Assembly: GCA_945883625.1 (NCBI GenBank)
Contig: CAMCXW010000014.1
Span: 1 to 49,558 of the forward strand
Length of the DNA stretch: 49,558 bases
Source of the DNA: Spirosoma fluviale
GTDB lineage: Bacteria; Bacteroidota; Bacteroidia; Cytophagales; Spirosomataceae
Direction: 5' to 3'
A program made the translations under genes and the position numbers. Each line of letters begins with the position of its first letter. Within the stretch, counting starts at the first letter, position 1. This document shows, piece after piece, positions 1 through 49,558 of this stretch. A model generated the notes under the pieces. The model saw only the letters and a program-made list of their open reading frames with translations, was not told where the DNA came from and searched no databases.

Positions 1-73
1 GATCGTATTAAGGAAATGCGGGGTACAAATATTCAATTAATTAGTTAAGCTTTTTGCCTGAAAACCCCACTCG

Positions 74-94
74 TGTTACCCATTTTGCTACTCG
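74..94. repeat. Diverged paired 9-base repeats, outside island left end
   Basis: TGTTACCCA and TGCTACTCG are separated by TTT. This is the same 9-3-9 layout as the perfect TGCTACGAC pair at 27997-28017 next to the island's integrase. As there, the pair is followed after 15-16 bases by a terminator-like hairpin and then the tRNA-Val core. This suggests integrase arm-type sites belonging to a second element left of the window. The preceding bases 1-48 read as an open frame ending in TAA, possibly that element's integrase tail, but the 15 residues are too few to identify. Confidence 0.4.
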
Positions 95-109
95 GGCAGT
101 AAAATAAAA

Positions 110-133
110 AAACCACCTCATATGAGGTGGTTT
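110..133. terminator. Bidirectional terminator-like palindrome
   Basis: AAACCACCTCA and TGAGGTGGTTT form a perfect 11-bp stem around a TA centre, with A/T runs on both sides. It is nearly identical to the hairpin at 28034-28057 beside the intact tRNA-Val. It could be the original tRNA terminator displaced by island insertion, or the end of a neighbouring element. Confidence 0.6.
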
Positions 134-136
134 CTG

Positions 137-149
137 GTGGTCCCACTAG
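137..149. other. Left attachment site of the island
   Basis: The 13 bases GTGGTCCCACTAG repeat the 3' end of the tRNA-Val gene found at 28060-28072. No other part of a tRNA is present here, so this is the short core duplicated or carried in by integration. It marks the left boundary of the island. Confidence 0.75.
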
Positions 150-312
150 AATGGACAATCATCTTTTGAAATATCCACTAAGTGAATAAAATCGTCAAAA
201 TATAACAATGGAGCCATTTTACTTTCGAATTCAAACGAATACTAATTGAACGAAATCAGTTTCCAAAATATTGGATTTGCAACTATCTATTAAAGTTTCT
301 GATTAAAGAATT

Positions 313-480
313 CTAATTTAAATTTAGTATAAAGGAAAAGCCTACTCCTAAACTATATTCAAAAGAACGGTTTAAATCGTTAGAACCTATTTTTTGTGTG
401 TTTAAGTGTGTTTTATTTTGAGATATATTGTAAAATGTCACACACTTTTTACACAAATGTTTTAAGTTTATTTGATAAAA
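313..480 (-). pseudogene. Possible remnant of an outer-membrane protein C-terminus
   Basis: Otherwise gene-free bases 150-481 contain, on the minus strand, a frame ending with a TAG stop at 313-315. Its last residues (FEYSLGVGFSFILNLN) alternate like the final beta-strand of an outer-membrane barrel. The frame runs upstream across the end of the adjacent 194-residue gene in a different phase and has no convincing start. It may be a truncated gene left at the island edge, or chance. The rest of the stretch is AT-rich with no visible signal. Confidence 0.25.
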
Positions 481-481
481 T

Positions 482-1066
482 TTAGTTAAATGAGTTCTTG
501 TTGTAAAGTAAGTTTAAGTTGAATTCTATCAAGCTAAATGCAGAATCTAAATTTTTCAAAACATTCAATACAAGTTCCTCTGTAAAAACGATTTCTTGAC
601 CATTATATGGAACGGGTATTTTTAATGCAATATTCGACATTAGCTCGTTGTTTTTAATATATCTTTCATTGTTTATTTTTCTTATTTCTTTATTGTATTC
701 TAACCTTTTATTACTGGTAAACGGCTTTCCTGTTTTTAAAGAAATTAAAGCATCTTCAAAGAATGTTTTTTGATATCCAATAGCGGTTTGATGCAGAAAC
801 TGAATTCTATCCTTTTTAGACCCAATACCTACTATATTTTCTGGGTTCCCTCCATTGTTGTTAACTATTGACCAAAATATATTGTGATATTCTTTAGTTA
901 ATGTATCAGTGGGGTTCACACATATGCTAATAATATACCTTATTGAAGTGGAATCATCCTTGTTCAAGAAAATGGATTTATTATACTTTACTTGGGAAAT
1001 ACTTTCATTTATATTTATAAAAAATATTAATATTGCGCAGAGTATAATTTGAAAAATTTTCTTCAT
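482..1066 (-). CDS. Secreted protein of unknown function (194 aa)
   Basis: I do not recognise this protein. The N-terminus is a clear Sec signal peptide: two lysines, then a hydrophobic stretch of roughly 20 residues ending near residue 25 (ESISQ), so export to the periplasm is expected. The rest is soluble, rich in Asn, Lys and Ile, with a few predicted helices and no metal-binding or catalytic motif that I can see. It is the last gene on the minus strand before the island's left end, 90 bases downstream of the divergent TerD-like gene. It may or may not belong to the Ter transcription unit. Codon and base use are AT-rich like its neighbours. Confidence 0.55.
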   Translation of the reverse strand: MKKIFQIILCAILIFFININESISQVKYNKSIFLNKDDSTSIRYIISICVNPTDTLTKEYHNIFWSIVNNNGGNPENIVGIGSKKDRIQFLHQTAIGYQKTFFEDALISLKTGKPFTSNKRLEYNKEIRKINNERYIKNNELMSNIALKIPVPYNGQEIVFTEELVLNVLKNLDSAFSLIEFNLNLLYNKNSFN

Positions 1067-1156
1067 TAATGTATTAGATTTTACAATTTACTATTGATTT
1101 TAATATCTTTCTTCTTTAACCAAAGTAATTGGTTAATTGAGGTATTTATATTGTTT

Positions 1157-1723
1157 TTAGGTATAAATTTTTAATAATTCAGGAAGCTTTCCGTTGTATG
1201 AATTTTTAGATTCACTAATTAGCCAATTTGATTCTCTTTTATTGATATCTATCAATCCTACTGCTCCTTTATTTGAATAATTGCCGCGTAGATTAAATTC
1301 TGTTAATATCTCGTCTTTGTTATTGTCAAATACTTTTATATTAAATGTACATTTTTCAGTAAATATTTCATTCCCAAAACTACCTTGACCCTTATCATGA
1401 TATAGGTGTATTATAAACTTAATTTGTTTTACTAATTCATTTATTTTACTGAAATCAACAAAGAATAATTCATCAAATTCTAATTCTTTACCTGATTTTA
1501 AATCGTTTGAGGAATTGAAGTATATGCTTCTATCTGGTAGTGATTGAAAGCTATCTGTATTTATTTCGAAAACAGGAGAACCATAATAAAGAAGGTGATT
1601 TTCTGAAATAAGTTTGTTGTTCTCTCCAAGTAGAAATACTGAAATGTCAAAATCCGCATCTACGTTTAAATGAGCATCAATTCCGATTTTAACTTTGTTG
1701 GAAACTACTTTATAGAGCTCCAT
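1157..1723 (-). CDS. Divergent TerD-family protein
   Basis: The 188 residues match the TerD (CABP/TerX) beta-sandwich fold. Near residue 22 the pattern DADFDISVFLLGENNKL corresponds to the family's DLDASAFLLD segment, and aromatic/aspartate-rich strands follow. The Ca-binding GDxxTGxGxGDDE loop of canonical TerD is not preserved (here HDKGQGSFGNE), so calcium binding may be altered. The stop of the upstream PrsW-like gene is one base before this start, which indicates co-transcription and probable coupling. TerD proteins are cytoplasmic components of Ter stress and phage-response systems. This copy is the most diverged of three in the locus and may have a specialised membrane-linked role beside the protease. 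Confidence 0.7.
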   Translation of the reverse strand: MELYKVVSNKVKIGIDAHLNVDADFDISVFLLGENNKLISENHLLYYGSPVFEINTDSFQSLPDRSIYFNSSNDLKSGKELEFDELFFVDFSKINELVKQIKFIIHLYHDKGQGSFGNEIFTEKCTFNIKVFDNNKDEILTEFNLRGNYSNKGAVGLIDINKRESNWLISESKNSYNGKLPELLKIYT

Positions 1724-1724
1724 G

Positions 1725-2759
1725 TTACTTTAAAATTTTGTTTTGGAAATCCTTCGCGTTTTTTAAATAAATAACGAGCAATGTTACACCAATGTATGCA
1801 ACAAATAATCCTGGCAGACTCCATGTGAAGACATCGTATAAACCATGAAGTATAGATGGTATAATAATTGCTAAAACCCAAAGTGAATACCTATTAGTAG
1901 GGTACAAAAGAGCAAAAGATAAGAAGTATGAGCTAATACCTGACCATATAGCGTGTAAAAATGGTAAAGATGTCAATCTAGCTATATTCATGAAAAATGA
2001 ATCATTATATTCCAATTCGCTATTTATTCCAGTTTGATAAATTATTCCCTCAAATACACCAAAACCAATACCAGAAATTAAACCATAAAATACGACTGTT
2101 TGTGGTAACAAAGGTTCGTTCGATTTTTTAATAATAAAGTATACTGAAAGTAGTTTTATGGATTCTTCGAAAAAGCCAACACCAAAAATATAACCTAATA
2201 TATTTTCAAAAAATGACCTTTTTTCTTCAATCAAGTTGTAAAATGGATTTATTTCTTGAAGTCTGAATAAGTAAAAAGATGAGAATATTAAAAGTTGAAC
2301 CAGAAAGAATATCTTGATAGTCTTTCTGATTTCTACTTGAATTGTACTGAATAGTGTATGGAAGAATAATCCCCAAAGTGCAGAAAAGTAAAGAGCAATC
2401 GCATAAAATGTAAATACCGATGAGCCGGTGAATTTAATTAAAAAAGCAGGGGCGAGTCCAATTATTGATATCCAGAGTAGCTTTTGGTCACTTTTTAGAT
2501 TTTTAAATGAAATAGCCGATTTTGGAAAAAGTAAGCTTAATCCAAATGACTTAACTTGTTTTAGAATATTACCATTGTTTTTAATCCGAATTTTAATTGA
2601 ATTCTCTTTAAATATATTTCTAACGGTTGAATATTCCCCGGTGCTTTTCTTGACTTTATCTTGAAGTAAAATTTGACCTTCATATAAATAAGTCTGCATG
2701 GTCTTTATATCATAAGGACCATGCAGTACGTTATTTCTTTCAATATGAAAGAGCTTCAT
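1725..2759 (-). CDS. GYF-like domain fused to PrsW-family intramembrane protease
   Basis: Residues 1-50 resemble a GYF_2-type domain (HIERNNVLHGPYDIKTMQTYL, with the GPY core), a peptide-binding module often seen at the cytoplasmic end of membrane proteins. From about residue 90 there are roughly eight hydrophobic segments carrying the PrsW signature: an EExxK motif (EESIK, near 197), GFGVFE near 232, HAIWSG near 269 and HGLYD near 305. The conserved Glu and His residues are the presumed metal ligands. PrsW proteins cleave membrane-bound anti-sigma factors in Firmicutes; relatives exist widely. Here it sits between TerC and a divergent TerD gene with 5- and 1-base spacing, which suggests a proteolytic signalling step in the Ter response. 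The substrate is unknown. Confidence 0.8.
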   Translation of the reverse strand: MKLFHIERNNVLHGPYDIKTMQTYLYEGQILLQDKVKKSTGEYSTVRNIFKENSIKIRIKNNGNILKQVKSFGLSLLFPKSAISFKNLKSDQKLLWISIIGLAPAFLIKFTGSSVFTFYAIALYFSALWGLFFHTLFSTIQVEIRKTIKIFFLVQLLIFSSFYLFRLQEINPFYNLIEEKRSFFENILGYIFGVGFFEESIKLLSVYFIIKKSNEPLLPQTVVFYGLISGIGFGVFEGIIYQTGINSELEYNDSFFMNIARLTSLPFLHAIWSGISSYFLSFALLYPTNRYSLWVLAIIIPSILHGLYDVFTWSLPGLFVAYIGVTLLVIYLKNAKDFQNKILK

Positions 2760-2764
2760 CTATT

Positions 2765-3694
2765 CTATTTATTTTTAGCAGGAAAATTGAATAACATGCT
2801 TGTCAAAATTGGTATAAAGAAAATAGCAACTGTTAAAACAGAAATACCAATATCTGCTGTATGGCTACCAAGAAAATGACTAATTTCCGATTGTGGCTCT
2901 AAATGCTCATAAATTGAAAGCATTAGCTTTATTCCAAGTATTGCGATTACTACAAATGCTGCAGTTTCAAGGAAAGTATATTTTTCCATTAAAGTCACAA
3001 ACCATTGAGCAATAAATCTCATTGCTAATATTCCAATAAATACTCCTATACATACCAAAATAATATTTGGTGTGAATGCAACAGCTGCGAAGACATTATC
3101 AATAGAAAATGCCATATCCATGATTTCAACTAAAATTACAGTCGACCAAAATGTTCCAATTTTATCATGGAAAAACTTGTATACAGCATTGTTTGATTTA
3201 TTTATTTCTCCATCATCTTCTTCATCATCACTAATTTTCGAGAAAGAGTAAATTGAATAAGCAATAAAGATTCCAGCTAAGCCTCGTAGAGTCCACAATG
3301 CTATCTCATTAATTGAACCATCATTTTTAATAATAAAAATAACGCCGGCTAATGAAAGCACTTTGAATATAATTGTACCCCTTTCTCCATATCCAATTTT
3401 ATCTTTGAACTGGTCGGCTACTAACCATAAAAGATACATGCCCCCAAGTGGTTTTAACCACCAAAATCCTAATAAAAAAGCAGCAAATATCATTGCAACA
3501 CCTCTGAAAATATAAGCTCCCCATATTCCATACTTTAAAGCTTTGTCTCTTTGCTGTTGTGGTAAATCCATTACCATAGTTGCTAATACGGCTGCATTGT
3601 CTACAGAAAGTAAACTTTCGATTATAATTAAATTGGCAATTACACCTAGTGAAGCTGCCGGGTTGTTTACGATTTGGTCAATTAATTCTTGCAT
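2765..3694 (-). CDS. TerC-family integral membrane protein (island copy)
   Basis: This 309-residue protein has about eight membrane segments and the TerC/Alx hallmark repeat of acidic motifs inside helices: LLSVDNA near residue 30 and IMDMAFSIDNV near residue 190. A short acidic cytoplasmic loop (DDEEDDGE) lies in the middle. TerC proteins are linked to tellurite resistance and metal, chiefly manganese, handling. In Ter loci they are the usual membrane partner of TerD proteins. It lies 11 bases after the kinase gene and 5 bases before the PrsW-like gene. A second, clearly different TerC gene lies just outside the island at 28283-29059. Confidence 0.88.
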   Translation of the reverse strand: MQELIDQIVNNPAASLGVIANLIIIESLLSVDNAAVLATMVMDLPQQQRDKALKYGIWGAYIFRGVAMIFAAFLLGFWWLKPLGGMYLLWLVADQFKDKIGYGERGTIIFKVLSLAGVIFIIKNDGSINEIALWTLRGLAGIFIAYSIYSFSKISDDEEDDGEINKSNNAVYKFFHDKIGTFWSTVILVEIMDMAFSIDNVFAAVAFTPNIILVCIGVFIGILAMRFIAQWFVTLMEKYTFLETAAFVVIAILGIKLMLSIYEHLEPQSEISHFLGSHTADIGISVLTVAIFFIPILTSMLFNFPAKNK

Positions 3695-3705
3695 ATTTTG
3701 TTTGT

Positions 3706-5232
3706 TTAGTTATTTGCTATTGAGATTATTACAACTCTGCCACCTTCTTCATTTGAAAGTAAAAGCTTTTTCCCATCTGTTAGTTCTACCATTGAACCAA
3801 TAGGGATTTCTTTACCCTCATTTACATCTTTTAAATTAGGTAGTTTTTCATTTACTAAGACCCATTTGTTATTAAAAAACGAGAAATATCCGATTCTTTG
3901 TTTTTCACTGTCTTTTAATCGCTCATTCCTAATTATATTTCGATTAGTGTGCCAGTAATGTAGTGTAGAATTATTGTAGACTACAAGTCTTAGATTTTCA
4001 GGCTTCCAAACGTTTGGTTTAAATTGATAGAAAAAATCTAAAACCGGAATAGAGCTATCATATTTAGTGCCACAGAATGGACATGATGTTGTTTTGGTGT
4101 TAGTATAAATAAACCATTTTTGGTCGCATTTTGAATTACTACATTGAAGTTTTAAATCATTAGTCTTAATTAATGCTTGTTCCCAAGAATCAGCTGTTGG
4201 TCTATTATTGGGATTGTGTAAACCTTTTATAAATGCTTGGTCAAACAATTCCTTAAGATATGGGCCGGTAATTGTATACGGTGTTTTTTTAAAGTCTGTC
4301 CAAGGTAGAAATTTTGTTAGATTGTCACCATATTCCCTTTTGAAATTTTGATTGCTTTTATCCGTTGGGTGCTCAATAAAAAGAGCTTTTTCCCCCATAA
4401 GCAAATCCTCTTCCTTTTCGGTATCCATTTGGCCAAAATAATTACCTCCTCTTAGTGGGTGTCTATATAGTAAATACATATAGATTAATACAGAAAGTGC
4501 GTGTAAATCTGTCAGACGATTTGGTAATTTCCGGTTAGGGTCAGTTTTATTTAAGTGTTTTGTTGAAAGCACTTCTGGTGCTATAAAATCTGCTGTTCCA
4601 ATAACATCTGGAGGGAAAAGATTAGGAACAACCAGACCATCAATATCAATTATCGCTGCTGATTTACTAACAGGGTCTATTAAAACGTTTTTATATGATA
4701 AGTCAGAATGTGCTAAACCAGCTGCGTGAAGTCTTTTTACACCTCTAGCAATATTAACACAAACTTGGAAATAGCTAAGCCAATTACCGAGTTCGGATTC
4801 ATCTAATTTTGATTTAGATTGTTGAGACCTGAATTTAGCACTTGCAAACCATTTGCCTTCTTTTTCCTTACCTTTTAATAGGTCATTTGATAAATACCCC
4901 TTTTTGAAAAAGAAATTTTTATTGTAACATGGAACAATAATTCCAACCTTCTTTTCAAGTTCAATAACATCAGTTGGCCAACTATAAAGTTCTTTATAGT
5001 AATTCCCGCTAATTAAATCGCGGGTAAAGAAACTCTCGTAATATTGAGTTACTATTTTTTTTAATCGCTCCTTGGAATTAAAATCTTGAATATCTCGATA
5101 GAATGCGACTACATAAGATTTGTCTGGACTAAAATATACATCTTTCATTCCTCCACGCATAGGTTCTCCATTATCAACGAATTGATAAGTTTTACTTGAA
5201 TTTATGATAGAGGTAACTGTTTTTGTACTCAT
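3706..5232 (-). CDS. TerY-P triad protein kinase with zinc ribbon
   Basis: This is a eukaryote-like Ser/Thr kinase domain with an unusual catalytic core. The HRD loop reads HSDLSYKNVLID (about residue 172) with the catalytic Asp and the Asn kept. The DFG position reads DIDG (about 194), followed by GTADFIAPEV. The glycine loop is replaced by RGGMKDVYF and I see no VAIK-type lysine at the expected place. After residue 360 a four-cysteine zinc ribbon (CSNSKC ... CPFC) leads into a C-terminal beta-rich region. The gene follows the PP2C gene by 6 bases and the zinc-ribbon vWA gene upstream of that, completing the known vWA/phosphatase/kinase TerY-P triad. Targets are probably TerD or vWA proteins (inference). 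Confidence 0.85.
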   Translation of the reverse strand: MSTKTVTSIINSSKTYQFVDNGEPMRGGMKDVYFSPDKSYVVAFYRDIQDFNSKERLKKIVTQYYESFFTRDLISGNYYKELYSWPTDVIELEKKVGIIVPCYNKNFFFKKGYLSNDLLKGKEKEGKWFASAKFRSQQSKSKLDESELGNWLSYFQVCVNIARGVKRLHAAGLAHSDLSYKNVLIDPVSKSAAIIDIDGLVVPNLFPPDVIGTADFIAPEVLSTKHLNKTDPNRKLPNRLTDLHALSVLIYMYLLYRHPLRGGNYFGQMDTEKEEDLLMGEKALFIEHPTDKSNQNFKREYGDNLTKFLPWTDFKKTPYTITGPYLKELFDQAFIKGLHNPNNRPTADSWEQALIKTNDLKLQCSNSKCDQKWFIYTNTKTTSCPFCGTKYDSSIPVLDFFYQFKPNVWKPENLRLVVYNNSTLHYWHTNRNIIRNERLKDSEKQRIGYFSFFNNKWVLVNEKLPNLKDVNEGKEIPIGSMVELTDGKKLLLSNEEGGRVVIISIANN

Positions 5233-5238
5233 GTTTTT

Positions 5239-6693
5239 TTAAAATACTATTGCTAACGTTCTGTCGTCATGGTTGCCGGGACTCCAGAAATCCATCCATT
5301 CAGATAATTGTTCTTTTATTTTTTCATTTTCAGATGAAAGTTCTACATTAATATTATCTTCATTTTCGCCATTTAAGTCCTTGATAAATTCAATCCATTT
5401 TTCACTTTTCTCGAGATTTGCTTCTACAACAAATTTGGGGTCATATATCCCATCAGTCATTAAAAACAAATATGAAAAGTCCGGCACAATCTTAAAATTG
5501 AATCGGCTAACCATTGGATGCTCTGTTGAATGAAAGATTTCAGGTTGGGTGATAAATCTTGTTCCCCCTCCAAACTCTCCTACGTCAAGCCAATTTAGCA
5601 ATGTCGTTTCTGTTTTCTCTTTATTCATTATAGCAATTGGACAATCTCCAACCCCAAAAGAAAAAATAGCATATCCCAAATCGAATTTTTTAAAAGCAAC
5701 AAATATTAATGTCGAATGAAAGTAATCTAAATTAGATTTTGCTTTTGGGTTATTAAATTTGTCAGGATAATCTGTAAATGTCTTCTCCGAAAATTCTTTT
5801 AAAGAATTATGAACATGAACTGTTGCTTTATACAAGTTTTGTTTACCTAAAACTTCAATCTCTTTTAATAAATTTTCATCCTTAGATTTAGAGTACTCAT
5901 CTAGTTTATTGTTTAATTCGATATCTTTTTCAGTGTCAGAGTGGTTTTCAAAGAAGTCAATTAAATTATTACATGCAATTTGAGAACCTTTTCTGGATAA
6001 TGAATAGCTACCTGCACCGTCTGATACTCCAACAATAGACCAACCAGTTTTTTCAATATATTTAAAAGCATAGTCATCATCTCTAAATGAACCAACATTC
6101 TCGTGGGCTCTACCTCTTTTTGACGAGACAATAATTTTCTTTTCGCTTAAGTTTCCGAATTCAGTGACATCATCTTCTTTCCAAAATTCATCACTATTGT
6201 TACTTGGGATGTCCTTCCAAAGGGTTTTAGGGTCTGGATTAACAACTATTTTGAAGAATTTTTCATTTATTTTTTCACCTTCGGATTGTCCTATGATTTT
6301 ATAAAACAGTGTAATATTAAGGTCTCCGCTCATATTAGGGATACCTTCAATTAAATTTCCATCCTGAATGAAATTTAATCCAATTTCATTCAATCCTTCA
6401 ATCTTAATGATTTCAATGTCATTTAATTTTAATGCATTTAAGTCAAAAACCGTAGAATAAGGTTTGCTTATTGTTGCGTTAGGAATTACCAAGGGTTGCG
6501 CTGTAATGTCTGATATGCGGTTGATTACATTCCATTTGTCCATAATCATTTGTTGTTTTTGTGCGATATCATTTGCAATAGATAATATTTCAGGATTAGA
6601 TTGGAATTCATCAAACTCAATTCGCTTTTTGTCAGAAATTAATAAGCTATTCGCTGAAAAAATATCATCAATAACTTTGCGTTCTTTGTTCAT
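5239..6693 (-). CDS. PP2C-family protein phosphatase of the TerY-P triad
   Basis: The C-terminal two thirds form a PP2C domain. Metal-binding and catalytic landmarks are visible: DGAGSYS near residue 225, a GVGDC strand near 345, MTDGIYD near 410 and a final DDRTLAIVF. The N-terminal 190 residues include a beta-rich, possibly Ig- or cadherin-like segment (NATISKPYSTVFDLNALKL) that may mediate partner binding. It is encoded two bases after the zinc-ribbon vWA gene and six bases before the kinase gene, so it is almost certainly translated as one module with them. The expected role is reversing kinase-mediated phosphorylation in the cytoplasm. The length of 484 residues is longer than a bare PP2C domain. 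Confidence 0.87.
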   Translation of the reverse strand: MNKERKVIDDIFSANSLLISDKKRIEFDEFQSNPEILSIANDIAQKQQMIMDKWNVINRISDITAQPLVIPNATISKPYSTVFDLNALKLNDIEIIKIEGLNEIGLNFIQDGNLIEGIPNMSGDLNITLFYKIIGQSEGEKINEKFFKIVVNPDPKTLWKDIPSNNSDEFWKEDDVTEFGNLSEKKIIVSSKRGRAHENVGSFRDDDYAFKYIEKTGWSIVGVSDGAGSYSLSRKGSQIACNNLIDFFENHSDTEKDIELNNKLDEYSKSKDENLLKEIEVLGKQNLYKATVHVHNSLKEFSEKTFTDYPDKFNNPKAKSNLDYFHSTLIFVAFKKFDLGYAIFSFGVGDCPIAIMNKEKTETTLLNWLDVGEFGGGTRFITQPEIFHSTEHPMVSRFNFKIVPDFSYLFLMTDGIYDPKFVVEANLEKSEKWIEFIKDLNGENEDNINVELSSENEKIKEQLSEWMDFWSPGNHDDRTLAIVF

Positions 6694-6695
6694 TA

Positions 6696-7751
6696 TTACC
6701 CTTGTGTTCTGTTTACATCAAATCCTCCTGCTTCACCGGCACCATAAGTACCCTGATTGCCACACCATGGACAGGTGCTAACTTCTTCATCACCTATGCA
6801 ATGAATATTTCCACATGAACAAACCGCAAATCCAAATTGGTTTCCACAACAAGGACAGGTCGGTGCACCATAGAGTTCCTCAGTGTTCACCTTGAATTTC
6901 GTAGATTTTTCATCAGAAAGTTCAAAATATGAATTGTCAACCTGAAATGCTCCGACAAGTCTGTAGCTTAACGTTGATAATTTTATGCCATCTAATTCAC
7001 TTGGTGTTATTTTCTTCTTATACTTAATCAAGTATGGTCTTTTTGTATTCTGACATTTCCCAGAAAGAACAACAAAATTATTATCAACATATTCTTTAGG
7101 TGCCTTATGTTTAGTTAAGTCAATTTTAGAAATATTATCACCTTCAAGTTTAGCCAATTCAAAGCCTGAACTATTATTTTCAACAGATACGCTACTTGTC
7201 TTTATTGAGTCAGTTACCCATTTGAAAAATTCCTTATAAGCTGCCGCATCTGTATTTTTGAAAAATAATAGATTATCAGACAATTGACTCAAAATTTGAA
7301 TATCAGTTTCTTCCCCAAATGAAACAATAATTAAGTTCGCGGAGTTTGACCAGTTTTGTTTCCATTCATTTATTGCACTTTCAGAGTCATCTGTTGGAAC
7401 TCCGTCAGTAAAAAGAAATATTATTGGTTTCCAATCTCCTTTTTGTTCAGCAGTAGTTTTAACAGTGTTTTTTCTTAATTCAAACATTAAGTGTCCTAAA
7501 CCTTTGCTAAGAGATGTTCCACTTCCTATTGGGAATTTAGGCGGATAAAAATTTGTTATTTCTTGAAGAGGGACTAATGTCTTGGAATTACCAGCGAAAC
7601 CTATTATTGAAACCCAGACAGTTTCAATTGCAGTAGGGTCTGTTTTTAATGTTTGTATAATTGTTGATAAGCCTTCTTCTACTTGTTGTATAGGTTCTCC
7701 AACCATCGATTCGGAAATATCAATCAAAAAATAAATTGGTAATCTTCTCAT
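6696..7751 (-). CDS. TerY-like vWA protein with C-terminal zinc ribbons
   Basis: The first 200 residues are a von Willebrand A domain with a MIDAS motif (DISESM, residues 11-16) and a conserved TDG near 117. The last 60 residues hold a run of cysteine pairs (CPCC, CSC, CPWC) typical of double zinc ribbons, as in the TerY of TerY-P triads. The protein opens with MRRLP, shared with the two other vWA proteins encoded upstream at 7795-8430 and 8814-9452, so the three arose by duplication. Its stop lies 2 bases from the phosphatase start. It is the likely scaffold that brings kinase and phosphatase to vWA/TerD complexes (inference from family context). Confidence 0.87.
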   Translation of the reverse strand: MRRLPIYFLIDISESMVGEPIQQVEEGLSTIIQTLKTDPTAIETVWVSIIGFAGNSKTLVPLQEITNFYPPKFPIGSGTSLSKGLGHLMFELRKNTVKTTAEQKGDWKPIIFLFTDGVPTDDSESAINEWKQNWSNSANLIIVSFGEETDIQILSQLSDNLLFFKNTDAAAYKEFFKWVTDSIKTSSVSVENNSSGFELAKLEGDNISKIDLTKHKAPKEYVDNNFVVLSGKCQNTKRPYLIKYKKKITPSELDGIKLSTLSYRLVGAFQVDNSYFELSDEKSTKFKVNTEELYGAPTCPCCGNQFGFAVCSCGNIHCIGDEEVSTCPWCGNQGTYGAGEAGGFDVNRTQG

Positions 7752-7794
7752 TTTCTATTTTTGGCAAAGATTTAATATTAATTTATCTACAATG

Positions 7795-8430
7795 TTAAAT
7801 AACTAAATGAACTTCTGATGGTGGTGGCGGCATAGCAATAAGGTCGTTAGTTCCCATGCTTTTGTTGCCATGTTCTATTGTATCCGATACCCATTTGAAA
7901 AACTGTTTCAGAGTTGTACTATCTGCTGTCTCCAAATGAACAACTGTATCCGTTAATTCTTTTAATTTAGAATCATCCGCAAGCTTTCCCGCTGCACAAC
8001 CTACTATTGCACCAAAATTTAAAGATTTAATTTTTGGTGTCATATCAGAATATAGCATTAAATCCGAAGGCTTACCATCTGTGAATATAAATAACAAAGG
8101 CCTCCAATCCCCTTTTTGAGTGGAACTTCCTTTTTTTATATCTCTTGAAACGTTATCATAAAGAACTTCTAATGCTTTACCAGTATTTGTTGGACCACTT
8201 GGAGGACAAATGATTTCAGGAAGTTGAAATGAAGGTAATTCAGTAAGTGGAGAAACGATATTGATTTCTCTATCAAATGTAATTATCGAAATCCAAAGTG
8301 TCTCAGATGCTTGAGCATCTGTTCTTAACGAACTTATCATCCCGCTTAAAGCATTATTTAATGCTTGAATTGGTTCTCCGTTCATTGAACCCGAAGTGTC
8401 TAATAAAAAATATACGGGTAGCCTTCTCAC
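7795..8430 (-). CDS. TerY-like vWA domain protein (second copy)
   Basis: A stand-alone vWA domain of 211 residues with an intact MIDAS (DTSGSM, residues 11-16), a TDG motif near 117 and a proline-rich C-terminal tail ending PPPPSEVHLVI. It lacks the zinc ribbons of the downstream copy. The GTG start is supported by alignment of MRRLPVYFLLDTSGSM with the two other copies and by a 4-base GTGA overlap with the stop of the upstream small membrane protein gene, which implies translational coupling. Metal-dependent protein-protein binding in the Ter complex is the expected role. The C-terminal tail resembles that of the copy at 8814-9452. Confidence 0.87.
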   Translation of the reverse strand: MRRLPVYFLLDTSGSMNGEPIQALNNALSGMISSLRTDAQASETLWISIITFDREINIVSPLTELPSFQLPEIICPPSGPTNTGKALEVLYDNVSRDIKKGSSTQKGDWRPLLFIFTDGKPSDLMLYSDMTPKIKSLNFGAIVGCAAGKLADDSKLKELTDTVVHLETADSTTLKQFFKWVSDTIEHGNKSMGTNDLIAMPPPPSEVHLVI

Positions 8431-8657
8431 CTAATAAGTTCTGTGTAATAAATTGTTAAAAAAAATAGTAGGCAAATAATCCAAATAGGTATAGGAACTG
8501 GAATAAATTTTACATTTAGGGAGTAGCCAATTTCATGTTTAAATAGGGATTGGAGACCAAATTTTTTAGACATTTTAAATCTTTTTAATATATCGATTAG
8601 TCCCCAAATCAATAATGAAAGCAAAAAAAATATTAAAAAATAGTCATCTGTTTTCAC
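8427..8657 (-). CDS. Small membrane protein within the Ter locus (76 aa)
   Basis: This short protein has two hydrophobic segments, residues about 6-23 and 53-72, separated by a basic loop containing RFKMSKKF, so it is probably a two-pass inner-membrane protein. I recognise no family. Support for it being real is its position: the GTG start overlaps the stop of the 52-residue gene upstream (GTGA), and its own stop overlaps the GTG start of the vWA gene downstream in the same way. Such chained overlaps are typical of co-translated partners, so it may anchor a vWA protein to the membrane (inference). Confidence 0.6.
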   Translation of the reverse strand: MKTDDYFLIFFLLSLLIWGLIDILKRFKMSKKFGLQSLFKHEIGYSLNVKFIPVPIPIWIICLLFFLTIYYTELIR

Positions 8658-8812
8658 TTCTTATTTGTTAAAAACTTGAATATTGTAGCTCCAATCTTTC
8701 TTTCTATTCCTGATTTTGTGGTCGGAATTCCGGTATTCCTAGCAATTTTATTCCTAAGGGAACTAATGCCTAAAGCTCTTTTCCATGAAAACGAAAATCC
8801 CCAAAAACTCAT
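8654..8812 (-). CDS. Small basic protein between two vWA genes (52 aa)
   Basis: An ATG at 8812 opens a 52-codon frame beginning MSFWGFSFSWKRALGISS and containing a basic segment with ARNTGIPTTKSGIERKIG. It resembles, from memory, short conserved proteins of the form FSWKRxxGI ... KIGIPxTRxGRQRK found in other bacteria, with no known function. It starts one base after the upstream vWA gene ends and overlaps the next gene's GTG start by GTGA, so it is embedded in a coupled chain. It is highly basic, suggesting nucleic-acid or membrane-surface binding. It is short enough to be missed by automatic callers. Confidence 0.7.
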   Translation of the reverse strand: MSFWGFSFSWKRALGISSLRNKIARNTGIPTTKSGIERKIGATIFKFLTNKK

Positions 8813-8813
8813 T

Positions 8814-9452
8814 TTAAACAATAATATTTAACTCAGATGGGGGAGGAGGTAATTCGTTTAATCCAGTGACTTCTTTACCTGAATCCTCTACTTTAGTTGA
8901 TGAAACGCCAATAGAAGCAGTAACCCATGCAAAGAACTTTGAAATGCTTTGGCTATCAGCTGTATCTAACATTACAACATTATCTGTAATTTGCTTTAAA
9001 ATATTAGTGTCAGCACCACTACCTGCTGCGCATGCTACGGTAAATGCTGTTTTTCGTTTTTTGAATTCGGTAAGACCTGACTGCCAATCGTCTGTTGGAT
9101 TACCATCTGTCATAATGAAAACTAATGGTTTCCAGTCTCCTTTGGTTTCAGCCGTTGTAATAGCTACCTCGTTATCAATACACTTACTAACTACATTTAA
9201 TGCGTCACCTAGGGCAGTGGTTCCAGTTGCAATTATGTCTAACATTTGAAAAGTTGACAAGTCTGTTAATGGAATTATTTGACGTGCTGAACTATCAAAA
9301 GTAATAACACTTAAAAATGCGGTTTCAATTGCTTGAGGATTTTGACGCAAAGAGCTTATCATCACTTGAACTCCATTTTTTACGGCCTCTATAGGCTCGC
9401 CACTCATGGAACCAGATGTGTCTAATAAAAGGTAAACGGGTAATCTTCTCAT
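8814..9452 (-). CDS. TerY-like vWA domain protein (third copy)
   Basis: This 212-residue vWA domain is closely similar to the copy at 7795-8430: MRRLPVYLLLDTSGSMSGEP at the start, MIDAS Asp/Ser/Ser intact, TDGNPTDDW near 116, and a proline-rich tail (LPPPPSELN). No zinc ribbon is present. It follows the TerD gene at 9457 by 4 bases and precedes the 52-residue basic gene by one base. Such stand-alone TerY-like proteins are standard partners of TerD-type proteins in Ter operons. Two near-identical bare vWA proteins plus one zinc-ribbon version suggest subfunctional division, with TerD-binding and kinase/phosphatase-binding forms (inference). Confidence 0.88.
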   Translation of the reverse strand: MRRLPVYLLLDTSGSMSGEPIEAVKNGVQVMISSLRQNPQAIETAFLSVITFDSSARQIIPLTDLSTFQMLDIIATGTTALGDALNVVSKCIDNEVAITTAETKGDWKPLVFIMTDGNPTDDWQSGLTEFKKRKTAFTVACAAGSGADTNILKQITDNVVMLDTADSQSISKFFAWVTASIGVSSTKVEDSGKEVTGLNELPPPPSELNIIV

Positions 9453-9456
9453 TGAT

Positions 9457-10227
9457 TTATTGTTTAAGATATCTTTTTAAAATCGGTACAAAACTATCGT
9501 TAGGTTCAGGGTTTCCTAATGCTCTAAATTTCCATTGGCTTTCATGTCTATACATCTCTCCAAAAAGCATCGAACGCATTCCATTAAATTCGGAGCTATT
9601 TGATAGGCTGAATTTCGCTATCTCTTTACCTTTTGCGTCACAGGCTCTTATAAAGGCATTATCAACCATTCCAAAATGTTGATTCCTTTGTTGACCTTGA
9701 TATATACAAACTAAAAAAAGAATTTTATCAATCTTTTCAGGCAACGATTCTAATTTTACGATTATTTGTTCGTCATCACCTTCTCCTTCTCCTGTTAAAT
9801 TATCACCTGTGTGAACGATTAACTCACCTTTTGCAAGTAATTCGTTTACTTTTTGCTGCATTACTGATTTTGAGGCGTATGATGGATAAAGCATTGCAGA
9901 AGTGCCTGAACCTGAAGGATACGTCATACTATTGAAAAAAATCACGTCTCCACCATGAAGGCCAACCTTATTTCCATTGCTAAAAGCTATATCTCTGCCC
10001 AAATTCGCAACTTTCCCATCCTTATCTAAAAGGAATGCGATTGCATCTAAATCAAAATCAGCTTCTTTTGTATTGCTGAAAATTTTCTCAAAAAATCCTT
10101 TTTTTTCTTCTCTCACATCCCATCCTAATCCAACTGTTACTTTAGACAAATCATAAACAGATTCTCCTTTTGAATTCTTCCTTAAATCAATAGTTTGACC
10201 TTTTGATAGATTAATTACCTCTTGCAT
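9457..10227 (-). CDS. TerD-family protein with inserted loop (256 aa)
   Basis: This is a TerD domain with the canonical opening INLSKGQTIDL, VTVGLGWD near residue 31, and the calcium-site segment GDNLTGEGEGDDEQI near residue 142. It is longer than the usual 190 residues. A lysine-rich insertion (KKGFFEKIFSNTKE) follows the GLGWD motif, and a second insertion of about 40 residues (YPSGSGTSAMLYPSYASKS onward) lies before the calcium loop. Known TerD proteins bind Ca2+ and take part in resistance to tellurite, colicins and phage. The gene is 5 bases downstream of another terD-like gene and 4 bases upstream of a vWA gene, so it belongs to the core operon. Confidence 0.88.
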   Translation of the reverse strand: MQEVINLSKGQTIDLRKNSKGESVYDLSKVTVGLGWDVREEKKGFFEKIFSNTKEADFDLDAIAFLLDKDGKVANLGRDIAFSNGNKVGLHGGDVIFFNSMTYPSGSGTSAMLYPSYASKSVMQQKVNELLAKGELIVHTGDNLTGEGEGDDEQIIVKLESLPEKIDKILFLVCIYQGQQRNQHFGMVDNAFIRACDAKGKEIAKFSLSNSSEFNGMRSMLFGEMYRHESQWKFRALGNPEPNDSFVPILKRYLKQ

Positions 10228-10232
10228 AGCTA

Positions 10233-10820
10233 TTAGTTTTTTTCAATTTTTCCTGTGAAATATTTGCTTAAGAAAAACGCCAAATCTTCTTTGTAGCCAA
10301 TACCTGAGGCATCAAACTTCCATTCATCATTTCTTTTGTATAATCTTCCAAATTCGATTCCTGTTTCGATAGAAAAGTCTTCTCCAAGCTCATACTTAAA
10401 CACCTCTTTGTTTGTGGAATTATCAACAAGTCTTATATAAGAGTCTCTAACCTGTCCAAAATTTTGCCTTTTAGAAACAGCGTCTTCAATTGTTACAACA
10501 AACAATATTTCTTGAATATTGGGGTTTAATTTGGTCATATCTATGATGATTGATTCATCATCATCACCATCACTTGATGTTCCATCCGGGTCATCTCCAG
10601 TGTGAGTTACAGCTCCGTCCGGTGATTCTAAATTGTTATAAAACACAAAGTAATCTTTGTTAGGTAACTTTCGGTTTTCATCTATCATGATTGCTGAAAC
10701 GTCCAAGTCAAATGTACCTCCTGTTCCTTCATTAGGTTCCCAGCCTAATCCTACAGTGATATTGTTAAAGCCAACTTTTACTTTATCACCTTTCCTTAAA
10801 TTAATAACTTCATTGCTCAT
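10233..10820 (-). CDS. TerD/TerE-family protein
   Basis: This is the most canonical TerD-type protein here, of ordinary length (195 residues). It has INLRKGDKVKV at the start, ITVGLGWEPN near 22, FDLDVSAIMID near 37 and the complete calcium-binding segment GDDPDGTSSDGDDDESI near 78. The C-terminal strands EFGRLYKRNDEWKFDASG are typical of TerD, TerE and TerX. It is the first Ter-domain gene of the minus-strand cluster and probably near the operon start; a membrane protein gene ends 20 bases downstream of its reading-direction upstream side. Cytoplasmic, calcium-dependent assembly with vWA proteins is expected from family knowledge. Confidence 0.9.
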   Translation of the reverse strand: MSNEVINLRKGDKVKVGFNNITVGLGWEPNEGTGGTFDLDVSAIMIDENRKLPNKDYFVFYNNLESPDGAVTHTGDDPDGTSSDGDDDESIIIDMTKLNPNIQEILFVVTIEDAVSKRQNFGQVRDSYIRLVDNSTNKEVFKYELGEDFSIETGIEFGRLYKRNDEWKFDASGIGYKEDLAFFLSKYFTGKIEKN

Positions 10821-10840
10821 AACTTACTTTTTAATTTATT

Positions 10841-11314
10841 TTAATAATGTAGCCAATATATAGTTTTTTCACCTCCCCCTTTCTCTGAAATTTTTTGTGG
10901 TGGGTCGTTAAAGATATAATCTATTTTCGGTAAAGAATTATTTGCAGTATATGGATATATTGATGCCACAAAAGGATTTTGGTTTGTTGTACCACCATTT
11001 GGGCTATAGAACGCTTTTTCAACGATAACAGAGTAGTCTGAATCGTTTATAATCATGTTATCTGTTATGTCTATATTTTTTGTTGAGCCATTTTGAAACG
11101 AATAGGTGTAGTTTGAGAAAAATGTTGTATATTCTTGATAAACTCTGTTATTCTTAAGAATGATAATATTATTGACTTGAGACCCAGTATAAATTGAAGC
11201 AATAGCAAAAATTACAAACAAATACCACTTTTCTCTGTTCATATATAGTCTATTGAACAAAATGATGACACCTCCGATGCCAAAAAAAATCATATCGATT
11301 GGTTGTGAGAACAT
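10841..11314 (-). CDS. Membrane-anchored protein of unknown function (157 aa)
   Basis: Two hydrophobic segments occupy about residues 7-23 and 29-46. A polar domain of about 110 residues, rich in Asn, Tyr and Ser, follows and is probably periplasmic or cytoplasmic depending on topology. I recognise no family and no catalytic motif. The gene is 20 bases before the first TerD gene in the same direction, so it may be the first gene of the Ter operon. It is separated by 115 bases from the TPR gene upstream. A sensor role at the envelope is conceivable but not supported by any visible motif. Confidence 0.5.
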   Translation of the reverse strand: MFSQPIDMIFFGIGGVIILFNRLYMNREKWYLFVIFAIASIYTGSQVNNIIILKNNRVYQEYTTFFSNYTYSFQNGSTKNIDITDNMIINDSDYSVIVEKAFYSPNGGTTNQNPFVASIYPYTANNSLPKIDYIFNDPPQKISEKGGGEKTIYWLHY

Positions 11315-11429
11315 AAACTAAAACTACATTAGTTGAAAACTAGCATAAATAATTCAAAAAAGCAATTTTGACTTATTTAGCGGTATGGGTTTATATGTTG
11401 TTGATTTTTAGTATTTTAAAATGTATGAA

Positions 11430-12503
11430 TTATGGGTTAGGATTACAGTAATTTACAAAGTCTGCGAACTCAGCATCATCCTCAAAATACTGGTCATATC
11501 CATCTGATTCATCAGGGTTTAACTCTTTTGCTTTTTTAATATCTTGGCAAGCGCCTTCGTTATCCTTTAGTTTTGCTTTTACTATACTTCTATAGAAATA
11601 TATACTAGCCTCTTTATCATCCAATTTTATACTTTCATTGAAACTCTCAAGAGCATCTTCATATAAAAGTGCGCCATCTTGAGCAATACCCAGCATTGCT
11701 AATGATAATGCTTTATAGTCATTTTTTTCTTCGTATTTAAAGAGTAAATCAACCGTTCTTTTTCTAATTGCAACTTCTTCGTCAAAGTACTTTAAATCTG
11801 CTAAGCAGTTTGCTGACCTATTTAGTAATTCTATATCATCTGGTAATATTGCTAAAGCTCTGCTGTAATCATTTAGGGCGTCTTCAATCTTTCCAAAATG
11901 TTTCTTTATATCGCCTCTAATTAATAACATATCGGCATCAAAGTTCTTTTCCAAGAAAAAGCTATCAACAACAGCTCTTGCTTTTTCAAATTGTTTTAAA
12001 AATACTAGACACCTTGATTTTGAAACTTTTATCCTAATATTGTTAGGGGATATTTTCAAACCTTCATCATATATTTTAATAGCCTCTTCATACTCTTTTT
12101 CTGATTGGTATGTTAAGCCTAAATTGTACCGATAGTTTACGACTTTTGGTTCTAATGCGATTGCTTGGGTTAAGTATTCTCTAGCTTCTTTATCTTTATT
12201 TAGCAACATATATTCATACGCCACCGCACCATAAGTTTCACCAGATTTATCATATTTTAATAGTTCAATGTAATCCTTTACAGCCAACTCATAATTTTCC
12301 AGTTTTTCATAGCACATTGCTCTATTTTTAATTGCCTTAGCATCTTTTGGATTAATTTTTAGGGCTAAGTTTAAATTGGATATTGCTTCTTTGTATTTAC
12401 CGGCCTCAAAAAACTGTTTAGCTTTGGTTTTATACGATTCAGCATTTTGCGAGAACGAATTGAAAGATAAGCATATCAGAATGCAGAGGAATATGTGTTT
12501 CAT
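11430..12503 (-). CDS. Exported tetratricopeptide-repeat protein
   Basis: An N-terminal signal peptide (MKHIFLCILICLSFNSFSQ) is followed by about nine TPR units from residue 25 to the end; examples are AKQFFEAGKYKEAISNLNLALKI-type helices and NPKDAKA, PNNIRI and DDIELL turns. The C-terminus is acidic (DQYFEDDAEFADF). TPR superhelices bind proteins; the signal peptide places this one in the periplasm. It is 115 bases upstream of the membrane protein gene that leads into the TerD genes, and divergent from the methyltransferase operon across a 257-base intergenic region. Membership of the Ter system is plausible from orientation only. Confidence 0.8.
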   Translation of the reverse strand: MKHIFLCILICLSFNSFSQNAESYKTKAKQFFEAGKYKEAISNLNLALKINPKDAKAIKNRAMCYEKLENYELAVKDYIELLKYDKSGETYGAVAYEYMLLNKDKEAREYLTQAIALEPKVVNYRYNLGLTYQSEKEYEEAIKIYDEGLKISPNNIRIKVSKSRCLVFLKQFEKARAVVDSFFLEKNFDADMLLIRGDIKKHFGKIEDALNDYSRALAILPDDIELLNRSANCLADLKYFDEEVAIRKRTVDLLFKYEEKNDYKALSLAMLGIAQDGALLYEDALESFNESIKLDDKEASIYFYRSIVKAKLKDNEGACQDIKKAKELNPDESDGYDQYFEDDAEFADFVNYCNPNP

Positions 12504-12688
12504 TTTAATATAGATTTTTATTTTAGACAGTCCATAAACCGTAATTAAATCAATTTATTGCCTAAGAAAAAACGCAAAAAATGTGTGTATTTTGTCAATG
12601 CGGCTTGGATTAAGAAAATCACTTATTAAATGGTTATTAATTATTTGACTTTTTATTGATTTGTTAGAATTCGAAGAAGGAATATTTA

Positions 12689-12720
12689 TTTGACTGATAA
12701 TTTTCGTAAATTTTACTTTG
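12689..12720 (+). promoter_or_regulatory. Candidate promoter of the methyltransferase operon
   Basis: TTTG at 12689-12692 and TTACTTTG at 12713-12720 are separated by 20 bases, close to the Bacteroidota consensus TTTG-N19-21-TAnnTTTG with one mismatch. Transcription would begin about 30 bases before the ATG at 12761. The remaining divergent intergenic bases 12504-12688 are AT-rich with no clear operator. Confidence 0.5.
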
Positions 12721-12760
12721 AATGCAGTTTAATGAATAAAATTCTGGTTCTCCATAAGTA

Positions 12761-15451
12761 ATGAATGTCACCCAAATAGGTCAAAGTGTTGAAGATTTAG
12801 TTAAATCAATAAATGAAGAATCGTTTTTTTACGATTTTATATCTTGTTTTGGAACTCCTAAGGCGACTGTAAAAAGACTTCAGGAAGGAGGATTAAACCT
12901 ATCAAAAAATCACGGTGAAATACTTTGGAAGAAAAAAGTGTTCTTCAAGATTTCTAATTCCATTGACCTACACCTTCTAATAGATTCCATCAAATCAGAC
13001 CCTAAAGTAACAGGGCATTCACCAAGGTTCATTATTGTTACTGATTATGAAACCTTATTGTCAATTGATACAAAGACGGGCGACACTCTCGATACACTGC
13101 TACTTGAATTAGATAGGCATTTCGATTTTTTCTTACCACTCGCAGGTATGGAAAAAGCTCAACATCAGTTCGAAAACCCAGCAGATGTTAAAGCTGCAGA
13201 GAGGATGGGTAAACTGTATGATGAAATCAAGAAAGATAACTCTACTGATACAGAAGCTGAAGTTCATGACCTTAATGTATTCTTAACACGCTTATTGTTC
13301 TGCTTCTTTGCCGAGGATACAAATATCTTTGAAAAGAGTCAGTTTACTCATAGTGTTATCAATCACACTCAGGATGACGGCAGTGATTTAGATTCTCATT
13401 TTGAAAGGCTTTTCCAAATAATGAATCTTCCCAATGGTGACAGAGGAAGTTTGCCTGCATATCTTGATGCATTTCCGTATGTGAATGGTGGGTTATTTAG
13501 AAATCAACATGGACTTCCCAAATTCAGCAGAAAGAGTCGTCAATTAATTATTGAAAGCGGAGAACTTGATTGGAGTGCCATAAATCCTGATATTTTCGGG
13601 TCAATGATTCAGGCTGTCATTACACCAGAACATCGTGGAGGATTAGGGATGCATTACACCAGCGTGCCTAATATAATGAAAGTTATTGAGCCGTTGTTTC
13701 TAAATGAGTTTAATGAGGAGTTTGAAGCGTCAAAGGGAAATCCTAAAGCACTGCGTCAATTACTGAATAGATTATGGAATACAAAGTATTTTGACCCAGC
13801 TTGTGGTAGTGGTAATTTTCTAATCATTACCTATAAAGAACTCCGGAAACTTGAAATGAAGATTTTCAAGGAACTAAATGAAATGGCCCTGTCGAACATC
13901 AGTTTAAGTCAATTTTATGGAATTGAACTTGATGATTTTGCTCATGAAGTTGCTATACTTTCACTATGGTTAGCGGAACACCAAATGAACCAAGTTTTTT
14001 TTAAAGAATTTGGTAGAAGTAAGCCTGCTTTACCATTGGCATCTGCTGGAAAAATTGTTCATGGAAATGCATGCAGGCTGAATTGGGAATCTGTTTGCTC
14101 AAAATCTGAAAATGACGAAATATATTTAATGGGGAATCCACCATATTTAGGCAGTAGTATGCAAAATATTGCTCAAAAAGAAGATATGGCCTATGTTTTT
14201 AGGAATATCGATGGGTATAAAAATTTAGATTATATAGCAGCATGGTTTTATAAAGGCTCACAATTCATCAAAAATATTAGAGGAAAATGTTCTTTTGTAA
14301 GTACAAATTCAATATGTCAGGGTGAACAAGTCGCATTATTATGGCCAACTATTTTTAATTCGAACATAGAAATCGGATTTGCACATACTTCATTTAAGTG
14401 GAAAAATAACGCAAAGGAAAACGCAGGTGTTTCAGTAATTATAATAGGATTAATCAATAAATCATCAAATTATATCAAGCGAATTTATACTGAGGAGAGA
14501 GTTATTATAGCAAAGAATATAAATGCCTATTTGGCGAATGCTAGAAATATTATTGTTCAGAAGGAAAGTAAAAATATTTCTAATCTTAGACCAATGTCAT
14601 CAGGTATAAAGGCAGGCGATGGAGGATATTTGATTCTTAGTGAAGCCGAACATAACTCGTTAATTAGTCAATTCCCTGATTCAATTAATTTGATAAAAAA
14701 ATATGTTGGAGCAGATGATTTTATGAATGGGAGTAAAAGGTATTGTTTGTGGATAACTGAAGATAATAAAGATTTAGCTAACTCGATTTCTCCTATCAAA
14801 TTGCGCATTGAATTATGTCGTGAATTTAGGTTAAAAAGTAAAAAGATTGCGACCGTTAAAAAAGCAAATACACCATATCAATTTGATGAAACAAATTTTA
14901 TTGATGCACCATCATTATTTATTCCACAGACTGGTTCTGAAAAGCGTGAGTATGTACCAATTGGATTTTTGAGTAAAGGAACAGTTATATCAAATGCAGC
15001 AAGAGTAATTTTCAATCCAGAGATTTATCTATTTGCAGTTATTTCCTCAAGAATGCATATAGTTTGGGTAAAAGCAGTAGCTGGCAGATTAAAAACCGAT
15101 ATGCAATATTCCAATACTCTATGTTACAACACATTTCCTTTTCCATTCATCACAAATTCACAAAAAAGTGAATTAGAAAAATTCACGTATGCTATTCTTT
15201 TAGAGAGAGAATCTCATTCTGAAAAAACGATGGCTCAGCTTTATGACCCTTATAAAATGCCACATGGGCTAAAAAATGCTCATCAACAATTGGACCTTGC
15301 AATCGAAAGTATATATCGTTCAAAACCATTTGAGAGTGATGAAGAACGATTAGAATACTTATTCAAACTATATGAACAAATGATAGAAGAAGAAAAGTCG
15401 AGAGGAACTCTATTCGAAATGGAATCTAAACCTAAAAAGAAAAAGAAATAA
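12761..15451 (+). CDS. MmeI-like class I DNA methyltransferase (restriction/defence)
   Basis: This 896-residue protein has the layout of the MmeI-type methyltransferase family: an N-terminal domain, a helical spacer, an N6-adenine methyltransferase core and a C-terminal target-recognition part. SAM-binding motif I is FDPACGSGNFL near residue 344 and catalytic motif IV is NPPYLGS near 458. In the N-terminal 120 residues (GEILWKKKVFFKIS) I do not see the D...ExK nuclease motif of active MmeI-type enzymes. The protein may therefore methylate only, leaving cleavage to the nucleases encoded downstream. It is the first gene of a four-gene operon, one base before the helicase gene. The C-terminus is a lysine-rich tail. 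Confidence 0.87.
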   Translation: MNVTQIGQSVEDLVKSINEESFFYDFISCFGTPKATVKRLQEGGLNLSKNHGEILWKKKVFFKISNSIDLHLLIDSIKSDPKVTGHSPRFIIVTDYETLLSIDTKTGDTLDTLLLELDRHFDFFLPLAGMEKAQHQFENPADVKAAERMGKLYDEIKKDNSTDTEAEVHDLNVFLTRLLFCFFAEDTNIFEKSQFTHSVINHTQDDGSDLDSHFERLFQIMNLPNGDRGSLPAYLDAFPYVNGGLFRNQHGLPKFSRKSRQLIIESGELDWSAINPDIFGSMIQAVITPEHRGGLGMHYTSVPNIMKVIEPLFLNEFNEEFEASKGNPKALRQLLNRLWNTKYFDPACGSGNFLIITYKELRKLEMKIFKELNEMALSNISLSQFYGIELDDFAHEVAILSLWLAEHQMNQVFFKEFGRSKPALPLASAGKIVHGNACRLNWESVCSKSENDEIYLMGNPPYLGSSMQNIAQKEDMAYVFRNIDGYKNLDYIAAWFYKGSQFIKNIRGKCSFVSTNSICQGEQVALLWPTIFNSNIEIGFAHTSFKWKNNAKENAGVSVIIIGLINKSSNYIKRIYTEERVIIAKNINAYLANARNIIVQKESKNISNLRPMSSGIKAGDGGYLILSEAEHNSLISQFPDSINLIKKYVGADDFMNGSKRYCLWITEDNKDLANSISPIKLRIELCREFRLKSKKIATVKKANTPYQFDETNFIDAPSLFIPQTGSEKREYVPIGFLSKGTVISNAARVIFNPEIYLFAVISSRMHIVWVKAVAGRLKTDMQYSNTLCYNTFPFPFITNSQKSELEKFTYAILLERESHSEKTMAQLYDPYKMPHGLKNAHQQLDLAIESIYRSKPFESDEERLEYLFKLYEQMIEEEKSRGTLFEMESKPKKKKK

Positions 15452-15452
15452 C

Positions 15453-17381
15453 ATGCCTGATATAGTTCATGTAACCTATTCCCAATCGGGACAGAGTTCA
15501 AAAAACAACGCTTATGGAATGCGTGAGATGCAAGAAAAAGCATATCAGGCAAGGGATGCTCAGTATCTATTATTGAAGGCCCCTCCAGCATCCGGGAAGT
15601 CCCGGGCTCTAATGTTTATTGCATTGGATAAGCTTGTTCATCAAGGTTTGAAAAAGGTCATCGTCGCAGTACCAGAGAAATCTATTGGTGGCTCATTTCA
15701 ATCAACAAACTTAAAGGAAACAGGGTTCTTCGCTAATTGGGAACCAAACGATGAATTCAATCTCTGTACTCCCGGTATGGATGGGAGCAAAAGTAAAGTT
15801 CAAGCATTCAAGAACTTCTTAGAGAATGATGAGAAAATCTTGATTTGCACGCATGCAACACTTCGGTTTGCATTTGAGGAATTAGATGAGGAGAAATTCA
15901 ATAATATTTTACTTGCAATAGATGAATTCCATCATGTTTCTGCGGACTCAGATAGTAGGTTAGGAGAGTTGTTGAGAAGTATTATGTTAAAGTCAAATGC
16001 TCATATAGTTGCAATGACTGGTTCGTATTTTAGAGGAGATAGTGTACCTGTTCTAATGCCTGAGGACGAAGCTAAGTTTACCAAAGTTACATATAACTAT
16101 TACGAGCAACTAAATGGTTACAAATACCTTAAGTCACTTGGTATAGGATACCATTTTTACCAAGGCCGTTACACAAATGCAATCTTGGAGATTTTAGACA
16201 CTGACAAGAAAACCATTTTACATATTCCTAATGTCAATTCTGGTGAGTCTACTAAAGATAAGCACCAAGAAGTTGATACTATCTTGGATGCTATTGGTGA
16301 TGTCGTTAAAGTTGATTCTGATACGGGTATTATTCACGTTAAAAGGAAATCTGATGGCAAAATACTTAAGGTTGCAGACCTTGTAAATGATATTCCAAAA
16401 GACAGAGAAAAGGTCGTTGCTTATCTGAGGGAAATTAAGTCTGTTGATGATATGGACTTAATAATTGCCTTAGGAATGGCCAAGGAAGGATTTGATTGGC
16501 CATATTGTGAGCATGCATTAACCGTTGGTTATAGAGGCTCATTAACAGAGATAATTCAAATTATTGGCCGGTGTACTCGTGATAGTGAGAATAAGTCACA
16601 TGCTCAGTTTACAAACCTAATTGCTCAGCCCGATGCTGCAGATGATTTGGTTAGATTGTCCGTAAACAATATGTTGAAAGCTATTACGGCTTCATTGTTG
16701 ATGGAACAGGTTTTGGCACCGAACTTCAAGTTTAAAACCAAAATCAATGATGAGGATAAAGCTGGACCCGGTGAAATCAAGATTAGAGGATTTAAAACTC
16801 CGTCCACAAAACGGGTAAAAGATATTGTCGAGTCCGATTTAAATGACTTGAAAGCTAAAATCCTACAGGATGAAACTATCCAAAAATCAATTTCAGGTAA
16901 TTTAGACCCTGAAGTGATAAACAAGGTTTTAATTCCTAAAATCATTCAAATTACATATCCTGACCTTACCGATGAAGAAAGAGAAGAGGTTAGAGAGTAT
17001 GTGGTTGTTGACTCTGTAATCAAGGGTGGAGAGATAAAAGAAGTTGGTGATAAGCGATTTATTAGAATGGCTGGCCAATTTGTTAATATTGACGATTTGG
17101 ATATTGATTTGATTGACCGTATTAATCCTTTCCAAAAGGCATTTGAAATATTATCAAAAGATGTTACCACCAAGGTATTAAGGGTTATTCAAGATGTGAT
17201 TGCGGCAACAAGAATACAAATGACACTTGAAGAAGCTCTTATCCTATGGCCAAAGATTAACGACTTTGTAAAAACTCATAAAAGAGAGCCGAAGCTTACC
17301 TCATCAGACCCGTTAGAAATTAGGATGGCTGAAGCTATTATTTATTTGAAGGAGCAAAAACGACAAGCAAATAATGGATAG
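15453..17381 (+). CDS. SF2 DEAD/DEAH-type helicase of the restriction-like operon
   Basis: Residues about 40-400 are a superfamily 2 helicase core. Visible motifs are Walker A APPASGKS near residue 43, Walker B AIDEFHH near 155, motif III AMTGSY near 188, and a C-terminal lobe with AKEGFDWP and QIIGRCTRD (motif VI). The remaining 250 residues are helical and acidic-basic mixed, probably a coupling domain. It is encoded one base after the methyltransferase and overlaps the next gene by 8 bases, so the products are very probably partners. Translocating or remodelling DNA for the GIY-YIG or HNH nuclease is the likely role, by analogy with type I and III restriction motors. Confidence 0.87.
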   Translation: MPDIVHVTYSQSGQSSKNNAYGMREMQEKAYQARDAQYLLLKAPPASGKSRALMFIALDKLVHQGLKKVIVAVPEKSIGGSFQSTNLKETGFFANWEPNDEFNLCTPGMDGSKSKVQAFKNFLENDEKILICTHATLRFAFEELDEEKFNNILLAIDEFHHVSADSDSRLGELLRSIMLKSNAHIVAMTGSYFRGDSVPVLMPEDEAKFTKVTYNYYEQLNGYKYLKSLGIGYHFYQGRYTNAILEILDTDKKTILHIPNVNSGESTKDKHQEVDTILDAIGDVVKVDSDTGIIHVKRKSDGKILKVADLVNDIPKDREKVVAYLREIKSVDDMDLIIALGMAKEGFDWPYCEHALTVGYRGSLTEIIQIIGRCTRDSENKSHAQFTNLIAQPDAADDLVRLSVNNMLKAITASLLMEQVLAPNFKFKTKINDEDKAGPGEIKIRGFKTPSTKRVKDIVESDLNDLKAKILQDETIQKSISGNLDPEVINKVLIPKIIQITYPDLTDEEREEVREYVVVDSVIKGGEIKEVGDKRFIRMAGQFVNIDDLDIDLIDRINPFQKAFEILSKDVTTKVLRVIQDVIAATRIQMTLEEALILWPKINDFVKTHKREPKLTSSDPLEIRMAEAIIYLKEQKRQANNG

Positions 17382-18567
17382 GGATAAGTTATTAAAAGAG
17401 ATATTTGAGAATGACCCTTTGGATTTACTTAAGGTAAAGCCATCTAACTACCCTGTTCGTAATGAGGATGAACGGTTGGTTGCTTCCTTTCAAGATATTA
17501 ATAATTTTTATGAACAAAAGAACCGTGAACCTGAATTAGGTGGGGATATTCAAGAACACATGTTGTATTCAAGGTTGAAGTCCATAAGGGAAAATCCTGA
17601 AAAGATGGAAGCTTTAAAACCCCATGATTCCTTTGATTTATTGAATTACACGCCTAAAGAGATAAATTCGATTGAAGATGTATTCAATGATGACACGCTG
17701 GGAATACTTGGTGATGACGGTACAGGTCTTTTTGATTTAAAACACGTAACCAAGTTCAAGGAAAGAGAAAGCACAGATTTTGTTGCTAAAAGAAGACCAT
17801 GCAAAGAATTCGCGAAATATGAATCTCAATTTAAGGAAGTACAAAGTGATTTAAAAAATGGAAAAAGAAAGTTGGTTGATTTTAAATTGAGCAATCTTCG
17901 CGAAGGGTCATATTATGTCCATAATGGCATTTTATTCTATGTTGAAAAGATAGAGATTACTAAAAAAGAGCACTATAAAGCTGACGGAACCCGAGTTCGT
18001 GAAGATGGAAGAACAAGGTGTATTTTTGAAAATGGCACGGAGTCTAATATGTTAAAAAGGTCCGTTGAGAAGATATTATATATCAATGGAAAGGTAGTTT
18101 CTGAGAATTCAGATAAGGTAAATTCCGATTTTTTAGAGAAGTTTAATAATATTAATGAAGAGGATGAAGCCGCTGGATTCATCTATATTTTAAGGTCCAA
18201 AAGTGATAAGCCAGAGATAAAAGAGCTTAACAATCTGTTTAAAATAGGATTCTCTAAGACCTCGGTTGAAGAGCGAATTAAGAATGCATCGGTGGAACCT
18301 ACCTATTTGATGGCAGATGTAAAAATTGTAATGGCATATCAATGTTACAACATGAATCCACAAAAACTTGAGAAATTAGTTCATGGATTTTTTGGTAGAG
18401 CTTGTTTGAATATCGATGTATTCGATAAAAATGGGAATAGACATACACCAAGAGAGTGGTTTATTGCGCCATTGCATGTTATTGAACAAGCGATTCACTT
18501 TATAATTGCCGGTACCATAATAAACTATAGGTACGATTTCGAAAAAGAAGAAATAATTGAGAAATAA
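17374..18567 (+). CDS. GIY-YIG/T5orf172-type nuclease-domain protein
   Basis: The N-terminal 250 residues are an unrecognised acidic and basic helical region. Residues about 265-370 carry a GIY-YIG-type fold: GFIYILRS at 267, [14 protein letters not shown] at 288 with the Arg of the second motif, and a conserved Glu in [11 protein letters not shown]. Because the signature reads FIY...FKIG rather than strict GIY...YIG, it fits the T5orf172/MUG113 branch. The start overlaps the helicase stop by 8 bases. It is the first of two candidate nucleases in the operon. DNA cleavage is inferred from the fold, not shown. Confidence 0.82.
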
Positions 18568-18575
18568 TATTCAAA

Positions 18576-20360
18576 ATGCAAAAATACGCTGTAAATCAAC
18601 AACTTATTGAAACCCTTTTAGCTTGGGTAAACTCAGGAGAAATTGCTATTCCTGAAATTCAGCGACCATTTGTTTGGGATAGCTCCAAGGTAAGAGACCT
18701 GATGGATAGTCTTTATCAAGGTTATCCTATTGGGTACGTAATTGCATGGCGGAACCCAAATGTAAGATTAAAGGATGGTAGTTTAAGCGAAGGAAAAAAG
18801 ATTCTCATTGATGGTCAACAAAGGGTAACTGCTTTAACATCGGCCATACTTGGACAATATGTTATTAATAAAACGTATGAACGCATTAAAATAAAAATTG
18901 CTTTCCACCCAATTGATGAAAAATTTGAGGTTCAAAATCCAGCCATTTTAAAAGATAAAACATGGTTGCCTGATATATCTGAAGCCATTAATGGTGATTT
19001 ATTTGATATTGCTCATAATTACTTTGAGCTAAACCCTGATGTTGATAAAAAGCAAGTTCAAAACGCATTTTCTAATTTAATGAACATTCCCAAGAAGCAA
19101 ATTGGGATAATTGAATTGGCTGCTGACTTAGATATAGAAACCGTTACTGAAATATTCATTAGAATTAATTCCAAAGGTGTGGTGTTAAGTCAGGCAGATT
19201 TTGCAATGAGTAAAATTGCTTCGAATACAGACTATAATGGTAATGAATTAAGAAAGGCTATTGACTATTTCTGTCACTTATCAATTGCACCTGAATTCTT
19301 TAAGCACATTGTAGATAATGACCCTGAATTCTCAAATTCTGAATTCTTTCAAAAAATGAAATGGTTAAAAGATGAGAAGGAAGATTTGTATGACCCCGAT
19401 TACAATGATTTAATACGAGTGGCATTTACAACTCAATTTAATAGAGGTCGTCTTTCCGATTTGGTAAGCCTTTTGTCCGGTAGGAACTTTGAAACAAGAA
19501 CCTATGAGGATGCGATTGCGGAATCTTCATTTGCAACCTTGAAAACTGGTGTAAATAATTTTATAAATGAGACCAATTTTAAAAGGTTTTTAATGATTAT
19601 TAAATCCGCTGGTTTCATTGACCCTAAACTTATCAGGTCTCAGAATGCTATAAACTTTGCTTACATAGTTTATCTTAAATTAAGAGACTTAGGTGTTAAT
19701 TCTGTTAAGATTGAAAGTTTTGTACGAAAGTGGTTCGTTTACTCTATTTTAACTGGCCGTTATTCTGGTTCACCTGAAAGTACATTTGACTACGATATTA
19801 AACAAATATCAAATAAACCCTTTGAAGAATACTTGAGAGAAAAGGAGGATGGAGAGTTATCGGATGCATTTTGGAACGCTTCTTTACCTCAAAGTTTAGA
19901 TACTTCGGTAGCAAGTAGTCCATATTTTCATGTATTTCTTGCTTCACAGGTTAAAGCAAATGACAGGGGCTTTCTTTCAAGGGATGTACTTGTTGGTTCT
20001 TTGATTGAGCATAGAGGAGATATTCATCACCTATTCCCTAAAGACTATCTTAAAAAACATGGTTTTGATAGGGCAAAGTATAATCAAATTGCCAATTATG
20101 TGTACATGCAATCTGAGATTAATATTAAAGTAGGAAACAAACCACCTAAAGAATATTTTGAATCAATCAACAATCAGATATTTGAAGGTAATCAGGAATT
20201 AAGTGGTTTATCTTCAAGCGAGCAAATGTTAGAAAATCTTAGAATGAATTGTGTGCCAGAGGAAATTCAGAATATGGGTATAGATGACTATCAAGACTTT
20301 TTAGTTTTAAGAAGAAAATTGATGGCTTCTAAAATAAAAGATTACTACCATTCATTGTAA
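18576..20360 (+). CDS. DUF262 protein with C-terminal HNH (GmrSD-like)
   Basis: The N-terminal DUF262 domain is clear: [10 protein letters not shown] near residue 26 and [11 protein letters not shown] near 76, the ParB-like NTP-binding/hydrolysis signatures also found in GmrS. The C-terminal region has an HNH-like DUF1524-type motif, [14 protein letters not shown] near 477 followed by NQIANY and a final Asn (EINIKV). The whole resembles a fused GmrSD-type enzyme that cleaves DNA in a nucleotide-dependent manner. It starts 8 bases after the GIY-YIG gene. Within this operon it may provide the cutting activity that the methyltransferase controls (inference). The 594-residue length is typical for DUF262/DUF1524 fusions. 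Confidence 0.86.
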
Positions 20361-20362
20361 GA

Positions 20363-21112
20363 TTGAAGCTCCATAATTATATATCAGCTTTATTTTTTCT
20401 CCTTTTGGTATCATGTGCCAAAGAAGAACCTATCACACCTGATGGCGGCGATTACACTCCAACCACATCTAAAGGGTACTTAATTAGACATACATATTTT
20501 ACATTGTCTTACTCGAACTCTGACCGTCAATCAGAGTTTGCGTATTACTATTTATCGCCCCAAAGTATAAACGGTGGTCAATCACGGACAGATGATTTTC
20601 GTATTGACCCGAAGGTTAAATCAAATTCTGTTAGTAGTACTGCGTATCAAGGAAGCGGGTATGACCGCGGTCATTTGTGTCCTGCCGCAGATATGGCTCT
20701 GAATCTGACATCTATGTCTGAGACTTTTTACATGTCGAATATGTCACCAATGGTTCCAGCATTTAACAGAGGTATTTGGTCTTCTATTGAATCATGGGTC
20801 AGAGAATCAGCACTTTCCAATGGTGGACTTTATGTGGTCACAGGACCTATTCTAAATGGAAACTGTGGTGTTCTTAGTGGAGGGATAATCGTACCATGTT
20901 CCTTTTACAAAATTGCTTTCAAAGGTGGGTCAAATCCAAAGATAATTGGATTCATTCTATCTAATTCAGGGTCATCTTCACCTGTAAGGAGTTTTGCGGT
21001 ATCTGTTGATGAGATAGAGAAAAGGACAGGAATTAATTTCTTCCCACAATTGGAAGATGGGGTGGAGAATCAGATTGAAGGTGTTGTGAATTATGGTGGG
21101 TGGAACTTATAA
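20363..21112 (+). CDS. Lipoprotein DNA/RNA non-specific endonuclease (NUC1 family)
   Basis: A lipoprotein signal (FFLLLVSC, lipobox Cys at 18) precedes a beta-beta-alpha-metal nuclease domain. The DRGH motif near residue 101 (GYDRGHLCPAADM) supplies the catalytic His, and the downstream NMSPMVPAFNRGIW contains the metal-binding Asn. The product should be tethered to the outer or inner membrane facing the periplasm, unlike the cytoplasmic proteins encoded upstream. The start is a TTG two bases after the DUF262 gene ends, with no ATG nearby that would keep the signal peptide. Such nucleases degrade incoming or environmental DNA. Whether it belongs functionally to the operon is uncertain. Confidence 0.87.
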   Translation: MKLHNYISALFFLLLVSCAKEEPITPDGGDYTPTTSKGYLIRHTYFTLSYSNSDRQSEFAYYYLSPQSINGGQSRTDDFRIDPKVKSNSVSSTAYQGSGYDRGHLCPAADMALNLTSMSETFYMSNMSPMVPAFNRGIWSSIESWVRESALSNGGLYVVTGPILNGNCGVLSGGIIVPCSFYKIAFKGGSNPKIIGFILSNSGSSSPVRSFAVSVDEIEKRTGINFFPQLEDGVENQIEGVVNYGGWNL

Positions 21113-21125
21113 GTATTCTTTTTAA

Positions 21126-21413
21126 TCAAGTTTTATCCACTGAATTTGAATATTCAAAAATATCTTCAGCCAACACATCAACCATTAGCATTAAGAATAG
21201 TTCCAACGGCATTCCTTTTCCAAGGATTACCCTGTTGCCAATTGGATTAGCATAGCTCTTGATTAAACCGTAAACTGTTTCTCCTTCAACTTCTAATTCG
21301 ATTGATGCCAAAATGTCAATGATGTGTGGCGATTTGAAAATTAACCTTTGTGGGCTTGATTTAATGAGTTGCCATTTGGGGTGTATATGAAAATCGATTG
21401 TTGTTAAATCCAT
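21126..21413 (-). CDS. Small protein of unknown function (95 aa)
   Basis: I do not recognise this protein. It is a compact alternation of predicted beta strands and a C-terminal helix (LELFLMLMVDVLAED), without signal peptide, cysteine pairs or catalytic motif. It converges with the nuclease lipoprotein gene, 13 bases away, and no terminator hairpin is evident between them. It belongs to the mobile-element module rather than the defence operon, judging by strand. Its composition is coding-like, with balanced charged residues, but confirmation by homologues is missing. Confidence 0.45.
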   Translation of the reverse strand: MDLTTIDFHIHPKWQLIKSSPQRLIFKSPHIIDILASIELEVEGETVYGLIKSYANPIGNRVILGKGMPLELFLMLMVDVLAEDIFEYSNSVDKT

Positions 21414-21804
21414 GCTGGCTAAGGTCCAGAGATTTTTTGGATTTCCAGATTTTTTCTCCGGAATTTTAAAACGCGATTTGACTTTAATAGATTCTTTAAG
21501 GGTTTTTATTAGGAATAAATCTTCAAGTCATGGTGAAAAATTGGTCTCGATTTAAAATTGGGAATTGACCGGGGGCTAAAAACTAAGGTATTGTGTGTAT
21601 AAGCAGGGATACGGCGAGGGGTACCTGCGCCCACCACCTCCCGTGGGGACCTAGTATGGCTGCCAGATGTATGATTATACGATTATTCGACCGGGGCTTA
21701 TTGAGGACCTTTAGAACAGGCTTATGATGGTTTCAGGCTGAAATGTCTAATATTTACTAATAGAAAACCCGGTCAACCTTAGGTGAACCTTCAATTAGAA
21801 TTAC
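21414..21804. other. Gene-free, locally GC-rich structured stretch with repeated motif
   Basis: These 391 bases have no plausible gene. The centre (about 21600-21700) is much more GC-rich than the rest of the island and can fold, for example CCCAC/GTGGG at about 21629-21646. The motif GACCGGGG appears at 21567 and 21689, and its complement CCCGGTC at 21768. An imperfect dyad GGTCAACCTTAGGTGAACC spans 21771-21789, just after the serine recombinase stop. Candidates are a recombinase site, a transfer origin or a non-coding RNA; nothing decides between them. Confidence 0.45.
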
Positions 21805-22485
21805 TTATTTGGTAATGATACCCTGCTTAACAAGAGTTTTCTTTACTTTCATAATAGTTGTTAAAGATGTACTATTGGTAAGTCCTGAAATTTGTCTGAT
21901 GCTAAGATTGCGTTTGAGCAATTTTACAACATCTTTATGACGTGATATGAATTCTTCATCTGAGAGTACACTACCTTGTTTTCTGCCTACGCGACCTCCA
22001 GAGGCTATATAATTTCGGTAGCCTGATTGGAACCTGTTTTTAGTGGTTTCAGCCTCCATGGTCGCCACGCTTGCGAGAATCTGAACCATGAACATTCCGA
22101 GCTGATTGCGGCTTTTGTCGGGATTTAATGTCTCTATATTATAGTTTTGGATATACAGAGAGACGTCTCTTGCTAAAAGATGTTCAATAAATGTTAATCC
22201 AGATACCACATTCCTTGATATTCTTGATAGTTCACTTGTTAGAATTTTGTCGATATGGATTTTCCCGTCAATACCGTTGTCGATGTCATACATGAGCTGA
22301 GTCAAAACCGGTCTGTCTTCATTTTTACGAAACCCACTAATTTTTTCCTCATAAGTCCCTACCAAGTTATATCCCATACGCTGAGCATATTCTTTTAACT
22401 CATTAGTCTGTCTGTCATTTGATTGCCGGTCACCAGTTGAGGATACACGAGAAAAAATAACCGCGTTTACTTGTTTACGTTCCAT
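21805..22485 (-). CDS. Serine recombinase (resolvase/invertase family)
   Basis: The N-terminal catalytic domain has the nucleophile region AVIFSRVSSTGDRQSNDRQ (Ser near residue 15-16), followed by the conserved DRPVLTQLM segment and the arginine-containing SELSRISRN near 95 that completes the active site. The ETTKNRFQSGYR region is the long E-helix leading to a C-terminal helix-turn-helix (IRQISGLTNSTSLTTIMKVKK). At 226 residues it is a small resolvase-type enzyme rather than a large integrase. It may resolve element dimers or invert a segment; the repeat-rich non-coding stretch next to its stop is the natural place for its target site. The island also encodes a tyrosine integrase. Confidence 0.87.
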   Translation of the reverse strand: MERKQVNAVIFSRVSSTGDRQSNDRQTNELKEYAQRMGYNLVGTYEEKISGFRKNEDRPVLTQLMYDIDNGIDGKIHIDKILTSELSRISRNVVSGLTFIEHLLARDVSLYIQNYNIETLNPDKSRNQLGMFMVQILASVATMEAETTKNRFQSGYRNYIASGGRVGRKQGSVLSDEEFISRHKDVVKLLKRNLSIRQISGLTNSTSLTTIMKVKKTLVKQGIITK

Positions 22486-22626
22486 TTTAATTCTTTGAAT
22501 TGATTTGGCTCAAATGTCCAGAGAAAAAACGACGTTCCAGAGTAATCTTTAAAGAATTTATTGGAACACTTATTTTATTGGAACGAATTAAGTTTAAAGA
22601 GGTCAACTAAAAGTAAAGTCTATATT

Positions 22627-22845
22627 CTATTCTTTAAGAAAGCGGTCACGATAAAATTCGTTCAAAGAATGATTACTTTTTATTCTGTATTTGAATTCTA
22701 ACTTATGGTGCCTCCGGAAGTCTTTAGCCGCGGGATGTTCGCTGGACATCAACTCGAGGAATTGGTCTCGCGATAATTCTGAAAGACCCTTTATTACACC
22801 AGGGGGAAGTGTGAATTCTTCAGATGGGATGTCTTTTTCTGTCAT
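22627..22845 (-). CDS. Small acidic-basic protein of unknown function (72 aa)
   Basis: An acidic N-terminal half (MTEKDIPSEEFTLPPG) is followed by a helical, basic C-terminal half (KDFRRHHKLEFKYRIKSNH). No family is recognised. It lies 141 bases upstream of the serine recombinase in the same direction, so it may be a partner or regulator of the mobile module. No partner toxin or antitoxin gene is adjacent, so a toxin-antitoxin label is not justified. Confidence 0.45.
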   Translation of the reverse strand: MTEKDIPSEEFTLPPGVIKGLSELSRDQFLELMSSEHPAAKDFRRHHKLEFKYRIKSNHSLNEFYRDRFLKE

Positions 22846-23211
22846 TTATTAGACTTGGTATTAATTTTGTTCAATTGAAAATACGTTAATATACCGGTTC
22901 TCCTCTATTAATTGTATATAACTATCGGCCAATCTTTTCATTTGGCTTGGTGTGATAATCATTTGCTTCCTTTTTTTTGAGGGAGGTGGTATAAGTTTTG
23001 TTAGTTTCATGGGATTTCTTTCATAATAAATATCCCGATTTTATCGTAAAATGGGATAATGGGGTCTTACTTTAAACAAGGGTCAATCCCTGTAATCATC
23101 CACATTGTATCAAATACATATAAAAATATGGGTTATCGGTATTTGAGCGGATAAAAACAGGGAATTGACCTTATTATAAGAGATTAATGCCGGTACGACA
23201 AAAAGGGTACC
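22846..23211. repeat. Intergenic region with a 15-base inverted repeat
   Basis: AAGGGTCAATCCCTG (23078-23092) and CAGGGAATTGACCTT (23158-23172) are imperfect inverted copies 65 bases apart. The core GGGAATTGACC recurs at 21560-21570, beyond the serine recombinase. A minus-strand frame of 33 codons (ATG at 22962, stop at 22861) begins MIITPSQMKRLADSYIQL and might be a tiny gene, but nothing else supports it. The repeat could be a recombinase or regulator site, or an RNA stem. Confidence 0.5.
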
Positions 23212-24531
23212 TTAAGCACACATATTTTGAGGGATTTGGGGTATTAAATCATCTAATATTGCCTTTATTTCAACCTCCATATCAATCAATGGTTTGTCCC
23301 TGTAATTCCTTATGGTTTTAATATCTTTGCCAGTGATTTCCTTGATTGCCATATTGGTAACTTTCTTTCCTTCTACCCCTAATCTTTCAATAGCTTCAAA
23401 CACAGAATTCTGGTTTTTGTATCTTGTATGAAGACCAACTAATCTCTTTGCTATGGTCTTCTTATCAATAAAATCAAGAAACTGACAATTTTTGTTCCAA
23501 TGGATACTCCGGGTCCTATAATTGACTGAAACCATTTTTGTTTTATGGATTTCATCAACCACATCATTGAAGTGTCTATGTAATTGTGACTTCTCCATTC
23601 TTGGATTAGCAAAGACATTGTTAATGAACCATATGTATGAATAGATTATATCAATTTGTAAATCAGGGTTAAGGTGAAACAATTGATGTATCATAATTAG
23701 GTATGTAGACCTTTTTTTTCCATCAACTATATTTCTTGGAATATACATGGATACATAATCAACTACTTCCTTAACATCCACAATCTCATTATCTACATCT
23801 ACCGGCGTACTGGTAACTATAGTATTAAGGATTTCATTTATACTATAAATTCTGTACTTCTTCCTTGTAATTGTATTAGTATTGGAAATGTGGGAATTGA
23901 TATAATTAGTAATTTTTACCCCAAGACTATTAGTATGATTTCCCACTTTTTCATCCATGGTAAAATCTACGGCTAATGTAACATCCGGATTATAGTAGAC
24001 ATCCCGGTCATAAGATATAAACATAGTCCTTCCAATACCTGTAGCTTTGGTATCAATATTTTCATATTTAAACTCATTGATACGAATCGATGACCAAATC
24101 ATTTCAAAGTTGTCCTTGGTTAGTTCATTTTCAATCTGAATGATAATTGTAATACCTCTACCTGATGGTGATGTACAAACAAAGGAAACAAAGTCTCCAT
24201 ATTGATTTATAATCCTTTCTTTTTCACTTTGTACGTTTTCAACATTATCAATGTCGAAATACATTAGTTGAGTAAATGACCGGAAGTTAATGTCGAAATA
24301 ATCACCGGATAACCTTCTCCCATTAGTCTCGACATGAGGTGTAATAAATGGAAGTGTCTTTTTAAGTTTATCATACTGCTCTTTGTCAGTAATCGATAGG
24401 TTTCTGAGATTCTCGTAAAAACCTATGTTTGGATTGTTCTTAACCAAAAGAACAAATTCTGCGAGGGTGATGTACTTAATCGGTTGTTTTTGTAAGTTGA
24501 TACCGCCCTCATTGTAATATGATATTTTCAT
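23212..24531 (-). CDS. VirE-N / BT4734-type mobile-element protein
   Basis: The N-terminal 200 residues match, from memory, the VirE N-terminal/BT4734-BF3469 family found in Bacteroidota mobile elements: FTQLMYFDIDN near residue 87, FVCTSPSGRGITIII near 117 and GIGRTMFISYD near 165. The fold is related to archaeo-eukaryotic primase-type domains in some descriptions, so a role in element replication is possible. The C-terminal half is helical with a basic tail (KKVTNMAIKEITGKDIKTIRNYRD) that looks like a helix-turn-helix. It stands alone on the minus strand, opposite the plus-strand gene at 24802. No primase C-terminal or helicase partner is present in the island. Confidence 0.75.
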   Translation of the reverse strand: MKISYYNEGGINLQKQPIKYITLAEFVLLVKNNPNIGFYENLRNLSITDKEQYDKLKKTLPFITPHVETNGRRLSGDYFDINFRSFTQLMYFDIDNVENVQSEKERIINQYGDFVSFVCTSPSGRGITIIIQIENELTKDNFEMIWSSIRINEFKYENIDTKATGIGRTMFISYDRDVYYNPDVTLAVDFTMDEKVGNHTNSLGVKITNYINSHISNTNTITRKKYRIYSINEILNTIVTSTPVDVDNEIVDVKEVVDYVSMYIPRNIVDGKKRSTYLIMIHQLFHLNPDLQIDIIYSYIWFINNVFANPRMEKSQLHRHFNDVVDEIHKTKMVSVNYRTRSIHWNKNCQFLDFIDKKTIAKRLVGLHTRYKNQNSVFEAIERLGVEGKKVTNMAIKEITGKDIKTIRNYRDKPLIDMEVEIKAILDDLIPQIPQNMCA

Positions 24532-24540
24532 ATAAAATGA

Positions 24541-24581
24541 AACCTCCGATTTCAGTGGGGCGACACTTACTTTCAGAGGTT
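24541..24581. promoter_or_regulatory. Inverted repeat directly upstream of the VirE-N gene
   Basis: AACCTC (24541-24546) and GAGGTT (24576-24581) pair, extended by GA/TC after one mismatch and by GTG/CAC near the centre. It starts 10 bases from the ATG at 24531, so it could be an operator or an RNA stem blocking translation. A second palindromic pair, TTATAAAA/TTTTATAA, lies around 24632-24660 in the same divergent intergenic region. Confidence 0.45.
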
Positions 24582-24750
24582 AATCAAAAATCTTTATGTG
24601 TCCGTTTAAGACTTCGCCCGGTCTCGACACTTTATAAAATATAAATATTCGGTTTTATAAAATCAACCCCTGGATTTAAATTATTTTTTAAAATAGGGTT
24701 TGCAGCCCATGGGACCATTTGAAAAAATAAATAAATCTGTATATCAATTA

Positions 24751-24781
24751 TTTGGATTTACTAATTTTATTATTACCTTTG
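24751..24781 (+). promoter_or_regulatory. Bacteroidota-type promoter for the 219-aa gene
   Basis: TTTG at 24751-24754 and TACCTTTG at 24774-24781 are separated by 19 bases, a full match to TTTG-N19-TAnnTTTG. The expected start of transcription is about 24788, giving a leader of about 14 bases before ATG 24802. Confidence 0.7.
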
Positions 24782-24801
24782 CATCGTTGAACAAGTAAAT
24801 A

Positions 24802-25461
24802 ATGAAAAAGAACCAACTTAAAGGGATTTTCACGGAGCTAAATGAAACGTCAACTCGAAAGAGTGCGTTTACTACTTTCGTAGAAACAGAGGATATATCC
24901 ATTGATGTAACCCAAGAGAAATCTGAAATAGGACTTATCAGAAAGAGAGTATATGAAGAACTTCAAAAATTGAAGGAAGAATATATTGACCTAATTAAAG
25001 ACCCAAAGGTTCAAGAGCTGTTTGCCAGACTCGAGAAAATGGAGACTGCTATTGTTCAACATCGTAGTATTTTGGTGACCGATGTTAAGTTAACATTGCT
25101 GAATCAGAAGAGAGGTGGAAGTGAAACAAGTTACGTTGTAGCTCGCGCACCTTTCTATAATCCAAACAATGTTAAGGCTGAAATCCGCGCATATATGGGT
25201 AAAGCAGAAGATTTTGGTAATGACTTAGTGAAATTGGCTAATGACCCAGAATTTATGAAGAGGGCTGAATTGGAGTTGGTTTCTTCGATGGAGGAGTTTA
25301 TGATTATTTATGATACTTTACCTAAAACAAAGAAATTAAAGAAAGGGCAAATACCTATGACGAAAGAGGAAGAAGAAGAGGCTGAAGAATTCCTCAAGCA
25401 ATTTGTATCAACCCCTGGAGATAAAAAGAGGATAGTTAAAATCAATCAAAACACACATTAG
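24802..25461 (+). CDS. Coiled-coil protein of unknown function (219 aa)
   Basis: I do not recognise this protein. It is soluble, helical and charged, with a likely coiled coil around residues 45-80 (RKRVYEELQKLKEEYIDLIK) and a very acidic run near 190 (MTKEEEEEAEEFLKQF). There is no signal peptide, cysteine motif or enzyme signature. It has its own strong promoter and an intrinsic terminator at 25508-25529, so it is a single-gene unit that should be well expressed. Its place between the VirE-N gene and the integrase suggests an element maintenance or regulatory role, which is only inference. Confidence 0.65.
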   Translation: MKKNQLKGIFTELNETSTRKSAFTTFVETEDISIDVTQEKSEIGLIRKRVYEELQKLKEEYIDLIKDPKVQELFARLEKMETAIVQHRSILVTDVKLTLLNQKRGGSETSYVVARAPFYNPNNVKAEIRAYMGKAEDFGNDLVKLANDPEFMKRAELELVSSMEEFMIIYDTLPKTKKLKKGQIPMTKEEEEEAEEFLKQFVSTPGDKKRIVKINQNTH

Positions 25462-25507
25462 TAATTAAAAATACATAGAAAAGCATACCATTTTTTTTAG
25501 AATGGGG

Positions 25508-25529
25508 AAAAGGACAAGGTCCTTTTTTT
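25508..25529 (+). terminator. Intrinsic terminator after the 219-aa gene
   Basis: AAAAGGAC and GTCCTTTT form an 8-bp stem with an AAG loop, followed by a further run of T. It lies about 46 bases after the stop at 25461. Confidence 0.75.
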
Positions 25530-25605
25530 AATCACCAGTATGTATATCAGTAAATCGTATTTACAATTTTAAGTCAAAGTGTTATATATCAAAAAACAAG
25601 TGAAA

Positions 25606-26352
25606 ATGGATACAATAGTAAGATTTGCAAAGGAAATTTTATGTGAGGAATTGAAAAACTCGATAGTAATCGTTGAGGATAGAGCTTATGTCAAACACAT
25701 TTTTGTGAACACATTTTACAACTCAAATCCTAAGGTAATGTCGAGCGAAAATGGGCGTCTAAATCAATTATTTAGATACAAAGTTAAAGAGTATCAAGAC
25801 TGCATGAATCAAGGTGAATACGCAGATATTCTAATGTTAATCGAGCGTCCTTGGAGACTAAATTGGGTTTATGAGTTTCGGGAACTCATTAAAAATAATC
25901 TTGGAATTGAAGGTTACTATGAAATTGTGGCTGAAGCATATAATGATACTGAAAATGCTTGGCAATATAAGAATGAAGTAATTGAATTATTCTATTTCGG
26001 CAACCAACCTCATCTAATGATGGGTAATGATGAGAAAGCTGATTTTCTTGAACTGCCTGATGAATTGAAAGTGTATCGGGGCGTATGTCTAAATGAAATG
26101 GATTCAGAATGCGACTTTCTTGGGAGCTCTTGGAGCTTAGATTTCGATAAAGCTAAATGGTTTGCAACTAGAAGTGGGTTTGAAAAAAGCGCTTATCCTC
26201 TAGTTTTTAGTATGACCATAAACAAAGGAGATGTGTTGTCATATTTTACTCGAAGAGACGAAAGTGAGATTTTGATTGACTACACAAAAATTGACTTAGA
26301 AAAGGTCGAATTCATATATCCCAAAAAAAAGAAACCAGTCTTACGAAAGTAG
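25606..26352 (+). CDS. Candidate ADP-ribosyltransferase (R-S-E type)
   Basis: The last 100 residues show, in the right order and spacing, the three elements of R-S-E ADP-ribosyltransferases: LKVYRGV (Arg, near residue 158), SSWSLDFDKAKWFATR (Ser, near 174) and RRDESEILID (ExE/Glu, near 218). The N-terminal 150 residues are helical and unrecognised. The ATG at 25606 is preferred to a GTG at 25579, because the latter leaves little leader after the AT-rich upstream region. The final residues are basic (PKKKKPVLRK). No signal peptide is seen, so it would act in the cytoplasm, on a host or phage target. Enzyme activity is inferred from the motif pattern only. No antitoxin is adjacent. Confidence 0.62.
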   Translation: MDTIVRFAKEILCEELKNSIVIVEDRAYVKHIFVNTFYNSNPKVMSSENGRLNQLFRYKVKEYQDCMNQGEYADILMLIERPWRLNWVYEFRELIKNNLGIEGYYEIVAEAYNDTENAWQYKNEVIELFYFGNQPHLMMGNDEKADFLELPDELKVYRGVCLNEMDSECDFLGSSWSLDFDKAKWFATRSGFEKSAYPLVFSMTINKGDVLSYFTRRDESEILIDYTKIDLEKVEFIYPKKKKPVLRK

Positions 26353-26435
26353 AAGATGTTAAGCTATTTCAGACTGTAAAAGTAAGCTAAACAATTTGGC
26401 CTGGTGTATTACAGGGCCTTTAAATCAAAAATAAC

Positions 26436-26726
26436 ATGATATATAATGAACGAATTTTAATTGCTGTGGATTCACGTGAGTTAATCGAATCCATGGAAGC
26501 GATGTTCAACAAAAAGGTTGATGAAATGATGGAAAAAATGGAGAGTAAGGAGTTAATCTACACGCGAGATGAAGCGGCAAAGCTTCTACACTCAAGTCCT
26601 AACACCATTAGTTCCTTGGTCAGGCAAGGTATCCTTAAAAATAGAGGACTAGGAAGAAAAATGCTCATTTCTTCGAGAGACTTAGAGCGAGCAGTCAAAA
26701 ATAAAGCAGTTAAAATCAAAATTTAA
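26436..26726 (+). CDS. Helix-turn-helix excisionase-like protein
   Basis: After a helical N-terminus (MEAMFNKKVDEMMEKME, possible coiled coil), residues 42-85 form a MerR/Xis-type winged helix: YTRDEAAKLLHSSPNTISSLV, then RQGILKNRGLGRKMLIS. This is the usual DNA-binding module of excisionases and small regulators in Bacteroidota elements. It ends 6 bases before the integrase start, so it is co-transcribed with it. A role as recombination directionality factor, or as repressor of the integrase, is likely from context. Confidence 0.82.
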   Translation: MIYNERILIAVDSRELIESMEAMFNKKVDEMMEKMESKELIYTRDEAAKLLHSSPNTISSLVRQGILKNRGLGRKMLISSRDLERAVKNKAVKIKI

Positions 26727-26732
26727 AAAATC

Positions 26733-27989
26733 ATGGGAGTATCCTTTAATATCAAAGAAAAAAAACAGGAAAAGTCACCTATTGGTATGTCAATAAATTA
26801 CCCAGGAGTTGAGAGAATTCAGCTTACTATTGCTGAGCTGCGGGTTAAGCCGAGTGAATGGGAAAAGGGTAGAATGAAAACAGGTCGAGGGAAACATGAG
26901 AACTCTTATATTCAACAAGAATTGAATCGGATTCAACTTGAAATAGACAATTTCTACCATGAATTCATGAGATTTCATGGCGAATACCCGAGTCGTCAAG
27001 ATTTTATTGATTTCATTAAAAGCGGAATGAAGAAAGAAGGATTCTTCAAACCTAAGGCAGTCATAACATTGATTCCATTGATTGAGGATTTGGTTAAAAG
27101 AAGATTGGAGGGGAGAGACCTAAACAAAGGAAAAAGATTTAAAAATGGGACAATAGATAACTATATCTCGATGATTAAGGCTTTGAAAGGTTATGAGAGC
27201 AAAAGAAAAACCAAGTTTACAACCATAAATATTATTCGTAAGGAAACCTTGACAGATTTTCAAAATTACCTCACAGTAGACTTGGAAATGAAGCAGAATA
27301 CCATTGGAGATAGAATGAAGAATTTCAAGACTTTTTTAGAGGTGTTGACACAAAATGAGGTGATTAGCTTTAACCCCTTTAAGAAGTATTCGATAACTAT
27401 TCCCAAAGAACGCGCATCGACCATCGCTCTTAATGAGAATGAATTACAAGGGTTAATAGAACTTGATTTATCGTATAATCCAACCTATGAATTAGTTAGA
27501 GATAAGTTTTATTTACTATGCCAGATTGGTGTCAGAATTTCTGATTTTAACACCTTCATGAAATATGCAAAGAATAATGAAATTGTAAGGATTTACAACC
27601 AAAAAACAGGTAGTGAAATTCAGATTCCAATATCTAAAAAGGCTCGGTTAATTCTTGAAAAATACAATTACGATTTGCCTGAAATCTCTGAACAAAAGAT
27701 GAATTCATACATCAAGATTATTGGTGAGATGGTACCGGCATTACAATCACTTGTACAAATCAGATATACAAAAGGAGGAAGAGGTATTGTGGAGAATGTG
27801 ACTAAGTATAGTCAGATTAGTATTCATACCAGCAGAAGAACATTGATTACTACCTTAAGAAATGGCGGAATGGATAGTGGTGGGGTGACAATTATGAGTG
27901 GTCATGCCACTGAAGAAATGGTCTCAACCTACTATAAAAATGATGGGTCTCGAAACTTAAAGCAGATATTAGAGATTTTGAACAAATAA
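26733..27989 (+). CDS. Tyrosine-type site-specific integrase
   Basis: At 418 residues this has the standard Bacteroidota integrase layout: an arm-binding N-terminus, a SAM-like core-binding domain (residues about 110-215) and a C-terminal catalytic domain. Catalytic residues are visible: Arg in CQIGVRISDF near 265, HTSRR (His-x-x-Arg) near 369, His in MSGHATEEM near 389, and the nucleophile Tyr in VSTYYKND. It ends 70 bases before the tRNA-Val 3' end, next to paired repeats at 27997-28017 and the right attachment site, so it is the enzyme that inserted this island. The preceding HTH gene is its probable control partner. Confidence 0.93.
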   Translation: MGVSFNIKEKKQEKSPIGMSINYPGVERIQLTIAELRVKPSEWEKGRMKTGRGKHENSYIQQELNRIQLEIDNFYHEFMRFHGEYPSRQDFIDFIKSGMKKEGFFKPKAVITLIPLIEDLVKRRLEGRDLNKGKRFKNGTIDNYISMIKALKGYESKRKTKFTTINIIRKETLTDFQNYLTVDLEMKQNTIGDRMKNFKTFLEVLTQNEVISFNPFKKYSITIPKERASTIALNENELQGLIELDLSYNPTYELVRDKFYLLCQIGVRISDFNTFMKYAKNNEIVRIYNQKTGSEIQIPISKKARLILEKYNYDLPEISEQKMNSYIKIIGEMVPALQSLVQIRYTKGGRGIVENVTKYSQISIHTSRRTLITTLRNGGMDSGGVTIMSGHATEEMVSTYYKNDGSRNLKQILEILNK

Positions 27990-27996
27990 CTTTATG

Positions 27997-28017
27997 TGCT
28001 ACGACTTTTGCTACGAC
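27997..28017. repeat. Paired 9-base direct repeats beside the integrase (arm-type sites)
   Basis: TGCTACGAC occurs twice, separated by TTT, starting 8 bases after the integrase stop and 43 bases before the attachment core. Spaced direct repeats at this place are typical integrase arm-binding sites. A diverged copy lies at 74-94. Confidence 0.6.
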
Positions 28018-28033
28018 ACACCTAAAAACACGA

Positions 28034-28057
28034 AAACCACCTCGTTTGAGGTGGTTT
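28034..28057. terminator. Bidirectional terminator between integrase and tRNA-Val
   Basis: AAACCACCTC and GAGGTGGTTT form a perfect 10-bp stem with a GTTT loop, flanked by A and T runs. It can end both the plus-strand integrase transcript and the minus-strand tRNA transcript. Confidence 0.8.
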
Positions 28058-28059
28058 CT

Positions 28060-28072
28060 GTGGTCCCACTAG
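28060..28072. other. Right attachment site of the island
   Basis: GTGGTCCCACTAG overlaps the last 12 bases of the tRNA-Val gene (acceptor and T-arm side) plus one base beyond it. It is identical to 137-149. The tRNA remains complete because the island restores its 3' end. Confidence 0.8.
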
Positions 28073-28135
28073 GATTCGAACCTAGGACCCCCTGCTTGTA
28101 AGGCAGGTGCTCTGAACCAGCTGAGCTATAGGACC
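28061..28135 (-). tRNA. tRNA-Val (anticodon TAC)
   Basis: A 75-base cloverleaf is read on the minus strand. The acceptor stem is GGTCCTA/TGGGACC with one G-T pair; the D arm has GCTCAGCTGGTTCAGAGC; the anticodon stem CCTGC/GCAGG encloses CTTACAA, giving anticodon TAC; the T arm has GGTTCGAATCC. The CCA end is not encoded. It is the integration target of the island. Confidence 0.95.
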
Positions 28136-28154
28136 AATCTGTTAAATTGGTTTG

Positions 28155-28185
28155 CAAATATCTGTCTTTTATTTTTTTTATGCAA
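28155..28185 (-). promoter_or_regulatory. Candidate promoter of tRNA-Val
   Basis: On the minus strand, TTG (28183-28185) and GATATTTG (28155-28162) are 20 bases apart, one mismatch from the Bacteroidota consensus. The tRNA would begin about 20 bases downstream. Confidence 0.5.
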
Positions 28186-28233
28186 GTCGACACTTGAATA
28201 AACTTCATTTTTTTTATCTCTAAGGCCTATTTT

Positions 28234-28264
28234 TTGATTATCTGCTTGAAACACACCATCTTTG
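28234..28264 (+). promoter_or_regulatory. Candidate promoter of the chromosomal terC gene
   Basis: TTG (28234-28236) and CATCTTTG (28257-28264) are separated by 20 bases, one mismatch from TAnnTTTG. The position puts transcription start near 28271 and favours ATG 28283 over the TTG at 28262, which would lie inside the promoter. Confidence 0.55.
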
Positions 28265-28282
28265 CAAGCAAATAAATTTACC

Positions 28283-29059
28283 ATGGAATCGCTTTTTAGC
28301 CTAGACAATCTTATTAGTCTACTTACATTAACCTTTTTGGAAATCGTTTTGGGGATTGATAATATTATTTTCATTTCCATTACGGCTTCCCGATTGCCCA
28401 AAGAAAGTCAAGCGAAAGCCCGAAACATCGGTTTGGTCTTAGCCATGGTCTTCCGTGTCATCTTGCTTTTTGGTATTTCCATTTTGATTTCACTTCAAAA
28501 GCCATTCATGCACATTGATACCACATACTTTAAAGTTGCACCCACCGGTCAAGGCGTGATTTTGTTCATCGGAGGATTATTTTTGTTGTACAAGGCTACC
28601 AATGAAATCTTTATGAAACTAGAAGGGGAGGAGGAGCACAGTACTAAAGCCGGTAAGGCGATAAACAGTGTCGCCAAAGTAGTGACTCAAATTGCATTGA
28701 TTAACCTTGTATTCTCCATTGATTCCATCCTGACCGCCATCGGTCTTTCAGATAATATGTGGATTATGATTATCGCCGTTGTGGTATCAGCTGTTATCAT
28801 GATGGCTTTTTCGGGGCCTGTTGGACGTTTTGTCAACAACCACCCGTCGCTTCAAGTCCTCGGATTATCTTTCTTGATTATGATTGGTTTTATGTTAATC
28901 GCCGAAGCTAGCCACGGTTCTGAACTAAGCATCCTTGGAAATAGTATCGGTGAGATCCCCAAAGGCTATCTATATTTCTCCATTGCATTCTCGCTCTTTG
29001 TTGAATTTATCAATATCAAAATGCGCAAGCGTAATAAGCCAGTAGACCTTAAGAGGTAA
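28283..29059 (+). CDS. TerC-family membrane protein (chromosomal copy)
   Basis: This is a TerC/YkoY-type protein of about 258 residues with seven or eight membrane segments. Paired acidic motifs inside helices are GIDNIIF near residue 23 and FSIDSILTAIG near 154. A short charged loop (KLEGEEEHSTKAGK) separates the two halves. The family is associated with metal, especially manganese, export and folding of secreted proteins. ATG 28283 (MESLFSLDN) is preferred to the upstream TTG. The sequence differs strongly from the island TerC at 2765-3694, so this is not a recent duplicate. It converges with a thioredoxin-like gene across a terminator flanked by inverted 7-bp repeats. Confidence 0.88.
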   Translation: MESLFSLDNLISLLTLTFLEIVLGIDNIIFISITASRLPKESQAKARNIGLVLAMVFRVILLFGISILISLQKPFMHIDTTYFKVAPTGQGVILFIGGLFLLYKATNEIFMKLEGEEEHSTKAGKAINSVAKVVTQIALINLVFSIDSILTAIGLSDNMWIMIIAVVVSAVIMMAFSGPVGRFVNNHPSLQVLGLSFLIMIGFMLIAEASHGSELSILGNSIGEIPKGYLYFSIAFSLFVEFINIKMRKRNKPVDLKR

Positions 29060-29061
29060 AA

Positions 29062-29086
29062 TAGACTTCAGACGTTAGACGTTAGC
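29062..29086 (+). repeat. 7-bp repeat array at the terC 3' end
   Basis: TAGACTTCAGACGTTAGACGTTAGC-type sequence: about 3.5 units of the TAGACGT family, two bases after the TAA stop of terC. It is inverted relative to the array at 29143-29173. Confidence 0.8.
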
Positions 29087-29101
29087 TATTGAATTAAATC
29101 A

Positions 29102-29135
29102 AAAAGACCCTAAGGAATATTCCCTAGGGTCTTTT
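29102..29135. terminator. Bidirectional terminator between terC and thioredoxin gene
   Basis: AAAAGACCCTA and TAGGGTCTTTT pair, and after an A-C mismatch GGAAT pairs with ATTCC at the centre. This makes a 34-base near-perfect hairpin with A and T runs on opposite sides, suited to the two convergent genes. Confidence 0.85.
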
Positions 29136-29142
29136 AATATTT

Positions 29143-29173
29143 CTAACGTCCAGCGTCTAACGTCTGACGTCTA
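29143..29173 (-). repeat. 7-bp repeat array at the thioredoxin 3' end
   Basis: Read on the minus strand it starts with the TAG stop codon of the thioredoxin-like gene and continues in TAGACGT-family units, about 4.5 copies. Together with 29062-29086 it gives the convergent intergenic region a long inverted symmetry around the terminator. Confidence 0.8.
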
Positions 29174-29590
29174 TTTTTTTATTGCCTTCGCTACGCCCAA
29201 CAACTCCTTAGCGCCACCTTGTGGTAAGCCCAATACCTTCTTTTTAACCTTGCCTGACGCATCCATAAAGATTATCGTTGGGTAGCCTTCAATTGGATAC
29301 ATATTTGCCAAAGCAGGTCCTTCACCCGCCTCCATGTCGACACCAATCGACACGAAATTTGCATTGATGTAATCGCCCAACTCTTTATTAGGAAATACTT
29401 TGTTCTTTAATACTTTACATGGGCCACACCACGTCGTGTAGGCGTCCAACATGATTAATTTGTTTTCCTTCTTTGCCTTCTCTTTCGCCTGGCGAAATGT
29501 TCCCTCAAAGAATTTGACACCATCACCTTCCGCTGCGATAGCTGGGAGAGTTAAAAGGGATAGGAATAGGATGCTTACTAGTTTTCTCAT
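29171..29590 (-). CDS. Secreted thioredoxin-fold protein
   Basis: A signal peptide (MRKLVSILFLSLLTLPAIA) precedes a thioredoxin fold with the redox motif TTWCGPCKVL near residue 57 and the cis-proline segment GYPTIIFMD near 101. It resembles DUF255/thioredoxin-7 type periplasmic proteins that reduce or isomerise disulfides. The start at 29590 is chosen because the longer frame to 29656 would bury the signal peptide behind 22 unconserved residues encoded by intergenic DNA. The TAG stop is the first triplet of a 7-bp repeat array. It is probably a single-gene unit between two repeat-bearing intergenic regions. Confidence 0.87.
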   Translation of the reverse strand: MRKLVSILFLSLLTLPAIAAEGDGVKFFEGTFRQAKEKAKKENKLIMLDAYTTWCGPCKVLKNKVFPNKELGDYINANFVSIGVDMEAGEGPALANMYPIEGYPTIIFMDASGKVKKKVLGLPQGGAKELLGVAKAIKK

Positions 29591-29639
29591 TACAAGTTGA
29601 TTTAGTCCGAAGTCAACAGTCCGGAGTGAATTTAAGGTA

Positions 29640-29698
29640 TAACGTCTAATGTCCAACGTCTAACGTCTATTGTCTGATGTCTAATGTCTGACGTCTGT
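29640..29698. repeat. 7-bp repeat array between dnaN and thioredoxin gene
   Basis: About eight degenerate units of GTCTAAY, including TAACGTC, TAATGTC and TGATGTC variants. It ends exactly where the dnaN inverted repeat begins. Confidence 0.75.
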
Positions 29699-29747
29699 GT
29701 TAAATTCGTATAATTAAAACCAAAGGTTTTAATTATACGAATTTAAC
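29699..29747. repeat. Perfect 23-bp inverted repeat covering the dnaN stop codon
   Basis: The arms 29699-29721 and 29725-29747 are exact complements separated by AAA. The right arm contains the last six codons and the stop of dnaN (29729-29747), so the left arm is an inverted copy of the gene end. It can act as a terminator for dnaN because the hairpin forms in its mRNA, but its perfection is far beyond what termination needs. Confidence 0.9.
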
Positions 29748-30853
29748 ATCACCGGCATCACCAGCAACAACACATCTTCGTGCTCATCCTGGTCAGACGG
29801 GATAATTAAGCCAGCTTTATTTGGCTCACTTAATCTAATATCTACAAATTTCGAAGATAAATTTCCTAGTAATTCAGAGATCAATTTGGCATTAAAGCCG
29901 ATCTCCATGTCCTTACCAGCATATTCGCAGGCCAACGACTCATTCGCCTCATTCGAGTAATCCAAATCCTCAGCAGATAATGTCAAGCTATTCGACGTTA
30001 ACTTCAAACGAATCTGGTGCGTCGTCTTATTCGAGTAAATCGAAATACGCTTCACCGAACTCAAGAATTCCAAGCGATTTATCGTCACAATCTCATTGTT
30101 CTCCTTCGGAATCGCATTCTCATATTCTGGGAAACGCTCATCGATAATCCGACAAATCAACTGGAAACTTTCAAAACTAAAGAAGGCATTCGATGCACTA
30201 AATTCAACCGTTACTTGCGTGTCAGCCGTAGGCAATGTCGACTTCAATAAGGACAACGCTTTCTTAGGTAAAATTAAGCTACTCTGCGCCTCAGGACGTA
30301 TATCCGTTCTGCGGTAACGTACCAAACGATGTCCGTCCGTCGCCACAAAATTCGTATGATCTCCCATCATTTGAATCAATACCCCCGTCATAGCTGGACG
30401 CATATCATCATTTGAAACGGCCAACAATGTATTCGAAATGGCCTCACCTAATGTTAATGCCGATAATGTAATCGATTGATTTTTGGCAACCTCTGGAATC
30501 CTCGGGAAATCAATTGGATTCTCACCACTTAATTTAAACCGACCATTTTGTGTCGAAATCTCCGCTCCAAATGTGCCTTGATCCGCGCCAATTGTTACCG
30601 GTTGATCCGGTAAACTACGCAACGTCTCCAACAATAAACGTGCCGGCAAGGCGATAGATCCATTCTCAAATCCCTCCACATCCAAGGTCGTAGTCATCAC
30701 CGTCTGTAAATCAGACGCCGTTAATTTCAAGGTATTACCCTCCAATTCAACTAAAATGTTCTCCAAAATTGGGATGATTGGATTACTTGCGACTACCCCA
30801 TTAATGGCGGAAATCTGCTTCAATAACACATTGGAGGCGACTAGAAATTTCAT
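29729..30853 (-). CDS. dnaN: DNA polymerase III beta subunit (sliding clamp)
   Basis: At 374 residues the protein has the usual clamp length and three-domain repeat. Family landmarks include MKFLVASNVLLKQISAINGV at the start, LELEGNTLKLTASDLQT in domain 1, ATDGHRLVRY near residue 170 and the C-terminal VLLLVMPVMLNSYN, close to the M-P-[MV]-[RK]-L ending of clamps. It encircles DNA and tethers replicative and repair polymerases. It is followed 73 bases upstream in DNA order by gldG on the same strand; no dnaA is nearby, so this is not an obvious replication-origin locus. Its 3' end lies within a long perfect hairpin. Confidence 0.96.
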   Translation of the reverse strand: MKFLVASNVLLKQISAINGVVASNPIIPILENILVELEGNTLKLTASDLQTVMTTTLDVEGFENGSIALPARLLLETLRSLPDQPVTIGADQGTFGAEISTQNGRFKLSGENPIDFPRIPEVAKNQSITLSALTLGEAISNTLLAVSNDDMRPAMTGVLIQMMGDHTNFVATDGHRLVRYRRTDIRPEAQSSLILPKKALSLLKSTLPTADTQVTVEFSASNAFFSFESFQLICRIIDERFPEYENAIPKENNEIVTINRLEFLSSVKRISIYSNKTTHQIRLKLTSNSLTLSAEDLDYSNEANESLACEYAGKDMEIGFNAKLISELLGNLSSKFVDIRLSEPNKAGLIIPSDQDEHEDVLLLVMPVMLNSYN

Positions 30854-30926
30854 TGCTTATCGTTAATTTGTGACGTACGTTTTCAAACCTCGAAGTTAAA
30901 AGAATTAAGCAACAAAGCCAAGCCCT

Positions 30927-32591
30927 TTAGCGATTGTATTTATTCCGGCGATAGAGCACCACCATCAAACTAAACAAGCCACCAAACAAAATAGGCAGTA
31001 GCATATTTATGCCCTGCCAAAATCCCTTCTCTGCCTGAATCTTTCCTTTGTCCAAAGGACGAAGTCGGATGTTTTTGCTGCGGGCCAATAAAGCCTTTTG
31101 GTCATCCAAAAGGTACTGTAATCCATTCAAGATAAAGTCGGCATTCGCAAAGGTATGCTTGGAAAATGGATCAAACCCCAAAGCCAACGGTCCCTTCGTT
31201 TCCGGATCAATGCCATTCAATGCAATGTCACCGTCACCTACCAGTATCAACCCACCCGCTTGATCGGATTCACCTAAAAACCCTTTTTGTAAACTATCGT
31301 TTGGCAAAGGCCTATTTTGAAATACCGACTTAAATCGACCCTCCAATAAATACGCAATTACCTGCGTACCCGCCTTATATTTTGCCGGATCAAAATCCTT
31401 GCCTGTTGATGCAAATGGCAAGGTCGCCGGTGCCTGCTGCACCTGTGTATAGGTACTCGTCTGTAATAATGGGGTCTTTTTTAGAGAATTAGCACTTGCT
31501 ACCGTATCTATACTCGACACAAAGCGCCCATAGACCGCATCTAAATTCTTAGTTATCAACGTCGCCGGATTACCACGCAATAACGGAAACGCAGGCCAAG
31601 GCATTAATTCGATACGCGGTTTATTTCCATAATTTCCTATGGCCAACGGAATCGCCCCACACAATGACGCATCTTTCACCCAATTGCTATTCAAGCGTAA
31701 TCCATATCGGTAGAAAAGAGCATTTAAGCCAACATCCATCACCGAACTTACCAAACCCTGATTCGCAATGGTATCCGTCCGCACACCCTCCATAAAGAAA
31801 ATACCTTTACCTCCTTTGACCAAAAATTGATCAATCTTGTATTGATCCGACGGGCTGAAAACACGGTCTGGCTGAATCAAACAAATCGCATCCAATCCAT
31901 CTAATGTCGCCGAAGCGCCTAAGTCAACTGGATATAAATCGTATCGCTTGCGTAAAGCAGCAATCAGACTTAACTGATTCACTGCCGGTATGTGATTGTA
32001 ATCCATCAGAAAACCGATTCTCTTACGCTCCTTTTGCGCCAAGCTTTGAATTCCTTGCATAATCTCGTATTCCAATCCCTCAATCGACTGATTCAATACC
32101 TCTTGCGGATTCGCTAATTGATTGCCTTTAAGTAATAAAACGCCTACCGATCTTTCCCCTTTTGTAATTACTAAACCCGGAAAAGCCAATTGCTGCACCT
32201 GCTTTCCATCTTGCTTATTGACAATATTCGTCGGCGGTAACCCCAAGGAATCCAACTGAAATATCATCCGCTCCCGTTCCTGCTCATCCGGGTACTCCGC
32301 ATACAAATCAATTTGCTCGATTTCGATAGTCTGAGGGCTTTGACTTTTTATATCTGCCAATATACTAATTGTCGCCTGCTCGAGACGCTTAAAGCCACCC
32401 GGAAGTCCATCTCCGCCTAAGTAAACTTGAATACGAATGGGCGCATCCAATGCCTGTAGGTTCGTCAGCGTAGATGCACTTAACGTAAATTTTTTATCCT
32501 CACTGATATCCCAACGCATACGAATGAATGGACTCGCAACTAGTAGCGCGATACCCATTCCAAGCCATAAGATCCAACGATTTTTTATCAT
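30927..32591 (-). CDS. gldG: Gliding motility ABC transporter auxiliary protein GldG
   Basis: The 554-residue protein has an N-terminal membrane anchor (WILWLGMGIALLVASPFI), a long extracytoplasmic region with the GldG/ABC-2 auxiliary signature (LTNLQALDAPIRIQVYLGG, RKRIGFLMDYNH, VKGGKGIFFMEGV) and a C-terminal membrane helix (LLPILFGGLFSLMVVLYRR). GldG works with the ABC transporter parts GldA and GldF in Bacteroidota; it affects gliding, or in non-gliders envelope transport. GldF is not adjacent in the window; the upstream gene is a foldase separated by a terminator. It lies 73 bases before dnaN on the same strand. Confidence 0.9.
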   Translation of the reverse strand: MIKNRWILWLGMGIALLVASPFIRMRWDISEDKKFTLSASTLTNLQALDAPIRIQVYLGGDGLPGGFKRLEQATISILADIKSQSPQTIEIEQIDLYAEYPDEQERERMIFQLDSLGLPPTNIVNKQDGKQVQQLAFPGLVITKGERSVGVLLLKGNQLANPQEVLNQSIEGLEYEIMQGIQSLAQKERKRIGFLMDYNHIPAVNQLSLIAALRKRYDLYPVDLGASATLDGLDAICLIQPDRVFSPSDQYKIDQFLVKGGKGIFFMEGVRTDTIANQGLVSSVMDVGLNALFYRYGLRLNSNWVKDASLCGAIPLAIGNYGNKPRIELMPWPAFPLLRGNPATLITKNLDAVYGRFVSSIDTVASANSLKKTPLLQTSTYTQVQQAPATLPFASTGKDFDPAKYKAGTQVIAYLLEGRFKSVFQNRPLPNDSLQKGFLGESDQAGGLILVGDGDIALNGIDPETKGPLALGFDPFSKHTFANADFILNGLQYLLDDQKALLARSKNIRLRPLDKGKIQAEKGFWQGINMLLPILFGGLFSLMVVLYRRNKYNR

Positions 32592-32609
32592 ACTTAGCTT
32601 TCAAAAAAG

Positions 32610-32635
32610 AAAAGCATTCCTTACAGAATGCTTTT
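32610..32635 (-). terminator. Terminator after the foldase gene
   Basis: AAAAGCATTC and GAATGCTTTT form a 10-bp stem with a 6-base loop, followed on the minus strand by CTTTTTT. It lies about 22 bases past the foldase stop and separates that gene from gldG. Confidence 0.82.
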
Positions 32636-32657
32636 CAATCTATCTTTTATTAAACGA

Positions 32658-34775
32658 TCAATAAAATTTGTATCGCTTATCTTCAATTTTCGCATTTTCT
32701 TTAATTGCCTCATTGATGTAGAACGAAGTACGTTGCAAATTCATCGATTGAATTTGGTTTTTGTAAACCGAATAATCCGCTAAAGCAGGTGCTTCCATTG
32801 AATTAGTTTTCTCTGCGATAAACACGCCATTTTCGCCTACGAATACCGAACTACGTTTTCCATTTTTCAAACCTGCTATGCGGCCTAAGGCAATCGCATC
32901 TGGTCCAGCCGTATTTAACATACCGGCTGACAACGTAATATCTTGTACAGACTCAACCAATGCACCTGCACCATATTTCTGTGCAATTTGCTCCAATGTA
33001 CCTTTGATTCCCGCAAGCTTCGTTGAAATCTGCTCACATTTCATTTGATTACGAACCATGGCAGTCAACTCCTCACGGAAGTCATTAACTTTTACATTTT
33101 CTTTCTCTGTTTTTCCAGTTAAATAAGCCACAATGTATTGATTATCTTGTTCGAAAACTTTCTTCGAACCATCACCTATCGACGTGTTATCATCAAATGC
33201 CCAACGAACAATTTCACGTGCATTACTTAAATTATTGATCGCTGAGGAATTCTCTAATAAACGTTCAGCACGCATCATGATAATGTTTTTGTCTTTCTTT
33301 ATCGCAACTTCAAATGCAGCTTGTGTTCCGTTTGCATTCGCAAAAGCATCTGCTTGTGTGAATATTTTATCCAATGTAGCCTGTGAAGGAGCAATCGTTT
33401 TGTTGATGGCTGCTAATTTATAGCTCGTATTGGTTTTGGCATCTGTTACTTTAACTACGTGGAAACCGAAATCAGTTTCAATCACACTAGGCATTAGACC
33501 AACACCATTATAGCCAAACAATTCTTTTTCAAATGATTTGACCATTGACCCATTATTTTTGAAATAACCTAAATCACCACCATTTTGAGCAGTGCCATCC
33601 ATGCCATTCATTTGAGCCAATGTCTCAAAACTTCCACCACCTTTAACTTGCGTTAAAATAGCCTCCGCACGTTGTCTTGCCTGTGCTTTCGCCGAATCGG
33701 ATTTATTGGCAGGAGCAATCAAAATATGACTAGCACGCATCGTAAACAATGAGTCTTTCTTTACGCCACCATATTTATAGATCGAGTACGTTAACCCTTC
33801 TTTAAATGGACCATAGATTCCACCCACTTGGAAAGTACCTAGTTGAGTTTTAACCACTTCTGGAATTTCAGCATAAGGTAATAAATATGGAGTCCGCACA
33901 TCTGAATTTAACATCGCAAATGCTGAGTCATTCGGTGCAACCGCTAAATCTTTCGCTAATTTTTTGATTTGTGAATAGAATTCGGCTGTGTCTTGCTTCG
34001 TTGGAATAACGGGGAAAGTTGCATACTGAATTGAACGTGTATTTGTTCCCTTGTATTGATCTTTATGCTTAGCTAAATAATCTTCCAATTGCGAATCTGT
34101 CACTTTAACAGTAGAGTCCGAAACAGAGAAGAACGGTACATATAAGAAACGCGCATTGAATTTAGAAGTTTGTGCTTGGTATTCTTTCGCCGCATCTGCC
34201 TGTGTCACGTAGTTCGACATACGCATTAAATTCTCATACTTCGCGCGGATACGATCTTGTGCAATTGATTTCTCAAAACTCGCCCAGCCTTGTTGTTGTT
34301 GTGCCGGCATTGTCTTCAAATTCTTTAAAAACTGAATGACAAAGGACTTGTCAAATTGACCCGTTTGTGGATTAGTGAATTGCTGGCGCACCGAAGGATG
34401 AATGTAATTTCCTTGAACCATATCAATTAATTCTTCCTCTGAAACACGTAATCCCAACGCATCAAACTCTTTTTTATAAGCAATATCCAAAACGTATTGG
34501 TTCCAAACTTGATCACGAATCATCGTCGCCTCTTGCTCGGATGGGCCTTTGCCTGTTTGTGCTGTGTAATTAGCCGTCGCCTCTTCTACCTTTTTTTGGA
34601 AATCTTGAATGAGAATACTTTCACCGGCAATATTGCCAACCTCCTGTGAGCTTCCGCCAAACAAGGATGATTTTCCTTGGAAAATATCACTTCCTATGAG
34701 AAACAACACTAAACTGATCGCGATAGCCGCTGCTGCAACCCCTGATTTCTCTCTAATTTTTGTAATTAATGCCAT
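32658..34775 (-). CDS. PpiD/SurA-type membrane-anchored peptidyl-prolyl isomerase
   Basis: An N-terminal membrane helix (AAAAIAISLVLFLIGSDIF) anchors a large periplasmic protein of 705 residues. A SurA-N-like helical region is followed by a parvulin rotamase domain near residues 345-450, with RASHILIAP, FETLAQMNGMDGTAQNGGDLGYF and GFHVVKV. Further helical and C-terminal domains follow. This is the PpiD architecture: assisting folding of proteins after Sec export. The start ATG at 34775 gives MALITKIREKSGVA, the typical beginning of Bacteroidota PpiD proteins. It is separated from argD by 115 bases and terminated by the hairpin at 32610-32635. Confidence 0.92.
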   Translation of the reverse strand: MALITKIREKSGVAAAAIAISLVLFLIGSDIFQGKSSLFGGSSQEVGNIAGESILIQDFQKKVEEATANYTAQTGKGPSEQEATMIRDQVWNQYVLDIAYKKEFDALGLRVSEEELIDMVQGNYIHPSVRQQFTNPQTGQFDKSFVIQFLKNLKTMPAQQQQGWASFEKSIAQDRIRAKYENLMRMSNYVTQADAAKEYQAQTSKFNARFLYVPFFSVSDSTVKVTDSQLEDYLAKHKDQYKGTNTRSIQYATFPVIPTKQDTAEFYSQIKKLAKDLAVAPNDSAFAMLNSDVRTPYLLPYAEIPEVVKTQLGTFQVGGIYGPFKEGLTYSIYKYGGVKKDSLFTMRASHILIAPANKSDSAKAQARQRAEAILTQVKGGGSFETLAQMNGMDGTAQNGGDLGYFKNNGSMVKSFEKELFGYNGVGLMPSVIETDFGFHVVKVTDAKTNTSYKLAAINKTIAPSQATLDKIFTQADAFANANGTQAAFEVAIKKDKNIIMMRAERLLENSSAINNLSNAREIVRWAFDDNTSIGDGSKKVFEQDNQYIVAYLTGKTEKENVKVNDFREELTAMVRNQMKCEQISTKLAGIKGTLEQIAQKYGAGALVESVQDITLSAGMLNTAGPDAIALGRIAGLKNGKRSSVFVGENGVFIAEKTNSMEAPALADYSVYKNQIQSMNLQRTSFYINEAIKENAKIEDKRYKFY

Positions 34776-34890
34776 TGGTATGAATAAATAATTGTTTTTA
34801 ATTTCTCTTTAATTGCCGATAATTTCGTGAACAAAAGAAACGCAAAATAATCACATTTCTATTCAAAAAGCAAGTCGGAACTAAACTAAT

Positions 34891-36015
34891 CTATGCCTTT
34901 AAGGTCTTTGTCAAACTTTCTAGGAACCGATCTGCAATGGATTGGTCTATGCCTAAACTTGGCAATAGCCGTAAGGTGTGTTTTCCGGCATACCCGCAAA
35001 AGATGTGATGGGTGTTCAATAACGTATCACGCACTGGTCCTACGGGGATTTCAAGTTCAATTCCAATCATCAAACCACGGCCACGAACTTCCTTGATTCC
35101 GGAGATTCCTGCCAATTCCCCCATCAGGTAATCACCTACCTTTGTTGAATTTTCAAGTAATTTTTCTTCCTGAATGATGTCTAAAACCGCATTCGCTGCC
35201 GTGCAGGCTAAGTGATTTCCACCAAATGTCGTCCCCAATAATCCATAACTTGCTTGAATATGTGGTGCGATTAAAACGCCACCGATCGGAAAACCATTTC
35301 CCATGCCTTTCGCAGTAGTCATCATATCGGGATGAATATCGGCAAATTGGTGTGAAAAGAATTTACCAGAACGTCCGTAACCACATTGCACGGAATCTAA
35401 TATTAATTGCGCGCCCGTTTCATCACAACGTGTTCTTAACGCTTGTAAAAATTGGTTTGAAGCGACGTGTATTCCACCTACGCCTTGAATTCCTTCAACA
35501 ATTACTGCTGCTGTTTCTTCGGTAATTACCTGTGCCAAACCCTCAATTTGATTGAATGGGTGGAAGCTTACATGCGAAGTGTCATTGATGGGAGCGACGA
35601 TGCTTGGGTTGTCGGTGACTGCCACCGCACCCGCCGTTCTTCCATGAAATGCTTTGGTAAATGAAACTACTTTCTTGCGTCCTGTATGAAATGAGGCCAA
35701 TTTTAAGGCGTTCTCATTTGATTCGGCTCCGGAATTTGTTAGGAATAATTGGAAGCTTGGGTATCCCGAAATGCGACCTAATTTTTCGGCTAATTCTTCC
35801 TGACCTGAAATGATAATTGAGTTTGAATAGAATCCAATGTTGCGCAGTTGCTCCGTCATCTTCGCCACATAATGTGGATGCGAATGCCCGATGGAAATCA
35901 CCGCATGACCTCCATATAAATCTAAATATTCCTGCCCATCTTTTGCCCATACCGTACTTCCCTGTGCTTTCACAAGTTCGATCGGGTAAAGTGGGTAAAC
36001 GTCGAATAGTTTCAT
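34891..36015 (-). CDS. argD: Acyl-ornithine aminotransferase of arginine synthesis
   Basis: This is a class III PLP-dependent aminotransferase. Landmarks are YLDLYGGHAVISIGHSHPHY, the PLP-binding GAESNENALKLA near residue 105, ILDSVQCGYGRSG with the cofactor Asp near 215, TTAKGMGNGFPIG with the Schiff-base Lys near 240, and TTFGGNHLAC near 270. It converts the acylglutamate semialdehyde to acylornithine; in Bacteroidota the acyl group may be acetyl or succinyl. ATG 36015 (MKLFDVYPLYP) is preferred: the GTG start six codons upstream is encoded by a 7-bp repeat array. It follows argC on the minus strand across a repeat-bearing gap of about 125 bases. Confidence 0.93.
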   Translation of the reverse strand: MKLFDVYPLYPIELVKAQGSTVWAKDGQEYLDLYGGHAVISIGHSHPHYVAKMTEQLRNIGFYSNSIIISGQEELAEKLGRISGYPSFQLFLTNSGAESNENALKLASFHTGRKKVVSFTKAFHGRTAGAVAVTDNPSIVAPINDTSHVSFHPFNQIEGLAQVITEETAAVIVEGIQGVGGIHVASNQFLQALRTRCDETGAQLILDSVQCGYGRSGKFFSHQFADIHPDMMTTAKGMGNGFPIGGVLIAPHIQASYGLLGTTFGGNHLACTAANAVLDIIQEEKLLENSTKVGDYLMGELAGISGIKEVRGRGLMIGIELEIPVGPVRDTLLNTHHIFCGYAGKHTLRLLPSLGIDQSIADRFLESLTKTLKA

Positions 36016-36020
36016 AGTAT

Positions 36021-36058
36021 AGTCATCAGTCACTAGTCGCTAGTCACTAGTCGCTAGT
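36021..36058. repeat. 7-bp AGTCRCT repeat array upstream of argD
   Basis: Five units of AGTCACT/AGTCGCT plus a partial copy lie directly before the argD start codon. The unit is also 7 bp long, but it differs from the TAGACGT family in the same gap. Confidence 0.8.
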
Positions 36059-36104
36059 TTATATTTATTCTTACCTCTTATTTGTCACTTCTCACATCCA
36101 ACCT

Positions 36105-36142
36105 CTAACGTCCAGCGTCTAACGTCTAGCGTCTAACGTCTA
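36105..36142 (-). repeat. 7-bp repeat array at the argC 3' end
   Basis: About 5.5 units of the TAGACGT/TAGACGC family, read on the minus strand. The first triplet is the TAG stop codon of argC (36140-36142). Confidence 0.85.
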
Positions 36143-37090
36143 AAAATTTGCTGCTTTGAGCCTCAACCCCGCTGATTCGTCCCAGCCGAGCATTAGGTTC
36201 ATGTTTTGAACGGCTTGACCTGAGGCGCCTTTTAACAGGTTATCGATCACGGAGCTAATTAAAATTTGGCCTTCGTGAACTTCTAGGTGCAAAAAGCATT
36301 TGTTCGTGTTGACCACTTGCTTGACATCCACCGCTTGGGGGCTGACAAAAACAAAGGGCGAATCGCGGTAGTAGTTTTCGAATAAATCAATAGCCTCTTC
36401 CTGAGTTCCCGCGAAATCCGTGTACACATTCGCCATAATTCCCCGCGTAAAATTACCGCGATATGGAATGAAGTTGACCTTAGGCGCAGGGTACTCAGAC
36501 CCCAAAACCATGCCTATTTCTGTCAAATGCTGATGTGTGAAGGCTTTATATATGCTAATATTATTGTTTCTCCAGGAGAAATGACTCGTTGGTGATAATG
36601 CCTGACCTGCACCCGTCGACCCCGTAATCGCCGTAACATGCACGGCTGATTTGATCAATCCAGTTGCAGCTAATGGCAACAAAGCTAATTCGATCGATGT
36701 CGCAAAGCAACCCGGATTAGCAATCTTGTTGGCAGTACGGATTTTTTCTTTTTGAAATTCAGGTAGCCCATAGATAAAACCTTCCGATTCATCTCGAAAA
36801 TCTGTACTTAAATCCACGATTTTGGTATGCCAAGGCACATCGTTTGCCGCTAGGAATTTCTTTGATTCCCCATGTCCAGAACATAAAAACAATACATCCA
36901 CAGGACATAGCTGATCGCAGAATCGCACATGCGTCGAGCCTAGTAAGTCGGTGTGCACATCTGAAACCAATTTCCCAGCCTGTGAATTTGACATAATACA
37001 CGTCAAAACTACATCAGGGTGGTTCACCAAAATGCGGAGTAATTCACCTCCCGTGTAACCTGCCGCACCTACGATTCCGATCTTTGCCAT
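36140..37090 (-). CDS. argC: N-acetyl-gamma-glutamyl-phosphate reductase
   Basis: The N-terminal NADP-binding fold begins MAKIGIVGAAGYTGGELLRIL. The catalytic cysteine is in ANPGCFATSIELAL near residue 130, and PYRGNFTRGIMANVY (PHxxP-like region) follows near 210. It reduces acylglutamyl phosphate to the semialdehyde, the step before argD. At 316 residues it is the shorter type 2-like length often seen in Bacteroidota. Its ATG shares one base with the argG stop (TAATG), so the two genes are translationally coupled. Its TAG stop opens a 7-bp repeat array. Confidence 0.95.
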   Translation of the reverse strand: MAKIGIVGAAGYTGGELLRILVNHPDVVLTCIMSNSQAGKLVSDVHTDLLGSTHVRFCDQLCPVDVLFLCSGHGESKKFLAANDVPWHTKIVDLSTDFRDESEGFIYGLPEFQKEKIRTANKIANPGCFATSIELALLPLAATGLIKSAVHVTAITGSTGAGQALSPTSHFSWRNNNISIYKAFTHQHLTEIGMVLGSEYPAPKVNFIPYRGNFTRGIMANVYTDFAGTQEEAIDLFENYYRDSPFVFVSPQAVDVKQVVNTNKCFLHLEVHEGQILISSVIDNLLKGASGQAVQNMNLMLGWDESAGLRLKAANF

Positions 37091-38286
37091 TAGTTTGATT
37101 CGTTAACTTTCCGGTGGATCATGGTTTGGTTCGAAACAATTTTCGAGAATCCACGCACATCATCGCCCGTCCAGGCTTTATTCATTTCGCCATATGCACC
37201 AAATGTAGATGACATTAAGTCAAATTTAGACTCAATTCCGGTTACTTGGAATTGATACGGCGACAATACCACATGTACCGTTCCCGTCACATTATCTTGG
37301 GTATCTGCTAGGAATGTTTCAAAATTACGCATTACGGGCTCTAAGAATTGGCCTTCGTGCAACAAGGTTCCATACATATCACCAATGTTCTGCTTCCAGT
37401 ATAATTGATGTTTGGTCAATACATGTTTCTCTAACAAATGATGCGCCTTGATGATGATTAATGGGGCAGGAGCCTCAAAACCCACACGTCCTTTGATGCC
37501 AATAATCGTATCGCCCACGTGAATATCCCGACCGATCGCATAGGCACCCGCTCTAGCAGTCAATTCGCGAATCGCATCTACCGTGCTTGGGAAGGTGTTT
37601 CCGTCGATGCCCACTAATTGGCCATATTCAAATTGTAAAGATATTTTAGTTGGCTTAGTTTCGGTCAACTGCGTTGGCCAAGCTTCTTCCGGTAAATAAC
37701 CATCCGAAGTCAGGGTTTCTTTTCCGCCAACGGACGTTCCCCAAAGACCTTTGTTGATGGAATAGGTCGATTTATGCCATTCCTGAACGACACCTTTAGA
37801 TTTCAAGTAGTCGATTTCAGCTTCACGTGATAATTGTAAATCGCGAATTGGGGTAATAACCTCGCATTCAGGTGCAAGTATACGGAAGACCACATCGAAG
37901 CGCACTTGGTCATTTCCGGCACCTGTACTGCCATGCGCAATTGCTTTTGCGCCAATCTTTGCTGCATATTTAGCTACGGCTGTGGCTTGAAAAACACGCT
38001 CAGCAGATACAGAAAGTGGATATGTATTGTTTTTCAACACATTGCCAAACACTAAATATTTGATGCAGTCTTGGTAATACGATTCAACGACATCCAAAGT
38101 TACATGGGATGTAACGCCTAAGGAATAAGCTTTTTCTTCAATGGTTTTTAATTCTTCAGGAGAAAATCCGCCGGTGTCAACTAAGGCTGAATGCACTTCC
38201 ATTCCGCGTTCCTCTGTTAAATATTTGACACAATAGGAGGTATCTAATCCGCCACTAAAGGCTAAAATTACTTTCGGCTTGCTCAT
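37090..38286 (-). CDS. argG: Argininosuccinate synthase
   Basis: The ATP pyrophosphatase motif SGGLDTSYC lies at about residue 10. Other family blocks are AHGSTGAGNDQVRFD near 120 and GRDIHVGDTIIGIKGRVGFE near 260. It joins citrulline and aspartate with ATP. Of the longer open frame from 38385, I keep the ATG at 38286 (MSKPKVILAFSGG), since the 33 preceding residues are encoded inside the upstream GNAT gene in another frame. Length is then 398, normal for the family. It starts 2 bases after the GNAT gene ends and overlaps argC by one base, so GNAT-argG-argC form one operon. Confidence 0.96.
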   Translation of the reverse strand: MSKPKVILAFSGGLDTSYCVKYLTEERGMEVHSALVDTGGFSPEELKTIEEKAYSLGVTSHVTLDVVESYYQDCIKYLVFGNVLKNNTYPLSVSAERVFQATAVAKYAAKIGAKAIAHGSTGAGNDQVRFDVVFRILAPECEVITPIRDLQLSREAEIDYLKSKGVVQEWHKSTYSINKGLWGTSVGGKETLTSDGYLPEEAWPTQLTETKPTKISLQFEYGQLVGIDGNTFPSTVDAIRELTARAGAYAIGRDIHVGDTIIGIKGRVGFEAPAPLIIIKAHHLLEKHVLTKHQLYWKQNIGDMYGTLLHEGQFLEPVMRNFETFLADTQDNVTGTVHVVLSPYQFQVTGIESKFDLMSSTFGAYGEMNKAWTGDDVRGFSKIVSNQTMIHRKVNESN

Positions 38287-38288
38287 AT

Positions 38289-38951
38289 TTACTTCGTTTT
38301 TCCTTTCGAATGGAAAGGCATTAACAATTTTTCTTTCATTTTTTTCAGCTGCATGAAATCGGCAATATTCTTCAAGAATATCCACTTCTCATCTTTTTCA
38401 ACGTTGCCATCAGCTTGGTTTGGGTCGAAAATCATGCCCGTACACAAGCAGATTTTACGTTCTGTACGAGTCAAAATATCATAATTCACGCAGGATTGAC
38501 AACCTTTCCAGAAATTGTCATCTACGGGCAACTCGGAAAAGGTCGTTGGCTCATAGCCTAAGTCGCTATTGATTTTCATCACAGCGAGCGAGGTGGTTAT
38601 ACCAATGATTTTTGCGTCGGGATAGCGTTCGCGCGACAATTGGAACGCTTTTTCTTTGACAGCTTTGGCTACGCCAAATTGCCTGTGACTAGGTCTGACG
38701 ATTAAACCTGAGTTAGCAACAAATTTACCATGTTGCCAGGTTTCGATGTAGCAAAAGCCTACAAATTCGCCCGTAACATCATCGGTAGCGATGATTGCTT
38801 TGCCTTCCGACATCTTCTCTTGAAGGTAATCAGGGGTTCTTTTGGCGATTCCGGTGCCTCTTGCTTTGGCAGATTCCGCCATTTCGTGGCATATTGATTC
38901 CGCTAAGTCATAATGGGATTGACTGGCGACTTGAACAGTGTATGAATTCAT
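38289..38951 (-). CDS. GNAT acetyltransferase leading the arginine operon
   Basis: This is a GNAT fold: the acetyl-CoA loop region SHRQFGVAKAVKEKAFQL near residue 85, preceded by strand VGFCYIETW and followed by IIGITTSLAVMKINSDLGYEP. The 75-residue C-terminal extension carries several cysteines (GCQSCVNY, CLCTG), possibly a metal site. Heading an operon with argG and argC, it is the likely N-acyl-glutamate-forming enzyme (ArgA-like role) in an organism lacking classical ArgA, but this is inferred from context. A structured leader lies just upstream (38983-39042). Confidence 0.82.
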   Translation of the reverse strand: MNSYTVQVASQSHYDLAESICHEMAESAKARGTGIAKRTPDYLQEKMSEGKAIIATDDVTGEFVGFCYIETWQHGKFVANSGLIVRPSHRQFGVAKAVKEKAFQLSRERYPDAKIIGITTSLAVMKINSDLGYEPTTFSELPVDDNFWKGCQSCVNYDILTRTERKICLCTGMIFDPNQADGNVEKDEKWIFLKNIADFMQLKKMKEKLLMPFHSKGKTK

Positions 38952-38982
38952 GAATGATAATCAGAAATAAATAATTTATTGA

Positions 38983-39042
38983 GTACGTGAAACTGTACAG
39001 GGTATCAAACCCTGAAAATAAACCTTCGTCGTCGGACGGAGG
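38983..39042 (-). promoter_or_regulatory. Structured leader upstream of the arginine operon
   Basis: Three consecutive stems lie upstream of the GNAT start: GTAC/GTAC at 38983-38998, CAGGGT/ACCCTG at 38998-39014 and CCTTCGTC/GACGGAGG at 39023-39042 (one G-T pair, four-base loop). They are GC-richer than the surrounding DNA. In the 225-base gap before aat they could form the 5' leader of the minus-strand operon. Attenuation or a small-RNA role is inference. Confidence 0.45.
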
Positions 39043-39176
39043 TAATGACGTATTTCATTGAATTATTTATCTTCATGTTCTTGTTAAACAGCGGATAAAG
39101 CCGCTAATTTGTCGCCAATTAAGCGCCAAATTTCACTAATTTGATGGGTAATTCCCAATAAACCTTCAATTATTTC

Positions 39177-39779
39177 ATGGAAAATAATAATTCCTTGAGC
39201 ACGGATCAGTTGATCTACGCATATGCCTCCGGTGTTTTTCCGATGGCGGATGCGGAAACGGGAGAGGTAAATTGGTATCGACCTGATCCTCGGGCGATTA
39301 TTCCTATCGAAACTTACCAGCCAGGACGTTCGCTCAAACCCATACTTAATAAGGGTATTTTTGAGATTCGGGTGGACCACCAGTTTAGACGCGTGATGGA
39401 ATTTTGTGCTGCGCCGCGCGCGCATGAGTCGGAAACATGGATTTCCGCTGAGATTATTGACGTATATACCGCATTACATGAAATGGGTCTAGCTCATTCC
39501 GTTGAAGCTTATGTAGCGGGGGAGCTGGTGGGTGGATTGTATGGTGTACATATGGGTGCTGCTTTTTTTGGTGAATCCATGTTCACCCGAGCATCCAATG
39601 CCTCCAAGGTTTGTTTTCATCATTTGATTTCAATTTTACGCGCTAATCAGTTTGAATTGTTGGATTCTCAGTTTATGAACGATAATGTGCAGCGTTATGG
39701 GGCAATTGAGATTTCGCGATCAGTCTATGAAAAACGTTTGGCAAAAGCGATTAATCGCCCATGTAGTTTTGTATTTTAA
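39177..39779 (+). CDS. aat: Leucyl/phenylalanyl-tRNA-protein transferase
   Basis: The 200-residue protein fits the short Aat family. Landmarks are LIYAYASGVFPMAD near residue 12, WYRPDPRAIIPI near 30, ETWISAEIIDVYTALHEMGLAHSVE and GGLYGVHMGAAFFGESMFTR near 120, then LLDSQFMNDN. It transfers Leu or Phe from aminoacyl-tRNA to proteins with N-terminal Lys or Arg, marking them for ClpS/ClpAP. It is divergent from the arginine operon and 60 bases before proB on the same strand. The ATG at 39177 aligns with the usual N-terminus, so no alternative start is needed. Confidence 0.94.
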   Translation: MENNNSLSTDQLIYAYASGVFPMADAETGEVNWYRPDPRAIIPIETYQPGRSLKPILNKGIFEIRVDHQFRRVMEFCAAPRAHESETWISAEIIDVYTALHEMGLAHSVEAYVAGELVGGLYGVHMGAAFFGESMFTRASNASKVCFHHLISILRANQFELLDSQFMNDNVQRYGAIEISRSVYEKRLAKAINRPCSFVF

Positions 39780-39839
39780 ACGCGCTTTTAGACCACATTT
39801 CAACGGAAAGGGCTAAATTGCATTTTCATTTTTTACCCT

Positions 39840-40868
39840 ATGTCAAAACCAATTCTCGTTATCAAGTTCGGTTCGTCTTCCATCACCCATGCAAATGGGG
39901 AGGTTAATGAACTGACATTAGCGAAAATTGCCGAGCAAGTTGCTTCGTTAAGTTCACAGTATTCCATCGTTTTAGTTTCATCAGGTGCTGTGGCTGCGGG
40001 TAAATCAGCGTTGCATAATTATAAGGCTACACTTTCAGAACGGAAGGCTGCGGCTGCCATCGGTAATCCAATTTTGATCGCGAAATACAGTCATTACTTC
40101 CAAAAATATGGCATTTCGATTGCGCAAAGTTTGTGTGAACGCCATCATTTTTCAGAGAGAGAATCCTTTCTACAATTGAAGGAAACGTACCAGGAATTAT
40201 GGCGAAGTGGGGTAATTCCCATTGCGAATGAAAATGATGTAGTTAGTAATGTCGAGTTAAAGTTTTCGGATAATGATGAATTAGCGACATTGATTGCGAC
40301 GGGATTTGGGGCGGAGAAATTATTGATATCTACTTCAGTAGGTGGTTTATTAGATGCGCAAGGTCAGATCATCCGTCATGTAGAACGCATTGATGCTGAT
40401 ATTTTACATGTGGTTAATTCGGATACATCGAGTACCGGTTTGGGAGGGATGATTTCCAAATTAACCTTTACGCGGTTAGCGACACGGATGGGAATTAAGG
40501 TCGTGATTTTCGGACTTGATCAGGGTCAGGGAATCGTAGATGCCCTCCATGAAGAAATAGGCACGGTTTTCGAGGCACAGGAGGCTTCACTTACGGCTCG
40601 CCAAAAATGGTTAGCCTCCGGAAGTCTAATTGCCGGCAAAGTAGTCTTAGACAAAGGTGCTGTAAAAGCCATCCAAAATCGCAAAAGCTTATTATCCGTG
40701 GGCGTCACCGAATACCTCGGCGAATTCGACAAAGGCGAAGTGATCGAAATCCTAGATGCCCAAAAAAATCCAATCGCCGTCGCCCGCGCCCGCTATTCTA
40801 AATCAGAATTGCAGCAGGCAAATCAGGGGATGGAAGTTGCGCATGCGGATGACATCGTTCTTTATTAG
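39840..40868 (+). CDS. proB: Glutamate 5-kinase
   Basis: The amino acid kinase domain shows VIKFGSSSITHANG at the start, VSSGAVAAGKSAL near residue 47, VIPIANENDVVS near 125 and FSDNDELATLIA near 142. GGLLDAQGQIIRH follows. The C-terminal 80 residues are a PUA-like domain (LLSVGVTEYLGEFDKGEVIEI). At 342 residues it matches ProB, which phosphorylates glutamate in proline synthesis. proA is not adjacent. The TAG stop (40866-40868) is the first triplet of a 7-bp repeat array. Confidence 0.94.
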   Translation: MSKPILVIKFGSSSITHANGEVNELTLAKIAEQVASLSSQYSIVLVSSGAVAAGKSALHNYKATLSERKAAAAIGNPILIAKYSHYFQKYGISIAQSLCERHHFSERESFLQLKETYQELWRSGVIPIANENDVVSNVELKFSDNDELATLIATGFGAEKLLISTSVGGLLDAQGQIIRHVERIDADILHVVNSDTSSTGLGGMISKLTFTRLATRMGIKVVIFGLDQGQGIVDALHEEIGTVFEAQEASLTARQKWLASGSLIAGKVVLDKGAVKAIQNRKSLLSVGVTEYLGEFDKGEVIEILDAQKNPIAVARARYSKSELQQANQGMEVAHADDIVLY

Positions 40869-40902
40869 ACGCTAGACTTTAGACGTCAGACGCTGGACGT
40901 TG
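40866..40902 (+). repeat. 7-bp repeat array at the proB 3' end
   Basis: About five units of TAGACGC/TAGACTT/CAGACGC type start at the proB stop codon. The orientation is opposite to the large array at 41405-41568, so the two flank the four-helix-bundle gene as inverted repeats. Confidence 0.85.
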
Positions 40903-40912
40903 CACTGATTTT

Positions 40913-40937
40913 GTAGAGACGCGATACTTCTCGTCTA
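40913..40937. repeat. Imperfect palindrome resembling a dispersed GTAGAGACGCGAT repeat
   Basis: GTAGAGACGCGATACTTC and TCGTCTAG form an imperfect stem. It resembles a palindromic repeat (GTAGAGACGCGAT...) that I remember as dispersed in Bacteroidota and cyanobacterial genomes. Only one copy is seen in this window. Confidence 0.4.
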
Positions 40938-41026
40938 GTTATCAAAATATATGTTTATTGATTTTATAAACTCTTTATCAGTTTTTCATTTATAGAATCC
41001 CTCTTATTTCTTTTCCTTTACTTCCC

Positions 41027-41398
41027 ATGAAGAATCAAAGGAAATTCGAAAATCTGTTAGTCTGGAAACGCTCAGTACTTCTGACCAAAAAAATCTATTT
41101 TCATTTTAATGTATCAGACGATTTCGGATTTAGAAATCAGATTCAGCGTGCAGCCATTTCAATTTCCAATAACATAGCAGAAGGTTTTGATCGTAAATCA
41201 GACCGGGAGTTTAAGCGTTTTTTAGCGATTGCTTTAGGCTCCCTAAATGAAGTTAAATCAATGGTTATTACTGCTTTTCACTTAAGTTACATTAATGAAG
41301 AGGATCAACAGGAACTAGTTGGTCATATCGATGCCATCGGTAAAATGACAAATTCCTTGATCAATTTCTTAACCAAGGAATTAGAAAAAAATAAATAA
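41027..41398 (+). CDS. Four-helix-bundle protein (23S rRNA IVS / Avd-like family)
   Basis: A 123-residue all-helical protein with the family pattern FENLLVWKRSVLL at residue 7, FGFRNQIQRAAISISNNIAEGFDRKSD near 37 and FKRFLAIALGSLNEVKSM near 66. Such proteins are encoded in intervening sequences of 23S rRNA genes, and a related fold (Avd) assists diversity-generating retroelements; the biochemical role is not established. Here it is not in an rRNA gene. It is enclosed by two inverted 7-bp repeat arrays (40866-40902 and 41405-41568) between the stop codons of convergent proB and secA, suggesting a mobile or repeat-associated unit. Confidence 0.88.
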   Translation: MKNQRKFENLLVWKRSVLLTKKIYFHFNVSDDFGFRNQIQRAAISISNNIAEGFDRKSDREFKRFLAIALGSLNEVKSMVITAFHLSYINEEDQQELVGHIDAIGKMTNSLINFLTKELEKNK

Positions 41399-41404
41399 TA
41401 TTTT

Positions 41405-41568
41405 GTCCAACGTCTAACGTCTAACGTCCAACGTCTAACGTCCAACGTCTAACGTCCAACGTCTAACGTCCAACGTCTAACGTCTAACGTCCAACGTCTA
41501 ACGTCTAACGTCCAACGTCTAGTGAACGTCTAGCGTCCAACGTCCAGCGTCTAACGTCTAACGTCTAA
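41405..41568. repeat. Large tandem array of a 7-bp repeat (GTCYAAC)
   Basis: About 23 units of GTCTAAC and GTCCAAC fill 164 bases with one interruption at about 41520-41525. Units often alternate, giving a 14-bp higher order. The array ends at the TAG stop codon of secA (41565-41567, minus strand). Confidence 0.92.
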
Positions 41569-44500
41569 GATATAACAACCGCTCTCCCACTCTCCACATC
41601 CGCCTCCACAGCCTTGTACTTCACATTTTCCTTGATGCTGCCATCAATGTACTGAACCGTAACGCGCTGATTTCTGTCCGCGATTTTAATCGCCTGACGT
41701 GGTGCGACACGCTCTTGAGTCGCTTCGGATGGGTCGTAATATCCGGGATCTTCTTGTGCGCCAGATAGGCCGCCCAACAACGATGACAATGCCTCATCTT
41801 TGCTCATCTGTAATTTAGGAGTCTTTTCTTTCGGTGCTTTTGCCGCCGATTGATTCGTCGACTGCACCGCCGGAATCTCCGCCTTAACCACAAAACTAAT
41901 CGTGTCCATATTCACCCGAGCCACAAAACGTTGGAATAAATTCACCGCCTCAAATTTGTAAATCAACAAGGGATCTTTTTGCTCGAATACGGCATTTTGC
42001 ACCGACTGCTTTAAGTCATCCATCTCGCGTAAATGCTCTTTCCACTCTTGGTCAATTAAGGTCAACGTGATGAATTTCTCCATCTCCGTAATCACTTCCT
42101 TACCCTGTGAAAGAATTGTTTTATCCGCATCCACCACAATTCCAGTGACCATTTGGCCATTCGAAATAGGTACTTGAATGCCTGAAAAACCCTGACGTTT
42201 TGCCTCTTCTGCCACTTGAATCACCTGATTCGAAATCACCTCATTCTTCGCTTTATAGTGCTGCTCAGCCGCCAAAAACAATTGTTCCGTCTTGCGATCA
42301 GGTGCCAAACGACTAAATTCCTCCGCCGTAAACGGTGGCTCCATACCCAAAATCTCAATCACCTTTAATTCTAATTCGGTGTAGTCGGTGTAGTTTGCCG
42401 ACAAATCTTGGCACACGTCAAATAAAATATTAACGATGTCCAACGATAAACGCTCGCCCAAAAGTGCATTTTGCCGACGCTTATAAATCGCATTTCGTTG
42501 GTAATTCATCACGTCATCGTATTCCAATAACCGCTTCCGAATACCAAAGTTATTTTCCTCCACTTTCTTCTGCGCACGCTCAATCGACGACGTAATCATC
42601 GAGTGCTGGATCACTTCTCCCTCTTCCATCCCCAAACGATCCATCACTTTAGCAATACGATCCGACCCAAACAAACGCATTAAATTATCCTCCAAAGACA
42701 CAAAGAATTGAGACGAACCCACATCCCCTTGACGTCCCGCACGACCACGCAACTGCCGATCGACACGACGCGATTCATGTCGCTCCGTTCCTATAATAGC
42801 CAAACCTCCCGAAGCTTTCGATTCTGGACTTAACTTAATATCCGTTCCACGACCCGCCATGTTGGTCGCAATCGTAACCTTGCCCGATTGACCCGCTTCC
42901 GCCACAATCTCCGCCTCGCGCGCATGCTGTTTGGCATTCAATACATTGTGCTGAATCTTGCGAATACTCAATAAACGACTCAATAATTCTGAGTTTTCAA
43001 CAGACGTTGTACCCACTAAGACCGGTCGGCCCGCCGTAACTAATTCCTGAATCTCCTCCGCAACGGCATTGTATTTTTCGCGGACCGTACGGTATACTTT
43101 GTCCTCGTGATCCTTTCGTTGAACCACACGATTGGTTGGGATGGATACGACGTCCAACTTATAAATCGTCCAAAACTCACCCGCCTCTGTTTCCGCTGTT
43201 CCCGTCATACCACCTAATTTATGGTACATCCGGAAATAATTTTGCAAGGTAATTGTTGCGTAAGTCTGCGATGCATCCTCCACATTTACGCCCTCCTTTG
43301 CCTCAATCGCCTGATGTAATCCATCTGAATACCGACGACCCTCCATCACACGACCCGTTTGCTCATCCACAATCTTCACTTTGCCATCGACCAAGATATA
43401 TTCGGTATCTTTTTCGAATAGGGAATAGGCTTTTAATAACTGGCTCACCGTATGAATACGGGATGCTTTTTCATTGTATTCTGAAATGAGCTGCTCCTTT
43501 TGAGCTAATCGCTCACTATCGTTCAAGTCCTTATTTTGCTCGATTTTAGTTAAATCAATCGATAAGTGAGGTAAAACGAAGAAATCAGGATTTTCTGTAT
43601 TCCCACTCATAAAGGCCAAACCTTTTTCAGTCAATTCAACCTGATTGTTTTTCTCCTCAATCGTAAACAATAAAGGCTCATCCGCTTGTGGCATCAGTTT
43701 TTGATTCTCTGCCAAATAGATTGATTCCGTCTCATTCATCAATTGCTTCATGCCGCTTTCTGACAAGAATTTAATTAATGGTTTCGACTTAGGAAGTCCA
43801 CGGTGAGCACGAAATAACGCTAACCCACCTTCTTTGCGATCTCCCGCAGCGATCAGTTTTTTAGCCTCAACTAAGAAATTTTGTACGATTTGTTTTTGGG
43901 CTTCAACCAATTTGTGAACGCGCGGTTGGAACGCCTCAAACTCCTGTTCATCACCTTTCGGAATCGGTCCCGAAATAATTAACGGGGTACGCGCATCATC
44001 AATCAATACAGAATCGACCTCATCCACCATCGCAAAATGGTGTGGTCTTTGCACCTGATCTTCTAGACTTCGTGCCATATTATCGCGCAAATAATCGAAA
44101 CCAAATTCGTTATTTGTGCCATACGTAATATCCGCCATATAGGCTTGTCGGCGCTCATCCGTATTCGGCTCATGCTTATCAATGCAATCCACTTTCAAGC
44201 CATGGAATTCAAACAAAGGTGCATTCCACTCGGAGTCACGTTTCGCCAAGTAATCATTGACAGTTACAATATGTACGCCACGTCCTGCTATCGCATTTAG
44301 GTAAGTGGGAAGTGTAGAAACCAACGTTTTACCCTCACCCGTACCCATTTCAGAGATTTTTCCTTGATGCAAGACAATACCACCGATCAACTGTACATCG
44401 TAATGTATCATCTCCCAAGTAATCTGATTGCCTGCCGCGAGCCATTGATTATGCCAAATTGCTTTTTCGCCCTCAATAACCACATTGGCTTTTTTGGATG

Positions 44501-44924
44501 CGATAAATTTATCTTCTATGGTAGCCGTAACGACTAATTTTTTATTCTCTGTAAATCGACGTGCCGTTTCCTTCACAACAGCAAAGGCTTCGGGCAAAAT
44601 GTCAAGAAGCACAATTTCCAATTGCTTGTTGCGCTCTTCGTTTAATTTATCAATTTGTTGGAAAAATGTCTCCTTCTCATCCACATCAGCCGTAGCCATT
44701 CCTTGCGTATGCAATTCAGTAATTTGCGTGTCGATTTCCAAGAGAAATTCGGCAATACGCTGTTTAAACTCGGATGTTTTGCCACGAAGTGCATCATCTG
44801 AAATATCATGCAGCTGAGCGTAGGCGTCTTTAATTTTATCAACAATCGGAAGAATTACTTTGATGTCGCGGTCCGATTTGGTACCAAATATCTTTGTAAC
44901 GGTTTTGCTTAGTATCGAAAACAT
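41565..44924 (-). CDS. secA: Preprotein translocase ATPase SecA
   Basis: At 1119 residues it is the long Bacteroidota form. The DEAD motor is intact: [16 protein letters not shown] (Walker A) near residue 191, [17 protein letters not shown] near 300, and [14 protein letters not shown] with [21 protein letters not shown] in the second lobe. An insertion of about 150 residues between motor parts ([15 protein letters not shown] onward) is typical of this phylum. The C-terminal zinc finger is absent; the protein ends in a Lys-rich linker and a short beta segment ([21 protein letters not shown]). It drives Sec export. The TAG stop coincides with the edge of the 7-bp array, and secA converges with proB and the four-helix-bundle gene. 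Confidence 0.97.
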
Positions 44925-45076
44925 GTTTGACAGTGCCTACCTAGGCTTGGTGAAAAATTTAAATCGCAATTTACCAATTTGAATTTTTATCCGTGCTATG
45001 TTGGATCAATTAATCCAATATTTTTGAAAATTTGAACCTATAATTGGTTTATTTTGTATTCCAAATTTCATTTTCC

Positions 45077-45550
45077 ATGGCTGATTATCCCGTATCACCC
45101 CGCCGTACCCCGCGCAAAAAGTTAAAAATGCCAATATTTGGTGGCATGGTGGGTGGATCCTCTTCAGGTCCTGCAGATACAGGAAAGAATTTCACTACCT
45201 ATCTGATTGCTATTGTTGCTGTCGCATTAATTGCACAAATCTACTTGCCTAAATTCTGGGCTGAAAATTTATACGACTCTCCAGATGAACTGACTGAGAT
45301 GACTTTAGATGGAGCGATTCGAAAGAAGTATGCGGACGCCTCAAATAAAAATGAAATCCACTACATTTTAGTTGTTAAAGAAAAGGGTAACACGCGAAAA
45401 AAAATTGATTTGTATTTAGCTGACCCCAATTTTTTCGATCAGGTAGCTGTTCCTTTTCGTGTCAAAAAAGAAGCTGGTAGCCTCGCAGTTCGTGTCATAC
45501 GCTTCGCAAAACCCGATACCATATTGAATATTAACCTGTTAAAAAAATAA
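45077..45550 (+). CDS. Single-pass membrane protein of unknown function
   Basis: The likely start is ATG 45077 (MADYPVSPRRTPRKK); a TTG 11 codons upstream would add hydrophobic residues encoded in the AT-rich gap. The protein then has 157 residues: a basic cytoplasmic N-terminus, a membrane helix near residues 42-60 (YLIAIVAVALIAQIYL) and a C-terminal domain of mixed strands and helices. I recognise no family. It is divergent from secA with a gap of about 150 bases and may relate to envelope or secretion function only by position. It ends 56 bases before the next gene. Confidence 0.6.
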   Translation: MADYPVSPRRTPRKKLKMPIFGGMVGGSSSGPADTGKNFTTYLIAIVAVALIAQIYLPKFWAENLYDSPDELTEMTLDGAIRKKYADASNKNEIHYILVVKEKGNTRKKIDLYLADPNFFDQVAVPFRVKKEAGSLAVRVIRFAKPDTILNINLLKK

Positions 45551-45558
45551 TCAATTAG

Positions 45559-45588
45559 TTGATTATTCGGTTTTGACTTTTATATTTG
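45559..45588 (+). promoter_or_regulatory. Bacteroidota-type promoter of the DUF1800 gene
   Basis: TTG (45559-45561) and TATATTTG (45581-45588) are 19 bases apart, a full match to the downstream box. Transcription would start near 45595 and gives a short leader to ATG 45607. The alternative TTG start at 45586 overlaps the promoter and is therefore unlikely. Confidence 0.68.
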
Positions 45589-45606
45589 CGTTATAACTTA
45601 CATTTT

Positions 45607-46977
45607 ATGCCTGGCGCATCACCATCAAACGTTAGACATCTTCTATCCAGAACATTGTTCGGTTTTTCAGCGAATGACTATGAAAAAGCGATGGGATATG
45701 GGTCACTAACTTCTTTAGTGGACCAAGCTTTATTAGCCCCAGTTCCACTTCCTGCAGCTCCTAATGCGTGGGTTTCGCTCGTTCCTGCTCAGGCCCAACA
45801 AAGTTCCGGCGATGCTGGACGCTGGTATACGGAATTAACGCAATGGTGGAATAAACGCATGTATACACAAGGGTTAAGCATGCAAGAAAAAGTCGTTTTA
45901 TTTCTGCATAACCATTTTTCCTGTGAACGTGACAAGGTGAATTATCCCCAGTACATGTATCAGCAGAATCAGTTGTTTCGGAAATTTGCCTTTGGAAATT
46001 TCAAACAGCTTGTAAAAGAGATTAGTGTAGATCCTACCATGCTGATCTACCTTGATGGTAACAATAGCCGCGGGGCAGCCCCAAATGAAAATTATGGTCG
46101 TGAATTATTGGAACTTTTTACGATCGGTATCGGTAATTATTCAGAGAACGATGTTAAACAAGCTGCTAAAGCTCTCTCAGGATATCAAGTGCGTGGCTTA
46201 ACGGTTATCTATGATCCAGCCCGTTCCTACACAAACGCTTCGCTTACCATTCTAGGTAAAACAGCCAAATTTAATGTCAATTCGTTGGTCGACTTAATTT
46301 TCGAGCAGAAAGCAACGGCTGAATTTATTTGTCGCAAGATTTACCAACATTTCGTATACTATAAAGCGGATGAAGTTTTTGTAAAAAAAATGGCAGACGT
46401 TTTTCGGTCCAATAATTTTGAGCTGAAACCGGTATTTCGATTTTTGATGCTTTCGGATGAGTTTTACCAACCAAGTATTTTGGCTAGTCGGATAAAAAAT
46501 CCACAAGAATTAATGATCGGTTCATTAAAGCTTCTGCAAATACCAGTGCCAGATTGGAACAATGTATTTGAGCTAGCAAGAACGCTGCAAATGCAATTAT
46601 TTCAACCACCTGATGTCGCGGGCTGGCCCGGACAACGGGAGTGGATTAGCTCGACGACCTATTCGCACCGAGGCGGATTTACGGATTCGTTGCTATCAGG
46701 AAAGCGGTTCAATGGTGCTAATGTTACGGGCAAATTGAATCCTTTGGTATATGCGCGAAGTTTTGCCAACTGCGAGAAAGCGGTGGCCTTTGTCAATCAA
46801 CTCATTGACCTATTTATAGTATTTCCAATTTCGGATACTAAGCGGGCGTTTTTGCTAGAAACGATGTTGGAAGGCACGATTGCGGCCAATTGGTCTACAA
46901 ATACACCTCAAGCAGATGTGCGTATTGCTCGTTTAATTAAGGCGATGATGCGCATGCCCGAATATCAATTGAACTAA
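45607..46977 (+). CDS. DUF1800 family protein
   Basis: The 456-residue protein has the DUF1800 pattern: HLLSRTLFGFSANDYEKA at the start, VLFLHNHFSCE near residue 98, MLIYLDGNNSRGAAPNENYGRELLELFTIGIGNYSENDV near 145, and FQPPDVAGWPGQREWISSTTY near 335. I see no signal peptide. DUF1800 and DUF1501 proteins are nearly always encoded together; their function is unknown, though secreted or surface roles are suspected. It ends 2 bases before the DUF1501 gene. ATG 45607 (MPGASPSNVRH) is preferred to the TTG at 45586 because of the promoter position. Confidence 0.92.
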   Translation: MPGASPSNVRHLLSRTLFGFSANDYEKAMGYGSLTSLVDQALLAPVPLPAAPNAWVSLVPAQAQQSSGDAGRWYTELTQWWNKRMYTQGLSMQEKVVLFLHNHFSCERDKVNYPQYMYQQNQLFRKFAFGNFKQLVKEISVDPTMLIYLDGNNSRGAAPNENYGRELLELFTIGIGNYSENDVKQAAKALSGYQVRGLTVIYDPARSYTNASLTILGKTAKFNVNSLVDLIFEQKATAEFICRKIYQHFVYYKADEVFVKKMADVFRSNNFELKPVFRFLMLSDEFYQPSILASRIKNPQELMIGSLKLLQIPVPDWNNVFELARTLQMQLFQPPDVAGWPGQREWISSTTYSHRGGFTDSLLSGKRFNGANVTGKLNPLVYARSFANCEKAVAFVNQLIDLFIVFPISDTKRAFLLETMLEGTIAANWSTNTPQADVRIARLIKAMMRMPEYQLN

Positions 46978-46979
46978 GG

Positions 46980-48521
46980 ATGAAAAAGAAGATCAGTCGG
47001 CAATCATTTTTACAATCAATGGCAGTTTTGTCCGGAGGTGTTACTTTTGGTATCGGTTCGATGCCAGGTAAAGCCTTTGCACAGATTCCTTCTGCTCTTG
47101 CAGGTCAAGCAGAGCCAGGAAAAGTTTTAGTTATCATTCAGTTGGGTGGAGGTAATGATGGATTAAATACCGTGATTCCAGGAGAAGACGATAAATATTA
47201 CACTGCCCGTCCCAACATTGCTATTCCAAAAGCAAGTGCCCTTAAGTTAGATAAAGACATGTATTTGCATCCCTCGATGGTGGGAATTAAAAAATTATAT
47301 GATGCGGGCCAAGTGGCTATTGCTCAAAATATTGGGTACCCGAACCCGAATCGCTCGCACTTTAGAGCTACGGATATTTGGAATACAGGTTCTGCCTCAA
47401 ACGTGGTTTTGGAGGAAGGTTGGGCCGGCCGTTATTTACTGACGCAGTATCCTAATTTCCCGATTCAAATGCCTAAGCATCCGATGGCGGTTCAATTGGG
47501 CTCTGTTGAATCCTTGGCCTTTCAGTCAGATCTTGGCCGTTTTGGTACTGTTTTTGAAGATCCGAACCTATTTTATCAATTGGTAAATGGGTCAACTGCC
47601 GATATGGATGCTCCGCCGAAAACGCAGGCAGGAGAGGAGTTAGGTTTTTTAAATCAAGTGGCAGCAGCTTCGATTCAGTTTGCTACGGTCATTCAGTCCA
47701 GTGCGGCTAAAGGAAAAAATTCGTTAACCTACCCAAGTACAGGTTTAGGTAGGCAGTTAGGAATCGTGTCAAAGTTGGTGTCTGGAGGCTTAAACACCCC
47801 CATTTATTTAGTTAATATAGGTGGATTTGATACGCATACAAATCAACTAACGCAGCATGCCAATTTGTGGCGGACGATTTCAGAGGCTGTATCTGCTTTT
47901 CAAACAGATTTGAAAAATCAAAATTTGGCTGATCGGGTAAGTGTTATGACATTTTCGGAGTTTGGCCGACGCATCAATCAGAATGGTTCATTAGGTACCG
48001 ATCATGGAACGGCCGCGCCTATGTTTGTTATTGGAAAAACTGTTCGTGGAGGTATTTTGGGTGCTAATCCGGATTTAACTTCCGTGGATGCGAATGGTGA
48101 TTTGAAATTTAAATACGATTACCGTCAAGTATATAGTACTGTTTTACGGGATCACCTTGGCTTAGATAATGTGCGAACGGCGACGATTTTTCAATCTACC
48201 TTTGAGCGACTTCCTTTATATAACAATTCGATCGAGGGAATGCCTGAGCAACATACGATGGAATTATTGGTGCCTTGGCCGAATCCGATTCGCCAAACTG
48301 GCTTGATTCAATATGGTATTTTTGTGGAGACGGATATTTTACTTGCAGTTTATGATATTCAAGGCCGCTTAATCCTGAACTTGTTTGAAGGAAAGCGCGC
48401 GGTAGGTTCTTATTCTGTGACTTTGGAGGGTTCTTTGCTAGCCTCAGGTCATTATATTCTGAGTTTGCAAAATCTTCGTGGTGGCCGAATAACACGAAGC
48501 ATCCAGATTCAAAACGATTAA
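46980..48521 (+). CDS. DUF1501 protein with type IX sorting domain
   Basis: A long N-terminal export signal (KKKISRQSFLQSMAVLSGG, basic then hydrophobic, similar to Tat signals) precedes the DUF1501 domain, with LVIIQLGGGNDGLNTVIP near residue 50, NPNRSHFRATDIWNTG near 118, and LGTDHGTAAPMFVIG near 340. These motifs are those of sulfatase-like DUF1501 proteins. The last 80 residues (PWPNPIRQTGLIQY to SIQIQND) match a type IX secretion C-terminal sorting domain, so the protein is probably exported to the cell surface. It is coupled to DUF1800 by a 2-base gap. The enzymatic role is unknown. Confidence 0.93.
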   Translation: MKKKISRQSFLQSMAVLSGGVTFGIGSMPGKAFAQIPSALAGQAEPGKVLVIIQLGGGNDGLNTVIPGEDDKYYTARPNIAIPKASALKLDKDMYLHPSMVGIKKLYDAGQVAIAQNIGYPNPNRSHFRATDIWNTGSASNVVLEEGWAGRYLLTQYPNFPIQMPKHPMAVQLGSVESLAFQSDLGRFGTVFEDPNLFYQLVNGSTADMDAPPKTQAGEELGFLNQVAAASIQFATVIQSSAAKGKNSLTYPSTGLGRQLGIVSKLVSGGLNTPIYLVNIGGFDTHTNQLTQHANLWRTISEAVSAFQTDLKNQNLADRVSVMTFSEFGRRINQNGSLGTDHGTAAPMFVIGKTVRGGILGANPDLTSVDANGDLKFKYDYRQVYSTVLRDHLGLDNVRTATIFQSTFERLPLYNNSIEGMPEQHTMELLVPWPNPIRQTGLIQYGIFVETDILLAVYDIQGRLILNLFEGKRAVGSYSVTLEGSLLASGHYILSLQNLRGGRITRSIQIQND

Positions 48522-48546
48522 TTTTTTCCGGCCAAGCAATATTTGT

Positions 48547-48604
48547 TACCTTTGATGAATCAAATGCAGGCAACAATTCTACATTTTGGTCGTTATTCAT
48601 CAAA
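48547..48604 (+). promoter_or_regulatory. Promoter box overlapping a long inverted repeat
   Basis: TACCTTTG at 48547-48554 matches the Bacteroidota downstream box; the upstream box at 48522-48527 is only T-rich. TTTGATGAAT (48551-48560) and ATTCATCAAA (48595-48604) are exact complements with a 34-base loop. The leader of the next gene would carry the downstream arm and most of the loop. Confidence 0.45.
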
Positions 48605-48613
48605 TTTTAACTA

Positions 48614-49507
48614 ATGCGTTTATTTCTGCTGGTAAGTTTATTTTTGATCCGTTTTGCTTCAATGGCTCAAAGTCCGTTTTGGTTTTTAGGTCAACGAGCT
48701 GGTGGGTATACCGATCGCTTTGATGCCCATTCTACCGTTTCGATCGGTATGGGATCTTCGAATTATATAGGTGATTTAGCCCCTTTAGGTGGTTTTGCAC
48801 AGGCCGGAATTCAGTCGATGCGCTGGAATCTAGGAGCTCAATTTACACGTCATTTTTCAAAAAATTTCAGTGCTCGATTTGGTTTGTCGTATGTGCGACT
48901 TGCCGGGGACGATAATTATTTTGATCAAAATGGGGACTTTTCAGGCAGTTACTACCGCAATTTGCATTTTCAAAATGACTTAAAGGAGTTAACTATTTTA
49001 GGTGTTTTTGAACTGATGGGTAATAAAGAATTCATTCGCAAAAGACCCCAATTTGCACCATATGTAATGGTGGGAATTGCGGCATTTTCACATGACCCCC
49101 GGGCTCGAAAAGATGCTCTTATGTCGAATGGAACATTAGTTAAAGGAAATTGGATTAGTTTACATGGTCAAAATACCCCATCCGAAGGAAATTCCTACAG
49201 TTTGGTGGGACTGGCCATTCCGGTGGGCGTAGGTTTTCGCTACCGTTTGACGGATGATTTTGATCTTGGTTTTGAAATCATGCACCGTGTGGCGTTTAGT
49301 GATTATTTGGATGATGTTTCGGATAATCGGAATCAGGTACCTGCGGCAACTAGTTTTTATACGAATCGTTCTATACTTAGCGTGGCGCCTAACACTTTAG
49401 CGGTTCGAAATACGACCAAACCCGCTGTGGTTCCCGAATATTCATGGGGAGTAGATCAGTATTTTACCACCCAAATTCAGTTGGTATATCATATTCCTAA
49501 AAAGTAG
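48614..49507 (+). CDS. Outer-membrane beta-barrel protein (PorG/DUF6089-like)
   Basis: A signal peptide (MRLFLLVSLFLIRFASMAQ) is followed by alternating strands: VSIGMGSSNYIGDL near residue 41, MRWNLGAQFTRHFSKNFSARFGLSYV near 69, and VGFRYRLTDDFDLGFEIMHR near 205. This is the look of the DUF6089/PorG outer-membrane family of the type IX secretion and gliding machinery. The strongest match is the GMGSSNYIGDLAP opening. It ends with a strand-type sequence (TTQIQLVYHIPKK). It lies 92 bases after the DUF1501 gene, in keeping with a secretion-related neighbourhood. Confidence 0.72.
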   Translation: MRLFLLVSLFLIRFASMAQSPFWFLGQRAGGYTDRFDAHSTVSIGMGSSNYIGDLAPLGGFAQAGIQSMRWNLGAQFTRHFSKNFSARFGLSYVRLAGDDNYFDQNGDFSGSYYRNLHFQNDLKELTILGVFELMGNKEFIRKRPQFAPYVMVGIAAFSHDPRARKDALMSNGTLVKGNWISLHGQNTPSEGNSYSLVGLAIPVGVGFRYRLTDDFDLGFEIMHRVAFSDYLDDVSDNRNQVPAATSFYTNRSILSVAPNTLAVRNTTKPAVVPEYSWGVDQYFTTQIQLVYHIPKK

Positions 49508-49511
49508 TCTG

Positions 49512-49558
49512 TTGAATCGTTTTCTTCTTTTTGTGGGTTTATTTCTGAGCTGTCTGAC
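49512..49558 (+). CDS. Start of a signal-peptide-bearing gene, cut by the window
   Basis: A TTG at 49512 opens a frame MNRFLLFVGLFLSCL that runs off the window. It looks like an export signal or lipoprotein signal (FLSCL). It is 4 bases from the previous stop, so a coupled gene is likely, but too little is visible for identity, and another start could lie beyond. Confidence 0.4.
   Translation, partial: MNRFLLFVGLFLSCL

Follow-up and report, generated by a model that had tools for sequence, protein, structure and literature searches.

An S23-family gene between inverted heptad arrays at the proB-secA locus of Spirosoma: a possible protein-cognate repeat system

In the window analysed here, a 49,558-nucleotide stretch of DNA from Spirosoma fluviale, the convergent genes proB and secA are separated by a compact unit composed of an S23 gene and two arrays of 7-bp repeats (Table 1). 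The five heptads of the left arm read, in order from 40867 to 40901, AGACGCT, AGACTTT, AGACGTC, AGACGCT and GGACGTT, and the first of them overlaps the TAG stop codon of proB (40866-40868). The right arm, for which TRF gives a period of 7 and 23.9 copies, reaches the stop codon of secA (CTA, 41565-41567). The heptad is degenerate at this locus and the arms are of unequal length (5 versus about 23 units); still, words of the form GTCYARC/GYTRGAC occur 23 times in the 703-bp unit, whereas 1000 shuffled 703-bp stretches of the window averaged 0.2 and never exceeded 2. The IVS-type gene, the five-unit array on its left and the inverted array of about 23 units on its right, all three described by the initial annotation, are thus present. 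The gene labels S23, proB, secA, hemE, GTPase, mutS and nadK were each backed by tests.

Table 1. Features at the proB-secA locus and arrays without an S23 gene elsewhere in the window
Feature	Position	Strand	Basis
proB (glutamate 5-kinase), left neighbour	39840..40868	+	Pfam AA_kinase and PUA
Left arm, five inward-reading AG/GG-led heptads	40866..40905	+	sequence
S23 / 23S_rRNA_IVP gene, 123 aa, four-helix bundle	41027..41398	+	PF05635; 2GSC/2RLD; model and fold search
Right arm, about 23 heptads, left-arm unit inverted (GTCYAAC on +)	41405..41568	-	TRF, sequence
secA, right neighbour, convergent	41565..44924	-	four SecA Pfam domains
Gene-less pair: GTTAGAC-type arm, terminator-like hairpin, GTCTAAC-type arm	29062..29173		by eye
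Single GTCYAAC-type array	29640..29696		TRF and reading
TAGTCRC-type array	36020..36058		TRF and reading; type also found around S23 genes of congeneric species
Single GTCYARC-type array	36100..36143		TRF and reading

The protein encoded between the arms matches PF05635 (23S_rRNA_IVP) at 109.7 bits, for a cut-off of 33.8, and a Pfam search of this open reading frame with E up to 0.01 returned nothing besides this family. Its predicted model (pLDDT 95.6) has four helices, and a fold search with it returned 2GSC (TM 0.79-0.87) and 2RLD (TM 0.74-0.79, both on the query), so that the model has the same four-helix-bundle fold as these two entries. Both crystal entries contain five chains apiece, which is no more than suggestive of an S23 pentamer. 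Structures of the family have been available since 2006-2007 under PDB titles such as hypothetical or unknown, and we know of no established function of S23/IVP proteins. The family is nevertheless widespread, since S23/IVP genes were found in 157 of 198 sampled genomes of the window's phylum, with up to 16 matches per genome. The fold search places Avd of diversity-generating retroelements next; it shares the bundle (TM 0.68-0.77 on the query among the Avd chains listed; PDB 4DWL, 8UB7 and others) but only 9-12% identity with the S23 protein. Avd has a reverse transcriptase as its partner, but no RVT_1 match was found in 23 of the 28 S23-bearing genomes of the genus. A dependence on reverse transcriptase as a general requirement, prompted by the Avd fold, was rejected, as RVT_1 occurs in just 5 of 38 genus genomes; G005, G015, G017, G019, G020 and G033, for instance, are 99% complete and carry S23 genes with no RVT_1 match. 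A PF00078 search of the window's own genome (88.8% complete) gave no match either, and the unit was not assigned to the diversity-generating retroelements.

The assembly to which the window belongs (2.3 Mb in 86 contigs) holds one further S23 gene, located between hemE and a GTPase gene that we call engB; these two labels rest on matches to Pfam URO-D and MMR_HSR1, and the name engB is our own. Inverted arrays enclose this gene too, but their repeat is another one, AGTCCGRAGG, at a period of about 15, indicating that the link is between the gene and arrays and not between the gene and one particular sequence. Arrays without a gene exist as well. The gene-less pair in Table 1 has the same polarity as the S23 element, and in the window's genome the arms of two-armed gene-less pairs point inward in 7 of 7 cases, as counted by eye.

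To see how general the framing is, we turned to relatives. The family search detected S23 genes in 43 of 59 genomes (the window's own, 36 of the genus and 22 of the order), and 71 loci were examined, including all 60 matches of the genus. Flanks of 350 bp were compared by the number of 8-mers that they share inversely, with a threshold of at least 8; two loci without a downstream flank (L105 and L113) were omitted, which leaves 69. The median number of shared 8-mers was 23 in inverse and 2 in direct orientation. All 58 genus loci with both flanks passed the threshold, as did 6 of 11 loci of other families among the order-level relatives. It was passed by 3 of 65 control windows, by 3.5% of 1380 block shuffles and by 10.8% of 4600 flank swaps. 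A broader set from named genomes (L140-L219), the best 80 of at least 572 related stretches, is mostly drawn from Bacteroidota, with single loci from Desulfobacteraceae, KSB1, Chloroflexi, Omnitrophica, Cyanobacteria, a Methanophagales archaeon and others. Among these best 80 of at least 572, 33 of the 75 loci with two flanks share at least 8 inverse 8-mers, against 9.5% of 1002 control windows, and direct sharing also reaches 8 in 19 of the 75. The association of the S23 gene with inverted arrays therefore extends far beyond proB-secA, to the genus, to the named-genome set and to a second set described below.

Of the periods from 5 to 10, period 7 alone is set apart from controls in the flanks of the genus and of the named genomes: it was found in 59% of the 118 flanks from the genus and in 26% of the 159 from named genomes, versus 2% of 662 controls, and period 8 was found in 2% of the same 159 named-genome flanks. 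The most enriched step in the named-genome set is AG-N5-AG, at 8.4 and 7.3 times the control. Arm length was then measured as the longest run of AG or GG at 7-nt steps. In the named-genome set (again the best 80 of at least 572), exactly five heptads is the mode on both sides (25 of 78 arms upstream, 24 of 80 downstream), with six heptads in 9 upstream and 5 downstream arms; at least one arm of four or more is present in 59 of 78 loci, both arms in 32 of 78, and both arms are exactly five in 10 of 78. Locus L157 of Mucilaginibacter flavus, for example, carries five heptads in either arm. Control runs have a mode of two and reach five or more in 22 of 2186. Runs of at least four were also seen in 12 of 73 intergenic windows taken elsewhere in the same loci, versus 94 of 160 S23 flanks (both strands counted), indicating that gene-less arrays exist in those loci too. 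In the second set, 30 loci of the window's phylum, 32 of 60 arms have four or more heptads against 24 of 658 controls. A count of exactly five was seen in 15 of the 60 and is the most frequent one once arms shorter than four are set aside; over all 30 downstream arms the commonest count is two. Exactly five units were also found in 3 upstream and 2 downstream arms of 12 viral-contig loci, four of which are near-copies by their arms. Arms of the order-level relatives (22 S23 genes from three genomes) are less regular, with no peak at five (exactly five in one of 22 arms on each side).

Two further sequence features of the arms were considered and dropped. A conserved AGAC at the innermost heptad (positions -5 to -2) appeared in the discovery set, in 21 of 75 cases versus 17 of 311 other units, and did not replicate in the second set (2 of 27 versus 9 of 104). 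In the upstream flanks of the 69 loci TAG outnumbers CTA by 600 to 266; stop codons as the cause of the repeat sequence were rejected, since the types AAGTTCA, AGAATCA and AGTACCA, inspected by eye, hold no stop.

An S23 gene between inverted ends recalls the intervening sequences of 23S rRNA. The Coxiella 23S IVS (PMC4990558) carries an S23 open reading frame between inverted complementary ends, with tandem GACAGAT heptamers upstream of the frame and a 28-bp terminal stem, and is excised by RNase III. By analogy, the arms could form a stem in the transcript with the S23 frame in its loop, and excision by RNase III would render an insertion near genes harmless. Indeed, the 703-nt unit folds at -186.8 kcal/mol (z = -8.7 against 20 shuffles), its arms being paired in their outer parts, and the two arms match better in register than at other positions (0.662 versus 0.552 over 15 loci, permutation 0.0005; more weakly, 0.60 versus 0.55, over 35 loci). 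The strong fold, however, is due to the inverted arrays themselves. Between the arms, G-U wobble pairs are not above A-C mismatches (26 versus 23 and 61 versus 58) and the RNA duplex is no better than with shuffled unit order, so that selection for an RNA stem was rejected and the in-register match could just as well stem from an inverted duplication at the DNA level. Moreover, the hemE-engB slot lies between divergent genes, and no rRNA match at Rfam gathering thresholds was found in any of the 14 loci without an assignment to Bacteroidota. The unit studied here is placed between protein-coding genes and not in a 23S rRNA gene; it is therefore not an IVS, and we regard the reading of it as an RNA intervening sequence as very unlikely.

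Comparison of the same intergenic slots across the genus revealed that their content varies. At proB-secA, 30 loci were read, 6 of them without proB in reach. A gap of just 11 bp separates the two genes in seven genomes (G009, G010, G013, G016, G026, G028 and G029), so that the empty sites sought in relatives do exist; the gap is 21 bp in G036 and reads as 23 bp in G034, or 11 bp if 12 bp of proB are removed. Repeat type c5 with an S23 gene occupies the slot in G000, G006, G022 and G031, type c11 with another S23 gene in G011 and G035, and gene-less arrays of other types are present at nine loci. No target duplication was visible at proB-secA, where the arms reach both stop codons and the occupied and empty genomes are not close relatives, and no nuclease was seen with the S23 element. 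The hemE-engB slot (slot 0) holds five types, c1, c2, c6, c13 and c14. When mapped on a species tree of SecA, HemE and MutS from 33 genomes, its c2 type requires 6 changes for 6 genomes, at least 5 of them forced by well-supported branches, and its c1 type 4 changes for 5 genomes, at least 3 of them forced. Judging from this tree, the slot-0 cassette either passes between species or derives from the sorting of an old polymorphism. In addition, the S23 gene of this slot is oriented oppositely in G000 and G006 while the arms are similar, as after an inversion.

Some types are also found in more than one slot. Type c4 is present in three, twice in G033 with proteins 81% identical, and one of the c4 slots holds c9 in two relatives, c9 itself being known from two slots. 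The best of 47 within-genome pairs of S23 proteins in the genus is likewise 81% identical. Movement of the S23 element thus occurs but looks rare, with no recent multi-copy burst. The initial annotation had proposed a mobile element; what stands is an exchangeable cassette whose types c4 and c9 have reached three and two slots, and what is missing is a burst of near-identical copies, a target duplication and any gene between the arms other than the PF05635 match.

Clustering of the flank 7-mers of the 60 genus loci gave 17 repeat types, and the type changes 16 times on the protein tree, the minimum possible, compared with a mean of 47 for shuffled labels. This pattern, read from sequence comparison, suggests that the S23 protein reads the repeats. 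On the other hand, the 60 genes occupy 12 intergenic slots, loci with either flank in common being counted as one slot, and with so few slots type and slot ancestry are partly confounded. The arrays could accordingly be products of slippage and local duplication, with the S23 gene inside by chance and the type tracking the protein through shared inheritance of the slot. Such a passenger role would also agree with the arrays that persist without an S23 gene, as in the GGTAATA type, and with the mutS-nadK gap, where, at the mutS stop codon, G028 exceeds G034 by 14 bp, exactly the length of two heptads, a difference that concerns a 98% complete genome without a detected S23 gene and looks like local growth.

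Arrays unlinked to an S23 gene allow these explanations to be weighed. The gene-less slot test covered the 31 secA or hemE slots without an S23 gene (51 of 60 analysed, nine dropped as the partner gene was missing), and 23 of the 31 gave an array signal. Eleven of these 23 best match the S23 type resident in their own genome, against a permutation mean of 3.1 and a maximum of 10 in 5000, which is beyond what a passenger would be expected to give. The other 12 show no match to an own S23 type, nine of them lying in genomes without any S23 gene; one of these nine, in G034, is probably not an array at all. Counts of TAGTCGC dimers outside the S23 locus point the same way: within clades A and B, they amount to 1, 7, 8, 10, 15 and 16 in the c2 genomes and to 0, 0, 0, 0, 0, 0, 2, 2, 2 and 4 in the ten non-c2 genomes (p = 0.002), two genomes outside the tree, G003 (4 dimers) and G059 (1), being omitted. 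Twelve of the 15 dimers of G012 lie near two contig ends. Phylogenetically independent pairs for TAGTCGC gave 4 in the same direction, 0 opposite and 1 tie at a threshold of five dimers (p = 0.125), and 3, 0 and 2 at a threshold of one dimer; taken alone, they are too few for significance. Since c2 is scattered on the species tree, the arrays that track it elsewhere in the genome also speak against shared slot inheritance, and so does the recurrence of the framing in other families with different repeats. Overall, we consider the passenger explanation unlikely.

The relation is not uniform among types. Dimers of the c1 type are graded, 21-74 in six genomes with the type and 5-54 in ten without it (p = 0.008, own-slot copies included). 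For the GGTAATA type, the four genomes whose S23 gene is of this type have 41, 62, 63 and 112 dimers, and the nine in which no S23 gene was detected have 0, 17, 21, 29, 48, 57, 67, 105 and 178; in all others the range is 0 to 35. Many assemblies of the genus fall short of completeness (62-99%), which makes the absence of an S23 gene uncertain, yet the two with 67 and 105 dimers are both 98% complete. Similarly, GTCYAAC dimers were found in 7 of 59 genomes (G000, G006, G022, G031, G003, G011 and G051); an S23 gene framed by this repeat is present in the first four and was not found in G003, which has no secA match, in G011, whose proB-secA slot holds another S23 type, or in G051, where one of two S23 genes was read. 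Arrays of these two types thus outlast the gene or do not need it. The expectation that genomes with the protein have more arrays is consequently borne out for TAGTCGC, holds in a graded manner for c1 and fails for GGTAATA, as common without S23 as with it. Of the two observations that had been named as damaging to a repeat-spreading role, abundance of arrays without the protein was found in one clade, that of GGTAATA, and separation of the protein from arrays was not.

The position of the arrays is also compatible with a role in host regulation. An S23 ring similar to TRAP could bind AG-led heptads at the ends of genes, in DNA or in the transcript, and control termination, mRNA ends or its own expression, the arrays being immobile regulatory sites. 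Arrays often directly follow stop codons, in several cases around a terminator-like hairpin, the inward orientation of all seven gene-less pairs fits such sites, and, by eye, S23 genes of the named relatives often lie between co-directional genes. Nevertheless, orthologous gene ends in sister species have no array or one of another type, and the types of slot 0 are scattered over the species tree, which is difficult to reconcile with immobile sites. The lack of wobble excess and of duplex gain described above counts against it as well, and a purely regulatory function seems improbable to us.

Among known repeat systems, REP/REPIN with their RAYT proteins are the closest in layout. According to PMC3116915 and PMC3733652, REPs are short repeats at gene ends, often arranged as inverted doublets, with gene-less copies genome-wide; they are 20-40 bp palindromes, most of them tagged GTAG or CGTC, and RAYT is a tyrosine transposase. 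The S23 element likewise has a dedicated gene flanked by repeats, gene-less inverted pairs at gene ends and several repeat groups, each tied to its own protein group. Its arms, however, are tandem degenerate heptads, not tagged palindromes of 20-40 bp; they vary in length, with a mode of five units in the named-genome set (best 80 of at least 572), and the S23 protein is a four-helix bundle with no known catalytic site. With neither a transposase nor a tagged palindrome, the element is not a member of REPIN/RAYT. The comparison drawn in the initial annotation thus stands for the layout but not for the parts, since the gene between the arms matches PF05635 alone and the repeat is not REP-like. 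The TAACTGA heptamer arrays found between genes in Beggiatoaceae, Cyanobacteria and some Bacteroidetes (PMC4679880) resemble ours in being intergenic tandem 7-mers of patchy distribution with no known mechanism of spread; they are mostly direct and upstream of start codons in the main genome studied there, and the paper does not use the term S23. A link between S23 and TAACTGA arrays was rejected, no TAACTGA dimer being present in loci L001-L258. The S23 element may have a binding protein where a known transposase would stand, in a layout like that of RAYT/REPIN and of the 23S rRNA IVS. Among the listed titles and abstract openings of open-licence papers, S23 genes were not linked with heptad arrays outside rRNA, which is weak evidence of novelty.

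Taken together, we favour, at a probability of about 0.5, a protein-cognate repeat system that acts as an exchangeable and occasionally moving cassette, with a slow, recombination-dependent and selfish way of spreading whose mechanism we infer as follows. The S23 pentamer would recognize an arm with one heptad per subunit, and the two inverted arms would let it grip both ends of the element. The helical repeat of B-DNA is 10.5 bp, and TRAP is a ring that binds single-stranded nucleic acid. Since a 7-nt step is out of phase with B-DNA, single-stranded nucleic acid wrapped around the ring, as in TRAP, is an attractive option. Host replication or recombination could then spread arms of the own type, extend them or keep them alike, gene-less arm pairs being the non-autonomous products. 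As no reverse transcriptase is needed, copying would fall to host enzymes or to an activity of S23 itself, of which we know of no report. The repeat-spreading system first suggested for this locus gains from the repeat type following the protein and from TAGTCGC following c2, and loses from the GGTAATA arrays that exist without S23.

A wider proposal, which we regard as doubtful, is that S23 forms a large family of sequence-programmed repeat-spreading proteins, in which a pentamer reads five AG-led heptads, one with each subunit, and writes, lengthens or exchanges its own type between genes; the 23S rRNA IVS and a large share of the 7-bp repeats in Bacteroidota would then be products of one unrecognised kind of mobile element. 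Since each protein branch is tied to its own repeat, the repeats offer a direct and testable ligand for the family. S23 would, in turn, give a protein partner to the heptamer arrays noted in bacterial genomes, and the rRNA intervening sequences could join a wider class.

Beside the S23 element, the PF05635 gene set between inverted heptad arms in the proB-secA gap, lies a second repeat family, palindromic and of the form GTAGAGACGCGATACnTCGCGTCTCTAC, which is also present in the mutS-nadK gap of other compared genomes. This family is REP-like. In proB-secA gaps, arrays of repeat type c3 consist of TTAGTC tags alternating with short hairpins, e.g. GCCACTTCGTGGC; given this alternation, the c3 units are themselves small palindromes, unlike plain heptads. 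Elsewhere in the window, a terminator-like hairpin, read by eye as AAAGACCCTAAGG...CCTAGGGTCTTTT, is enclosed by inverted arms, and on this reading the arrays frame a putative terminator, not a gene.

Repeat features and S23 loci (L, individual loci; G, genomes compared)
Feature	Window position	Loci	Genomes
Palindromic family beside S23 element	40913-40938
Same family, mutS-nadK gaps		L267-L269, L271-L273, L275	G001, G009, G010, G013, G016, G022, G031
Type c3 arrays, proB-secA gaps		L052, L054, L055, L060	G007, G027, G014, G008, respectively
Hairpin between inverted arms	29062-29173
S23 elements with shared co-directional neighbours		L162, L163, L171, L172, L200, L203, L206

The same two co-directional genes repeatedly enclose S23 elements in named relatives, among them Pedobacter, Flavobacterium and Cytophaga. 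Both neighbours look by eye like fatty-acid beta-oxidation genes, and the site between them reads as a hot slot inside an operon. Locus L163, titled Limnohabitans, has these two neighbours as well and may be mis-binned.

In L195, a Chitinophagaceae locus, the heptads of the downstream arm read AGATGAC. Rotated, this is GACAGAT, the heptamer that the 23S rRNA intervening sequence of Coxiella is reported to contain; for a 7-mer, such a match may be due to chance. At the mutS stop codon, L264 (G028) and L263 (G034) differ by 14 bp, exactly two GGTATTA-type heptads; no S23 gene was detected in the genome concerned, and this difference is possibly a snapshot of array birth.
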